A stretch of DNA of 64,000 bases from NCBI RefSeq assembly GCF_000738675.1, contig NZ_JPUX01000001.1, positions 620,001-684,000 of the forward strand, written 5' to 3'. The notes under the pieces were generated by a model, which was given only the letters and a program-made list of their open reading frames with translations, searched no databases and had not been told where the DNA came from. The position numbers and the translations under genes were made by a program. The DNA is from Serratia nematodiphila DZ0503SBS1 (lineage in GTDB: Bacteria; Pseudomonadota; Gammaproteobacteria; Enterobacterales; Enterobacteriaceae). Each line of letters starts with the position of its first letter. Positions within the stretch are counted from its first letter, which is position 1. Positions 1 through 64,000 of this stretch are shown here, piece after piece.

Positions 1-987
1 GTCAATGTTCATCCCGCCAAGCACGAGGTGCGTTTCCATCAGGCGCGGCTGGTGCACGATTTTATCTACCAGGCGGTGACCACGGTGCTGCAACAGGCCG
101 GTCAGACGCCGTCGCTGCCGCTGACGGAAACGCCGGACGAAGCGCCCGCGCCGGTCTGGCAGCAGGAAAACCGCGTCGCTGCCGGCGGCAACCATTTTTC
201 TCAGCCTGCGCCGCGCCGTGAAACGCCTCCACCGGCCGGCGCCGCCCGCGAGCGGGCGCCGCAGCCGAGCCGGCAAGCGGCGGGCGGCTATCAGAAACGC
301 GAAGGCGAGCTGTACGGTAAACTGATGCAGCCCGCAGCCGAGCCGCCGGCCGAGGCCGCGCCGGAAGTCTCGAGCAAGCCGCCGCTGTTCCCGCCGGCGA
401 AAGCCGCAGCGGAAACGCCGTTGGCGGGTGGCCAGCACAGTTTTGGCCGGGTGTTGATGATCCATCCGCCGTGTTATGCGTTGATTGAACAGTGCCAGCA
501 GCCGGCGTTGCTCAATCTGACGGTGGCGGAACGCTGGCTGCGCCAGGCGCAGCTCAACCCGCCGGCAGAAGGGCTGCGGCCGCAGCCGCTGCTGATCCCA
601 GTCAAGCTGACGTTGGAGAAGAGCGAAGCGGCGGCCATCGCGCGGCATCAGGCGCTGTTGGCGGCGATGGGGCTGGATCTGCAGACGGATCACGGCCGTG
701 TGACGCTGCGCGCAGTGCCTTTACCATTACGCCAACAAAATTTACAAAAACTGATACCCGAACTGTTAGGCTATCTGGCCGAACATCAGGAGATGTCGCC
801 CGCGGTGCTGGCTACCTGGCTCGCTCGCCGCCTTGGCAGCGAACATGAACAGTGGAACACCTCGCAAGCGATACAATTGCTGACCGACGTTGAACGACTT
901 TGCCCGCAGCTGGTCAAATCGCCACCGAGCGGACTTTTACAACCCGTTGATTTACAGGCCGCACTGGCGGCCCTCAAGCATGACTGA
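1..987 (+). CDS. mutL: DNA mismatch repair protein MutL (C-terminal part; 5' end outside window)
   Basis: Open from the first base, reading [12 protein letters not shown], the conserved motif at the end of the MutL ATPase domain, so only the 3' portion is present. A Pro/Ala-rich linker follows, then the dimerisation domain. QPLLIP at 583-600 matches the beta-clamp-binding motif known in E. coli MutL. No DQHAxxERxxYE endonuclease motif is visible, as expected for the enterobacterial type that relies on MutH. MutL couples MutS mismatch recognition to MutH nicking and UvrD loading. The stop codon overlaps the start of miaA, suggesting translational coupling. Confidence 0.97.
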
Positions 988-1921
988 CACTGAAATGACA
1001 CCACGTCCCCCGGCTATTTTCATCATGGGGCCAACCGCCTCGGGCAAGACCGCGCTGGCGATCGCGCTGCGCGAACGCCTGCCGGTGGAGCTGATCAGCG
1101 TTGATTCCGCGCTGATTTACCGCGGCATGGATATCGGCACCGCCAAGCCGAGCGCCGAAGAATTGGCGCAGGCGCCGCACCGGCTGATCGATATCCGCGA
1201 TCCCGCCGAAGCTTACTCGGCCGCGGAGTTTCGCGCCGATGCGCTGAAAGAGATGGCCGACATCACCGCCGCCGGTCGCATTCCGCTGTTGGTGGGCGGT
1301 ACCATGTTGTATTTCAAGGCGTTGCTGGAAGGATTGTCGCCGTTGCCGTCCGCCGATCCCGCGGTGCGCGAGCGCATCGAACGGCAAGCGGCGGAGCAGG
1401 GCTGGGAGGCGTTGCACCGTCAGTTACAGGCGATCGATCCGGTCGCGGCATTGAGAATTCATCCGAATGATCCGCAGAGACTGTCCAGAGCACTGGAAGT
1501 TTTTTTTATTTCGGGTAAAACTTTAACGGAACTGACTAAAATTTCGGGTGAATCGTTGCCGTATCAAGTTCACCAATTTGCGATAGCGCCGACCAGCCGT
1601 GAGTTGATCCATCAACGCATCGAGCTGCGGTACCATCAAATGTTGGCGGCGGGTTTTGAGACGGAAGCGCGTGCACTTTTCGCACGGGGTGATTTGCATA
1701 CGGACTTGCCCTCCATTCGCTGTGTCGGTTACCGCCAGATGTGGTCATACTTGTCTGGTGAAATTAGTTACGATGAGATGGTTTATCGTGGTATTTGCGC
1801 AACACGTCAGTTGGCTAAACGCCAAATGACCTGGTTACGGGGTTGGGAGTCGGTCCATTGGTTGGACAGTGAAAAGCCGGGAGAGGCTTTGGACTCGGTG
1901 ACACAGGTTGTTAGTGCATAG
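980..1921 (+). CDS. miaA: tRNA dimethylallyltransferase MiaA
   Basis: 313 residues. Transfers a dimethylallyl group to A37 of tRNAs reading codons that begin with U. The P-loop GPTASGKT lies at residues 17-24, followed by the substrate motif [16 protein letters not shown]. The ATG at 980 is chosen because the protein then aligns with E. coli MiaA from its first residues and the start overlaps the mutL stop (ATGACTGA). The 3' half is visibly richer in A/T than the 5' half. In E. coli this segment carries the hfq promoters, including a heat-shock one. Confidence 0.97.
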
Positions 1922-2023
1922 GTTGGGTGATTGTGTACAATTGCTGAGTATTCAGCGCGCAAATTTTTTACGTCGTTTATTTTAGAGCCGACAGGTTCTT
2001 AGTTACAAACAACAAGCAAATAA

Positions 2024-2344
<321 letters not shown>

Positions 2345-2368
2345 AGCGCGTTGCAAGTCAACCATGAC

Positions 2369-2404
2369 GGGGAGCATAAGCAGCCGCGGGCTGTTTATGT
2401 CCCC
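2369..2404 (+). other. Intercistronic hairpin between hfq and hflX
   Basis: The arms GGGGAGCATAAGCAGCC and GGCTGTTTATGTCCCC pair with one bulge and one mismatch around a CGCG-containing turn. No T-run follows, so a strong intrinsic terminator is unlikely. A processing, stability or attenuation element between hfq and hflX is a better guess. Confidence 0.6.
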
Positions 2405-2442
2405 CAAACTCACGGTGAGTGTCCGTTTGAGAGGTTGCACGC

Positions 2443-3723
2443 TTGTTTGACCGTTATGAAGCCGGTGAGCAGGCCGTACTGGTTCATATCTATTTCTCGC
2501 AAGACAAAGATACGGAAGACCTCAACGAGTTCGAATCGCTGGTCTCCTCAGCCGGTGTCGAAGCTTTGCAAGTGGTGACTGGTAGCCGCAAAGCCCCGCA
2601 TCCGAAGTACTTTGTCGGCGAAGGAAAGGCCGAAGAAATTGCAGATGCGGTGAAAGCCAGCGGCGCGTCTGTTGTCCTGTTTGATCATTCCCTTTCCCCG
2701 GCGCAGGAAAGAAACCTCGAGCGCCTGTGCGAATGCCGGGTGATCGATCGCACCGGGCTGATTTTAGACATCTTTGCCCAGCGTGCCCGCACCCATGAAG
2801 GTAAGCTGCAGGTGGAGCTGGCGCAGTTGCGTCACATCGCCACGCGCCTGGTTCGCGGCTGGACGCACCTGGAGCGGCAAAAAGGGGGGATTGGCCTGCG
2901 CGGGCCGGGGGAAACCCAGCTTGAGACCGACCGTCGCCTGTTGCGCGATCGCATCAGCTTGATTCTGCGCCGCCTGGAGCGGGTAGAAAAGCAGCGTGAA
3001 CAAGGCCGACGCGCGCGGACCCGCGCCGATGTGCCGACCGTATCGCTGGTGGGCTACACCAACGCCGGCAAATCCACCCTGTTTAACCGAATAACGTCTG
3101 CCGAGGTGTATGCGGCGGACCAGCTATTTGCCACCCTGGATCCTACGTTGCGGCGCATTGACGTGCCGGACGTGGGGGATACCGTGTTGGCGGATACCGT
3201 AGGCTTTATCCGGCACCTGCCGCACGATCTGGTGGCCGCCTTCAAGGCGACGCTGCAGGAAACGCGCCAGGCATCTCTGCTGCTGCACGTCATCGATGCC
3301 GCAGATCCGCGCGTCGATGAGAACATCGAAGCGGTGAACACCGTGCTGGCGGAGATAGACTCGGATGAAATTCCTACACTGTTAGTGATGAACAAAATAG
3401 ATATGCTGGACGATTTTGTGCCGCGTATCGACCGCAACGACGAAAACCTGCCGATCCGGGTGTGGCTGTCCGCCGCCAGCGGAGAGGGTATTCCGTTGCT
3501 GTATCAGGCGTTGACGGAGCGCTTATCGGGGGAGATCGCGCATTACGAATTGCGCTTACCGCCACGGGCAGGCCGTCTTCGCAGCCGTTTTTACCAGCTT
3601 CAGGCGATTGAAAAAGAGTGGAACGAAGAAGACGGCAGCATTGGCGTGGTGGTGCGAATGCCGATCGTCGAATGGCGTCGTCTCTGCAAGCAAGAACAGG
3701 ACCTGATTGACTTTATCGTATGA
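2443..3723 (+). CDS. hflX: Ribosome-splitting GTPase HflX
   Basis: 426 residues starting at TTG; the protein ([17 protein letters not shown]) aligns with E. coli HflX from its first residue. An N-terminal HflX domain with the Gly-rich loop [18 protein letters not shown] precedes a GTPase domain: G1 GYTNAGKST at about residues 203-211, [10 protein letters not shown] as G3 and NKID as G4. HflX dissociates stalled 70S ribosomes after heat shock. It lies between hfq and hflK-hflC as in E. coli. The non-ATG start suggests restrained translation relative to hfq. Confidence 0.96.
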
Positions 3724-3791
3724 TCATATCCTGTTACATTTATGCTTCGCGAAAGCCTGAAGTACCCAATCACAGAATATGGAGCTAAAAC

Positions 3792-5042
3792 ATGGCGTGG
3801 AATCAGCCCGGTAATAACGGACAGGACCGCGACCCGTGGGGGAGCAGCAATAACAATGGCGGCAACTCTGGCGGTAACAACAAAGGCGGTCGTGATCAAG
3901 GGCCACCTGATTTGGACGATATCTTCCGCAAACTGAGCAAGAAATTGAGCGGTTTCGGCGGGGGCAAAGGCTCCAACAGCAATAGCGGCGGCACCGGCAC
4001 CTCTGGTCCGGGCTTCAGCGGCCGCATTATCGGTATCGCGGCGGTCGCCGTGGTGGTGATCTGGGCCGCCAGCGGCTTCTACACCATCAAGGAAGCCGAG
4101 CGCGGCGTCGTGACGCGTTTCGGTAAGTTCAGCCATCTGGTGCAGCCGGGCCTGAACTGGAAGCCGACTTTCATCGACGACGTGCGTCCGGTGAACGTGG
4201 AGTCCGTGCGCGAATTGGCAGCGTCCGGCGTGATGCTGACCTCCGATGAAAACGTGGTGCGCGTGGAAATGAACGTGCAGTACCGCGTGACCAACCCGGA
4301 AGCGTACCTGTTCAGCGTCGTCAATGCCGACGACAGCCTGAGCCAGGCGACCGACAGCGCCCTGCGCGGCGTGATCGGCAAATACTCGATGGACCGCATC
4401 CTGACCGAAGGCCGTACCGTGGTGCGTAACGATACGCAGCGCATGCTGGAAGAGACCATTCGTCCTTACAACATGGGCATCACGCTGCTGGACGTCAACT
4501 TCCAGGCGGCGCGTCCGCCGGAAGAGGTGAAGGCGTCGTTCGACGATGCGATCGCCGCGCGTGAGAACGAGCAGCAATACATCCGTGAAGCGGAAGCTTA
4601 CGCCAACGAAGTTCAGCCGCGTGCGAACGGCCAGGCGCAGCGTCTGCTGGAAGACTCCAAGGCTTATAAGGATCGCACCGTCCTGGAAGCTCAGGGTGAG
4701 GTGGCGCGCTTTGCCAAGCTGTTGCCGGAATACAAGTCTGCACCGCAGATCACCCGCGAGCGTCTGTATATCGAAACCATGGAAAAAGTGCTGGGCCATA
4801 CCCGTAAGGTGTTGGTGAGCGACAAAGGCAACAACCTGATGGTGCTGCCGCTGGATCAGATGCTGCGCGGCCAAGGCGCGGCGACGGAGAGCGGCAACAA
4901 GGATACCAGCCTGATTCGCCTCAATCCGAATCCTGCGCCGGCTGCCAACAGCAGCACTCCGCGCACCAGCGGCGGATCGGTTATGGATCAGCGCCGGGCG
5001 AATGCGCAGCGTGACGACACCACTCGCGTAGGGAGAGAGTAA
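3792..5042 (+). CDS. hflK: FtsH protease modulator HflK
   Basis: 416 residues. A cytoplasmic Gly/Asn-rich N-terminus (about residues 1-76) is followed by one membrane segment (about 79-98) and a periplasmic SPFH/band-7 domain with a long Ala/Glu-rich helical stretch. HflK and HflC form a large membrane cage around FtsH hexamers and limit its access to membrane substrates. Three bases separate it from hflC. ftsH itself is also in this window at 51-53 kb. Confidence 0.97.
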   Translation: MAWNQPGNNGQDRDPWGSSNNNGGNSGGNNKGGRDQGPPDLDDIFRKLSKKLSGFGGGKGSNSNSGGTGTSGPGFSGRIIGIAAVAVVVIWAASGFYTIKEAERGVVTRFGKFSHLVQPGLNWKPTFIDDVRPVNVESVRELAASGVMLTSDENVVRVEMNVQYRVTNPEAYLFSVVNADDSLSQATDSALRGVIGKYSMDRILTEGRTVVRNDTQRMLEETIRPYNMGITLLDVNFQAARPPEEVKASFDDAIAARENEQQYIREAEAYANEVQPRANGQAQRLLEDSKAYKDRTVLEAQGEVARFAKLLPEYKSAPQITRERLYIETMEKVLGHTRKVLVSDKGNNLMVLPLDQMLRGQGAATESGNKDTSLIRLNPNPAPAANSSTPRTSGGSVMDQRRANAQRDDTTRVGRE

Positions 5043-5045
5043 TCA

Positions 5046-6050
5046 ATGCGTAAGTCTTTTGTAGTTATTGTCCTCGCGGTGCTGGTGGTGCTGTACGCTT
5101 CGCTGTTTGTGGTGCAGGAAGGCCAGCGCGGCATCGTGCTGCGCTTCGGCAAGGTGCTGCGCGATGGCGAAAACAAGCCGCTGGTGTATGCGCCGGGTCT
5201 GCACCTCAAGATCCCGTTTATTGAGACCGTGAAGAACCTGGATGCGCGCATCCAGACCATGGACAACCAGGCCGATCGCTTCGTGACCAGCGAGAAGAAA
5301 GACCTGATCGTCGACTCCTATCTGAAATGGCGCATCAGCGATTTCAGCCGTTACTATCTGGCGACCGGCGGCGGCGACGTCTCCCAGGCCGAAGTGCTGC
5401 TGAAACGCAAGTTCAGCGACCGTCTGCGTTCCGAAATCGGCCGCCTGGACGTGAAAGACATCGTGACCGACTCGCGCGGCAAGCTGATGTCTGACGTGCG
5501 TGACGCGCTGAACACCGGCACAGTGGGCGACGGCGAAGAAGTGGCGACCACCGAAGCCGATGACGCTATCGCCTCTGCGGCGGCGCGCGTTGAGCGGGAA
5601 ACCACCGGCAAACAGCCGCAGGTGAACCCGAACAGCATGGCGGCGCTGGGCATCGAAGTGATCGACGTGCGTATCAAGCAGATCAACCTGCCGGCCGAAG
5701 TGTCCGACGCCATCTACCAGCGTATGCGCGCCGAGCGTGAAGCGGTAGCCCGTCGTCTGCGCTCGCAGGGCCAGGAAGAAGCCGAGAAGCTGCGCGCCAG
5801 CGCGGATTACGAAGTGACCCGTACCCTGGCGGAAGCAGAGCGTCAGGCGCGTATCACCCGCGGTGAAGGCGATGCCGAAGCAGCCAAGCTGTTCGCCAAT
5901 GCGTTCAGCCAGGATCCGGACTTCTATGCCTTTATCCGCAGCCTGCGCGCCTATGAAGCCAGCTTCAAGGACAATCAGGACGTGCTGGTACTGAGCCCGG
6001 ACAGCGATTTCTTCCGCTACATGAAGTCGCCTGATACCCTGCGCAAATAA
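5046..6050 (+). CDS. hflC: FtsH protease modulator HflC
   Basis: 334 residues. N-terminal signal-anchor (residues 5-22) then an SPFH domain beginning QEGQRGIVLRFG. A coiled-coil region rich in charged residues (SQGQEEAEKLRASADYEV) precedes the C-terminus. Partner of HflK in the FtsH-HflKC complex. Directly downstream of hflK and followed by a terminator-like hairpin. Confidence 0.97.
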   Translation: MRKSFVVIVLAVLVVLYASLFVVQEGQRGIVLRFGKVLRDGENKPLVYAPGLHLKIPFIETVKNLDARIQTMDNQADRFVTSEKKDLIVDSYLKWRISDFSRYYLATGGGDVSQAEVLLKRKFSDRLRSEIGRLDVKDIVTDSRGKLMSDVRDALNTGTVGDGEEVATTEADDAIASAAARVERETTGKQPQVNPNSMAALGIEVIDVRIKQINLPAEVSDAIYQRMRAEREAVARRLRSQGQEEAEKLRASADYEVTRTLAEAERQARITRGEGDAEAAKLFANAFSQDPDFYAFIRSLRAYEASFKDNQDVLVLSPDSDFFRYMKSPDTLRK

Positions 6051-6071
6051 GCGCGGGAGGCAATCTGAACG

Positions 6072-6105
6072 AGGGCCCGTTTACGCGGGCCCTTTCTCGT
6101 TTTTG
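6072..6105 (+). terminator. Intrinsic terminator after hflC
   Basis: Perfect 8-base stem AGGGCCCG/CGGGCCCT followed by TTCTCGTTTTT. It closes the hfq-hflC operon, although yjeT starts only a few bases later, so some readthrough may be used. Confidence 0.8.
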
Positions 6106-6113
6106 GGGGATGC

Positions 6114-6314
6114 ATGAACTCAACGATTTGGCTGGCGCTCGGGCTGGTTCTGGTGCTGGAAGGATTGGGGCCGATGCTGTTTCCGCAGGCCTGGCGCAAA
6201 ATGATTGTGGCGATGTCGCAGTTGCCGGACGCAACGCTGCGGCGATTTGGCGGTGGAATAGTGGTTGCGGGCTGCGTGATCTACTATATGTTGAGCGGCC
6301 GCACGGGTCTTTAA
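6114..6314 (+). CDS. yjeT: DUF2065 small inner-membrane protein YjeT
   Basis: 66 residues with two predicted hydrophobic helices (about residues 4-22 and 46-61) separated by PQAWRKMIVAMSQLP, a pattern characteristic of the DUF2065 family. Found between hflC and purA as in E. coli. Function unknown. The ATG follows GGGGGATGC closely. Confidence 0.9.
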   Translation: MNSTIWLALGLVLVLEGLGPMLFPQAWRKMIVAMSQLPDATLRRFGGGIVVAGCVIYYMLSGRTGL

Positions 6315-6353
6315 AGTCTAGCCCAAAATTTATGCAATCGTATGCTAAAAGTG

Positions 6354-6382
6354 CTGAAAATCGAAAATTACGGTGGTAGAAT
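6354..6382 (+). promoter_or_regulatory. Candidate sigma-70 promoter for purA
   Basis: CTGAAA, 17 bases, TAGAAT; the -10 ends 30 bases before the purA start. The -35 is only a fair match. Confidence 0.4.
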
Positions 6383-6409
6383 CCATTTTTAAGCAATCGG
6401 TGATTTTGA

Positions 6410-7711
<1,302 letters not shown>

Positions 7712-7730
7712 TCAGGCTTTGCGGCATTAA

Positions 7731-7759
7731 ACAAACCGGGCGCGTCCCGGTTTGTTTTT
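7731..7759 (+). terminator. Intrinsic terminator after purA
   Basis: Perfect 10-base stem ACAAACCGGG/CCCGGTTTGT with a CGCGT loop and a T-rich tail. Confidence 0.93.
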
Positions 7760-7944
7760 ATCCTGACTCCCTCCGATTGCGGTTTCACGTCAAAAAATCC
7801 TTTCATAAACCCGCCTTAGGGCGCGGGATTCGCTAAATAATTAGCGACGAACTCTCCGGCTGGTTTATTATCCAATGAGTAATCTTTTGAATAGCGCCGA
7901 AAAGCGGCGTATCAGACGGGTAAAGTGATACCCAGAGGTAAGAT

Positions 7945-8370
7945 GTGCAGTTAACAAGTTTTACTGATTATGGCCTGCGGGCGTTGATCTACATGGCCTC
8001 GTTGCCGCAGGACAAGATGACCAGCATCTCGGAAGTGACCGAGGTTTATGGCGTGTCTCGCAACCATATGGTGAAGATCATCAATCAGTTGAGCCGGGTA
8101 GGTTTTGTCACGGCGGTGCGCGGTAAGCATGGCGGCATCCGTTTGGGCAAACCGGCCGAGAGCATTCGCCTCGGCGACGTGGTGCGGGCGCTGGAGCCGC
8201 TCGCGCTGGTTAACTGCAGCAGCGAGTTTTGCCACATCACCCCTGCCTGCCGATTGAAGCAGGTGCTCCAACAGGGCGTACAGAATTTCCTTGAAGAGCT
8301 GGATAAGCATACGTTGGCCGACATGGTCGAAGACAATCCGCCGCTCTACAAGCTATTGCTTGTCGAATAA
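7945..8370 (+). CDS. nsrR: Nitric-oxide-sensing repressor NsrR
   Basis: 141 residues, Rrf2 family. Winged helix at the N-terminus ([14 protein letters not shown]...[10 protein letters not shown]) and three cysteines at 91, 96 and 102, the iron-sulphur ligands of E. coli NsrR. It represses NO-detoxification genes and is released when NO attacks the cluster. The start is GTG: the overlapping ATG at 7943 would stop after three codons. Precedes rnr by 59 bases, as in E. coli. Confidence 0.96.
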
Positions 8371-8429
8371 AACGACGTTGAGAAGACAAGGCTCAACGTC
8401 ATCCTGCTGATGACAACGGAGGAACCGCA

Positions 8430-10904
8430 ATGTCACAAGATCCATTCCTGGAACGAGAAGCAGAAAAATACGAATCCCCTATCCCCAGCCGTGAATATAT
8501 CCTGGCCCATTTGGCGAAAAGAGAAACGCCGGCCAGCCGCGAAGAACTGGGCAACGAATTGGGTCTCAGCGGTGAAGAACAGCTGGAAGCGCTGCGCCGC
8601 CGCCTGCGCGCCATGGAGCGCGATGGTCAGTTAGTGTTTACCCGCCGCCAGTGCTACGCGCTGCCGGAACGTTTGGATCTGCTGCGCGGCACGGTGATCG
8701 GCCACCGCGACGGCTACGGCTTCCTGCGCGTCGAAGGCAGCAAAGACGATCTGTACCTGTCCGCCGAACAGATGAAAATGGCGATCCACGGTGACGTGGT
8801 GCTGGCGCAGGCCTTGGGCGCGGACCGTAAAGGGCGCCGCGAAGCGCGCATCGTGCGCGTGCTGGTGCCGAAAACCAGCCAGATTGTCGGCCGCTTCTTC
8901 ATGGACGCCGGTACCGGCTTCGTGGTGCCGGACGATAGCCGTCTGAGCTTCGATATTCTGATCCCGGCGGACAGCGTCAGCGGCGCGCGCATGGGCTTTA
9001 TGGTGGTGGTGGAGCTGACTCAGCGTCCGACTCGCCGCACCAAGGCGGTTGGCAAGATCGTTGAGATCCTCGGCGACAAGATGGGCACCAGCATGGCGGT
9101 GGATATCGCGCTGCGCACCCATGAGATCCCGCATACCTGGCCGCCGCAGGTGGAAAAACAGGTGGCCGATCTCAGCGAACAGGTGCCGGAAGCGGCCAAG
9201 AAGGGCCGCGTCGATCTGCGCAAGCTGCCGTTGGTCACCATCGATGGTGAAGACGCGCGCGACTTCGATGACGCCGTGTACTGCGAGAAAAAACGCGGCG
9301 GCGGTTGGCGCCTGTGGGTGGCGATCGCCGACGTCAGCTACTACGTGCGTCCGCGCACCGCGCTGGACGATGAAGCGCGCAGCCGCGGCAACTCGGTGTA
9401 CTTCCCGTCGCAGGTGATCCCGATGCTGCCGGAAGTGCTGTCCAACGGGCTGTGCTCCCTGAACCCGCAGGTCGATCGCCTGTGCATGGTGTGCGAGATG
9501 ACCATCTCCGCCCAGGGGCGCCTGTCCACGGCCAAGTTCTACGAGGCGGTAATGAGCTCTCACGCCCGCCTGACCTACAACAAGGTGTGGCACATTCTGC
9601 AGGGCGATCAGGAGATGCGCGAGCATTACCATCCGCTGGTCAAGCACCTGGAAGAGCTGCACGCCATGTACAAGGTGCTGGATAAGGCGCGCGCCGAGCG
9701 CGGCGGCATCGCGTTCGAAACCGAAGAAGCCAAATTCATCTTCAACGCCGAGCGTCGCATCGAGCGCGTAGAGCCGACGGTGCGCAACGACGCCCACAAG
9801 CTGATCGAAGAGTGCATGATCATGGCCAACGTGGCGGCCGCGCGCTTCGTCGAGAAACGCAACGAGCCGGCGCTGTACCGCGTGCACGATCGTCCAAGCG
9901 ACGATCACATCTCCGCGTTGCGCAGCGTGCTGAGCGAACTGGGGCTGACGCTGGGCGGCGGCAATAAGCCGCAGCCGAAGGACTATGCGGTGCTGATGGA
10001 TGAAGTGTCTGAGCGCCCTGACCACGAAATGCTGCAAACCATGTTGCTGCGCTCGATGAAACAGGCGATTTACGATCCGGAAAACCGCGGCCACTTCGGC
10101 CTGGCGCTGGCGTCTTACGGCCACTTCACCTCGCCGATCCGCCGTTATCCGGATCTGGCGCTGCACCGCGCGATCAAATATCAGCTGGCCAAAGAACACG
10201 GCGAGCCGAAAGAGCGCTGGACGCCGACCGGCGGCTGGCACAGCGAATTTGAAGAGATGCTGCAGCTGGGCGAACACTGCTCGATGACCGAGCGCCGCGC
10301 GGACGAAGCGACGCGCAACGTCGCCGACTGGTTGAAGTGCGACTTCATGCAGGATCACGTCGGTGAAGTGTTCAGCGGCATCATCTCCAGCGTGACCGGC
10401 TTCGGCTTCTTCGTGCGCCTGAACGATCTGTTTATCGACGGGCTGGTGCACGTATCAACGCTGGATAATGATTACTATCGCTACGATAATATCGGCCAGC
10501 GCCTGATCGGCGAGTCTTCCGGCACGGTCTATCGCCTGGGGGATACGGTGGAGATCCGCGTGGATGCGGTGCATATGGACGAGCGCAAGATCGACTTCGC
10601 GCTGGTATCCAGCACCCGCAAAGCGCGCGGTGAAGGGAAAACCGAGCGCGATCGCGCCAAGAAGGGCGGCCAGCGTACGCTGCGCGACAGCGGCAATGCG
10701 GGGCGCGGCAAGCGCCGCGGCGGCAAACCGCCGGCCAACTTCGAACCGGACAGCGCCTTCCGCAAGCAGGATGACGCCAAGCCTGCGGACAAGGTGAAGA
10801 AGGCGAAGAAGAAGGCCAAGAAAGCGTCTGACAAAACGCGGAAAATCGCGGCGGCGACCAAAGCCAAACGCGCAGCCAAGAAGAAAGGTGCCGAGCAGGC
10901 CTAA
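8430..10904 (+). CDS. rnr: Exoribonuclease R
   Basis: 824 residues. Order: N-terminal helix-turn-helix-like domain, two cold-shock domains, RNB catalytic domain, S1 domain (about residues 644-725), Lys/Arg-rich tail. The catalytic aspartates in [12 protein letters not shown] fall at residues 272, 278, 280 and 281, matching E. coli RNase R. Degrades structured RNA 3' to 5' and acts in rRNA quality control and trans-translation. The tail ([16 protein letters not shown]) is the region that binds SmpB/tmRNA in E. coli. Confidence 0.97.
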
Positions 10905-10965
10905 CCTGCCGCACATCGTTACCATCGGCCGGTTATCGCCGGCCGCACGAATTTAAAAGAGCATC

Positions 10966-11697
10966 ATGAGCGAAATTATTTACGGCATCCACGCCGTCAA
11001 AGCCCTGTTAGAGCGCGACCCGCAACGCTTCCTGGAAGTGTTTATCCTGAAAGGCCGCGAAGATCGCCGCCTGCAACCGCTGATCGCCGAGCTGGAAGCG
11101 ACCGGCATCGTGATCCAGGTGGCGAACCGCCAATGGCTGGATGACAAGGTTGAAGGCGCGGTGCACCAGGGGATCATCGCCCGGGTGCGCGAAGGGCGCC
11201 AGTATCAGGAGAACGATCTGCCGGGCCTGCTGGAAAGCGTGGAGACGCCGTTCCTGCTGGTGCTGGACGGCGTGACCGACCCGCATAACCTCGGTGCCTG
11301 CCTGCGCAGCGCCGACGCGGCCGGCGTGCACGCGGTGATCGTGCCGCGTGACCGTTCCGCCCAGTTGAACGCCACCGCCAAGAAAGTGGCCTGCGGCGCC
11401 GCCGAAAACGTGCCGTTGATCCGCGTGACCAACCTGGCGCGCACGCTGCGTCTGCTGCAAGAGATGAATGTCTGGGTGGTGGGCACCGCCGGCGAAGCCG
11501 ACCATACGCTGTATCAAAGCAAAATGACCGGCCCGATGGCGCTGGTGATGGGCGCGGAAGGCGAAGGCATGCGCCGCCTGACCCGCGAACACTGCGACGA
11601 GCTGATCAGCATCCCGATGGCCGGTACCGTCTCTTCGCTGAACGTGTCGGTCGCCACCGGCATCTGCCTGTTCGAAGCGGTGCGTCAGCGCGGCTGA
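10966..11697 (+). CDS. rlmB: 23S rRNA Gm2251 2'-O-methyltransferase RlmB
   Basis: 243 residues. SPOUT (trefoil-knot) methyltransferase with an N-terminal substrate-binding domain. Knot motifs are visible: [31 protein letters not shown] and [15 protein letters not shown]. Methylates the ribose of G2251 in the P-loop of 23S rRNA. Sits 61 bases after rnr, the conserved pairing. Confidence 0.97.
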
Positions 11698-11705
11698 TTC
11701 TCCTG

Positions 11706-11726
11706 ACGGGGGCGCTGTGCCCCCGT
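11706..11726 (+). terminator. Hairpin terminator after rlmB
   Basis: Perfect 8-base stem ACGGGGGC/GCCCCCGT with a GCTGT loop. The following T-run is poor (TAATT), so efficiency is uncertain. Confidence 0.65.
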
Positions 11727-11813
11727 TAATTCCCCCTCTTGTGATCCCGCCTGCGGCAGAAATCTCTGCGCCGACCATACTTACTCCTGACGCTTTTTTC
11801 AGGGAGCACTCTC

Positions 11814-13442
11814 ATGGTCTGGACTACGCACACCGTTTTTAATCAACCCAAGCCGCTGGGCAACAGCAACCTGTTTCTCTCCGATACGCCGCTGCGCGAA
11901 GCGTTGCAGCGCGAGCAAGGCGGTTGGGACGCCGAGGTATTGGCTTCGCTGGGCCAGCAGCTCGGCACGCAGGAGTCGCTGGAGCTGGGGCGGCTGGCCA
12001 ACGCCAACCCGCCGGAGCTGCTGCGCTACGACGCCACCGGCCAGCGACTGGACGACGTCCGCTTTCACCCGGCCTGGCATATCCTGATGCAGGGGCTGAT
12101 CGCCAACCGGGTGCACAACCTGCCCTGGCAGGAGGATGCACGTATCGGTTCCTTCGTGGCGCGCGCCGCGCGCTTTATGCTGCATGCGCAGGTCGAGGCC
12201 GGCACGCTGTGCCCGGTGACCATGACCTTCGGCGCCACACCGCTGCTGCAGCAGGCGTTACCGGCCGAGTTTCGCTCCTGGCTGACGCCGCTGCTGTCGG
12301 ATCGTTATGACGCCCACCTGCTGCCGGGCGGGCAAAAGCGCGGCCTGCTGATCGGCATGGGCATGACGGAGAAGCAGGGCGGCTCCGATGTCTTGAGCAA
12401 TACCACCACCGCCACGTCGCTCGGCGCGCGCGGGCCGGGCGAAGCCTACCGGCTAGTGGGGCACAAGTGGTTCTTCTCGGTGCCGCAGAGCGATGCGCAC
12501 CTGGTGCTGGCGCAGGCCGAAGGCGGGCTGTCCTGCTTCTTCCTGCCGCGCATTTTGCCGGACGGCAGCCGCAACGCCATTCGCCTGGAACGGCTGAAAG
12601 ACAAGCTGGGCAACCGCTCCAACGCCAGCAGCGAGGTGGAGTTTCAGGACGCCACCGCCTGGCTGCTGGGCGATGAGGGCGACGGCGTGCGGCATATCCT
12701 GAAAATGGGCGGCCTGACCCGTTTCGACTGCTCGCTGGGCAGCCACGGCCTGATGCGCCGCGGGCTGTCGGTGGCGCTGTATCATGCGCTGCAGCGGCAG
12801 GCATTTGGTAAGCTGTTGATCGAACAACCGCTGATGCGTCAGGTTCTGGCGCGCATGGCGCTGCGGCTGGAAGGGCATACCGCGTTGCTGTTCCGGCTGG
12901 CTCGCGCCTGGGAAAGCCGCAGCAATGAGGGCGAGCTGATCTACAGCCGCCTGCTGACGCCGGCGGCCAAATACAGCATCTGCCGTCAGGGCATGCCGTT
13001 CATCGCCGAGGCGATGGAGGTGCTGGGCGGCATCGGCTACTGCGAAGAGAGCGAGCTGCCGCGCCTGTACCGTGAAATGCCGGTGAACAGCATCTGGGAG
13101 GGCTCCGGCAACATCATGTGTCTGGACGTTTTGCGCAGTCTGCATAAACTGCCGGGCGCGCTCGAGATGTTGCAGTTCGAGCTGCAGCCGGTGCGCGGCC
13201 AGAATCGGTTGTTCGATCATGCCTGGCGGCAGTGGCAGCAGCGCGCCCGGCAACCGCGTGAAGAGATGGGGCGGCTGCTGACCCAGCAGCTGTTCGACCT
13301 GTGCTGCGCCGCGCAACTGCTGCAGCATGCCAGCCCGCAGATCGCCGACGCCTGGTGCCACCTGACGCTGGATCACCGCGGCGAGAGCCTGCTGTCGGCC
13401 GAGGTGTGCGAACTACTGCTGAACCGCGCCATCGGCGGTTAG
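11814..13442 (+). CDS. aidB: AidB, acyl-CoA dehydrogenase-like alkylation-response protein
   Basis: 542 residues, the usual length for AidB. Acyl-CoA dehydrogenase fold: GMGMTEKQGGSD in the FAD/substrate region, YRLVGHKWFFSVPQSDAH, and RFDCSLGSHGLMRRGLSVAL. The C-terminal extension forms the DNA-binding face in E. coli AidB. In E. coli it is induced by Ada or anaerobiosis and protects DNA from some alkylators; its catalytic role is unsettled. The upstream yjfIJKMC genes of E. coli are absent here; aidB directly follows rlmB. Confidence 0.95.
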   Translation: MVWTTHTVFNQPKPLGNSNLFLSDTPLREALQREQGGWDAEVLASLGQQLGTQESLELGRLANANPPELLRYDATGQRLDDVRFHPAWHILMQGLIANRVHNLPWQEDARIGSFVARAARFMLHAQVEAGTLCPVTMTFGATPLLQQALPAEFRSWLTPLLSDRYDAHLLPGGQKRGLLIGMGMTEKQGGSDVLSNTTTATSLGARGPGEAYRLVGHKWFFSVPQSDAHLVLAQAEGGLSCFFLPRILPDGSRNAIRLERLKDKLGNRSNASSEVEFQDATAWLLGDEGDGVRHILKMGGLTRFDCSLGSHGLMRRGLSVALYHALQRQAFGKLLIEQPLMRQVLARMALRLEGHTALLFRLARAWESRSNEGELIYSRLLTPAAKYSICRQGMPFIAEAMEVLGGIGYCEESELPRLYREMPVNSIWEGSGNIMCLDVLRSLHKLPGALEMLQFELQPVRGQNRLFDHAWRQWQQRARQPREEMGRLLTQQLFDLCCAAQLLQHASPQIADAWCHLTLDHRGESLLSAEVCELLLNRAIGG

Positions 13443-13508
13443 GGAAAAGGGTGGCGCGCGGCGGCGAAAACCTTTTTAATTCAGCCTCACTCTGACAGGA
13501 AAATGCAC

Positions 13509-13907
13509 ATGGATATTCTCAGCGCGTTGGCGGCGTTCGCCTCTTACTTCTTCAGCGGTTTCGCCATGATTTTGGTGTTTCTGTTCGTCTATACCCGCAT
13601 CACCCCGCATGACGAATGGGCGTTGATCAAGGCCGATAATCAATCCGCCGCCTTTGCCTTTATCGGCGCTTGCCTGGGGTATGTGATCCCGCTGGCCAGC
13701 GCGGCGATCAACTCGATCAGCCTGCTGGATTACCTGCTGTGGGGCGTGGTGGCGCTGGTGGTGCAACTGCTGCTGTTCGCGGCCGTGAAGATCTACATGC
13801 CGCGCATCAGCGACAAGATCGAAGCCAACCATCTGGCCGCCGGGATTTTCCTGGGGGGCGTCTCCATTAGCGGCGGCGTGTTGAATGCGGCGTGCATGAG
13901 CTACTAA
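13509..13907 (+). CDS. yjfL: DUF350 inner-membrane protein YjfL
   Basis: 132 residues with four hydrophobic segments, aligning with E. coli YjfL end to end (YVIPLASAAINSISLLDYLLWG, final NAACMSY). The second of two in-frame ATGs (13509) is chosen because AGGA at 13497-13500 lies 8 bases upstream and the length then equals E. coli YjfL; 13503 would add Met-His. Function unknown. Its stop codon overlaps that of the convergent yjfN by four bases, so there is no terminator between them. Confidence 0.9.
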   Translation: MDILSALAAFASYFFSGFAMILVFLFVYTRITPHDEWALIKADNQSAAFAFIGACLGYVIPLASAAINSISLLDYLLWGVVALVVQLLLFAAVKIYMPRISDKIEANHLAAGIFLGGVSISGGVLNAACMSY

Positions 13908-14179
13908 AGGTATAAGATGGCCGAGGCGCGCCAGCCAAGCGGGTGCGCCTGTTCTTCCATCCGCAGGATGCGGTAATAGCTGGCGCCGTGTTGACCGGCG
14001 GTGCGGGCGATGGCCAGTTCCGCTTCCTGCGGCGAGCCGGGCAGATCGCTGAAGGTGATCTCGGCGATTTCACTGAGCGGCGTCACGCGATCGGCGGGCG
14101 CCAGCTCGGCGGACTGTGCGCCGGTGCTGAGCAACCCCATGGAAAGCAAGAGGGAGGTGAGTGCGGTGGAGCGTTTCAT
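13904..14179 (-). CDS. yjfN: DUF1471 small periplasmic protein YjfN
   Basis: 91 residues: signal peptide (MKRSTALTSLLLSMGLLSTGAQSA) then one YhcN/BhsA-type DUF1471 domain ending in GWRASAILYL. Position next to bsmA and yjfP matches E. coli yjfN, reported to influence DegP protease activity. The ATG at 14179 gives the signal peptide and has GAAGGGGAA upstream; longer readings through bsmA are artefacts. First of five DUF1471 genes in the window. Confidence 0.88.
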   Translation of the reverse strand: MKRSTALTSLLLSMGLLSTGAQSAELAPADRVTPLSEIAEITFSDLPGSPQEAELAIARTAGQHGASYYRILRMEEQAHPLGWRASAILYL

Positions 14180-14257
14180 GGCGTTCCCCTTCGTCAGATC
14201 CTGAATCGCACCCGCAACATGCGGCATGCTGTCCCTCAGTGTGCAACACCCTGCTTC

Positions 14258-14276
14258 AGCCAGTGCAAAGCCAGTG
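14258..14276. repeat. Direct repeat upstream of yjfN (candidate operator)
   Basis: AGCCAGTG occurs twice with an 11-base period (14258-14265 and 14269-14276), one helical turn apart, 79 bases upstream of the yjfN start. Such phasing suits binding by a regulator on one DNA face. No known box is recognised. Confidence 0.45.
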
Positions 14277-14301
14277 TAAATCTGCTTAAACAATCCCCGC
14301 C

Positions 14302-14610
14302 TTAGCGATACAGGATCGCCTGGGAATACCATTGGCCCGGCACGACGGTTTCGCTGTTCATGATGATCACATAATAACGGGCGCCGGCGGCGGTGGCCTT
14401 GCGCTGGATCTCCGCTTCCACGTCCATCGGGCTGCCGCGTACCACGGCGGTGACGGTGCCGATTTTCACCAGCTCGGCGGTCTGCGCGCGAACGATCTCC
14501 TGCGCCTGCGTGGTGGGCGGCGGCGGCGGTTTCGGCGTGGTGGTCATGATGCCGCAGGCGGAAAGCTGTGCGGCCAGCGTCAGGGCGATGAGTGTGCGGA
14601 CAAACGTCAT
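14302..14610 (-). CDS. bsmA: DUF1471 lipoprotein BsmA
   Basis: 102 residues. Lipoprotein signal with lipobox LSAC (Cys at residue 19), a Pro-rich spacer (TTTPKPPPPPTTQ) and a DUF1471 domain ending in GQWYSQAILYR, the same ending as E. coli BsmA (YjfO), a biofilm- and stress-linked lipoprotein. Transcribed on the same strand as yjfN, with 122 bases between the genes, and divergent from yjfP. Confidence 0.9.
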   Translation of the reverse strand: MTFVRTLIALTLAAQLSACGIMTTTPKPPPPPTTQAQEIVRAQTAELVKIGTVTAVVRGSPMDVEAEIQRKATAAGARYYVIIMNSETVVPGQWYSQAILYR

Positions 14611-14737
14611 GGGAACCTCGAAAGAGCCGGTGCGATGGCTTCAGTGTAACGCAATATAAGCTGGAACAGATTGAGCTAACGCTGGCTGGCGTAAGTTTGT
14701 CATGATGAATGCCAACAGGTGGGTTGAGGATGAACGG

Positions 14738-15490
14738 ATGATCGAAATTCATGACGAGCGGGCGGGCGATATTGCGGTGATCCATGCGGTGCCGGCGGGG
14801 CAGTATCATCGGCCGCTGCCGACGGTGTTCTTCTGCCATGGTTATACCTCGTCGAAAGAGGTGTACGCCTACTTCGCCTATGCGCTGGCGCGCGCCGGTT
14901 TTCGGGCGGTGCTGCCGGATGCCGATCGGCACGGCGAGCGGTTCGACGGCGATGAGACGCGGCGCCTGGCGGCGTTCTGGGAGATCCTGCGCAGCAATAT
15001 CGACGAGCTGCCGCAGATCAAGGCACATTTTGAGCGGCTTGGCCTGATTGCCGACGGCCGCATCGGCGTTGCCGGCGCCTCAATGGGCGGCATGACCGCG
15101 CTTGGCGCCTTCGCGCGCTTCCCGTGGATCCGGGCGGCCGCCAGTCTGATGGGCTCCGGCTATTACCGTTCACTGGCGCAAACGCTGTATCCGCCGTTGG
15201 GCGAAGAGGGCGAGGCGCTCTCGCCGGCGGCGTTTGCCGCGCGCACCGCCGTGCTGGCGGAATATGAGCTGGAAGGGCGTTTAGAGACGATAGCCGGGCG
15301 GCCGTTGTTGCTGTGGCACGGCGAGACGGACGACGTGGTGCCTGCGGCGGACAGCCTGCGTTTGGCGGCCGAACTGCGGCGGCAAGGCGCGGATGGCCGT
15401 TTGACGTCGCTCGTCGAGCCGGGGGTGAAGCACCGCATCACGCCGTTGGCGCTGTCCGCCACGGTCGACTTTTTCCGCCGCGAGCTGTGA
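14738..15490 (+). CDS. yjfP: Alpha/beta-hydrolase esterase YjfP
   Basis: 250 residues. Serine hydrolase with nucleophile elbow GASMG (Ser115), oxyanion region CHGYTSS, acid-residue strand LLLWHGETDDVVPA and catalytic His in GVKHRITPLAL. E. coli YjfP is a carboxylesterase on short acyl esters; the physiological substrate is unknown. The start at 14738 is preferred over 14702: GAGGA lies 7 bases upstream and the protein then begins MIEI like E. coli YjfP. Confidence 0.92.
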   Translation: MIEIHDERAGDIAVIHAVPAGQYHRPLPTVFFCHGYTSSKEVYAYFAYALARAGFRAVLPDADRHGERFDGDETRRLAAFWEILRSNIDELPQIKAHFERLGLIADGRIGVAGASMGGMTALGAFARFPWIRAAASLMGSGYYRSLAQTLYPPLGEEGEALSPAAFAARTAVLAEYELEGRLETIAGRPLLLWHGETDDVVPAADSLRLAAELRRQGADGRLTSLVEPGVKHRITPLALSATVDFFRREL

Positions 15491-15613
15491 TGCGCCGCCG
15501 GGCACGATGCATGGAATTGCAGCGCTCTGTGCCTGCTGTTTCGGGCATTGTTTCATGCATGTCGGAGGAGAATGTCAGCGTGAATTCTTTCAGGGCAGCA
15601 AGGAGCAGAGGGC

Positions 15614-15976
15614 ATGATAAAAAGCATCGGCAGTGCGGCCGGCTTAATGGGAACGATAAAAGCGCGCGCCGAGCTTAACTCAGCGGCCTTCAGCGAGATG
15701 CTGGAGGCAGCCGACGACAAGGTGCGGCAAAACAAGGCGCATCCGCTGTCGCGCATTACCGCGCAGACGGTGCAAAACATGACGGCGCTGTTCGCCTGCG
15801 TGCCGAAAGCGGCTGCCACTCACACTGCGGCGCCGGGAGCACTCTCGTTCGAACAGCGGGCGACCCTGGCGGAAAGTGCCGATCTGCTGCAAATGCGCAC
15901 CCACTATCTGCGGATGGCGTTGCAGTTGCACAATCCGGGCAAGGCGCTCAACGCGCCGGCGTTGCTCAAGCTCTGA
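15614..15976 (+). CDS. Unrecognised 120-residue protein
   Basis: I do not recognise this protein. It starts at an ATG with AAGGAG about 9 bases upstream. It has no signal peptide or membrane segment. The N-terminal half is Ala-rich with predicted helices (SIGSAAGLMGTIKARAELN, SAAFSEMLEAADDKVRQ), a low-complexity link at residues 64-76 follows (PKAAATHTAAPGA), and a C-terminal amphipathic helix with LLQMRTHYLRMALQL ends the protein. It contains one Cys (61). It stands alone between yjfP (same strand) and a DUF1471 gene (opposite strand). Codon use looks like its neighbours. A small helical secreted or adaptor protein is possible, but nothing in the sequence proves it. Confidence 0.7.
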   Translation: MIKSIGSAAGLMGTIKARAELNSAAFSEMLEAADDKVRQNKAHPLSRITAQTVQNMTALFACVPKAAATHTAAPGALSFEQRATLAESADLLQMRTHYLRMALQLHNPGKALNAPALLKL

Positions 15977-16075
15977 TTGGCGGGGGAAGCAGAGCGCCCA
16001 ACGGGCGGCGCTCCGGTGCGGACTGAACGGGCTTTCTGATGAAGCCCTGGGATTTCCCTGGCGTGGCGCGTCTCT

Positions 16076-16342
16076 TTAGCGGTACAGCTCGGCGCTGACG
16101 TGCATCGTGCTGTTGTCGCCCGGTTCGTGCAGGGCGATGATGCGATAAGAGCTTGCGCCGCGTTGGTCGGCGATTTTACTGACCTGGCTGCTGGCGTCGT
16201 CCGGCGAAACCACATTCTGGTTCAGGGTGACGAAGCCGACGCTTTGGCGTTGATCGGCCTGGTGCGAGGTGATCTCCGTCGCGGCCATCACATTGGCGGA
16301 GAACAGGGCGGCCAGCGCCGTCGTGAGAATAATGCGTTTCAT
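16076..16342 (-). CDS. DUF1471 (YhcN/BhsA-like) secreted protein
   Basis: 88 residues: signal peptide MKRIILTTALAALFSANVMA then a DUF1471 domain ending GDNSTMHVSAELYR. The family consists of small periplasmic or outer-membrane stress proteins (BhsA, McbA, YhcN, YahO), several linked to biofilm or acid/oxidative stress. Which paralogue this is cannot be told. The ATG at 16342 has AGAGAGG 3 bases upstream. A long hairpin lies just beyond the ribosome-binding site. Convergent with the unknown gene at 15.6 kb. Confidence 0.88.
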   Translation of the reverse strand: MKRIILTTALAALFSANVMAATEITSHQADQRQSVGFVTLNQNVVSPDDASSQVSKIADQRGASSYRIIALHEPGDNSTMHVSAELYR

Positions 16343-16354
16343 AGTGCCTCTCTT

Positions 16355-16402
16355 ACTTTTTGCCGTTACGGCCTGACAGCGAGTGTCGCTGCGGCAAAAA
16401 GT
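16355..16402 (-). promoter_or_regulatory. Long 5'-UTR hairpin next to the DUF1471 ribosome-binding site
   Basis: Perfect 11-base arms ACTTTTTGCCG (16355-16365) and CGGCAAAAAGT (16392-16402) enclose a second perfect hairpin CAGCGA/TCGCTG (16377-16391). On the minus strand the outer stem ends two bases before AGAGAGG. It could control translation or mRNA stability. Confidence 0.6.
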
Positions 16403-16667
16403 CATTTATCTGCATTGAATAACCTGGGATCTTTTTCGTCGCGCTGTCTGCGGCGGATATGGTTAATTTTAGTCCGTTGCCGGCGATTAAAAAGCGGGGT
16501 GTTTTGAAGACCTCTTTCAAAAAAAGTGAAATAGATTTGTGACTCAGCGCTGATTTCATTGAAAGATTTTTGAAACTGATGGATCGGCGTACATAGGTTC
16601 ACTCACGAGCAAATCGTGCTATTTCCCATAGCGCCTCGCATTAACGCGAATAAAACCCACGCAGTCC
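16403..16667. other. Non-coding stretch between DUF1471 gene and rpsF promoter
   Basis: AT-richer than its surroundings with no convincing coding frame. It should hold the minus-strand promoter for the DUF1471 gene; I could not place it with confidence. Confidence 0.5.
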
Positions 16668-16696
16668 TTGAGTTTCCCGCCCTGCGTCAGTATGAT
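16668..16696 (+). promoter_or_regulatory. Sigma-70 promoter of the rpsF operon
   Basis: TTGAGT, 17 bases, TATGAT, with a GC-containing discriminator (TACGCGTC), about 100 bases before rpsF. The long leader leaves room for the S6:S18 autoregulatory RNA known in other bacteria; I did not resolve its fold. Confidence 0.75.
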
Positions 16697-16777
16697 TACG
16701 CGTCATTTTTCAGCCGCACACTAAACACGTTCCTTGCTTCCATGGGCCGCGGTTGACCCTGACAGGAGGCTGAATAA

Positions 16778-17194
<417 letters not shown>

Positions 17195-17202
17195 TTGCCG
17201 CC

Positions 17203-17752
<550 letters not shown>

Positions 17753-17779
17753 TCGGCCACTGTCCATTAACGACTTTGA

Positions 17780-18244
<465 letters not shown>

Positions 18245-18266
18245 TTTACGCTGCTGTTAACCGGTT

Positions 18267-18297
18267 AAAACGCCAGCCTCGCGCTGGCGTTTTGCTT
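18267..18297 (+). terminator. Intrinsic terminator after rplI
   Basis: Perfect 11-base stem AAAACGCCAGC/GCTGGCGTTTT with a CTCGC loop, followed by GCTTTT. Confidence 0.93.
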
Positions 18298-18354
18298 TTC
18301 TGCGTCCGGCAAAACGCGCTACGCTTGAAGACGGGATGAAAAGGAGAGCGTGCG

Positions 18355-18708
18355 ATGGCAACGATTACGCTACAGCGGGTTTACGATTTCAGCGCGCCGG
18401 CGCCGGAACACTGTTATCTGATAGACCGGCTATGGCCGCGCGGCATCAGCAAAGAGCGGTTGACGGGCGTGCAGTGGTTGAAACAGGTGGCGCCGGATGA
18501 CGAGTTGCGCAAGTGGTTCCATCAGCATACCGACCAGTGGGAAGCCTTTGAGACGCGCTATCGCCAACAGCTGGCGGCCAACGACGCCTGGCAGCCGCTG
18601 GTGGCGCTGTTACGGCAGGGGCAAACGCTGACGCTGCTGTATGGCAGCAAAGATACCGAGCACAATCAGGGCGTGGTGCTGCGCGAGTTTCTGCTGGCGC
18701 AGCTGTAG
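18355..18708 (+). CDS. DUF488 family protein
   Basis: 117 residues of the DUF488 (YeaO-like) family: YDFSAPAPEHCYLIDRLWPRGISKE near the start and LTLLYGSKDTEHNQGVVLREFL at the end. Single domain, cytoplasmic, function unknown. AAAAGGAGAG upstream supports the start. It sits between rplI and ytfB, where E. coli K-12 has no such gene, so it is a small lineage-specific insertion into a conserved block. Confidence 0.88.
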   Translation: MATITLQRVYDFSAPAPEHCYLIDRLWPRGISKERLTGVQWLKQVAPDDELRKWFHQHTDQWEAFETRYRQQLAANDAWQPLVALLRQGQTLTLLYGSKDTEHNQGVVLREFLLAQL

Positions 18709-18711
18709 AGA

Positions 18712-19386
18712 TTAGCGTTCCCGGCGGTAGCTGCCGTCGGCCTGGCGGCGGAACAGCGCCTGGCTGTTGTCTGCCGTGGTGACCGACAGCGCGCTAATCA
18801 CACCGTTGGCGTCGCGTTCGATGCGCACTTCCTGGCCGGCTTTCATGTTGCTCAGCGGCTTGTCGCCGCCCTCCACCTGCGCCATGGCGAACACTTCATT
18901 CACCGGCAGATTGTTGTCGCGAAACAGTTGGGCCAGGGTCTGGCCGGGCTGGATCTGATAACGCTGCCAGTTGCCCGCCGGCGTCGGTTCGTTGGCAGGC
19001 GTGGCGGCGCTACCGCCGTTTTGCAGCTCGGCCTGCAGCGGCACGCTGGTTTCCTGCTGAGAGACCGGGAACGGCTGTCTTTCGGGCGAGTAGGGCCATA
19101 GCAACGCCAGCAGCAGAATGATGCCGAAGATCAGCACCCAGCGGCGATGAAAGTAGGGCAGCGGTTCCATCCAATGGAAACCGTCCGGCAGATGCCAGAC
19201 TTTAATCAGCAGCGCTTTGACCCGCTGCATTTTGTCGTTGGCCGACGGCGGCTCCGATGGCGGTTCCGCGCCTTCAGCCGTGGGTGCGGCGCCCGGTTTC
19301 AGGCGCTGGCTGATGTTCAGCCAGGTGCGCAGCAGCGGCTGGTAGATGCGGGTGGTTTTCCTTCTCCTGGGCGCGATTCTGCCCAT
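18712..19386 (-). CDS. ytfB: Cell-division-associated OapA family protein YtfB
   Basis: 224 residues. Basic N-terminus, one membrane helix (about residues 84-98), a periplasmic linker, then a LysM-like OapA domain (about 140-224: YQIQPGQTLAQLFRDNNLP). The family binds glycans; E. coli YtfB localises to the division septum. The start with AGAGG five bases upstream yields about 50 residues more at the N-terminus than E. coli YtfB, whose start corresponds to about residue 52 (MQRVKALLIKVWHLPD). Divergent from fklB. Confidence 0.9.
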   Translation of the reverse strand: MGRIAPRRRKTTRIYQPLLRTWLNISQRLKPGAAPTAEGAEPPSEPPSANDKMQRVKALLIKVWHLPDGFHWMEPLPYFHRRWVLIFGIILLLALLWPYSPERQPFPVSQQETSVPLQAELQNGGSAATPANEPTPAGNWQRYQIQPGQTLAQLFRDNNLPVNEVFAMAQVEGGDKPLSNMKAGQEVRIERDANGVISALSVTTADNSQALFRRQADGSYRRER

Positions 19387-19588
19387 GGTGACCTCTCTTC
19401 GACGGCGTAATAATCAGTGCGGCGCGGCAAACGCGTCGCCTGCCCGATATCCTGCTTTCAGTATAGTCCGCTAACTGATTGAAGTGAAAGGCGGCTGAGC
19501 GGCAGAGCCGGGGTTTGCGGCTGCGGGCGTTAACAGAAGGTTATTGTTTCTTTTTCTACGACAAAAGTCATCATTCTCCACACAAGAT

Positions 19589-19617
19589 TTTACCCGGCAT
19601 TGACGCGCTGTTATGCT
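19589..19617 (+). promoter_or_regulatory. Candidate sigma-70 promoter for fklB
   Basis: TTTACC, 17 bases, TATGCT, ending 36 bases before the fklB start. Moderate match in both boxes. Confidence 0.4.
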
Positions 19618-19653
19618 GCGCTTTCGACTTTTTACAGACTTAAGGAAAACCCC

Positions 19654-20274
19654 ATGACAACCCCTTCTTTTGACAGCGTTGAAGCGCAAGCAAGTTACGG
19701 GATTGGTTTACAGGTCGGCCAGCAGCTGCAAGAGTCCGGGCTGGAAGGTTTGCAACCGGAAGCTTTGCTGGCGGGTTTGCGTGACGCGCTGGAAGGGAAT
19801 GCCCCGGCGGTTCCGGTAGACGTGGTGCACCGTGCGCTGCGTGAAATCCACGAGCGTGCGGACGCGGTGCGCCGCGAGCGCCAGCAGGCGATGGCGGTTG
19901 AAGGCCAGAAATTCCTGGACGACAACGCCAAGCGCGATGGCGTGACGCTGACCGAGTCTGGCCTGCAGTTCTCCGTACTGGAGCAGGGCAACGGCCCAAT
20001 TCCGTCCCGTCAGGATCGCGTGCGCGTGCACTACACTGGCCGTCTGATCAACGGTGACGTGTTCGACAGCTCGGTTGAGCGCGGCCAGCCGGCGGAATTC
20101 CCGGTCAGCGGCGTGATCCCAGGCTGGATCGAAGCGCTGACCCTGATGCCGGTCGGTTCCAAATGGCAGCTGTATATCCCGCACAACCTGGCCTACGGCG
20201 AGCGTGGCGCAGGCGCGTCCATCCCGCCGTTCAGCGCGCTGGTGTTCGACGTCGAGCTGCTGGAAATCCTGTAA
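19654..20274 (+). CDS. fklB: FKBP22 peptidyl-prolyl isomerase FklB
   Basis: 206 residues, the same as E. coli FklB. N-terminal helical dimerisation domain ([25 protein letters not shown] region) and C-terminal FKBP domain ([59 protein letters not shown]). Catalyses cis-trans isomerisation of prolyl bonds. The ATG at 19654, with AAGGAAAA upstream, is chosen over an earlier in-frame TTG that would add 18 unrelated residues. Confidence 0.97.
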
Positions 20275-20293
20275 TCCCACCGAGGATTGTTCT

Positions 20294-20320
20294 GGGCGCC
20301 TTCGTGGCGCCCTTATTTTA
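20294..20320 (+). terminator. Intrinsic terminator after fklB
   Basis: Perfect stem GGGCGCC/GGCGCCC with a TTCGT loop and TTATTTTA tail. A second perfect palindrome, ATGGCCGG-GCGCG-CCGGCCAT at 20344-20364, lies just past the cpdB stop and may act on the opposite transcript, though it has no T-run. Confidence 0.8.
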
Positions 20321-20372
20321 TGCGCCGCGCAGACGGGCGATGAATGGCCGGGCGCGCCGGCCATAAACCGTG

Positions 20373-22325
20373 TTACTTACCGCTTAAATCGATGCGATAA
20401 ACCGCGAAGCCGATGCTGTCGCTGCCTGCGGCGCTCATCGGATATTGGGCGTGCTCTTTGATAAACCTTGTCGCTTTGTCCGAAGGCGAGGTCTCGAAGC
20501 GGATATCCAGCGGCTGCTGGCTGCTGAAGTTCGCCAAACGCCAGTTGTTGTCCGCCTGCGGGCGCACCGCGCCATGCCGCTGGGTTTCGGCGCTGATGTA
20601 GGCCGCCAGCACCGAGCGGTTTTCATCCGGCGAAGCGAAGGCGATATGTTTGTCGCCGGTGCCGGCAAATTTGCCGCCGTAGGCGCGGTAGTTGTTGGTG
20701 GCGACCAGGAAGGTGGCGTTCGGATCGATCGGCTTGCCGTTGAAGGTCAGCTGCTTGATACGCTCCGCCTTGTCGTTGATCCGTTGGCATTCGCCGTCGT
20801 AGCGCGCCGGCTGGCTGACGTCGATCTGGTAGTTGACGCCGTCGATCACGTCGAAGTTATAGGTGCGGAAGCCGTCCCAGTTGATCAAGCCCTGCGGCTT
20901 GGCGCTGTTGACGTCGATCTGGTTGAACTGGCCGGCGGAGCACTCCAGCCACTCTTTCACCTCTTTGCCGCTCGCCTTCACCACCACCAACGTATTGGGG
21001 TAGAGATAGAGATCGGCGGCGTTGCGGAAGGTGAGCTGGCCTTTTTCCACTTCGACGAAGCTGGCGGGATCGTTCTTGCGGCCGCCGACCTTGAACGGCG
21101 CCGCCGCCGACAGCACCGGCAGATCGGCCAGATCCGGGTCGCCCTGGATGTAATGTTCGACGTAGGCCTTCTGCGCATTGTTGACGATTTGCACCGTCGG
21201 ATCGTCCTGCACCAGCGCCAGATAGCTGTACATGTTGCCGTCGGATTTACCGATCGGCTGGCTGACGAACTCGCGCGTGCCCTTGTGATCGTCCGCCAAC
21301 ACCTTCACCAGCGCGGCGTCTTCCGCCGCCAGCGATTTCTTGTTCTCTTTGTCGTAGATCGGCCGTGCTTCCGCGTTGGCGGCGGTCACTTTCCAGCTGC
21401 CGCCATCGTTGTTGAGCTGCAGATCGACCACGCCGAGATGGTCGCCCCATTGGCCCGGCATCACCGCCGGCACGCCGTTCAGCAGGCCTTTGTCGATATC
21501 CGCGCCTTTGATGTTGGCAAAGTCCTTGCTCGGGAACACCGCATGGGCGTGGCCGAACATGATGGCGTCGATGCCCGGCACCTGGCTGAGGTAATAGACC
21601 GAGTTTTCCGCCATCGCCTTGTAAGGCTCGCTGGACAGCCCGGAATGCGGGATCGCCACCACCAGATCGGCGCCCTCTTTACGCATCTGCGGCACGTAGC
21701 GCTTGGCGGTAGCGGTGATGTCGTCCACCGTCACTTTGCCCTGCAGGTTGGCCTTGTCCCACACCAGGATCTGCGGCGGCACGAAGCCGATGTAGCCGAT
21801 GCGCAGCGTATGCGCCTTGCCGTCGCGATCTTTCACCGGCGTATCGACGATGATGTACGGCGTGAACAGCGGTTTTTGCGTTTTGGCGTCGATGACGTTG
21901 GCGTTGATATACGGGAATTTGGCGCCGGCGATGGCGTTCTTCAGGTAGTCCAGCCCATAGTTGAACTCATGGTTGCCGATGTTGCCGACGACGTAGTCCA
22001 GCGTGTTCATCGCCTTATAGACCGGGTGCACGTCGCCCGGTTTCAGCCCCTTGGCCGCCATGTAGTCGCCGAGCGGGCTGCCCTGAATGATGTCGCCGTT
22101 GTCCACCAACACCGCGTTGGCGGCCTGCTGGCGCGCCTGTTGGATCAGGCTGGCGGTGCGCACCAGGCCGAACTTGTCGGTCGGCGTGTCCTTGTAGTAA
22201 TCGAAGTCCATCATGTTGCTGTGCAGATCGGTGGTTTCCAGCACGCGCAGATCGACGGTGGCCGCTTGCGCGGAGGCGCACACCAGCAGCGCAAGCGCGG
22301 ACAGCGTCAGTGGATGCTTCATCAT
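20373..22325 (-). CDS. cpdB: Periplasmic 2',3'-cyclic-nucleotide 2'-phosphodiesterase/3'-nucleotidase CpdB
   Basis: About 650 residues (E. coli 647). Signal peptide ([22 protein letters not shown]), metallophosphatase domain ([50 protein letters not shown]) and 5'-nucleotidase C-terminal domain ([20 protein letters not shown] onward). Converts 2',3'-cyclic nucleotides to nucleosides for uptake. Start chosen at 22325 because GGAGAG lies 8-10 bases upstream; the next codon is also ATG. Divergent from cysQ, as in E. coli. Confidence 0.96.
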
Positions 22326-22580
22326 TTGGGATTCTCTCCATTCCATTATTCGAGTGTTATCGCAGAGGGAAATGTAATTAACACTGCTTGCCACAGTAAA
22401 CTGTGAAGTGTGGCAGAAAATGGCGGCGGGTAACGCGGGGAAGCTCACAGTTGTGCCCAACAAGAAATGAGGAATTCCCGAGGCTTAGGCGGTTGAGATG
22501 GATATTCGGCGTAAAAAAAACTAGTCTGCTAGCAGAGACAGAGGGAAATTTCCCACGGAGATGCAGAGTTGAGGTGCATG

Positions 22581-23321
22581 ATGTTAGAGCGAATTTGCCA
22601 ACTGTCCCGCGAGGCGGGGGCGGCGATCATGGCGGTGTACGACGGCGAACAACCGCTTGATGTCGCACAGAAAAAAGATGATTCACCGGTGACGGCGGCC
22701 GATCTGGCGGCGCATCACATCATCAAGCGCGGCCTGGCGGCCCTGACGCCGGAGGTGCCGCTGCTGTCGGAAGAGGATCCGCCGGCGTGGGAAGAGCGCC
22801 GCGGCTGGACGCGCTACTGGCTGGTCGATCCGTTGGACGGCACCAAAGAGTTTTTACATCGCAATGGCGAGTTCACGGTCAATATCGCCCTGATTGAAGA
22901 CGGGCAGGCGGTGATGGGGGTGGTGTACGCCCCGGCGATCGACGTGTTGTATCTGGCGGAGCGCGGTAAGGCCTGGAAAGAAGAGAAGGGCGTGCGGCAG
23001 GCGATCGGCGTCAGCAACGCGCATCCGCCGCTGGTGGTGGTGAGCCGCTCGCATATCGATGACGAACTGAAAGATTATTTGCAGCAGTTGGGCGAGCACC
23101 AGACCGTGTCAGTCGGTTCCTCGCTGAAGTTCTGTCTGGTGGCGGAAGGCAAGGCGCAGCTCTATCCGCGCTTCGGGCCGACCAACATTTGGGATACCGC
23201 CGCAGGGCATGCGGTGGCGGTGGCCGCCGGGGCGCAAATTCACGATTGGCAGGGTAAGCCATTGCTCTATACCCCGCGTGAATCTTTCCTCAACCCCGGC
23301 TTCCGGGTGTCGCTGTTCTGA
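22581..23321 (+). CDS. cysQ: 3'(2'),5'-bisphosphate nucleotidase CysQ
   Basis: 246 residues, identical in length to E. coli CysQ with this start (MLERICQL). Inositol-monophosphatase fold: [24 protein letters not shown] and WDTAAGHAV carry the metal ligands. Removes 3'-phosphoadenosine 5'-phosphate made during sulphate assimilation. GAGG at 22571-22574 sits 6 bases before the chosen ATG; an ATG three bases earlier is possible. Confidence 0.95.
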
Positions 23322-23322
23322 G

Positions 23323-23880
23323 TCAGTTCGCCAACAGCTGGTGCAGCTTGGACATCACCTGCTGCACCTCTTCCGGCGTCAGCGCGCCGTCTTTGGCGAA
23401 CTGGATGCGCCCTTGCTTATCCAGCACCACGATGGCGGAGCCTTTCGGCTGCAGATCCCAGGCTTTGCGCACGTTGCCGTCGCTGTCGACGATAAACTGC
23501 GACCATGGGAACTCCTTCTTGCTGTCTTCAATACTGCTGCGCACGAACATCGCGGTGCCCATCAGGGCATCGTCGGTGTTGACGATTGTCGTCGTTTGGT
23601 AACGATCGTGTGGTAGCTTCGCCTTCTTGATCGCTTCAATCAGTGGGTCGTTCATGTCTTTGGCGGAGCTGCGGCCGGCAATATGTTGTATCACTCGCAC
23701 TTTTCCACTGAGCTGCGCGCTGTTCCAGTTCTGATAGCTAAAATTACCGTCAGCGTAATTGAGCTCTCCTTTGTCGCTGACGCCGACCGGCGCCACGCGC
23801 TGCTGGAGCTGGAAGTTGTGCGCGGAAGCGAAAAGCGGGGCGAGCAGCAGGGATACCATCAGCATGCGACTTGTTTTCAT
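23323..23880 (-). CDS. ytfJ: YtfJ family periplasmic protein
   Basis: 185 residues with a signal peptide (MKTSRMLMVSLLLAPLFASA) and a thioredoxin-like fold lacking a CxxC motif: VRVIQHIAGRSSAKDMNDPLIEAIK, PWSQFIVDSDGNVRKAWDLQ, AIVVLDKQGRIQFAKDGAL. Function unknown. CAAGGAG precedes the chosen ATG. Convergent with cysQ, one base apart, as in E. coli. Confidence 0.9.
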   Translation of the reverse strand: MKTSRMLMVSLLLAPLFASAHNFQLQQRVAPVGVSDKGELNYADGNFSYQNWNSAQLSGKVRVIQHIAGRSSAKDMNDPLIEAIKKAKLPHDRYQTTTIVNTDDALMGTAMFVRSSIEDSKKEFPWSQFIVDSDGNVRKAWDLQPKGSAIVVLDKQGRIQFAKDGALTPEEVQQVMSKLHQLLAN

Positions 23881-24210
23881 GCTTTCTCCTTGTAATGGGG
23901 GGAATTTGTGCGACAGCACTTCGACAGCCTAAAGCATAGGATGTGATAAGAGGTCTGTCCTGTTAACCGGATCGCAGATTTTCCCTTGGTTCGCTAATCA
24001 TCAGATTTTGAAGGGATATCCTGAAAACGTTATAAATTATCATATACAATTCTGTCAAAAAGTGTAAATCCAGCGTAGATATCCGGGCAGAAGTGAACGT
24101 TCTGGTCTTTACTGGGTCTACTACATGCAATCAAGTTGCGTTCTGAATTTCGAGGCTGCCACCTTTGGCGGCTCGCTGAGCGCATGGATCAACGGGAGGA
24201 GCGTAAAAGA
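23881..24210. other. ytfJ-ytfK intergenic region
   Basis: 330 bases, AT-rich around 24020-24090, no coding frame. It must contain divergent promoters. CTGTCAA-AAA-GTGTAAA at 24054-24070 resembles half of a PhoB box with a poorer second half, and TAGATA follows at 24077. In E. coli ytfK is PhoB-dependent, so this is a candidate only. Confidence 0.4.
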
Positions 24211-24417
24211 ATGAGAATCTTCCAGCGTTATAACCCTTTGAAAGTGGCAAAGTACGTTAAGACCCTGTTTCGCGGAAGGCTGTATATCAAGGACGTGGGC
24301 GCATTTGAATTCGACGAGGGGAAAATCCTGCCGCCGAAGATTCGCGACAAGTGCCATTTCAGCGTGATGTCTGAAGTTAACCGTCAGGTGCTGCTGTTGC
24401 AGACCGAGATGGGGTGA
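24211..24417 (+). CDS. ytfK: YtfK, SpoT-interacting stress-signalling protein
   Basis: 68 residues, the same length as E. coli YtfK and nearly collinear with it ([30 protein letters not shown] at the start, [16 protein letters not shown] at the end). In E. coli YtfK tips SpoT toward (p)ppGpp synthesis under phosphate or fatty-acid starvation. GGGAGGAG 10 bases upstream fixes this start over longer in-frame readings. Confidence 0.95.
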
Positions 24418-24437
24418 GCACCTCGCTGACAGCGGTA

Positions 24438-24472
24438 AAAAAATGCGGCCCCGATGGGGCCGCTGATGTTTT
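24438..24472. terminator. Bidirectional terminator between ytfK and ytfL
   Basis: Perfect stem GCGGCCCC/GGGGCCGC around GAT, with an A-run on the left and TGATGTTTTTG on the right, so it can serve both convergent genes. Confidence 0.88.
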
Positions 24473-24485
24473 TGTCTTACCGCCG

Positions 24486-25817
24486 TCAGGCCGCAGGCGT
24501 GTCGTCCGGCGCTTTCGGCAGCACCGCCGCCGGCTTGTCGCTCAGCCGGGTGACCAGCAGCTGGTCTATCTTGTAGCTGTCGATATCCACCACTTCGAAC
24601 TTGTAGCCGGCGTATTTGACGAAGTCGGTGCGTTTCGGGATCTTGCGCAGCATATACATCATAAAGCCGCCGATGGTCTCGTAGTTGCCTGCCTGCGGGA
24701 ACTCGTCGATGTCCAGCACGCGCATCACGTCGTCGATCGGCGTGCCGCCTTCAATCAGCCATGAACTTTCGTCGCGCGCCACGATCTGCTCTTCCTGGCC
24801 CTGGCCGACCAGATCGCCCATCAGCGTGGTCATCACGTCGTTAAGGGTGATGATGCCCACCACCAACGCATATTCATTGAGGATCACCGCGAAGTCTTCG
24901 CCGGCGGTTTTGAAGCTTTCCAGCGCTTCGGACAGCGTCAGCGTGTCCGGCACGATCAGCGCCGAGCGGATCTGCACGCCGCTGCTCAGCACCAGGCTTT
25001 GGTTGCCCAGCACGCGGTTCAGCAGGTCTTTGGAATCGACGTAGCCGACCACCTGATCGATATGGCCGTCGCACACCAGGAACTTGGAGTGCGGGTGAGT
25101 CGAGACTTTCTCCTTGATGCTCTCTTCGCTTTCGCGCAGATCGAAGTACACCACGCTTTCGCGCGAGGTCATCGAAGACGGCACGGTGCGCGATTCCAGT
25201 TCGAACACGTTTTCAATCAGCTCGTGCTCCTGTTTGCGCAGCACGCCCGCCAGGGCGCCGGCTTCCACCACCGCATAGATGTCATCGGAGGTGATGTCGT
25301 CTTTACGCACCATCGGCAGCTTGAACATACGGAAGATCAGGTTGGCCATGCCGTTGAAGAACCACACCAGCGGGCGGAAGATCATGATGGAGAAACGCAT
25401 CGGGTTGATGATCCGGACGGCGACCGTCTCTGGTGCAATCATACCGATGCGCTTCGGGGTCAAATCGGCGAACAGGATAAACAGGCTGGTCACCAGCACG
25501 AAAGAGCAGATGAAGCTGACCTGTTCCGCCAATTCGGGCGACAGGAAACGATCGAACAACACCTTGAAAGTGGGCGAGAAAGCCGCGTCGCCGACGATAC
25601 CGCCGAGGATGGCCACGGCGTTCAGGCCGATCTGCACCACGGTGAAGAAGATGCCAGGGGTTTCTTGCAGCTTGAGCACTCTGGCGGCGTTGACGTTACC
25701 TTCGTCAGCCATCAGCTTCAGTTTGATCTTGCGCGAGGCGGCCAGAGAGATTTCCGACAGTGAGAAGAACGCACTCACCGCGATCAGAAAAAGAATCAGT
25801 AAAATACTGTTTAACAT
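24486..25817 (-). CDS. ytfL: CNNM/CBS/CorC transporter-domain membrane protein YtfL
   Basis: 443 residues: DUF21 (CNNM) membrane domain with four hydrophobic segments (about residues 1-190), two CBS domains (about 200-340) and a CorC/HlyC domain at the C-terminus (DESSWLIEGGTPIDDVMRVL). Related proteins export Mg2+ or other cations; E. coli YtfL has been linked to putrescine export. Highly similar to E. coli YtfL from its first residues (MLNSILLILFLIAVSAFFSLSE). Confidence 0.94.
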   Translation of the reverse strand: MLNSILLILFLIAVSAFFSLSEISLAASRKIKLKLMADEGNVNAARVLKLQETPGIFFTVVQIGLNAVAILGGIVGDAAFSPTFKVLFDRFLSPELAEQVSFICSFVLVTSLFILFADLTPKRIGMIAPETVAVRIINPMRFSIMIFRPLVWFFNGMANLIFRMFKLPMVRKDDITSDDIYAVVEAGALAGVLRKQEHELIENVFELESRTVPSSMTSRESVVYFDLRESEESIKEKVSTHPHSKFLVCDGHIDQVVGYVDSKDLLNRVLGNQSLVLSSGVQIRSALIVPDTLTLSEALESFKTAGEDFAVILNEYALVVGIITLNDVMTTLMGDLVGQGQEEQIVARDESSWLIEGGTPIDDVMRVLDIDEFPQAGNYETIGGFMMYMLRKIPKRTDFVKYAGYKFEVVDIDSYKIDQLLVTRLSDKPAAVLPKAPDDTPAA

Positions 25818-25997
25818 AATCTATCCATACGTGCCGACGGGATGCCGGCGCTCTTGAGGAAGGGTAGTACATAGTAAAAAAAGCAGCGATAACAACCAGA
25901 AGGGAAGCTATCGGGCCGCAGAAGCGACCCGCATAGTATAGCAGTTGCCCCACAGGGGCCGCCAGCGGTTAAAAAAGTGCCGCCGGCCGGCATCAAA

Positions 25998-26639
25998 TCA
26001 GCCCTGCGGCGGCAGGCAAACGCCGATGCCGCCCAGCCCGCAGTAGCCTTCCGGGTTCTTGTACAGGTACTGCTGGTGATCGTCTTCCGCGTAATAGAAC
26101 GGCAGCGCCGGTGCGATCTCGGTGGTGATGACGCGCTTATCGCCCGCCGCATCCATCGCCTGCTGGAAGCGTTGCAGGCTGCTTTCCGCCTCGGCCTGCT
26201 GCTCTGGGCTCAGCGTATAAATCGCCGAGCGGTACTGCGTGCCGACGTCGCCGCCCTGGCGCATGCCCTGCGCCGGATCGTGATTTTCCCAGAACAGCTG
26301 CAGCAGCTGTTTGTAGCTGACGACGTGCGGATCGAACACCACGCGCACCACTTCGGCGTGGCCGGTCTGGCCGCTGCACACTTCGCGGTAGGTCGGGTTC
26401 GGCGTGTAGCCGCCGCTGTAGCCGGCGGCGGTGCTGTAGACGCCCGGCTGTTGCCAGAACAGGCGCTCAACGCCCCAGAAACAGCCCATGGCGAAAACTG
26501 CCACCTCCATGCCGGCCGGCACCTGAGTCATCGAGTGTTCGGTGACGACGTTGAGCGTTGCGACAGGCATTGGCGTGGTGCGGCCAGGCAGCGCGCTTGC
26601 CTTATCGACGGTTTGTGATTTATCAAAAAATGGCACCAC
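25998..26639 (-). CDS. msrA: Peptide methionine (S)-sulfoxide reductase MsrA
   Basis: 213 residues. Catalytic Cys53 in MGCFWG and recycling cysteines 200 and 208 in [14 protein letters not shown]. The segment [20 protein letters not shown] is typical. Repairs oxidised methionine in proteins using thioredoxin. Start is GTG at 26639, with AGGAG six bases upstream; a second GTG follows immediately. Divergent from tamA, a linkage conserved in enterobacteria. Confidence 0.96.
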
Positions 26640-26925
26640 GGTTGACTCCTGTTGTCACAGTAAGAATTGACCCTACATGGCGGCGGTTCGGTTGTATCTC
26701 ACCGCGTCTTTGCCCACAATAAGCGGCAAGTTGGATTTTGTATAAGCTTAACGCAGTATTTTGAGCGCCAAAAGTGAAGAATTCGCCTGTTGCGCGGCGG
26801 TGGCAAAGCGCGGCGGGCGGCGTCCGGAAGAAGGTTGAAGAGGGCTGCCGTCATGATAGCGCGGAGTCTGCCCTGGCCCCGGAGCGAACACCATAACAGG
26901 ACAGTAAAATCAATAAGGAGAACAC

Positions 26926-28662
26926 GTGCCAAAGTACCCGGTCATGTGCTTGATATCTGTGTTGCTTGCGGCACCTGCAGCCTATGCGGCGAACGTGCGA
27001 CTGCAGGTGGAGGGGTTAAGCGGAGAGTTGGAAAAAAACGTCCGGGTGCGGCTGTCGTCGATCACGCCTGAAGAGGTCGGCACCGACGGCCGCTTCCGCG
27101 CACGGGTGGACGAGGCGGTGCGCCAGGGGCTGCGCGCGCTCGGCTATTACCAGCCGACTATCGAGTTTACGCTGGACGATCGGCCGGGGATGTCGCGCCC
27201 GGTGCTGCATGCCAAGGTCAATCCGGGCGAACCGGTGCGCATCGCCGGCGCCAACATCGTGCTGGAAGGCGGCGCGAAGACCGATGAGGACTACCTGGCG
27301 CTGGTAAAGAAGGATCGGCCGACCATCGGTGAGATCCTCAACCACGGCAAGTATGACAGTTTCAAAGGCTCGCTGACCGGCCTGGCGCTGCGCAAAGGCT
27401 ACTTCGACGCCGACATGACCAAAAGCCAGCTCGGCGTGGCCGAAGATCTGCACAAGGCATTTTGGGATATCGATTTCAACAGCGGCGAACGTTACCGCTT
27501 CGGCAAGGTGAAATTCACCGGTTCGCAAATTCGCGAAGACTATCTGCAAAATCTGGTGCCCTTTCATCAGGGGGATTACTACAGTTCGGAGGATTTGGCC
27601 GAGCTGAACCGCCGTTTGTCCGCCACCAACTGGTTCAACTCGGTGGTGGTGTCCCCTGATTTCAACGATGCCAAAGAGAACAAGATTTTGCCGTTGGACG
27701 CGCTGGTGACGCCGCGCACGCGCAACACCGTCGAAACCGGTATCGGTTATTCCACCGACGTCGGCCCGCGGGTGAAAGGCACCTGGAAAAAGCCCTGGCT
27801 CAACGATCGCGGGCATAGCCTGGAAACCAGCGCCAGCGTGTCGGCGCCGGAGCAGCAGCTGGATCTGACTTACAAGATCCCGCTGCTCAAGAACCCGCTG
27901 GAGCAGTATTACCTGCTGCAGGGCGGGCTCAAGAACGTCGATCTTAACGACACCAAATCCGTGACCTCCAAAGTGGTGGCCTCGCGCAACTGGGATCTCT
28001 CCAGCGGCTGGCAGCGGGCGATCAACCTGACCTGGCGCTGGGATAACTTTACCCAGGGCAACGTCAGCAACACCACCATGCTGCTGTACCCCGGCGTCAG
28101 CTTCAACCGCACCCGTTCGCGCGGCGGGCTGATGCCGACCTGGGGCGACAGCCAACGCTATTCCATCGACGTGTCCGACACTTCCTGGGGCTCCGGCGTG
28201 GACTTCGCGCTGATGCAGGCGCAGAACGTCTGGATCCGCACCCTGGCCGACAAGCATCGCTTTGTAGCGCGCGGGCAGGTGGGCTGGATCGAAACCAACG
28301 ACTTCGACAAGGTGCCGCCGGATCTGCGCTTCTTCGCCGGCGGTGACCGCAGCATTCGTGGCTACAAGTACAAAGACATTTCGCCGCGCGGCGACGACGG
28401 CAAGCTGACCGGCGCCTCCAAGATGCTGACCGGCTCGCTGGAGTACCAATACAACGTGACCGGCAAATGGTGGGGGGCGATGTTCGTCGATTCCGGTGAA
28501 GCGGTGAACGATATCAAGCAGAGCAACTTCAAGACCGGCGCCGGCGTAGGCGTGCGCTGGCAGTCGCCGGTGGGGCCGGTGAAGCTGGATATCGCCGCGC
28601 CCGTGGGGGACAAGGACACCCACGGGATGCAGTTCTACATCGGTTTGGGGCCTGAACTATGA
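26926..28662 (+). CDS. tamA: Outer-membrane translocation and assembly subunit TamA
   Basis: 578 residues. Signal peptide ([21 protein letters not shown]), three POTRA domains (about residues 22-265) and a 16-strand Omp85 barrel ending in the beta-signal FYIGLGPEL; the lid-loop motif [12 protein letters not shown] is present. With TamB it helps insert autotransporters and transports phospholipid toward the outer membrane. Starts at GTG five bases after AAGGAG. The stop overlaps the tamB start (ATGA). Confidence 0.97.
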
Positions 28663-31600
28663 GCCTGGTTAAAAAGATTTGCCTCGGATTTCTGATCATT
28701 CTGCTGTTGCTGATCGGCGGCCTGGCCTTCCTGGTGGGGACCACCACCGGTTTGCATATGGTCATCAACGGCGCAGCGCGCTGGGTGCCGGGGTTGGAGA
28801 TCGCCGGCGTCAGCGGCGGCTGGCGCGATCTGACGCTGAAGGGCGTGAAGTATCAGATGCCGGGCGTGACGGTCAACGCCGGGCAGTTCCATCTCTCCCT
28901 CGATCTCTCCTGCTTTAAACGCAGCTCGCTGTGCGTTAACGCCTTGACCGCTCAGGACGTGGACGTGGCGGTGAACACCAAAGAGATGGCGCCCTCCGCG
29001 CCGGTGGAGGAGAGCAGTGAACCGACCACCAATCTCAGCACCCCTTATCCGATCACCCTGCGCCTGCTGGCGCTGAATAACGTCAAGGTCACCGTCGACG
29101 ACACCGCCATTTCTCTGGCCGAGTTCCGCACCGGCGCGCAGTGGCAAGAGCGCGCGCTGACGCTGATGCCAACCAAGATCGGCTCGTTGCTGATTGCCTT
29201 GCCGAAAACGCCGCAAAATCCGTTGCCGGAAGCGGTGCAACCGGCGGTCGAGGTGGCGAAAAAGGTCGGTGAGCAGGTTACCGACGCGGCGAAACCGGCG
29301 CCGCAGCCGGAGGAGAGGCCGCTCGGCGAAACGCTGAAGGAACTGTTCGCCAAACCGCTGTTGCCGGATCTGCCGGACATCCGTCTGCCGCTGGATATCA
29401 CCGTGAAAGAGATCAGCGGCGAACAGCTGCGCTTGACCGGCGATACCGACGTGCTGATCACAAGCCTGTTGCTGCAGGCCAGCACGCAGGATCAGCATAT
29501 CCAGCTGGACAACTTCGACGTGAAGTCGCCGCAGGGCACGCTGTCGGTGCAGGGGCAAGCGACCCTGACCGGCGACTGGCCGGTGGCGCTGACCGCCAAC
29601 AGCGCGTTGAATATCGAGCCGCTGAAGGGCGAGAAGGTGAAGCTGAACATCGGCGGCGGGTTGCGTGATGAGCTGAAGGTGGCGCTGAACCTGTCCGGCC
29701 CGGTCGGCGCCCAGCTTGATGTGCAAACCCGGCTGGCCGAAGCCGGCCTGCCGCTGGCGCTGACGCTGCAGAGCAAACAGCTGAAATGGCCGCTGAGCGG
29801 CGAGGCGCAGTACCAGGTTAACGATTTCCGCCTGCGCTTTAACGGCAAGGCGACAGACTATGCGCTGTCGACGCGCGCCAATCTGAAAGGCCAGGATCTG
29901 CCGCCGGCGGTGCTGACGCTGGACGGCAAAGGCAACGTCGAGCAGTTCAAGCTGGAGCGCCTGCGCCTGGCGGCGCTGCAGGGCAATACCGATCTCACCG
30001 CGCTGGTGGACTGGAGCAAGGCCATCAGCTGGACCTCGCAATTGACGCTGAGCGGCATCAATACCGCCAAGCAGTGGCCGGAATGGCCGGCGAAACTCGA
30101 CGGCAAGATCACCACGCGCGGCAGCCTGCACGGCGGCAGCTGGCAGCTGCAGGTGCCGGTGCTGCAGCTGGACGGCAACGTGAAGCAGAACAAGGTCACG
30201 GCGCGCGGCACGCTGAGCGGCAACGCCGCCGGGCAGTGGAAAATCCCCGGCATCGATCTGACGCTGGGGCGCAACCAGCTGAACGTCAAAGGGCAACTGG
30301 ACGAGAAGAGCTGGAACCTGGACGCCAACATCGACGCACCGCGTCTGGACGGCGCGCTGCCGGGCCTCGGCGGCACCGCCAAAGGGCTGCTGAAGCTGCG
30401 CGGCAATCTGCAGGCGCCTCAGCTGCTGGCGGATTTGACCGCCTCCGGTTTGCAGTGGCAGGCGCTGCGCATCAACCGCGTGAAGATCGACGGCGACGTG
30501 CGCTCCACGGATCAGATCCAGGGGCAGCTGGCGGTACGCGTCGAGCAGCTGAAGCAGGACGCGCTGGAAGTCAGCCTGCTGACCCTCGACGCCAAAGGCA
30601 GCGAGAAGCAGCATCAGCTGCAGCTGAAGATCGACGGCAAACCGGTCTCCGGCCAGCTGGCGCTGCAGGGCAGCTTCGATCGTCAGCAGCAGCGCTGGCG
30701 CGGCAATCTGAATAACACCCGCTTCGATACGCCGGTCGGGGAGTGGCGCCTGACGCGCGCCATCGCGCTGGACTACCTGAACACCGCGCAGAAAATCAGC
30801 ATCGGGCCGCACTGCTGGCAGAACCCGAACGCCGAGCTGTGCGTGCCGAAGACCATCGAAGCCGGCCAGAGCGGCCAGGCCAGCGTGGTGCTCAACCGGT
30901 TCGATCTGGCGATGATCAAGCCGTTCCTCGGCCCGGAGACCGCCCTGAGCGGCGTGTTCACCGGCCGGGCCGACGTCAGCTGGAAACCGGGCGGCGCGCT
31001 GCCGGAGGCGAAGGTCACCCTGGCCGGTAACGGCGTCAAGGTGGTGCAGCAAGTACAGGGCAATGCGCTGCCGATCGCCTTCGATACGCTGACCCTCAAC
31101 GCCGGCCTGAATAACGGCCGCGCGCAGGCCGACTGGCGGATCAAGCTGGCCAACAACGGCCAGTTCGACGGCAATATCCAGGTGGCGGATCCGCAGGTGC
31201 GGCGCACCATCAGCGGCAACGTCAATATCACCAACATTTCGCTGGCGCTGATCAACCCGGCGCTGATGAAGGGCGAAAGCGCGGCGGGCATGCTGAACGC
31301 CAACCTGCGCCTGGGCGGCAGCGCGCAGAAGCCGCTGGTGTTCGGCCGTCTGGCGTTGGATCGGGCGAAGGTGCAGGGGCACTGGATGCCGTTCGATATG
31401 ACCGACGCGCGGCTGGCGGTGAATTTCAACGGCATGACCTCAACGCTGGAAGGGCTGCTCAGCACCACGCGCGGCCAGCTGAATCTGGCGGGCGACGCCG
31501 ACTGGCGTGACATCAACGCCTGGCGCGCGCGCATCGCCGCCAAGGGCGACAAGCTGCGGGTGACGGTGCCGCCGATGATCCGCATCGACGTATCGCCGGA

Positions 31601-32477
31601 TCTGGTGTTCGAAGCCACGCCGCAGCTGTTCTCGCTCAACGGCAAGGTCGACATCCCTTGGGCGCGCATCACGGTGCAGGAACTGCCGGAAAGCGCGGTG
31701 GGCGTCTCTTCCGACGAGGTGATGCTGGACGATCAGCTGAAGCCGATTCAACCGAAGACCGCCTCGATCCCGATCAACAGCAATCTGATGATCCACGTCG
31801 GCAACGACGTGCGGCTGGACGCCTTCGGCCTGAAAGCCCGCCTGAAGGGCGATTTGAAAGTGGTGCAGGACAAGAAAGGGCTGGGCCTCAATGGCCAGAT
31901 TGACATCCCTTCCGGTCGCTTCCATGCTTATGGTCAGGATTTGATCGTGCGTAAAGGGCAGCTGATGTTCTCCGGCCCGCCGGATCAGCCGCTGCTCAAT
32001 ATCGAGGCGATCCGTAACCCGGAATCCACCGAGGACGACGTGACCGCCGGCGTGCGCGTGACCGGCCTGGCGGATGCGCCGAAGCTGGAAGTGTTCTCCG
32101 ATCCGGCCAAATCGCAACAGGAAGCCCTATCTTATCTGCTGCGCGGTCAGGGCTTAAGCAGTTCCGGCGCCGACGGCAACGCCATGACGTCGATGTTAAT
32201 CGGCATGGGGGTTGCACAAAGTGGTCAACTTGTGGGTAAAATCGGCGAGGCATTCGGCGTGAGTAATTTGGCTCTGGACACTCAAGGGGTTGGCGACAAT
32301 TCCCAGGTTGTCGTGAGCGGCTATGTCCTCCCAGGCTTACAAGTAAAATATGGGGTGGGCATTTTCGACTCGCTGGCCACGCTGACGTTGCGTTATCGCC
32401 TGATGCCTAAGTTGTATCTTGAAGCGGTGTCTGGTCTCGACCAGGCATTAGATTTGCTCTATCAGTTTGAGTTTTAG
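28659..32477 (+). CDS. tamB: Translocation and assembly module TamB (AsmA-like bridge protein)
   Basis: 1272 residues. One N-terminal membrane anchor (about residues 7-30), then a very long periplasmic beta-taco of the AsmA-like type and the conserved DUF490 C-terminus ([20 protein letters not shown] ... [27 protein letters not shown]). E. coli TamB is about 1259 residues. Spans the periplasm and partners TamA; with YhdP and YdbH it moves glycerophospholipids. Very GC-rich, which generates long spurious antisense frames. Confidence 0.96.
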
Positions 32478-32479
32478 CG

Positions 32480-32827
32480 ATGCGAATAATTGTCTACGGC
32501 AGTTTACGGCGCAAACAGGGAAACAGCCATTGGATGACCAACGCCCAATGGCTCGGCGAGCACGAGCTCGAAGGCTATCAGATTTATAATCTGGGCCATT
32601 ACCCGGCGGCGATCCCTGGAGAGGGCACGATACATTGCGAAGTGTATCGTATTAACTCATCGATTCTGGCAGAGCTGGACGAACTGAAAAGCAACACCAA
32701 GGACTATAAGCGCGAGCTGATTCAGACGCCTTATGGGAGTGCGTGGATCTACCTGTATAAACACAGCGTGGATGGTTACCCGCGAATTACCAGCGGTGAC
32801 TGGCTGAAACGCCTCGAAGATCAGTAA
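32480..32827 (+). CDS. ytfP: Gamma-glutamylcyclotransferase-like protein YtfP
   Basis: 115 residues. GGCT-like fold: VYGSLRRKQGNSHWM at the start matches the substrate loop, and LAELDELKS supplies the conserved acidic residues. Function in bacteria unknown. Two bases after tamB, so it is the third gene of tamA-tamB-ytfP as in E. coli. Confidence 0.92.
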   Translation: MRIIVYGSLRRKQGNSHWMTNAQWLGEHELEGYQIYNLGHYPAAIPGEGTIHCEVYRINSSILAELDELKSNTKDYKRELIQTPYGSAWIYLYKHSVDGYPRITSGDWLKRLEDQ

Positions 32828-32829
32828 TA

Positions 32830-32860
32830 AAAAAACACCGCTCAATGAGCGGTGTTTTTT
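32830..32860. terminator. Bidirectional terminator between ytfP and ppa
   Basis: Perfect 14-base stem AAAAAACACCGCTC/GAGCGGTGTTTTTT with an AAT loop. The A-run and T-run make it symmetrical for both convergent genes. Confidence 0.95.
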
Positions 32861-32879
32861 CATCGGACGGCGGCGAAAA

Positions 32880-33410
32880 TTACTTCTTGGCAGCGCGTTC
32901 GAAGGAAGCGATGATTTCCGCTTTCGCTGCGGCAGCGTCTGCCCAGCCTTCCACTTTCACCCATTTGCCTTTTTCCAGATCTTTGTAGTGCTCGAAGAAG
33001 TGAGCGATCTGGGCTTTCAGCAGTTCCGGCAGGTCGTTCACGTCTTTCACGTGATCATACTCTTTGGTCAGCTTGCTGTGCGGTACCGCAACCAGCTTGG
33101 CGTCTTCACCGGCTTCGTCGGTCATCTTCAGCACGCCAACCGGACGGCAGCGGATCACGGAGCCCGGCTGCAGCGGATATGGGGTTGGGACCAGCACGTC
33201 AACCGGATCACCATCCAGAGACAGAGTGTGGTTGATGTAGCCGTAGTTGCACGGGTAGAACATCGCGGTGGACATGAAACGGTCAACGAACAGCGCGCCG
33301 GTTTCTTTGTCGATTTCGTATTTGATTGGATCGGCGTTGGCCGGGATTTCGATTACTACGTAGATGTCTTCCGGCAGGTCTTTGCCAGCTGGGACCAGAT
33401 TCAAGCTCAT
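32880..33410 (-). CDS. ppa: Inorganic pyrophosphatase
   Basis: 176 residues, soluble family I. The metal-binding aspartates in DGDPVDVLV lie at 66, 68 and 71 counting Met; CNYGYI and [11 protein letters not shown] are also conserved. Pulls biosynthetic reactions forward by hydrolysing pyrophosphate. AAAGGAAACCGAC upstream supports the start. Confidence 0.98.
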
Positions 33411-33550
33411 GTCGGTTTCCTTTAATCATCAAACCAGAAATGGAGTGGCGGCTATTATAGCGGACTCTTTTGCGATTTCCTGCCCTTTTCATCGTCGAAA
33501 ACCCAGTGTCTCTGCGCGCGGAGAATTTCCAGATTAATCCCGCCGCGGCA

Positions 33551-33577
33551 TGAAGTTTTGCCTCCGCCTGCCGATAA
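33551..33577 (+). promoter_or_regulatory. Sigma-28 (FliA) flagellar class III promoter
   Basis: TGAAGTTT, exactly 11 bases, GCCGATAA. The -10 equals the consensus and the -35 differs by one base (TAAAGTTT). It lies 93 bases upstream of the chemoreceptor gene, in the right orientation. Confidence 0.88.
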
Positions 33578-33670
33578 CTTCAACAAACAATAATGAGCCA
33601 GCAAAGCTGGCTCCGCGTTTTGCCACCCCTACTACGTCTGATCTCACTATTCTGAAGCCGGGAAGAACTC

Positions 33671-35224
33671 ATGCTAAAAAAGATTACGGTGAAGGCTGGG
33701 CTGATCGCCCTGCTGAGCCTGATGACCATGCTGCTGATCATGGTCAGCGTTATTGGCGTCAACGCGATTAACGAAGGATCGCGCTCGATCCATACCTTAA
33801 ACCAGATCCTCGGCGAAGAGCTGGGCTCGCTGGCCAACAGCTCCAACCTGACGCTGCGCGCCCGAACCGCCGCCTCGCTGGCGGTGCGCCAACGGGAGAT
33901 CGGTCAGACTGATGTCTCCGACGCCACCGTGGGCCGCATCTACGGCTACCTCGAGCAGTCGAACAAGGAAATGGCGCGCTTTGTCGGCGTCGGCACCGTG
34001 ACCGAGCGCGGCCGCGAACTCTCCAATCGTCTGCAAAACAGCTATCGCGCCTACCTCGAGCAGGGCGTGAAGCCGATGGCCGCCGCCATCAAGGCCGGTA
34101 AAATCGATGAGTATTACCATATTCAGGAGACCCGCATCTCTGCGTTGAGCATCGCGTTTGAAAAGGATCTCAGCGATTTCCGCAGCTTCGCCATGAAGCT
34201 CGGCGAAAAGCAGGTGTATGACGCGGAAAACAACGCCAGCACCAAGATCTCGCTGATCGTGGTGGCGGGCCTGCTCAGCGTGCTGCTGGCGGTGCTGGCC
34301 TGGTTCGCGCTGCGCGTGATCATTTTGCGCCCGTTGGATGAGTCCATCGCGCAGTTGGAACACATCGCCGGCGGCGATCTGACCCATGAGATCCGCGGCG
34401 AGGGCGATACCGAGATGGGCCGCCTGGTGCGGGCGATGCAGCGCATGCAGCAAGCGCTGGCCAATTCGGTCAGCAAAGTGCGTGACGCCAGCAGCCAGAT
34501 CGACACCGGTTCACGCGAACTGGCGGCCGGTAACCTGCATCTGGCGCAGCGCACCGAAGAATCGGCCGCTTCGCTGGAAGAGACTGCCGCCAGCATGGAA
34601 CAGCTGACCTCGACGGTGAAAATGAATGCCGAGAACTGCGAGCAGGCCAATCAGCTGGCGCTGAGCGTGTCCGATATCGCCAACCAGGGCAGCGACGTGG
34701 TCAGTCAGGTCATGAGCAAGATGCAGGCGATCACCGACAGCTCGCGCCGTATCGCCGACATCATCAGCGTGATGGACGGCATCGCCTTCCAGACCAATAT
34801 CCTGGCGTTGAACGCAGCGGTGGAAGCGGCGCGCGCCGGCGAACAGGGCCGCGGTTTCGCGGTGGTGGCCGGCGAAGTGCGCAATCTGGCGCAGCGTAGC
34901 GCCCAGTCGGCGAAAGAGATCAAAGGGTTGATCGAAGCGTCGCAGAACCGGGTGCAGGAAGGCGAGCAGATGGTGGAGTCGGCGGCGCAGACCATGAGCG
35001 GTATCACCGGTGAAGTGGGCCGGGTGACGGCGTTGATGCGTGAGATCTCGGCGGCGACGCGCGAACAAAGCAGCGGTATCGAACAGGTGAATCTGGCGGT
35101 GGCGCAGATGGATCAGGTGGCGCAGCAGAATGCGGCGCTGGTGGAAGAGTCGGCGGCGGCGACGCGCTCGCTGGAAGATCAGGCTCAGCTGCTGGCGCAG
35201 AGCATGGCGGCGTTCAAGCTGTAA
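33671..35224 (+). CDS. Methyl-accepting chemotaxis protein
   Basis: 517 residues of Tar/Tsr architecture: membrane helix 1 (about 9-31), a periplasmic four-helix ligand domain (about 32-190), membrane helix 2 (about 193-216), HAMP, and a cytoplasmic signalling bundle whose tip [47 protein letters not shown] is canonical (conserved residues only). Ends in [11 protein letters not shown], so the NWETF-type pentapeptide that recruits CheR/CheB in Tar and Tsr is missing. The ligand is not evident. It stands where E. coli has ytfQRT-yjfF between ppa and fbp, and is driven by a sigma-28 promoter. Confidence 0.95.
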
Positions 35225-35230
35225 GGCGAT

Positions 35231-35257
35231 AAGGGTTCGGCGCGGCGCCGAACCCTT
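35231..35257. terminator. Hairpin between the chemoreceptor gene and fbp
   Basis: Perfect 13-base inverted repeat AAGGGTTCGGCGC/GCGCCGAACCCTT with a one-base centre (effective loop CGCGGCG). T-runs are weak on both sides. It separates two convergent genes. Confidence 0.75.
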
Positions 35258-35269
35258 GCCAGTAACGCG

Positions 35270-36274
35270 TTACTCGTCCGGGTTTTCGGCGATGAAGCGT
35301 TCTGCGTCTTCTACCATCGACTTGGTGCCGACGAAGAATGGCGCGCGCTGGTGCAGTTTCACCGGCGTGATGTCCAGAATGCGATTTTTGCCATCGCTGG
35401 CCTTGCCGCCGGCCTGTTCGGCCAGGAACGCCATCGGGTTGCATTCGTACAGCAGGCGCAGCTTGCCTTGCGGGTGGCTGGCGGTGCTTGGGTAGATGTA
35501 GATGCCGCCTTTCAGCAGGTTACGGTGGAAGTCCGCCACCAGAGAACCGATGTAGCGCGAGGTATAAGGGCGCTGCGTCGCTTCGTCCTGCTCCTGGCAG
35601 TACTTGATGTATTTCTTCACGCCGAGAGGGAACTTGATGTAGTTGCCTTCGTTGATGGAATACATGTTGCCGCTCGCCGGGAAGCGCACTTTCTCGTGAG
35701 AGAGGCAGAACACGCCCAGAGACGGATCGTACGTGAAGGCGTGGACGCCGTAACCGGTGGTGTACACCAGCATGGTGGACGAGCCGTAAACCACGTAACC
35801 CGCGGCGACTTGGGCGCTGCCCGGCTGCAGGAAGTCTTCTTCGGTCACCGGCGTGCCGACCGGCGTGATGCGACGATAGATAGAGAAAATCGTACCGACC
35901 GAGACGTTGACATCGATGTTGGACGAACCGTCCAACGGATCCATCAATACGACATACTTGGCATTTTCAGCTCGCTCGCCGTCGAATATCACGATTTCAT
36001 CTTCTTCTTCGGAAGCGATACCCGCAACTTCACCACGCGCTTTCAACGCCGCTTTCAGTTTTTCGTTCGCGTACAGGTCCAGTTTCATCTGAACTTCGCC
36101 CTGTACGTTGGACACCCCGCTGGTTCCCAGAATATCAACCAGGCCGGCCTTGTTGATGTCGCGGTGGATGATTTTGGCGCCCAGTTTAATTGCAGAAAGT
36201 AACGCGGTCAGCTCGCCGGTGGCGTGAGAGAAGTCGTGCTGTTTCTCGACGATAAATTCGCCTAACGTTTTCAT
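35270..36274 (-). CDS. fbp: Fructose-1,6-bisphosphatase class I
   Basis: 334 residues. Signature [22 protein letters not shown] and the N-terminal AMP/regulatory region ([30 protein letters not shown]) are intact. Key gluconeogenic phosphatase, inhibited by AMP. The ATG at 36274 aligns with the family start; a longer in-frame reading overlaps the mpl promoter region. Divergent from mpl. Confidence 0.97.
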
Positions 36275-36443
36275 GACACAATCCCTGAATCTACGGATGG
36301 ATAGCGGCCTGTTAACAAACCGCCAACGTTTTCGCGTGCAGTGTAGCCCAAAGATGCGCGCCATTCATAGGCAAATCCATTTCTTCTGGACGATTCTGAG
36401 CGTTAGAATATGCCGACATTCGATGCACTCACATGAGAAACCT

Positions 36444-37823
36444 ATGCGCATTCACATTCTTGGGATCTGTGGCACCTTTATGGGCGGGCTGGCGATGCTG
36501 GCGCGCTCACTGGGGCATGACGTCACCGGTTCGGACGCCAACGTCTATCCGCCGATGAGCACGCTGCTGGAGAACCAGGGGATCGATCTGATTCAGGGTT
36601 ATGATCCCGCCCAGCTGGATCCGGCGCCGGATCTGGTGATCATCGGCAACGCCATGACGCGCGGCAACCCGTGCGTGGAGGCGGTGCTGGAGCGTGGTAT
36701 CCCTTACGTTTCCGGCCCGCAGTGGCTGCACGACGCCGTGTTGCGCGATCGCTGGGTACTGGCGGTCGCCGGCACCCACGGTAAAACCACCACCGCCGGC
36801 ATGGCGACCTGGATCCTCGAGGCCTGCGGCTACCAGCCCGGCTTCGTCATCGGCGGCGTGCCGGGCAACTTCGACGTATCGGCCCGCCTCGGCGGCAGCC
36901 CGTTCTTCGTGATCGAGGCCGACGAGTATGACTGCGCGTTCTTCGACAAACGCTCCAAGTTCGTGCACTACAGCCCGCGCACGCTGATCATGAACAACCT
37001 GGAGTTCGACCACGCCGATATTTTCGACGATCTGAAAGCCATCCAGAAACAGTTCCACCACCTGGTGCGTCTGGTGCCGGGCAAAGGCAAAATCATCCTG
37101 CCGGACAACGACAGCCACCTGAAGCAGGTGATGGCGATGGGCTGCTGGAGCGAACAGGAGCTGGTGGGCGAAGAGGGCGCCTGGCGCGCGCAGAAGCTGA
37201 CGCCGGACGCCAGCCATTACGCGGTGTTCCTCGACGGTGAGCAGGTCGGCGAAGTGAAGTGGGCGCTGGTGGGCGAGCACAACATGCATAACGGCCTGAT
37301 GGCTATCGCCGCGACTCGCCACGTCGGCGTGCAGCCGGCGGACGCCTGCCGCGCGTTGGGCGATTTCATCAACGCCCGCCGCCGTCTGGAGCTGCGTGGC
37401 GAAGCCAACGGCGTCACGGTTTACGACGATTTCGCGCACCACCCGACGGCGATCCTGGCCACTCTGGCCGCGCTGCGCGGTAAGGTCGGCGGTACGGCGC
37501 GCATTCTGGCGGTGCTGGAACCGCGATCCAACACCATGAAAATGGGCATCAGCAAAAACGATCTGGCGCCTTCGCTCGGCCGTGCCGACGAAGTGTTCCT
37601 GTTCCAGCCGCACCACATTCCGTGGCAGGTCGCGGAAGTGGCGGATGCCTGCGTGCAGCCGGCGCATTGGAGCGCGGATCTCGACACGCTGGTGGACATG
37701 GTGGTGAAAACCGCACAGCCGGGCGACCACATTCTGGTGATGAGCAACGGCGGTTTCGGCGGTATTCACGATCGCTTGCTGGACGCGCTGGCGAAAAAGC
37801 AGGAACCGAAGGTGACCTACTGA
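36444..37823 (+). CDS. mpl: Murein peptide ligase Mpl
   Basis: 459 residues (E. coli 457). Mur ligase: Rossmann N-terminal domain (MRIHILGICGTFMGGLAMLARSLGHDVTGSD region), ATP loop AGTHGKTTTAGM, central DNNLEFDHADIF-type segment (here MNNLEFDHADIF) and YDDFAHHPTAI in the C-terminal domain. Joins recycled L-Ala-D-Glu-meso-DAP tripeptide to UDP-MurNAc. The ATG at 36444 is chosen because the glycine-rich N-terminus starts there. Confidence 0.96.
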   Translation: MRIHILGICGTFMGGLAMLARSLGHDVTGSDANVYPPMSTLLENQGIDLIQGYDPAQLDPAPDLVIIGNAMTRGNPCVEAVLERGIPYVSGPQWLHDAVLRDRWVLAVAGTHGKTTTAGMATWILEACGYQPGFVIGGVPGNFDVSARLGGSPFFVIEADEYDCAFFDKRSKFVHYSPRTLIMNNLEFDHADIFDDLKAIQKQFHHLVRLVPGKGKIILPDNDSHLKQVMAMGCWSEQELVGEEGAWRAQKLTPDASHYAVFLDGEQVGEVKWALVGEHNMHNGLMAIAATRHVGVQPADACRALGDFINARRRLELRGEANGVTVYDDFAHHPTAILATLAALRGKVGGTARILAVLEPRSNTMKMGISKNDLAPSLGRADEVFLFQPHHIPWQVAEVADACVQPAHWSADLDTLVDMVVKTAQPGDHILVMSNGGFGGIHDRLLDALAKKQEPKVTY

Positions 37824-37850
37824 TCGCTTAGCCGCATAAGCCAACCTAAG

Positions 37851-37872
37851 GGCCGCATTCGCGGCCTTTTTT
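37851..37872 (+). terminator. Intrinsic terminator after mpl
   Basis: Stem GGCCGC/GCGGCC with an ATTC loop followed by six T. Confidence 0.9.
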
Positions 37873-37880
37873 ACGCCCAT

Positions 37881-37904
37881 AAAAAAGCCCTCGCGAGCGA
37901 GGGC
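37881..37904 (-). terminator. Intrinsic terminator for the minus-strand yhcN-like transcript
   Basis: Perfect stem GCCCTCGC/GCGAGGGC with a two-base loop; on the minus strand it is followed by TTTTTT. It sits back to back with the mpl terminator. Confidence 0.85.
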
Positions 37905-38020
37905 AACGGGGTTCGTCGGATAGGACGACGAGAGGGTCTCTGGGAAATCGGCGTTTGCGTCAGAACTCGGCAGTGGCAGTGACGAGGGTAATCAGCTCTG
38001 CAAAGCCGTTCCCAGAGTTG

Positions 38021-38284
38021 TTATTTGTAAATCTCGGCGGTGGCGTGGTAGTTGCCTTCGTTACGGGCTTCGATCACGCGGTAGGCGGTCGCGCCTTTCG
38101 CGTCGGCTTTCTCCGACAACGCCTGGCGAATGTCGGTCGGCGCGCCGTCGATGCCGCTGACGGTAATGGTGCCGATAGATTGCAGATTGGCGGTCTGATC
38201 GTTAGTCACCAACTGGGCGGCAGACGCGCCGAAGGAGATGACGGACAGCAAACCGAGTGCAGCAACAGTAGTTTTCATGTTCAT
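38021..38284 (-). CDS. DUF1471 (YhcN-like) periplasmic protein, copy 1
   Basis: 87 residues: signal peptide MNMKTTVAALGLLSVISFGASA and a DUF1471 domain with APTDIRQALSEKADAKGATA and a GNYHATAEIYK end. It is a tandem paralogue of the gene at 38405-38668; the last ~40 residues differ only at a few positions. E. coli YhcN, beside argR, responds to acid and peroxide stress. Start taken at 38284 with AAGGA 8 bases upstream; a second ATG two codons later is possible. Confidence 0.9.
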   Translation of the reverse strand: MNMKTTVAALGLLSVISFGASAAQLVTNDQTANLQSIGTITVSGIDGAPTDIRQALSEKADAKGATAYRVIEARNEGNYHATAEIYK

Positions 38285-38298
38285 GATAGCGATCCTTG

Positions 38299-38355
38299 GT
38301 CATAACAGCCTGGAAGGGCTTGGCAGCGATTTTTATTCTTGAAGGCCGTTATGAC
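38299..38355 (-). promoter_or_regulatory. Inverted repeat in the 5' leader of yhcN-like copy 1
   Basis: GTCATAACAGCC (38299-38310) and GGCCGTTATGAC (38344-38355) form a 12-base stem with one mismatch, enclosing 33 bases. On the minus strand the stem ends one base before the AAGGATC ribosome-binding site. Confidence 0.5.
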
Positions 38356-38404
38356 AGCGTTTGATTCCAGAGATGTATTGCCCGTTGCCGGGTAATGCCG
38401 TTAC

Positions 38405-38668
38405 TTATTTGTAGATTTCAGCGGTCGCGTGGAAGTTGCCGTCGTTGCGCGCTTCGATCACGCGGTAAGCGGTCGCTCCTTTGGCGTCAGCTTTGTCGGA
38501 CAGTGCCTGGCGAATGTCGGAAGGCGCAGCGGCGACGCCGCTCACGGTGATCACACCGGCGGGCTGCAGTTTTGCGGCCTGGGTTGCATCAACAGATTGT
38601 GCTGCGAATGCGCCAAAGGAAAGCATGGACAGAACGCTCAGGGTTGCAACGGTAGCTTTAATTTTCAT
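38405..38668 (-). CDS. yhcN: DUF1471 (YhcN-like) periplasmic protein, copy 2
   Basis: 87 residues: signal peptide MKIKATVATLSVLSMLSFGAFA and a DUF1471 domain. This copy starts MKIK and is next to argR, so it is the better orthologue of E. coli yhcN. GAGG seven bases upstream supports 38668; an ATG three bases earlier is in frame. A short perfect hairpin CAGTTC-CAAC-GAACTG lies at 38695-38710 in its leader. The 120-base gap to copy 1 holds no obvious terminator, so the two may be co-transcribed. Confidence 0.9.
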   Translation of the reverse strand: MKIKATVATLSVLSMLSFGAFAAQSVDATQAAKLQPAGVITVSGVAAAPSDIRQALSDKADAKGATAYRVIEARNDGNFHATAEIYK

Positions 38669-39024
38669 CATCTCACCTCATCGTATTCTTTTATCAGTTC
38701 CAACGAACTGTGATTCAGTTCACGAAAATGAGTATACAGCTAGTAACGTGAAAAATTAATAGTTCGCTAACAGTTGCTAGTGAAACTTTAACCTCATGAT
38801 TCTTATTTTTTATAACCGTAAGGAATAAAAAACGCTCATAAAACGATCTTTTGATGTTAAATTTATGTAATTTCAATAAGGTAAGTGATTTTGACCAAAA
38901 GTGCGGAAGATCACAGTGGGTACTGCTGGTTACATGGAGATGTCATGGAAATGTGTTGTTGCGGGATAAAAAAGCAGTGTTAAACGCGGTTGAAGGCTGG
39001 GAAGGTAACGCGAGGGTTAAAGAA
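38669..39024. other. AT-rich intergenic region between yhcN-like gene and argR
   Basis: About 360 bases, strikingly AT-rich from 38700 to 38900, with no plausible gene; frames reading into argR antisense lack a ribosome-binding site. It should contain the minus-strand yhcN promoter. CTAGTAAC at 38739-38746 and GTTGCTAG at 38772-38779 form an imperfect inverted repeat that could be an operator. Confidence 0.45.
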
Positions 39025-39065
39025 GCGCTAACAAAATGCGGTTTACAGCCGCACTTTGTTAGCGC
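39025..39065 (-). terminator. Hairpin terminator after argR
   Basis: 17-base stem GCGCTAACAAAATGCGG/CCGCACTTTGTTAGCGC with a single mismatch and a seven-base loop, six bases past the argR stop. On the minus strand a short TTCTTT tail follows. Confidence 0.8.
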
Positions 39066-39071
39066 CAGGTT

Positions 39072-40945
<1,874 letters not shown>

Positions 40946-40972
40946 TCGACACCGATAGTCAGCCGATAAACG

Positions 40973-41002
40973 CCGCCGGACGCTGTTCCGGCGGTTTTTT
41001 TT
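40973..41002 (+). terminator. Intrinsic terminator after mdh
   Basis: Perfect stem CCGCCGGA/TCCGGCGG with a CGCTGT loop and eight T. Confidence 0.93.
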
Positions 41003-41011
41003 GCCCCGCGT

Positions 41012-41272
41012 TCACGATTTGATGCGTGCTTTGCGATCCAGCAGGCAATCGCTGTGCGGATCGTAATAGCGGCTTGGCCAGATCTCCGAAGGGTGGATGC
41101 CTATCGCTTCGGCGATCAGCCATTCCCCCTTTGGCCACGGGCGCGACAGCGCATTGGCCAGCGTCGATGAGCTTAATCCGGCCTTGCGCGACACTGCCGC
41201 CAGCGTGGTGCCCTGCTTGCGTAGCGCCGCGATGATATCTGCCGGATGCCAATCTGGGTTCCTTGAATTCAT
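41012..41272 (-). CDS. sfsB: Ner-like DNA-binding transcriptional regulator SfsB
   Basis: 86 residues. Helix-turn-helix of the phage Mu/D108 Ner family: DWHPADIIAALRKQGTTLAA then LSSSTLANALSRPWPKGEWLI, closely matching E. coli SfsB (Nlp). SfsB was found as a multicopy activator of maltose genes in cya/crp mutants; its native role is unclear. The ATG at 41272 (AAGGA 8 bases upstream) aligns with E. coli; an earlier in-frame ATG adds nine residues. Divergent from a Mu-repressor-like gene across a palindrome-rich region. Confidence 0.93.
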   Translation of the reverse strand: MNSRNPDWHPADIIAALRKQGTTLAAVSRKAGLSSSTLANALSRPWPKGEWLIAEAIGIHPSEIWPSRYYDPHSDCLLDRKARIKS

Positions 41273-41304
41273 GTTTACATTCCTTTTCTGATTAGCCAAA
41301 GTTG

Positions 41305-41324
41305 CGTTAGTGGTATAACTAACG
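41305..41324. promoter_or_regulatory. Palindrome 1 (candidate operator) between sfsB and the Mu-type gene
   Basis: CGTTAGT-GGTATA-ACTAACG, perfect 7-base arms, 32 bases upstream of the sfsB start. Size and symmetry suit a dimeric HTH regulator. Confidence 0.6.
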
Positions 41325-41333
41325 GGTCATGGT

Positions 41334-41361
41334 TAAGCGTTTGAACAACGTGAAACGCTTA
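41334..41361. promoter_or_regulatory. Palindrome 2 (candidate operator) between sfsB and the Mu-type gene
   Basis: TAAGCGTTT (41334-41342), ten bases, AAACGCTTA (41353-41361): perfect 9-base arms with a sequence different from palindrome 1, consistent with a second regulator's site. Confidence 0.6.
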
Positions 41362-41383
41362 TTCGGAAACAAGAATACCATTA

Positions 41384-41440
41384 AATTTCCTAAAAAATAC
41401 CCAAGTAATTTCCAAAAAAAGACATTGCCCACTATTGCCC
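41384..41440. repeat. Short direct repeats before the Mu-type gene
   Basis: AATTTCC plus an A-run occurs at 41384 and 41407 (23-base period). ATTGCCC occurs at 41424 and 41434 (10-base period), the latter just before the start codons. Possible repressor half-sites or leader elements. Confidence 0.4.
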
Positions 41441-41444
41441 AGAG

Positions 41445-41810
41445 ATGATGGCTATGAAAAACGAGTGGTTTGCCGCCAAGGAACTGACAGGCATCGCAGG
41501 ATTACCCTCCTCACCACAGGGAATCAATCTGATGGCCCGACGCGAAGGCTGGATCAGCCGCAGGCGTAAAGGCGTGCAGGGAAAAGCGTTGGAGTACCAT
41601 ATCGACAGCCTGCCTCCAGGCGTACGTAACCTGCTGACGCTGAAAGAAGACGGGGCGGTATATGACGTAGAACGCCAGGATCCGTTGGCGGTCTGGATCG
41701 AGTATTACTACCATTTGACGGAGAGCGAGCGCGAGAAAATGGTGGCTTTCCTGATGCGGGAAGGGATTGGCGGCCTGCTGGCGCGTATCGACGAAGATAG
41801 CAATACCTAG
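41445..41810 (+). CDS. Mu-type DNA-binding protein (Mu c-repressor/MuA N-terminal-like)
   Basis: 121 residues. Residues 8-66 form the winged helix shared by the Mu transposase N-terminus and Mu repressor c: WFAAKELTGIAGLPSSPQG, ARREGWISRRRKGVQGKALEY, SLPPGVRNLL. The tail (about 83-115) contains LTESEREKMVAFLMREGIGG and LLARI, resembling the Leu-rich segment before the GGLLAL of Mu c as I remember it. No DDE transposase core, so it is a regulator or remnant rather than a transposase. The start is uncertain: ATGs at 41445, 41448 and 41454, none with a strong ribosome-binding site. Divergent from sfsB; convergent with ispB. Confidence 0.85.
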   Translation: MMAMKNEWFAAKELTGIAGLPSSPQGINLMARREGWISRRRKGVQGKALEYHIDSLPPGVRNLLTLKEDGAVYDVERQDPLAVWIEYYYHLTESEREKMVAFLMREGIGGLLARIDEDSNT

Positions 41811-41811
41811 G

Positions 41812-41833
41812 CAGGCCCGCGTGGGCGGGCCTG
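41812..41833. terminator. Hairpin between the Mu-type gene and ispB
   Basis: Perfect 9-base stem CAGGCCCGC/GCGGGCCTG with a GTGG loop, directly after the stop codon. No T-run on either strand, so termination would be weak. Confidence 0.5.
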
Positions 41834-41860
41834 ATGAATGTATTAAGAAATTAAAATTTC

Positions 41861-42832
41861 TTAAAAATCGCGTTGTACCGCCAAATGGGCCAAGCCCTCC
41901 AGCGCTGTACGGTGCTCTGATGCCGGCAAGACCTGCAGCGCGGCGATCGCCTTATCGGCTTCTTCCTCGGCGCGTTTGCGGGTGTATTCCAGCGAACCGC
42001 ATTGCTGCATCGCCTGCAGCACCGCCTCCAGCAGGTGGCGGCCGTTACCTTGCTCAATCGCGCCGCGGATCATGTCACGCTGGGCGTCGTCGCCGTTGTG
42101 CATCGCGTGCAGCAGCGGCAGGGTCGGTTTCCCTTCGTTCAGATCGTCGCCGGTGTTTTTGCCCAGCGTGCTGCCGTCGGCGCTGTAGTCGAGCAGATCG
42201 TCGATCAGCTGGAAAGCGGTGCCGAGGTAGCGGCCATAATCTTGCAGCGCCTGTTCTTGCTCAGCGCTGGCGCCGGACAGGATCGCCGACGATTGCGCCG
42301 CCGCTTCAAACAGACGGGCGGTTTTGCTGTAGATCACCCGCATATAACTTTCTTCGCTGATGTCGGGATCGTGCACGTTCATCAACTGCAGCACTTCACC
42401 TTCGGCGATGACGTTGACCGCTTCCGACATCAGCGCCAGCACGCGCAGGGATTCCAGGCTGGTCATCATCTGGAAGGCGCGGGTATAGATAAAGTCGCCG
42501 ACCAGCACGCTGGCGGCGTTGCCGAACGCCGCGTTGGCGGTGGCTTTGCCGCGGCGCATGTCCGACTCGTCGACGACGTCGTCATGCAACAACGTGGCGG
42601 TATGAATGAATTCGATCAGGGCGGCTACGGTGACGTGCTTGTTGCCTTCGTAGCCCAACGCCCGCGCCGCCAGGACGGCGATCATCGGCCGGATGCGCTT
42701 ACCGCCACCGCTGATAATGTAATAGCCAAGCTGATTGATGAGCGTGACATCGGAATTCAGCTGTTCGAGAATTGTTGCGTTCACGGCCGCCATATCTTGC
42801 GCGGTTAACTCGGTAATTTGCTCTAGGTTCAT
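41861..42832 (-). CDS. ispB: Octaprenyl diphosphate synthase IspB
   Basis: 323 residues, as in E. coli. Trans-prenyltransferase with the two Asp-rich motifs, DDVVDESDMRRG and DDLLDYSADG. Makes the side chain of ubiquinone and menaquinone. The ATG at 42832 gives MNLEQITELTAQDMAAVNA, matching E. coli; upstream in-frame ATG would add 17 unrelated residues. Divergent from rplU. Confidence 0.97.
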   Translation of the reverse strand: MNLEQITELTAQDMAAVNATILEQLNSDVTLINQLGYYIISGGGKRIRPMIAVLAARALGYEGNKHVTVAALIEFIHTATLLHDDVVDESDMRRGKATANAAFGNAASVLVGDFIYTRAFQMMTSLESLRVLALMSEAVNVIAEGEVLQLMNVHDPDISEESYMRVIYSKTARLFEAAAQSSAILSGASAEQEQALQDYGRYLGTAFQLIDDLLDYSADGSTLGKNTGDDLNEGKPTLPLLHAMHNGDDAQRDMIRGAIEQGNGRHLLEAVLQAMQQCGSLEYTRKRAEEEADKAIAALQVLPASEHRTALEGLAHLAVQRDF

Positions 42833-43000
42833 TGTGTTTTTTTCAGCTGTGTTTCTCTTCACCGCGTTGAGATCGCTGCTCACATCGGTACATGGCGGTA
42901 ACTGTCCCTATGATTGTACTTGAAAAACGGTTCAGATAAACGCCACGAAAGAAACTGCGCTTTTTTTCTTCTTTTTTCTCCTTCTGGTCTTATTCTGCTC

Positions 43001-43029
43001 TTGTCATGCGCCGCTTTTTTGCGTAGAAT
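43001..43029 (+). promoter_or_regulatory. Sigma-70 promoter of rplU-rpmA
   Basis: TTGTCA, 17 bases, TAGAAT, then a GC-rich discriminator (TCGCGCCC) typical of growth-rate and ppGpp-controlled ribosomal promoters; 73 bases of leader before rplU. Confidence 0.85.
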
Positions 43030-43045
43030 TCGCGCCCTATTGTGA

Positions 43046-43414
<369 letters not shown>

Positions 43415-43419
43415 GTTAG

Positions 43420-43689
<270 letters not shown>

Positions 43690-43716
43690 TTTTTCGAGCC
43701 TTACGAAATAGATGTA

Positions 43717-43745
43717 AGCCCCGCAATTCGTTGCGGGGCTTTTTA
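43717..43745 (+). terminator. Intrinsic terminator after rpmA
   Basis: Perfect 10-base stem AGCCCCGCAA/TTGCGGGGCT with a TTCG tetraloop and TTTTA tail. Confidence 0.95.
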
Positions 43746-43794
43746 CATTTATGGGTTGCCTGAGGGCAGGCCCGTCAGCGTTGGCGAAGGTGAT

Positions 43795-44766
43795 ATGGAT
43801 ACGAAGCAGCAGGTCGGCGTTGGTATTTCTTTGGCGTTAACCACGGCGGTTTGCTGGGGCGCGTTGCCGATCGCGATGAAAGAAGTGTTGGTGGTGATGG
43901 AGCCGTTTACCGTTGTCTGGTATCGCTTTACCATGGCCGCCATCGGTTTGGGCGTGATCCTTGCGGTGCGCGGCAAGCTGCCGCCGCTGACGATGTTCCG
44001 CCAGCCGCGTTGGCTGCTGCTGTTGGCGATCGCGACGGCGGGGCTGCTGGGCAACTTTGTGTTCTTCAGCTCCTCGCTGCAATACCTTAGCCCGACGGCG
44101 TCGCAGGTGATTGGCCAGCTGTCGCCAGTCGGTATGATGTTCGCCAGCGTGCTGATTTTAAAAGAACGCATGCGCATCACCCAGGTCATTGGCGCCCTGA
44201 TGCTGATTTGCGGGCTGATGCTGTTTTTCAACGTCAGTCTGATAGAGATCTTCACCCGGCTGACGGACTACACGCTGGGCGTCATGCTGGGCGTGTGTGC
44301 GGCGATGGTCTGGGTGAGCTATGGCGTGGCGCAGAAGGTGTTGCTGCGCCGGCTGGCTTCGCCGCAGATCCTGGTTATGTTGTACACTTTATGTGCGATT
44401 GCGTTGTTCCCTCTGGCCAAACCCGAGGTGATTTTCCAGCTTAGCGGCTGGCAATTGGCGTGCCTGCTGTTTTGCGGCGCCAACACGCTGATCGGCTATG
44501 GTGCGCTGGCAGAAGCGATGGCGCGCTGGCAGGCGGCGCAGGTGAGCGCGTTGGTTACGCTGACCCCGCTGTTTACCCTGCTGTTTTCAGATTTATTGGC
44601 GCTGGCTTGGCCCCAGGCATTCGCCATGCCGACGCTGAACATCGTCGGCTATGTCGGTGCGTTTGTGGTTGTGGCGGGCGCCATGTTTTCCGCAATTGGT
44701 CACCGGTGGTGGCCGCGACGGGCAGATCCCCCCCTGGTTGCTCCTTTGAAGCAGCCCGGTGAATGA
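43795..44766 (+). CDS. yhbE: EamA/DMT-family inner-membrane transporter YhbE
   Basis: 323 residues with ten predicted membrane helices in two EamA repeats (about residues 9-145 and 155-295), nearly collinear with E. coli YhbE. Substrate unknown. The start at 43795 (MDTKQQVGVGISLALTTAVCWG region, GAAGG just upstream) is preferred to an earlier GTG/ATG reading with a polar leader. Sixteen bases before obgE, so the two are probably co-transcribed. Confidence 0.93.
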   Translation: MDTKQQVGVGISLALTTAVCWGALPIAMKEVLVVMEPFTVVWYRFTMAAIGLGVILAVRGKLPPLTMFRQPRWLLLLAIATAGLLGNFVFFSSSLQYLSPTASQVIGQLSPVGMMFASVLILKERMRITQVIGALMLICGLMLFFNVSLIEIFTRLTDYTLGVMLGVCAAMVWVSYGVAQKVLLRRLASPQILVMLYTLCAIALFPLAKPEVIFQLSGWQLACLLFCGANTLIGYGALAEAMARWQAAQVSALVTLTPLFTLLFSDLLALAWPQAFAMPTLNIVGYVGAFVVVAGAMFSAIGHRWWPRRADPPLVAPLKQPGE

Positions 44767-44782
44767 TTTACGGAGACGGTAA

Positions 44783-45955
<1,173 letters not shown>

Positions 45956-45965
45956 TTCGGTGATA

Positions 45966-45990
45966 AAGGGCTCAGCAACGCTGGGCCCTT
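45966..45990. terminator. Terminator between obgE and pmrB
   Basis: 11-base stem AAGGGCTCAGC/GCTGGGCCCTT with one wobble pair and an AAC loop. It lies between convergent genes, ends next to the pmrB stop, and has a modest T-rich flank on the plus strand. Confidence 0.75.
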
Positions 45991-45991
45991 A

Positions 45992-47053
45992 TTATTTGAG
46001 CGCCTTTTCCGGCAGCCAGCACTGGGCATTCAGGCCGCGCGCATCGCGGCGGTTTTCCAGCGTCAAACGCCCCTGGTGCAGTTGCGCGATGCGGATCACG
46101 ATATTCAGGCCCAGTCCGCTGCCGCCGTAGCGTTGATCCATGCGGCGAAACGCCTGCGTCAGCTCCCCGACCATCTCTTCCTTGATCCCCGGGCCATCGT
46201 CGATGACCTGCAGCAGATAGCCGTTGTCTTGCGGCGTTAACCGCACCTGTATCGCGCCGCCTTCCGGGCCGTAACGGTGAGCGTTTTCGACCAGGTTGCG
46301 CAGCAGCAGCCGCAGCAACACCGGATCGCCGTTCACTGTGGCAGCAGCCGGCAATTGCCAGCCCAGCGTCTGCCCGCGTTGGGCGGCCATTTCGTCGAGC
46401 TCTTCGCGCAGCGGCTGGATCACATCGGCCACCCAATCGAAATGCTGATAATGGCCGCTGGCGAAGTCTTGCCCGGCGCGCGACAGCATCAGCAACTGCT
46501 CGACGGTATGCATCAGCTGATCGATGCGGGCGATCAGCGCCTGGCTGCCCTTGACGCCCTGTTTTTCCATCAATTCCAGATGCAGGCGGATGCCGGCCAG
46601 CGGCGTGCGCAGTTCGTGGGCGGCGTCGGCGGTGAACAGGCGTTCCTGTTGAATGGTGTTGTCCAACCGTGAGAACAGCTGATTGAGCGCATTGGTGACG
46701 GCCACCATTTCCTGGCTATCGCTGGTGATCGGCAGCGGCGTCAGGTTATCGGCAGAGCGCTTTTCCAGCCGCTGCTGCAGTTGGTTGAGTGGGCGGATGA
46801 TCCAGCTGATAGCCCAGAATGACGCCAACAGGGTGACGATCATCATGATCAGCGAAGGCGCCAACAGCGATGCGATGGCCTCGGCGATCTCGGTATCGAC
46901 GCGTTCGGTACGCACTTTGGCGGACAGGGTTTCGTCCACCAGGAAGCTGATCTGCTCCTGGCTTTCGTGCCACAGCCAGAAGGCGCTGATGAGTTGCGTG
47001 ACCAGCAGGATCAGCGCCAGCATCAGCAGCAGGCGGCGGCGCATGCTGATCAT
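45992..47053 (-). CDS. pmrB: Two-component sensor kinase PmrB (BasS)
   Basis: 353 residues. Membrane helix 1 (about 8-26), a short periplasmic loop with two ExxE motifs (residues 30-33 and 55-58) that bind Fe3+ in Salmonella PmrB, membrane helix 2 (about 62-82), HAMP, phospho-acceptor motif AAHELRTPLAG, and ATPase N-box NLVENAHRYG with later GxG motifs (DDGPGI, GSGLGLNI). Senses iron, acid or cationic peptides and drives lipid A modification. Its start overlaps the pmrA stop by four bases. The loop resembles Salmonella PmrB strongly, so I favour PmrB over QseC-type sensors. Confidence 0.9.
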   Translation of the reverse strand: MISMRRRLLLMLALILLVTQLISAFWLWHESQEQISFLVDETLSAKVRTERVDTEIAEAIASLLAPSLIMMIVTLLASFWAISWIIRPLNQLQQRLEKRSADNLTPLPITSDSQEMVAVTNALNQLFSRLDNTIQQERLFTADAAHELRTPLAGIRLHLELMEKQGVKGSQALIARIDQLMHTVEQLLMLSRAGQDFASGHYQHFDWVADVIQPLREELDEMAAQRGQTLGWQLPAAATVNGDPVLLRLLLRNLVENAHRYGPEGGAIQVRLTPQDNGYLLQVIDDGPGIKEEMVGELTQAFRRMDQRYGGSGLGLNIVIRIAQLHQGRLTLENRRDARGLNAQCWLPEKALK

Positions 47054-47712
47054 GACGAGGGTTCCAGGCGGTAGCCGATGCCGCGCACGGTGCGGATGCG
47101 ATCCTTGCCCAGTTTGCGGCGCAGGTTGTGGATATGCACTTCCAGGGTGTTGGAACCTAAATCATCTTGCCAGGTGTAGAGATCCTGCTGCAGGAGTTCG
47201 CGGTTGACCGTCTGCCCGGCACGCATGATCAGGCGCGCCAGAATGGCGAACTCTTTCGGCGTGACCTCCACCGGCTGCTGTTGCAGATAGACCTGCTGGC
47301 TGGAGAGATTCAACTGCAGGTCATCCACCTGCATCAGATTGTCGCTGTGGCCCTGGTAGCGCCGCAGGAGCGCGCGCACGCGCGCCTGCAGCTCAACCAG
47401 CGCGAAGGGTTTGACCAGGTAGTCGTCGGCGCCGGCGTCCAGCCCATCGACGCGATCTTCCAGGGCGTCGCGGGCGGTCAGGATCAGCACCGGCAGATCG
47501 ATCTGCTGGCGGCGCCACTGCCGCAGCAGCGCTGCGCCGTCCATGTCCGGCAGGCCGAGATCCAGGATCACCATGCTGTATTGGCTGGTGATGAGCAGGC
47601 TGCCGGCCTCCGCCGCCGTGGCGGCGCAGTCGCAGACGTAACCCTCGCCGGTCAGCGCCAACGCCAGCCCTTGTTGCAGCAGTTCATCATCTTCAACGAC
47701 CAGCAGCTTCAT
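47050..47712 (-). CDS. pmrA: Response regulator PmrA (BasR)
   Basis: 220 residues, OmpR family. Receiver domain with acidic pocket VEDDELL, phospho-acceptor Asp in LDLGLPDMDG and Lys in LVKPFAL; C-terminal winged helix with NTLEVHIHNLRRKLG and IRTVRGIGYRL. Eight bases after dacB on the same strand and overlapping pmrB, so dacB-pmrA-pmrB forms one transcription unit. Known PmrA targets include arn and ept lipid A genes, none of which is in the window. Confidence 0.92.
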   Translation of the reverse strand: MKLLVVEDDELLQQGLALALTGEGYVCDCAATAAEAGSLLITSQYSMVILDLGLPDMDGAALLRQWRRQQIDLPVLILTARDALEDRVDGLDAGADDYLVKPFALVELQARVRALLRRYQGHSDNLMQVDDLQLNLSSQQVYLQQQPVEVTPKEFAILARLIMRAGQTVNRELLQQDLYTWQDDLGSNTLEVHIHNLRRKLGKDRIRTVRGIGYRLEPSS

Positions 47713-47720
47713 GGCGATCC

Positions 47721-49154
47721 TCAGTTGTTTTGGTAAATATCCCGATACAGGCGGCTTTCGAAACGCACCAGCGGCGCGCGGCGCTGTTTCTGATCTTCCG
47801 GCGGCACGGCGTAGCCGGAGAGATACTGCACGAAGGCCATGCGCTGGCCGCTGGCGGTAGTGATGAAGCCCGCCAGGTTATAGACGCCCTGCAGCGCGCC
47901 GGTCTTGGCCGACACCTTGCCGTCTACGCCGGCCTCATGCAGGCCGCCGCGGTAGCGCAGGGTGCCGTCATAGCCGGACAGCGGCAGCATCGAGATAAAG
48001 TTCAGCTCGTTGTCGTGCTGCGCGATGTACTGCAGCGCCTGCATCATGGTCGCCGGGGCCAGCAGGTTGTGGCGCGACAGGCCGGAACCGTCGGCGATGA
48101 TGGTGTTGCCCAGATCGATGCCGGCCTTCTGGCGCAGCACCTGCCGTACCGCATCGGAACCGGCTCGCCAGGTGCCCGGCACGCCGAAGCGTTCGTGGCC
48201 GATGGTGCGGAAGACGGTATCGGCGATCATGTTGTCCGATTTCTTCAGCATGATTTTCAACAGATCGTGCAGCGGCGCCGACTGGGTTTGCGCGATCACC
48301 GTGCCGGTGATGCCGGGGCGCGTCTGGCGTTTCAAATGCCCGTCGATCTGGATGTCGGCCTGCTTCAGCTCGTCTTTCAGGATGGCGCCCGCATAGCTGG
48401 CACCGTCCTGGATGGCGAAGGCCAGCGGCAGCGGTTCGCTGCGCTGCGTCAGACAGCCGGTCAGGGTAAAGCGGTTCAGCTCGCCCGGCACCACGTCCAG
48501 CTCGCAGTACTGCGCGTCTGCCGAGCCGCGCGCCAGGGTGCGCACCTGGCTAAACATATTAACCGGATAATAGGAGGCGACGCGGATAAACGCCATGTCG
48601 CCCGGATTCGGCGCGCTGTACAGCGAGACCGAGAAACAGTTGCGATCGACAATGGCGGCGGCCGGCGGCGCGCTGAAGCACTGCGTCAGATCGTTCCACG
48701 GCCAGCCGGGCGCCTTGTCATGGCTGGCGAAGACCGAGGTATCGACCAGCACGTCGCCGCTGATTTTGCGCACGCCCTGCTTTTTCAGAACGGCCACCAT
48801 ATTGCGCAGGCTCTGGCGTTTGAAGGTCGGATCGCCGCTGAAGCGGGCGATCAGGTTGCCGCGCAGCACGCCGTCGCGGATATCACCCTGGCTCTCCAGC
48901 GTGGTGGTGAAACGGTAATCGGGCCCGAGTTGCAGCAATGCCGCCAGCGCCGTCAGCACTTTTTGGGTACTGGCCGGCAGCGCCATTTGCTGAGAGTGGT
49001 AATCGATCGTCGGCGCACCGGCGCCGATCTTCTGAACGACCAGGGCAAGGTTGGCCCCATCAGGCAGATATTGTGTGTACTCTTCAACCGGGGCCGCATT
49101 CGCATTCAGAACAAATGCGCAAGCCAATGCACTGACAATTCGTGAAAAACGCAT
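47721..49154 (-). CDS. dacB: D-alanyl-D-alanine carboxypeptidase/endopeptidase PBP4
   Basis: 477 residues. Signal peptide (MRFSRIVSALACAFVLNANAA), active-site motif STQK at residues 62-65, SDN in MLKKSDNMIADTVF and KTG in SAKTGALQGVYN. The long insert between STQK and SDN is typical of PBP4. Cleaves peptidoglycan cross-links in the periplasm. On the minus strand TTTACT-N18-TAGTAT at 49188-49217 is a possible promoter. Divergent from greA and first gene of the dacB-pmrAB unit. Confidence 0.95.
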   Translation of the reverse strand: MRFSRIVSALACAFVLNANAAPVEEYTQYLPDGANLALVVQKIGAGAPTIDYHSQQMALPASTQKVLTALAALLQLGPDYRFTTTLESQGDIRDGVLRGNLIARFSGDPTFKRQSLRNMVAVLKKQGVRKISGDVLVDTSVFASHDKAPGWPWNDLTQCFSAPPAAAIVDRNCFSVSLYSAPNPGDMAFIRVASYYPVNMFSQVRTLARGSADAQYCELDVVPGELNRFTLTGCLTQRSEPLPLAFAIQDGASYAGAILKDELKQADIQIDGHLKRQTRPGITGTVIAQTQSAPLHDLLKIMLKKSDNMIADTVFRTIGHERFGVPGTWRAGSDAVRQVLRQKAGIDLGNTIIADGSGLSRHNLLAPATMMQALQYIAQHDNELNFISMLPLSGYDGTLRYRGGLHEAGVDGKVSAKTGALQGVYNLAGFITTASGQRMAFVQYLSGYAVPPEDQKQRRAPLVRFESRLYRDIYQNN

Positions 49155-49219
49155 AATCTCGGGATAACAGCTGGATAACGTGCCGTCATACTACGGTGCA
49201 ATCAGGGAAAAAGTAAACG

Positions 49220-49248
49220 ATGACCCTCAAGGAACTCTAGGCTAAAAT
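49220..49248 (+). promoter_or_regulatory. Candidate sigma-70 promoter for greA
   Basis: ATGACC, 17 bases, TAAAAT (5 of 6 at -10), with a leader of about 155 bases before greA. A long greA leader is also known in E. coli, where it yields the GraL RNA. Confidence 0.5.
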
Positions 49249-49410
49249 GCGTATCAAAATGCAAAACCGATCTTGGCTTGGGCTCCGTTCCGAGTCAGGT
49301 TTCTTTTGTTTGTCGCCTGGAGGCGGGGGGCGGTATGCCAACCGTGTTTTCATACGAATACGTCAGGATGACGGTTATTTGAACAGGAAAGATTTAGAGG
49401 TATTTATACG

Positions 49411-49887
49411 ATGAACCAAATTCCGATGACCTTGTTTGGCGCTGAAAAACTGCGCGAAGAGCTCGAATATCTGAAAAGCGTGCGCCGCCCGAAAATCATT
49501 GCGGATATCGCTGAAGCGCGTGAACACGGCGACTTGAAAGAAAATGCCGAGTACCATGCCGCCCGCGAGCAGCAGGGTTTCTGCGAAGGCCGCATTCAGG
49601 AAATCGAAGCCAAACTGTCCAATGCGCAGGTGATCGATATCACCAAGATGCCGAACACCGGCCGGGTGATCTTCGGCGCCACCGTATCGGTGATGAATCT
49701 GGACAGTGAAGAAGAAGTGACTTACCGCATCGTTGGCGACGATGAGGCCGATTTCAAGAAAAATCTGATTTCGGTAAACTCGCCGATGGCGCGCGGCCTG
49801 ATTGGCAAAGAGCAAGACGATGTGGTGGTGATCAAAACCCCAGGCGGCGACGTGGAATACGAGATCCTGAAGGTCGAGTATCTCTGA
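49411..49887 (+). CDS. greA: Transcript cleavage factor GreA
   Basis: 158 residues. N-terminal coiled coil whose acidic tip lies in [19 protein letters not shown] and a C-terminal FKBP-like domain. Enters the secondary channel of RNA polymerase and stimulates cleavage of backtracked RNA. Confidence 0.98.
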
Positions 49888-49933
49888 TCGAGGCCGTTGG
49901 TCATTAATGCGCCAACGTTTTGTAAAGATAGGA

Positions 49934-49959
49934 AAAAGGCCGCAAGCGGCCTTTTATCT
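49934..49959. terminator. Terminator between greA and yhbY
   Basis: Perfect 10-base stem AAAAGGCCGC/GCGGCCTTTT with an AA loop; A- and T-runs allow both directions. Confidence 0.93.
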
Positions 49960-49999
49960 TGGTCAGGCGCATGGCACCTTTTCGTTAACCTGATGGTTA

Positions 50000-50293
50000 T
50001 TAACGCGGTAGACTGATCTTGCGCTCTTTCGACGGGCGGTAAAGAATAAGCGTACTGCCGATAACTTGCACATTGCAGGCGCCCGTTTCACGCACGATAG
50101 CGTCGGCGATCAGGGTCTTGGTTTCGCGATCTTCAGCGGCGATTTTTACCTTGATCAGCTCATGATGCTCCAGAGCCTGTTCAATTTCAGCCAGCACCCC
50201 TTCGGTAAGACCGTTATTGCCCAGCATCACCACCGGTTTTAACGGATGCGCCAGGCCTTTCAGGTGCTGTTTTTGTTTATTATTCAGATTCAT
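50000..50293 (-). CDS. yhbY: Ribosome assembly RNA-binding protein YhbY
   Basis: 97 residues: a single CRM (CRS1-YhbY) domain with the GNNGLTEGVL loop of the GxxG type and the KVKIAAEDRETK strand. Binds pre-50S particles. Divergent from rlmE, as in E. coli. Confidence 0.95.
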   Translation of the reverse strand: MNLNNKQKQHLKGLAHPLKPVVMLGNNGLTEGVLAEIEQALEHHELIKVKIAAEDRETKTLIADAIVRETGACNVQVIGSTLILYRPSKERKISLPR

Positions 50294-50436
50294 TGTCTTT
50301 TTTGCTTAAGTTGGGATTGAAAACGGTACATTCTACCGCCATCTCATGTATATCACCAAATCGGTCTTCACCGGTGTGAGTCTACGTGAGCAGCGACCCT
50401 GACATAAGACTCTTTTTATGATAGTTGGAAAACGAG

Positions 50437-51066
50437 ATGGCTAATAAAAAGCGTTCGGCTAGCTCCAGTCGCTGGTTACAAGAACACTTTAGCGATAAAT
50501 ATGTACAGCAGGCGCAGAAAAAGGGACTGCGTTCCCGTGCCTGGTTTAAACTTGATGAAATACAGCAGAGCGACAAACTGTTCAAACCGGGCATGACCGT
50601 GGTTGACCTGGGCGCCGCACCGGGCGGCTGGTCGCAGTATGTGGTCACCCAAATCGGCGGTACCGGGCGCATCATCGCCTGTGATATTTTGCCAATGGAT
50701 CCTATCGTTGGCGTCGATTTCCTTCAGGGCGATTTTCGTGATGAACTGGTGCTGAAGGCACTGTTGGAACGAGTAGGCGAGAGTAAGGTTCAGGTGGTCA
50801 TGTCCGATATGGCCCCGAATATGAGTGGCACCCCGGCGGTCGATATTCCAAGGTCGATGTATCTGGTGGAGTTGGCGCTGGATATGTGTCGTGATGTCCT
50901 CGCACCAGGCGGAAGTTTCCTGGTGAAGGTGTTCCAGGGAGATGGCTTTGACGAGTACCTACGGGAAATTCGCTCCCTGTTTACGAAGGTTAAGATTCGT
51001 AAGCCAGACGCTTCCCGCGCCCGTTCGCGCGAAGTGTACATTGTAGCGACAGGGCGCAAACTGTAG
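50437..51066 (+). CDS. rlmE: 23S rRNA Um2552 2'-O-methyltransferase RlmE (FtsJ)
   Basis: 209 residues, the E. coli length with the ATG at 50437 ([18 protein letters not shown] region). SAM site [15 protein letters not shown] and the catalytic Lys-Asp-Lys-Glu set in [27 protein letters not shown] and REVYIVA. Methylates U2552 in the A-loop late in 50S assembly and is heat-shock induced with ftsH in E. coli. Confidence 0.97.
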
Positions 51067-51113
51067 TACCCTAACGCTGTTTGTTAACACAGTTGTAAGA
51101 TGAGGTTAATCCC

Positions 51114-53054
51114 TTGAGTGACATGGCGAAAAACCTAATTCTCTGGTTAGTCATCGCGGTAGTGTTGATGTCTGTATTCCAGAGCTTTGGGCCCAGCGAG
51201 TCGAATGGCCGTAGGGTGGATTACTCTACCTTCATGTCCGAACTGACCCAGGACCAGGTTCGCGAAGCGCGAATCAACGGACGTGAAATTAACGTTACCA
51301 AGAAAGACAGTAACAAATACACGACCTACATCCCTGTCAACGATCCTAAGTTGCTGGATACGTTGTTAACGAAGAATGTGAAAGTTGTCGGCGAGCCGCC
51401 TGAAGAGCCGAGCCTGCTGGCTTCTATCTTTATCTCTTGGTTCCCGATGCTGTTGCTGATCGGGGTCTGGATCTTCTTTATGCGGCAAATGCAGGGCGGC
51501 GGCGGCAAGGGCGCGATGTCCTTCGGCAAGAGCAAGGCCCGCATGCTGACGGAAGACCAGATCAAGACCACTTTCGCCGATGTTGCCGGGTGTGACGAAG
51601 CGAAAGAAGAGGTGAGCGAACTGGTGGAATACCTGCGCGAACCGAGCCGTTTCCAGAAGCTGGGCGGCAAGATCCCGAAAGGCGTGCTGATGGTTGGCCC
51701 GCCGGGGACCGGTAAAACGCTGTTGGCGAAAGCGATCGCCGGCGAAGCGAAGGTACCGTTCTTCACCATTTCCGGTTCCGACTTCGTCGAAATGTTCGTC
51801 GGCGTGGGTGCATCTCGCGTGCGCGACATGTTCGAACAAGCGAAGAAAGCCGCGCCGTGCATCATCTTCATCGATGAAATCGACGCCGTCGGTCGCCAGC
51901 GAGGCGCCGGCCTGGGTGGCGGTCACGATGAGCGTGAGCAGACCCTGAACCAGATGCTGGTTGAGATGGACGGTTTCGAAGGCAACGAGGGCATCATCGT
52001 CATCGCGGCCACCAACCGTCCGGACGTGCTTGACCCCGCGCTGCTGCGCCCAGGCCGTTTCGACCGTCAGGTCGTGGTCGGGCTGCCGGACGTGCGTGGC
52101 CGCGAGCAGATCCTGAAGGTGCACATGCGCCGCGTGCCGTTGGCGGCCGACATCGACGCCTCCGTCATTGCGCGCGGTACGCCGGGCTTCTCCGGTGCCG
52201 ATCTGGCCAACCTGGTCAACGAAGCGGCGCTGTTCGCCGCCCGCGGCAACAAGCGCGTGGTGTCGATGGTGGAGTTCGAGAAAGCCAAAGACAAGATCAT
52301 GATGGGGGCGGAACGCCGCTCCATGGTGATGACTGAAGCGCAGAAAGAGTCGACCGCGTATCACGAAGCGGGCCACGCCATCATTGGCCGCCTGGTTCCT
52401 GAACACGATCCGGTGCACAAGGTCACCATCATTCCTCGTGGTCGGGCGCTTGGCGTGACCTTCTTCCTGCCGGAAGGGGATGCGATCAGCGCCAGCCGTC
52501 AGAAGCTGGAGAGCCAAATCTCCACCCTGTATGGCGGTCGTCTGGCGGAAGAGATCATCTACGGGCCGGAAAAAGTCTCTACCGGTGCGTCGAACGATAT
52601 CAAAGTGGCGACCTCCATCGCCCGCAACATGGTGACCCAATGGGGCTTCTCCGAGAAGCTGGGGCCGCTGTTGTATGCGGAAGAAGAGGGCGAGGTGTTC
52701 CTGGGCCGTTCCGTGGCCAAGGCGAAGCACATGTCGGATGAAACCGCGCGTATCATCGACCAGGAAGTGAAGTCGCTGATCGAACGCAACTACACGCGTG
52801 CTCGCTCGCTGCTGATGGAAAACATGGACATCCTGCACTCGATGAAGGATGCGTTGATGAAGTATGAAACCATCGATGCGCCGCAGATCGACGATCTGAT
52901 GAACCGCAAAGACGTGCGTCCGCCGGCGGGCTGGGACGATGCGAACAAAGGCAACAGCTCCGACAACGGCGGCACCCCAAAAGCCCCGACGCCGGTAGAT
53001 GAGCCGCGCACCCCAACGCCGGGCAACACCATGTCCGAACAGCTCGACAAGTAA
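51114..53054 (+). CDS. ftsH: ATP-dependent zinc metalloprotease FtsH
   Basis: 646 residues. Two membrane helices (about 7-24 and 100-122) flank a periplasmic domain, then AAA+ domain (Walker A GPPGTGKT at 195-202; Walker [12 protein letters not shown]) and zinc protease (HEAGH with first His at 417). Degrades LpxC, sigma-32 and unassembled membrane proteins, modulated by HflKC. TTG at 51114 is chosen because GAGG lies eight bases upstream; ATG at 51123 (MAKN), the E. coli annotated start, lacks this spacing. Confidence 0.97.
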
Positions 53055-53075
53055 CAGCGGCTGTGTAATAACATC

Positions 53076-53102
53076 AAACCCCGGCATGCCGGGGTTTTTT
53101 TT
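53076..53102 (+). terminator. Intrinsic terminator after ftsH
   Basis: Perfect 10-base stem AAACCCCGGC/GCCGGGGTTT with a two-base loop and an extended T-run. Confidence 0.95.
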
Positions 53103-53145
53103 GCCCGGCGGGCAGTGAACCAGGCAACAGTAAGGTGGACCAACC

Positions 53146-53982
53146 ATGCAGTTAACCGTGCGCGACATGACGCTCAATCTCTCCCATCCGCAGGTGATGG
53201 GCATCCTCAACGTGACGCCGGATTCGTTTTCCGACGGCGGCCGCCACAACACCCTGAATCAGGCGCTGGTGCATGCGCATGCGCTGATTTCGGCCGGCGC
53301 CACGATGATTGATATCGGCGGCGAATCGACAAGGCCGGGGGCGGCGGAAGTGAGCGAAGAAGAGGAGCTTGAGCGGGTCGTGCCGGTGGTGGAAGCGCTG
53401 GCGCAGCGCTTTGAAGTCTTTATCTCGGTCGATACCTCGAAAGCGGGCGTGATCCGCGAATCGGCGCACGCCGGCGCACACTTGATCAACGACATCCGCT
53501 CGCTGCAGGAGCCGGGCGCTCTGGCGGCGGCGGCGGAAAGCGGTTTGCCGGTCTGCCTGATGCACATGCAGGGGCAGCCGCGCACCATGCAGCAGGCGCC
53601 GCACTACGACGATCTGATCGCCGACGTTCAGAGGTTTTTCGAGCACCATATCCGGCGCTGTAACGAGGCGGGGATAACAAATCAGAAATTGCTGCTCGAC
53701 CCAGGCTTCGGTTTCGGTAAAAATTTGGCGCACAACTATCAGCTTCTGGCCCGGTTGTCGGAATTTCATCGTTTCGGTTTGCCGCTGTTGGTCGGCATGT
53801 CGCGCAAATCGATGATTGGACAACTGCTGAACGTGCCGCCGGATCAACGGGTTATCGGCAGCGTGGCCTGCGCGGTGATCGCGGCGATGCAGGGTGCGCA
53901 GATTGTCAGAGTGCATGACGTTAAAGAAACCGTCGAGGCGATGCGTGTCGTCGAGGCAACACTTTCAGCTAAGGGACAGTAG
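53146..53982 (+). CDS. folP: Dihydropteroate synthase
   Basis: 278 residues. TIM-barrel enzyme with [26 protein letters not shown] and the pterin-binding DPGFGFGKN. Joins p-aminobenzoate to the pterin pyrophosphate; the sulphonamide target. Four bases before glmM, so co-transcribed. Confidence 0.97.
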
Positions 53983-53986
53983 AGAC

Positions 53987-55324
53987 ATGAGCGAGCGCAA
54001 ATATTTTGGCACCGACGGCATCCGTGGCAAGGTCGGGGACAGCCCCATCACGCCGGACTTCGTGCTGAAGCTGGGCTGGGCGGCCGGTAAAGTGCTGGCG
54101 CGTCACGGTTCCCGCAAGATCATCATCGGTAAGGATACGCGCATCTCCGGTTATATGCTGGAGTCCGCTCTGGAAGCCGGTCTGGCGGCAGCCGGATTGT
54201 CCGCCTCCTTCACCGGGCCGATGCCCACGCCGGCGGTGGCCTATCTGACGCGCACCTTCCGTGCTGAAGCGGGCATTGTCATTTCCGCTTCGCATAACCC
54301 GTTCTATGACAACGGCATCAAGTTCTTCTCGATCGACGGCGCCAAGCTGCCGGACAACGTCGAAGAGGCAATTGAAGCCGAGATGGAAAAACCGCTGACC
54401 TGCGTGGAGTCCTCGGAGCTGGGTAAAGCCAGCCGCATCATCGACGCCGCCGGCCGCTATATCGAATTCTGCAAAGGCACCTTCCCGAGCGAGCTGAGCC
54501 TGAAAGGGCTGAAAATCGTGGTCGACTGCGCCAACGGCGCGACTTACCACATCGCGCCGAGCGTGCTGCGCGAGCTGGGCGCTACGGTGATCGCCATCGG
54601 CGTTGAGCCGGACGGCATGAACATCAACGAGAAATGCGGCGCTACCGATGTGCGTCAGTTGCAGGAGCGCGTGCTGCAGGAAAAAGCGCACGTTGGCCTG
54701 GCGTTCGACGGCGACGGCGACCGCGTGATGATGGTGGATCACCTGGGCAATAAGGTGGACGGCGATCAGATCCTGTACATCATCGCCCGCGAAGGCCTGC
54801 GTCAGGGGCAGCTGCGCGGCGGCGCGGTCGGCACCCTGATGAGCAATATGGGGCTGGAGCTGGCGCTGAAACAGCTGGGCATTCCGTTCGCTCGCGCCAA
54901 AGTGGGCGACCGTTACGTGCTGGAGAAGCTGCAGGAGTTAGGCTGGCGCATCGGTGCGGAAAACTCCGGCCATGTGATCTTGCTGGACAAAACCACCACC
55001 GGCGACGGCATCGTGGCCGGGTTGCAGGTGCTGACCGCCATGGTGCGCAACCACATGAGCCTGCATGACCTGTGCAGCGGCATGAAGCTGTTGCCGCAGA
55101 TCCTGGTCAACGTACGTTTCGCCGGCGATCACAATCCGCTGGAATCTGAAGCGGTGCGCAAGGTCACCGAGCAGGTGGAAGCCGAGCTGGCCGGCCGCGG
55201 CCGGGTGCTGCTGCGCAAATCGGGCACCGAACCGCTGATCCGCGTGATGGTGGAAGGCGAGGACGAGCAGCAGGTGACCGCGCTGGCGCATCGCATCGCC
55301 GATGCGGTGAAATCCGCAGGTTAA
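53987..55324 (+). CDS. glmM: Phosphoglucosamine mutase GlmM
   Basis: 445 residues, the E. coli length. Active-site serine in [16 protein letters not shown], metal loop [13 protein letters not shown] and C-terminal phosphate-binding [12 protein letters not shown]. Converts glucosamine-6-phosphate to the 1-phosphate for UDP-GlcNAc and thus peptidoglycan and LPS. Confidence 0.98.
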
Positions 55325-55544
55325 AACAGACAGTTAGCCGCCGGGCTTGGCATCGCTGAGCCCGAACAGGCGATTGTTGGCGTTTTTTTCCGCAAACGCG
55401 CCGGCGGCTGCAAATTGCCCTTGCGCGGGTTGGCGGCTTTGGTTAGTATTCACACCCGCTTCAGTAGGCAGTTTATAAACACGCCTGCTTGATGAGTGTG
55501 AAGCATTTGGCATGCGGTGAGGCCGCAAGGATACGGGTACTACT

Positions 55545-55880
55545 ATGTACGAAGCTCTTCTGGTAATTTTCCTGCTGATTTCAATCGGGCTGGTTGCTCT
55601 GATTATGTTGCAGCAAGGTAAAGGCGCTGATATGGGAGCCTCTTTCGGAGCAGGTGCATCAGGCACGTTGTTCGGTTCGAGTGGTTCCGGTAACTTTATG
55701 ACCCGCATGACTGCTGTATTGGCGACGTTGTTCTTCGTCATCAGCCTGATTCTGGGCAACCTCAGCAGCAACCAAAGCAAGAAAGGCAGCGAGTGGGAAA
55801 ACCTCGGTCAGCCGGTGAAAACTGAGCAGACAACCGCGCCGGCAGCACCTGCCAAGCCGAGCAGCGACATCCCGCAGTAA
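55545..55880 (+). CDS. secG: Preprotein translocase subunit SecG
   Basis: 111 residues with two membrane helices (about 2-19 and 54-72) linked by the conserved QQGKGADMGASFGAGAS and FGSSGSGNFMTR loop, then a Ser/Ala/Pro-rich tail. Stimulates SecYE-SecA translocation. The 220-base gap after glmM contains a short hairpin (CGGGCT/AGCCCG at 55342-55364). Upstream of tRNA-Leu, as in E. coli. Confidence 0.97.
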   Translation: MYEALLVIFLLISIGLVALIMLQQGKGADMGASFGAGASGTLFGSSGSGNFMTRMTAVLATLFFVISLILGNLSSNQSKKGSEWENLGQPVKTEQTTAPAAPAKPSSDIPQ

Positions 55881-55950
55881 GCCGCAACAAAGTTTGTAAA
55901 CGGTGGTTGTGAACTCGAAAGAACAACGGCCGTTAGCAGTAAGAATCAGT

Positions 55951-56037
55951 ACCGAGGTGGTGGAATTGGTAGACACGCTACCTTGAGGTGGTAGTGCCCT
56001 AACGGGCTTGTGGGTTCGAGTCCCATCCTCGGTACCA
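55951..56037 (+). tRNA. leuU: tRNA-Leu, anticodon GAG
   Basis: 87 bases with a variable arm. Acceptor stem ACCGAGG/CCTCGGT is perfectly paired, T-loop GGTTCGAGTCC, encoded CCA. Anticodon GAG at 55985-55987. Nearly identical to E. coli leuU and in the same place after secG; probably transcribed with it. Confidence 0.98.
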
Positions 56038-56052
56038 AATCCCAGAGATAAC

Positions 56053-56081
56053 TTGCAATTTTGCGATTATCGGCGTAGTAT
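56053..56081 (+). promoter_or_regulatory. Sigma-70 promoter of metY-rimP-nusA-infB
   Basis: TTGCAA, 17 bases, TAGTAT, ending 16 bases before the tRNA. Confidence 0.78.
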
Positions 56082-56097
56082 TTGCCACGTTTTCGGA

Positions 56098-56174
<77 letters not shown>

Positions 56175-56306
56175 CTTTCCTTTAAGTGTTTATTTTCAAA
56201 TACACTTTTCGATTGAAATCCGCTTTTCTCGATCAACATTTGAAAATGACACTTGCTCGAAAGTTGTACCGAGGCCGCCTAGCGGCAAACAGGGTCCAGT
56301 TGCATA

Positions 56307-56331
56307 AAGCCCCGATTTTTCGGGGTTTTTT
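56307..56331 (+). terminator. Terminator 1 between metY and rimP
   Basis: Stem CCCCGA/TCGGGG, extended by A-T pairs, with a TTTT loop and T-run. Confidence 0.85.
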
Positions 56332-56353
56332 GTTATTTGGCAACAGAATCACT

Positions 56354-56374
56354 GGGCTATTTAGCCCTTTTTTT
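56354..56374 (+). terminator. Terminator 2 between metY and rimP
   Basis: Stem GGGCT/AGCCC with an ATTT loop followed by seven T. The stem is short, so partial readthrough into rimP is likely. Confidence 0.75.
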
Positions 56375-56391
56375 ATGTCTTGGGGGTGGGC

Positions 56392-56844
56392 TTGTCCACA
56401 TTAGAGCAACAGTTAACAGAGATGCTTTCGGCACCCGTAGAAGCGTTGGGCTTTGAGCTTGTAGGCATCGAATTCATTCGTGCGCGCCAATCGACGCTCC
56501 GCATCTATATTGATAGTGACAACGGCATCAATGTTGATGATTGCGCTGATGTCAGCCACCAGGTCAGCGCTGTATTGGACGTCGAAGATCCAATCACGGT
56601 CGCTTACAACTTGGAAGTCTCCTCTCCTGGCCTTGATCGCCCGATGTTCACCGCAGAGCACTATACGCGTTTCCTCGGTGAAGAAGTCAGCCTGGTCCTG
56701 CGCATGGCGGTACAGAACCGTCGCAAGTGGCAGGGTATTATCAAGTCTGTCGTAGGCGAGATGATCACGGTTACTGTGGAAGGGAAAGATGAAGTGTTCG
56801 CGCTGAGCAACATCCAGAAAGCGAACCTGGTACCCCACTTTTAA
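56392..56844 (+). CDS. rimP: Ribosome maturation factor RimP
   Basis: 150 residues, the E. coli length with the TTG start at 56392 ([21 protein letters not shown]); GGGGGTGGG directly upstream is the only ribosome-binding site. Needed for 30S maturation. An ATG twelve bases earlier is in frame but falls before that site. Confidence 0.96.
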
Positions 56845-56865
56845 AGTTTGGAAGAGGCAACTAGG

Positions 56866-58374
56866 ATGAACAAAGAGATTCTGGCTGTTGTTGAAGCAGT
56901 TTCCAATGAAAAATCCCTTCCGCGCGAGAAGATTTTCGAAGCGCTGGAAACTGCATTAGCCACCGCAACCAAGAAAAAATACGAGCAGGAAATCGACGTG
57001 CGCGTCAGCATTGACCGCAGAACCGGCGATTTCGATACCTTCCGCCGTTGGGTCGCCGTAGACGAAGTGACGCAGCCAACGCGTGAAATCACGCTGGAAG
57101 CCGCTCAGTTTGAAGATCCGAGCATCGAGCTCGGCGGCTACGTCGAAGATCAGATCGAATCCGTGACCTTCGACCGCATCACCACCCAAACCGCCAAGCA
57201 GGTTATCGTGCAGAAAGTGCGCGAGGCCGAGCGCGCGATGGTGGTTGACGCTTTCCGTGAACACGAAGGCGAGATCGTCACCGGCGTGGTGAAGAAAGTG
57301 AACCGTGACAGCATCGCGCTGGATCTGGGCAACAACGCCGAAGCGGTGATTGGCCGTGAAGACATGTTGCCGCGCGAAAACTTCCGTCCGGGCGACCGCA
57401 TTCGCGGCGTACTGTACGCCGTGCGTCCTGAAGCCCGCGGCGCGCAGCTGTTCGTCAGCCGTTCCAGCCCGGAAATGCTGAAAGAACTGTTCCGCATCGA
57501 AGTGCCGGAAATCGGCGAAGAAGTGATTGAAATTAAAGCGGCAGCCCGCGATCCTGGCTCCCGTGCGAAAATTGCAGTGAAAACCAACGACAAGCGCATC
57601 GACCCGGTCGGCGCCTGCGTAGGTATGCGCGGTGCGCGCGTTCAGGCCGTGTCGAGCGAGCTCGGCGGCGAACGCATCGACATCATTCTGTGGGATGATA
57701 ATCCAGCGCAATTCGTCATCAACGCCATGGCGCCGGCCGACGTCGCGTCGATCGTGGTAGATGAAGATAACTGCACCATGGATATCGCCGTTGAAGCCAG
57801 CAACCTGGCACAGGCGATCGGCCGTAACGGCCAAAACGTGCGTTTGGCTTCCCAGCTGCTGAAACAACACCGCGGCGACGATCGTTGGGAACTGAACGTG
57901 ATGACGGCGGACGACCTGCAGGCCAAGCACCAGGCCGAGGCTCATGCCGCTATTGATACCTTCACCAAGTATCTTGATATCGACGAAGATTTCGCCACCG
58001 TACTGGTTGAAGAAGGCTTCTCCACGCTGGAAGAGCTGGCCTACGTGCCGATCAAAGAGCTGTTGGAAATCGACGGTCTGGATGAAGATACGGTTGAAGC
58101 ATTGCGCGAACGCGCCAAAGCTGCATTGACCACGCTGGCCCTGGCACAAGAAGAAAGCCTGGGCGACAACAAACCGGCCGACGATTTGCTCAACCTGCCG
58201 GGTCTTGAGCGCAGCATGGCCTTTAAACTGGCCGCGCGTGGGGTTTGTACGCTGGAAGATCTTGCCGAGCAGGGTGTTGACGATCTGGCTGATATTGAAG
58301 GGCTTAGCGACGAGCAAGCCGGCGAGCTGATCATGGCTGCGCGCAATATCTGTTGGTTTGGCGACAACGCGTAA
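56866..58374 (+). CDS. nusA: Transcription termination/antitermination factor NusA
   Basis: 502 residues versus 495 in E. coli. Order: N-terminal polymerase-binding domain, S1 (about 135-200), KH1, KH2 ([14 protein letters not shown]), and two acidic repeats AR1 and AR2. The extra length comes from residues 332-340, where LKQHRGDDR replaces two residues of the E. coli protein at the end of KH2. Promotes pausing, termination and lambda-N/rrn antitermination. The ATG at 56866 follows GAGGCAACTAGG. Confidence 0.97.
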
Positions 58375-58397
58375 TAACTGTAGCAGGAAGGAACAGC

Positions 58398-61085
58398 ATG
58401 ACGACAGATGTAACCGTAAAATCGCTGGCAGCAGAGATTCAGACTCCGGTTGATCGCCTGGTACAGCAGTTTGCTGATGCAGGGATCAACAAGTCCGAGT
58501 CGGACTCTGTTACCCAGCAAGAAAAAGAAACATTGCTGGCGCACCTGAACCGTGAACACGGCAGCGCGCCGGGTAAACTCACTTTGCAGCGCAAAACGCG
58601 CAGCACCTTGAATATCCCGAGCACCGGCGGTAAAAGTAAATCGGTGCAAATTGAGGTCCGCAAGAAACGCACTTATGTAAATCGCGATACGCAGGAAGCC
58701 CAGTTGGCTGAAGCGGCAGAGCAGGCACAGCGTGAAGCGGAAGAGCAGGCACGGCGCGAAGCGGAAGAGCTCGCAAAACGCGAAGCGGAAGCGAAGCGCG
58801 CAGCCGAAGAGCAAGCCAAACGTGAGGCCGCGGAGATTGCTAAGCGTAATTCAGCGGAAAAAGAAAAAGTGACCAATCAACATACCGACGAAATGACCAA
58901 GCCAGCTCAGGCGGAAAAAGCACGCCGTGAAGCCGAAGCCGCTGAACTGAAACGTAAAGCGGAAGAGGAAGTGCGCCGCAAGGTTGAAGAGGAAGCCAAG
59001 CGCGTGGCGGAAGAAGCCCGTCGCATGGCCGAAGAGAACGGCGAGAAGTGGGCCCAGGCAGACGCGGCAAGCGCCGCGGTTGAAAGCGCCGACTATCACG
59101 TGACCACCTCTCAGCACGCCCGTGCCGCGGAAGATGAAAACGACGCCAAAGTTGAAGGCGATCGTCGCAGCCGCACCCGCGGCGGCAAAGCCACCAAGCA
59201 GAAGAAAGGCAACAAGCTGTCCGAATCCAAAGCGGATCGCGAAGAAGCGCGCGCCGTTACCCGTGGCGGTAAAGGCAAACGCAAGCCTAGCGCTCTGCAG
59301 CAGGGCTTCAACAAGCCGGCGCAGGTGGTTAACCGCGACGTGGTGATCGGCGAAACCATCACCGTGGCCGAGCTGGCCAACAAGATGGCGGTAAAAGGTT
59401 CTCAGGTCATCAAAGTGATGATGAAGCTGGGCGCCATGGCCACCATCAACCAGGTTATCGACCAGGAAACCGCGCAGCTGGTTGCCGAAGAGATGGGCCA
59501 CAAAGTTATCCTGCGTCGTGAAAACGAGCTGGAAGAAGCGCTGATGAGCGACCGTGATACGGGCGCTGCAGCCGAGCCGCGCGCGCCGGTCGTGACCATC
59601 ATGGGCCACGTTGACCACGGTAAAACCTCTCTGCTGGACTACATCCGCTCCACCAAAGTGGCGGCGGGCGAAGCCGGCGGCATTACCCAGCACATCGGTG
59701 CCTACCACGTAGAAACCGAGAACGGCATGATCACCTTCCTGGACACCCCGGGCCACGCCGCGTTTACCTCGATGCGTGCTCGCGGTGCTCAGGCGACTGA
59801 CATCGTGGTTCTGGTGGTGGCGGCCGACGACGGCGTGATGCCACAGACCATCGAAGCTATCCAGCACGCGAAAGCGGCGCAGGTGCCGTTGGTGGTTGCG
59901 GTGAACAAAATCGACAAGCCGGAAGCCGATCCGGACCGCGTTAAGCAGGAACTGTCCCAGTACGGCGTGATGCCGGAAGAGTGGGGCGGCGAAGCGCAGT
60001 TCGTCCACGTGTCCGCGAAAGCCGGTACCGGTATCGACGAGCTGCTGCAGGCTATCCTGCTGCAGGCCGAAGTTCTGGAACTGAAAGCGGTACGCAGCGG
60101 CATGGCGAGCGGCGTAGTGATCGAGTCCTTCCTGGATAAAGGCCGTGGTCCGGTGGCTACCGTGCTGGTTCAGGAAGGTACGCTGAACAAGGGCGACATC
60201 GTCCTGTGCGGCTTCGAATACGGCCGTGTGCGTGCGATGCGTGACGAGCTGGGCCGTGAAGTGACCTCCGCCGGTCCGTCCATCCCTGTGGAAATCCTGG
60301 GTCTGTCCAGCGTGCCTGCAGCGGGTGACGAAGCGACCGTGGTGCGTGACGAGAAGAAAGCGCGTGAAGTGGCGCTGTACCGTCAGGGCAAGTTCCGCGA
60401 AGTCAAACTGGCGCGTCAGCAGAAGTCCAAGCTGGAAAACATGTTCGCCAACATGACCGACGGCGAAGTGTCCGAGCTGAACATCGTACTGAAATCCGAC
60501 GTTCAGGGTTCTTGCGAAGCGATCAGCGACTCGCTGCTGAAACTCTCCACCGACGAAGTGAAGGTGAAGATTGTCGGCTCCGGCGTAGGTGGTATCACCG
60601 AAACCGATGCGACGCTGGCTGCGGCTTCCAACGCCATCATCCTGGGCTTCAACGTGCGTGCCGACGCTTCTGCGCGCCGCGTGATCGAAGCGGAAAGCCT
60701 GGATCTGCGTTACTACTCCGTGATCTATAACCTGATCGACGAAGTGAAGCAGGCGATGAGCGGCATGCTGGCGCCGGAATACAAGCAGCAGATCATCGGC
60801 CTGGCCGAAGTGCGCGACGTGTTCAAATCGCCTAAGTTCGGCGCTATCGCCGGCTGTATGGTTACCGAAGGGACCATCAAGCGTCACAACCCAATCCGCG
60901 TACTGCGCGACAACGTGGTTATCTATGAAGGCGAGCTGGAATCCCTGCGTCGCTTCAAAGATGACGTTAACGAAGTCCGTAACGGCATGGAATGTGGTAT
61001 CGGCGTTAAGAACTATAACGACGTGCGCGTCGGCGACATGATCGAAGTGTTCGAAATCATTGAGATCCAACGCACCATCGCTTAA
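58398..61085 (+). CDS. infB: Translation initiation factor IF-2
   Basis: 895 residues. N-terminal IF2_N domain, a long charged helix of [14 protein letters not shown] repeats (about 100-250), then GTPase (GHVDHGKT at 403-410, [12 protein letters not shown]) and the beta-barrel/C-terminal fMet-tRNA-binding domains. Brings initiator tRNA to the 30S. Codon 158 is GTG and codon 166 ATG, at or near the internal starts that give IF2-2 and IF2-3 in E. coli. Confidence 0.98.
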
Positions 61086-61113
61086 CGATTGCACATCTGC
61101 TTATATCTGTTTA

Positions 61114-61135
61114 CGGGGGGCCTTTGTGCCCCCCG
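61114..61135 (+). terminator. Intercistronic hairpin between infB and rbfA
   Basis: Perfect 8-base stem CGGGGGGC/GCCCCCCG with a CTTTGT loop. The tail is only ATTTGTC, so partial termination or mRNA protection is likely. Confidence 0.6.
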
Positions 61136-61155
61136 ATTTGTCTGGAGAATCCAAA

Positions 61156-61566
61156 ATGGCAAAAGAATTCAGCCGCGGTCAACGCGTGGCGCAAGAGATG
61201 CAGAAAGAGATTGCGATCATTCTGCAGCGTGAAGTGAAAGATCCGCGCGTCGGCATGGCGACCGTTTCCGGCGTGGAAGTGTCCCGTGACCTGGCGTACG
61301 CCAAGGTTTACGTCACCTTCCTGAACGTGCTGACCGAGAACCACGATCCGGATCTGGTCACCAACGGCATCAAAGCGTTGCAGGACGCTTCCGGTTACAT
61401 CCGCACCCTGCTGGGCAAAGCGATGCGCCTGCGCGTGGTGCCGGAGCTGACCTTCGCCTACGACAACTCCCTGGTGGAAGGCATGCGCATGTCCAACCTG
61501 GTGACCAACGTGGTGAAGAACGACGCCGAGCGCCGTTCCGCCTCAGGCGATGACAAGGAGGACTGA
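61156..61566 (+). CDS. rbfA: 30S ribosome-binding factor RbfA
   Basis: 136 residues, KH-like fold: [20 protein letters not shown] at the start and [20 protein letters not shown]. Cold-shock factor acting in 16S 5'-end maturation. The ATG at 61156 has CTGGAGAA upstream. Its stop overlaps the truB start by one base. Confidence 0.97.
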
Positions 61567-62510
61567 TGAGTCGCCCTCGTCGCCGCGGCCGTGATATCCA
61601 CGGCGTGCTGTTGCTGGACAAGCCGCAGGGTTTGTCGTCCAACGATGCGCTGCAAAAAGTAAAACGCCTGTACAACGCCAACCGGGCGGGCCATACCGGC
61701 GCGCTCGATCCGTTGGCGACCGGCATGCTGCCTATCTGCCTGGGTGAAGCGACCAAGTTTTCGCAATATCTGCTCGATTCCGATAAACGTTATCGGGTGA
61801 TCGCCAAACTGGGGCAGCGTACCGATACCTCCGACGCCGACGGTCAGATCGTGCAGGAGCGCCCGGTGAACTTTACCCAGGCGCAGCTCGACGCGGCGCT
61901 GGACACCTTCCGCGGTGACATCCAGCAGGTGCCGTCGATGTATTCGGCGCTGAAATACCAGGGCAAGAAACTCTACGAGTATGCGCGCCAGGGGATTGAA
62001 GTGCCGCGCGAAGCGCGCAGCATCACGGTGTACGAGCTGCAGTTTATCCGCTGGGAAGGGGATGAGCTGGAGCTGGAGATCCACTGCTCGAAAGGCACCT
62101 ACATCCGCACCATCACCGACGATCTCGGCGAGCTGCTGGGCTGCGGCGCGCACGTGATTTATCTGCGCCGCCTGCAGGTGGCGACTTATCCGATCGCGCG
62201 CATGGTGACGCTGGAACAGCTGAATGCTTTGCTGGCGCAGGCGCAGGAACAAGCGATCGCGCCCGGCGAGCTGCTCGATCCGCTGCTGATGCCGATGGAC
62301 AGCCCGGTTGAGAACTATCCGGAAGTGAATTTGCTGCCGGTGGTGGCGGGCTACGTCAAGCAAGGGCAGCCAGTGCAGGTGGCCGGTGCGCCGGCCTCCG
62401 GCATGGTGCGTATCACCGAGGGTGAAGAGCGGAAATTCATCGGCGTTGGCGACATCGCCGAGGATGGTCGCGTGGCGCCGCGCCGCCTGGTGGTCGAACA
62501 TTTCGACTGA
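61566..62510 (+). CDS. truB: tRNA pseudouridine-55 synthase TruB
   Basis: 314 residues. Catalytic Asp48 in [12 protein letters not shown]; motifs [12 protein letters not shown] and [17 protein letters not shown]-terminal PUA-like domain. Makes pseudouridine 55 in the T-loop of tRNAs. AAGGAGG upstream overlaps the end of rbfA. Confidence 0.97.
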
Positions 62511-62530
62511 CGGCGGGGCACTGCGTCGCC

Positions 62531-62559
62531 TTGCGATCGCACTGCGCTAAGAGTAGAAT
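62531..62559 (+). promoter_or_regulatory. Sigma-70 promoter of rpsO
   Basis: TTGCGA, 17 bases, TAGAAT, giving a leader of about 70 bases. In E. coli the rpsO leader folds into the S15-binding pseudoknot. Confidence 0.8.
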
Positions 62560-62634
62560 GGCGCAGCTTATGCATTGGGTTGCTGAATTAGAGATCGGCG
62601 CCTGTTTTTATTATCTATAATCTGGAGTATTACA

Positions 62635-62904
62635 ATGTCTCTAAGTGTTGAAGCTAAAGCTCAAATCGTAGCTGATTTCGGTCGTGGTACTAACGACAGC
62701 GGTTCTACCGAAGTTCAGGTTGCCCTGCTGACTGCGCAGATCAACCATCTGCAAGGCCACTTCTCCGAGCACAAAAAAGATCACCACAGCCGTCGTGGTC
62801 TGCTGCGTATGGTTTCTCAGCGTCGTAAGCTGCTGGACTACCTGAAGCGTAAAGATGTAGCACGTTACACCAGCCTGATCGAGCGTCTGGGTCTGCGTCG
62901 CTAA
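62635..62904 (+). CDS. rpsO: 30S ribosomal protein S15
   Basis: 89 residues, four-helix protein ([18 protein letters not shown] start; [19 protein letters not shown] and the C-terminal [13 protein letters not shown]). Primary binder of the 16S central domain and autoregulator of its own mRNA in E. coli. Followed by a terminator and pnp. Confidence 0.98.
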
Positions 62905-62921
62905 TCTAGCAAGTTTCAGTG

Positions 62922-62951
62922 GAAAGGGGCCTATTTTGGCCCCTTTCTTCT
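62922..62951 (+). terminator. Intrinsic terminator between rpsO and pnp
   Basis: Perfect 10-base stem GAAAGGGGCC/GGCCCCTTTC with a TATTTT loop and a short T-rich tail. In E. coli the equivalent terminator allows readthrough into pnp. Confidence 0.9.
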
Positions 62952-63022
62952 AGGAAGCATAAGCAAATCAGGTTAATGTATTACTGATGTTTCCAAACAG
63001 GTTCTTCCGTTACAGAGGTTCG

Positions 63023-63078
63023 CGCGGCTAATGAGAGGCTTTATCTCCCGCCTGAGATAAGGATTGTCATTAGTCGCG
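63023..63078 (+). promoter_or_regulatory. pnp leader double stem (probable RNase III target)
   Basis: CGCGGCTAATGA (63023-63034) pairs with TCATTAGTCGCG (63067-63078), 12 pairs with one G-U. Inside it TTATCTC (63041-63047) pairs with GAGATAA (63054-63060). E. coli pnp is autoregulated through RNase III cleavage of just such a leader stem. Confidence 0.8.
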
Positions 63079-63160
63079 AGGATGTAGTGAGAAGGCAAAT
63101 CGAGTCACAGGCGTGTCGAGTCGTCAATGCGATTGCGCGCCGCTAATCAAGGATATAATT

Positions 63161-64000
63161 TTGCTGACACCGATCATTCGCAAATTCCAGTATGGCCAGC
63201 ATACCGTCACCATCGAAACCGGTATGATGGCTCGTCAGGCCACCGCCGCCGTTATGGTGAGCATGGATGACACCGCCGTATTCGTTACCGTCGTTGGCCA
63301 GAAAAAAGCCAAGCCGGGCCAGAGCTTCTTCCCGCTGACCGTTAACTACCAAGAGCGTACCTACGCCGCCGGCCGCATCCCGGGCAGCTTCTTCCGTCGC
63401 GAAGGCCGTCCGAGCGAAGGCGAGACCCTGACTTCCCGTCTGATCGACCGTCCGATCCGTCCACTGTTCCCGGACAGCTTCCTGAACGAAGTTCAGGTGA
63501 TCGCGACCGTGGTTTCCGTTAACCCGCAGGTGAATCCGGACATCGTTGCGATGATCGGTGCCTCTGCCGCCCTGAGCCTGTCCGGTATTCCGTTCAACGG
63601 CCCAATCGGCGCCGCGCGCGTGGGTTACATCAACGATCAGTACGTGCTGAACCCGACGACCGACGAGCTGAAAGAAAGCCGTCTGGATCTGGTGGTTGCC
63701 GGTACTGCCGGTGCGGTGCTGATGGTTGAATCCGAAGCGGACGTGCTGAGCGAAGATCAGATGCTGGGCGCCGTGGTGTTCGGCCACGACCAGCAGCAAG
63801 TGGTTATCGAAAACATCAACGCGCTGGTTGCCGAAGCCGGCAAACCGAAGTGGGATTGGCAGGCGCCTGCGGTCAACGAAGCGCTGCACGCGCGCGTGGC
63901 TGAACTGGCCGAAGCTCGCCTGGGCGACGCTTACCACATCACCGAAAAACAAGAGCGTTACGCTCAGGTTGACGCGATCAAAGACAGCGTGGTTGAAACC
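63161..64000 (+). CDS. pnp: Polyribonucleotide nucleotidyltransferase (N-terminal part; 3' end outside window)
   Basis: 280 codons present, open to the window edge. Begins at TTG with AAGGA eight bases upstream, reading [20 protein letters not shown] as the E. coli protein does. First RNase PH-like core is visible ([43 protein letters not shown]). Degrades RNA phosphorolytically in the degradosome. The catalytic second core, KH and S1 domains lie beyond the window. Confidence 0.97.

Follow-up and report, generated by a model that had tools for sequence, protein, structure and literature searches.

Phage Mu chooses between sleeping and replicating through a pair of repressors, c and Ner. Between mdh and ispB on the chromosome of Serratia nematodiphila DZ0503SBS1 lie two divergent genes that resemble such a pair, which raises the question of whether a bacterium has taken over a phage immunity switch for its own use. 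We addressed this question in a window of 64,000 nucleotides (C1:620001-684000 of a genome of two contigs and 5.22 Mb); the window is the whole stretch of DNA that was analyzed, and positions are counted from its first letter. A sequence-only reading of this stretch had proposed a domesticated and possibly bistable two-repressor switch, an interpretation that is partly supported by the results described below.

The two genes and their phage relatives

The interval between mdh and ispB in the window holds sfsB and the MuC gene, at the places and in the orientations given here, and no further gene:

41012-41272, minus strand: sfsB, Ner-family DNA-binding protein, 86 aa (HTH_35, 125.3 bits; phrog_769; 1neq)
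41454-41810, plus strand: MuC, Mu c-like/YfeC-like winged-helix protein, 118 aa (PF02316, PF07037, phrog_7148, AlphaFold)
40972-40995, plus strand: terminator-like hairpin in the mdh/sfsB gap (consensus scan only, with 2 found against 1.6 expected)

The leftward gene had been read as a member of the Ner family, and this assignment was confirmed. SfsB scored 125.3 bits against HTH_35 (cut-off 25), which places it in the Ner/HTH_35 family, and 109 bits against phrog_769 (transcriptional repressor); it matched the Mu Ner structure 1neq with an E-value of 3.6e-20, and its best solved relative by E-value was EnrR (7f9h). Against the SfsB equivalog NF007670 (NCBIfam) it reached 125.8 bits, below the cut-off of 150; its kinship to SfsB is argued from synteny and the tree instead. 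The start of sfsB is best placed at ATG 41272, with an AAGGAA ribosome-site-like sequence and a product of 86 aa, and not at TTG 41299. Elsewhere in the window, positions 38021-38284 and 38405-38671 encode two similar short proteins in tandem, each with a signal-like start. The corresponding place in Serratia relatives gives two matches to E. coli YhcN (DUF1471 type).

The rightward gene had been described as encoding a 121-residue protein with a Mu-type winged helix (wHTH). The domain is indeed present, but the length needs correction: because most relatives start with MKNEW or MKKEW, we put the start at ATG 41454, giving 118 aa, whereas the 121-aa form begins at 41445. The nearest named relatives of MuC are in Serratia bockelmannii, S. 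ureilytica and S. marcescens (96-97% protein identity). MuC shares with the Mu repressor c both a Mu-type wHTH (48.8 bits against PF02316, the Mu DNA-binding domain, with a cut-off of 23.3; 1g4d, E 1.2e-7) and a position divergent from ner. With 38.6 bits against PF07037 (cut-off 22.9) it is also a member of the YfeC-like family. A transposase core had been reported missing from this protein, and none is possible, because the open frame measures at most 133 aa from stop to stop, too short for a DDE core; the only two PF02316 matches in the genome are both short frames (133 and 119 aa).

The wHTH alone scored 44.4 bits with MuA, slightly more than the 35.0 bits that it reached with Mu c. Over its full length, MuC is closest in sequence to the phage c repressors. 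Its best and longest phage match in tblastn was the repressor of PhiR68_1 (99% of the query, 37% identity), and phrog_7148 (transcriptional repressor) spans residues 1-115 of the 121-aa form. The possibility left by the sequence-only reading that only MuA fragments would match was thus not borne out, although the preference of the isolated wHTH for MuA stands. In BLASTP, PhiR68_1 c aligned with MuC residues 1-112 (39%), D108 c with residues 4-112 (35%), and Mu c with residues 2-58 only, that is, with the wHTH. These alignments to residue 112, together with a KGGLLALM stretch in Mu c at a seemingly equivalent place, bear out the c-like GGLL tail that had been noticed in MuC. The full C-terminal region of c is missing from MuC: PhiR68_1 c and D108 c run some 55-60 residues past its end, and 118 aa compare with 171-196 aa in the phage proteins.

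A profile of the MuC tail matched six Mu-type c tails, hand-picked and therefore not a blind choice, at an hhalign probability of 90.5. It found no match in the set of all phage c tails (probability 0.7) once the viral contig L125, possibly itself a host pair locus, was left out, the value being 39.0 with L125 included; nor did it match MuA tails (probability 1.5). An AlphaFold model of MuC (mean pLDDT 82.1, pTM 0.48) predicts a wHTH followed by C-terminal helices at residues 77-87 and 90-116, and its only PDB matches at E <= 0.001 were 1tns and 1qpm, the DNA-binding domains of MuA and Mu c (1qpm, E 5.8e-4).

Distribution, descent and selection

Named loci were collected with a single peptide pattern, and the best 80 of the 209 found were analyzed; because one pattern was used, this set is biased to close kin. 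It covers Serratia, Yersinia, Photorhabdus, Xenorhabdus, Morganella, Providencia, Edaphovirga, Fukatsuia and MAGs. A divergent Ner gene was present within 800 bp of MuC in 67 of these best 80 loci (within 400 bp in 61), with IspB in the stretch of all 67 and Mdh in that of 64, so that the co-conservation check suggested by the sequence-only reading came out in favor of the pair. The remaining 13 of the 80 comprised 12 stand-alone Serratia paralogs and one contig end. Two MuC copies in tandem were found in 34 of the 67 pair loci.

In an order-wide sample of 394 genomes, 94 had a match of the MuC type, in many cases within a frame of transposase length. Of the 45 matches that reached at least 95 bits, 43 had a divergent Ner gene at 146-820 bp, and the other two were stand-alone Serratia paralogs. 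The 39 genomes whose best MuC match reached this score all had the pair; 27 belong to Orbaceae (family f27), 11 to the window's family and one to family f5. At least five Orbaceae genomes (G086, G180, G231, G241 and G270) had a Ner match and no pair-type MuC. Neither mdh nor ispB was found near the pair in three Orbaceae loci fetched at length, and proQ adjoins the pair in the two Orbaceae loci whose neighbors were scanned. The pair therefore has two unlike chromosomal homes, one between mdh and ispB and one beside proQ in these two loci. The locus extends to Morganellaceae and Orbaceae, and MuC is in the same family as E. coli YfeC and YfeD. In E. coli K-12, sfsB lies beside ispB, with 227 bp between them and no MuC there, and yfeC-yfeD lies beside gltX with no ner neighbor in 14 kb. 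Among 19 further genomes with separate genes, IspB was present in the sfsB stretch of 17. Since E. coli-type genera hold the two proteins apart, linkage is not needed everywhere.

Several single loci add to this picture. The Serratia genome analyzed here has a second MuC gene (C1:2303859-2304194), 71% identical to the first and with no Ner in the 11.5 kb examined (L258, G000:C1:2298500-2310000); its neighbors are an Ada/AlkA-type repair gene and a gene for a 1128-residue GGDEF-EAL protein, and the 17-bp element described below is kept. Three contigs in IMG/VR, a viral collection, look like pieces of host chromosome, with a pair locus of Xenorhabdus type on L121, MuC beside gltX on L124, and a 120-aa MuC with Ner on L125. 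In Serratia symbiotica (L061), the ner match covers only about 41 residues, mdh matches in two pieces and the MuC match covers 113 residues. Another lineage of divergent Ner and Mu-type wHTH genes, with frames of 131-190 aa, was seen in L243-L245 (genomes G248, G306 and G308), where no transposase was seen in the short stretches fetched.

A Ner tree of 94 rows, chosen by the author, placed 57 chromosomal Ner/SfsB rows on one side of a branch and 37 phage rows on the other (SH-aLRT 83), and grouped the Orbaceae (86) as well as the window's family with f5 and SfsB (91). The MuC tree has 133 rows and few columns; in a free search, the pair rows were divided among the c and A rows of phages, and many forks stayed open. 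When the 54 pair and paralog rows were held together, the likelihood was better than in the free search (p-AU 0.84), and holding the pair and paralog rows together with YfeC/D gave a p-AU of 0.93. Because the Ner branch splits in this way and the constrained MuC tree was not rejected, the trees favor rather than prove a single shared capture of the pair. This lends modest support to one shared origin of the pair over the separate recruitment that had been proposed as an alternative. Where dS was defined, in 16 of 20 comparisons, dN/dS was 0.04-0.15 for both genes (the remaining four gave no dS, and dS exceeded 1.5 in 5 of the 16). Both sfsB and MuC are under strong purifying selection.

The shared control region

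As the sequence-only reading had it, the divergent genes between mdh and ispB have one control region in common, 181 bp long. Its features are as follows:

41273-41453, no strand: shared control region, 181 bp (alignment of 12 relatives)
41307-41323, plus strand: 17-bp element TTAGTGGTATAACTAAC with a putative extended -10 facing MuC (TG 41311-41312, hexamer 41314-41319)
41372-41380, minus strand: putative extended -10 facing sfsB, TGGTATTCT, with TA.CA (TGnTA on the minus strand) invariant in 12 relatives
41334-41361, no strand: perfect 9-bp inverted repeat (41334-41342/41353-41361), candidate Ner-type operator (repeat search)
41365-41413, no strand: GGAAA at 41365-41369 and TTTCC at 41386-41390 and 41409-41413, the latter two being direct repeats 23 bp apart; candidate MuC/YfeC-type sites

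A standard consensus scan of the window found no sigma-70 promoter in the control region. In the 12-relative alignment, TTA.TG.T and TAA (then C in nearly all) were invariant or nearly so around the MuC-facing extended -10, and conserved bases reached past the -10 box into both arms. The two facing hexamers were 49-52 bp apart in all 21 chosen non-Orbaceae loci and 64-72 bp apart in 13 chosen Orbaceae loci, where the anchors were searched with looser expressions. A uniform test detected the facing pair of extended -10 boxes in every one of these loci (21/21 and 13/13), compared with means of 1.15 and 0.63 and maxima of 5 and 3 after shuffling; these figures are not probabilities because related sequences are not independent. 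The facing pair was also found in 94 of 96 non-viral pair stretches (83 distinct sequences). The -10 boxes are putative promoters, and the layout that these conserved elements would form resembles the Mu immunity switch.

The 17-bp element lies within a near-palindrome at 41306-41323 with the arms GTTAGT/ACTAAC. In its own genome, TTAGTGRTATAAMTAAC occurs exactly at two places only, each upstream of a MuC gene, at 131 bp before MuC in the window and at 100 bp before the paralog. Among 198 genomes of the family there were 26 exact matches, 22 of which lay in the same orientation 100-138 bp upstream of a MuC-type gene. Of the other four, one (G471) is in an mdh-Ner-MuC-ispB locus with MuC about 530 bp downstream, and three are inside long open frames, two of these in near-identical sequence. 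With one mismatch, 17 of 54 matches in the 198 genomes had this same placement before a MuC-type gene. Allowing up to one mismatch gave 80 matches in total, compared with 44 for the reversed control; 39 of the 80 preceded a MuC-type gene and the other 41 lay elsewhere. Within the best 80 of the 209 named loci, 48 of the 67 pair loci had the exact element and 19 did not. It was present in 9 of 13 Serratia paralog loci; these paralogs retain it with no adjacent ner. It was found in none of 18 Orbaceae pair loci, 20 yfeC loci or 22 fetched stretches with sfsB and no MuC (20 places, two fetched twice). The element thus marks MuC genes in the window's family, and its reader would act mainly on the module itself. 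A global regulator acting through this element was rejected: with up to three mismatches the genome had 33 matches against 41 for the reversed control, so that only the two exact copies stand out.

The perfect 9-bp inverted repeat sits between the two predicted transcription starts. Its letters are not kept outside Serratia in the 12-relative alignment; by eye, other genera show different dyads at the same place. A direct repeat at 41424-41441, two copies of ATTGCCCA, was discarded as not conserved in that alignment.

On the MuC strand, TTTCC/TTTCT (TTTCY) boxes were in excess over dinucleotide shuffles in all four groups compared. Their counts, with the shuffled means in parentheses, were 21 (6.1) for nine Serratia, 17 (4.7) for six Yersinia, 24 (5.8) for seven others and 65 (24.4) for thirteen Orbaceae; some of the boxes counted lie near sfsB, and opposite-strand boxes show a roughly twofold excess in the three non-Orbaceae groups. 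Near MuC, the boxes usually follow one another at steps of 20-24 bp; Photorhabdus, Xenorhabdus and Orbaceae have additional boxes at intervals of 9-12 bp. The available part of a study of E. coli YfeC describes TTC-rich inverted repeats with a 6-nt gap at 50 sites, and repression of 16 of 20 direct targets (PMC8464067). The TTTCY boxes share the TTC core of this motif, but their geometry differs, most of them being direct repeats instead of inverted repeats with a 6-nt gap (PMC8464067). The TTTCY array probably belongs to MuC.

Two further patterns were seen by eye before sfsB genes with no linked MuC. A stretch with GAAC(A/T)TTTTAGAAC-like and GTATAGT sequence is shared by several E. coli-type genomes (among L219-L221 and L224-L228), and is perhaps a rewired sfsB promoter. 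The sfsB promoters of L210, L213, L214 and L216 have GGAA/TTCC-type boxes around a TATAAA-like stretch, and give the impression that YfeC, encoded elsewhere, continues to act on them.

Origin of the pair and comparison with known systems

We consider it likely that the locus is a domesticated Mu-type immunity module, in which an ancestral c-ner pair was captured by the cell, the phage was then lost, and the pair has been inherited as a self-controlling pair of chromosomal regulators. The face-to-face promoters would produce leaders that overlap, the first running toward sfsB and the second toward MuC. If the module follows the plan of Mu, SfsB, as a Ner protein, would bind the dyads at and around the promoter of MuC and those that separate the two starts, thereby repressing MuC and probably itself, and MuC, bound to the TTTCY array in its own leader, would repress either its own unit or the opposing promoter. 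Both proteins may then act elsewhere, as the roles of E. coli YfeC and SfsB suggest. The assignment of each protein to its sites, the repression and any switch behavior are predictions of this model. A bolder version, which we regard as rather unlikely, is that the whole phage decision circuit has been kept since before the split between Orbaceae and the Enterobacteriaceae type and still functions as a two-state switch that is passed on to daughter cells; sfsB and yfeC-yfeD of E. coli would then be its separated halves. If this were true, individual cells of Serratia, Yersinia, Photorhabdus and Gilliamella would be either 'SfsB-on' or 'MuC-on', and this state would set the YfeC and SfsB regulons.

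The same genes could also be two ordinary phage-derived transcription factors that share a gap, each autoregulated or regulated elsewhere with no mutual repression, and that are kept together by synteny inertia. The splitting tolerated by E. coli-type genera and the stand-alone MuC paralog of Serratia would fit this explanation, and the 17-bp element could be a promoter only; but Orbaceae too keep the divergent pair, at an unlike locus, shuffled sequences come nowhere near the conservation of the facing -10 boxes and of their spacing, and the conservation extends past the -10 box into both arms, which makes us doubt it. Less plausible still, and in our judgment very improbable, is that MuC is an N-terminal fragment of MuA, or a mixture of A and c, and not a former c repressor. 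The preference of the wHTH for MuA over Mu c points that way, the two domains being homologous, as do the many Pseudomonas phage transposases whose matches cover 81% of the query. The phage match that is both best and longest is nevertheless a repressor, covering 99% of the query, the repressor family phrog_7148 covers residues 1-115, the MuC tail gives no match with those of A (hhalign probability 1.5), and MuC, divergent from ner, occupies the place of c. A decaying prophage remnant with no function has next to no chance of being correct. The genes do resemble phage regulators, and the ner match in Serratia symbiotica is down to about 41 residues, but dN/dS is 0.04-0.15 (16 of 20 comparisons), the control elements are conserved, the location is the same across many genera and, in the window, only two genes lie between mdh and ispB; we therefore rejected this explanation.

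Bacteria are known to have adopted single phage repressors. In this case, the two arms of an immunity switch seem to have been taken over jointly, along with the control DNA that they share, and kept under purifying selection in several families, and the pair allows a concrete and cheap test of whether a domesticated lysogeny circuit still switches. In the available parts of five publications (PMC8464067, PMC8987985, PMC9308461, PMC2374986 and PMC10899749), we found no description of sfsB and yfeC-type genes as one module. A partial literature search likewise returned no joint module with a conserved control region, from which we do not claim its absence from print. The parts were already known, SfsB as a relative of Ner and YfeC as a regulator.

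The c-ner regions of Mu and D108 are like the locus described here in that c and ner are divergent and a Mu wHTH protein is paired with a Ner protein. The gap between the genes is 169 bp in Mu and 181 bp here, and the Mu record places two promoters, which we take to be the facing Pe and Pc, and Ner sites in this gap. Unlike Mu, the Serratia pair has no transposase beside it. MuC is shorter than phage c and lacks the C-terminal region whose last residues are KKAV in Mu, D108 and PhiR68_1, a tail that serves as a protease signal; in turn, a facing extended -10 pair at the Serratia-type spacing was not found in Mu.

EnrR of Edwardsiella (PDB 7f9h) is likewise a chromosomal Ner-like regulator; it is described as an H-NS counter-silencer, and the available part of that description makes no mention of a MuC-type partner (PMC10899749). 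E. coli SfsB (Nlp) is the same Ner-family protein on the same ispB side of the locus, but in E. coli it has no MuC neighbor and its surroundings lack the 17-bp element. The relation between Ner and SfsB is already in print, in an article whose available part also reports that E. coli SfsB acts on maltose genes (PMC8987985). E. coli YfeC and YfeD belong to the same PF07037 family as MuC and are in tandem, as in Photorhabdus and Xenorhabdus, and the TTC-rich sites of YfeC may be compared with the TTTCY boxes here; the differences are their place beside gltX and the absence of a ner neighbor in 14 kb. What is available of the YfeC study covers its regulon and eDNA release in E. coli (PMC8464067). 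The yfeD/yfeC genes were once predicted to be a toxin-antitoxin pair (PMC2374986), a reading that we set aside: both are found by the MuC profile, and we therefore read them as tandem DNA-binding relatives. On the origin that we favor, E. coli SfsB and YfeC/YfeD, which are poorly understood regulators, would gain a common origin and candidate operators.
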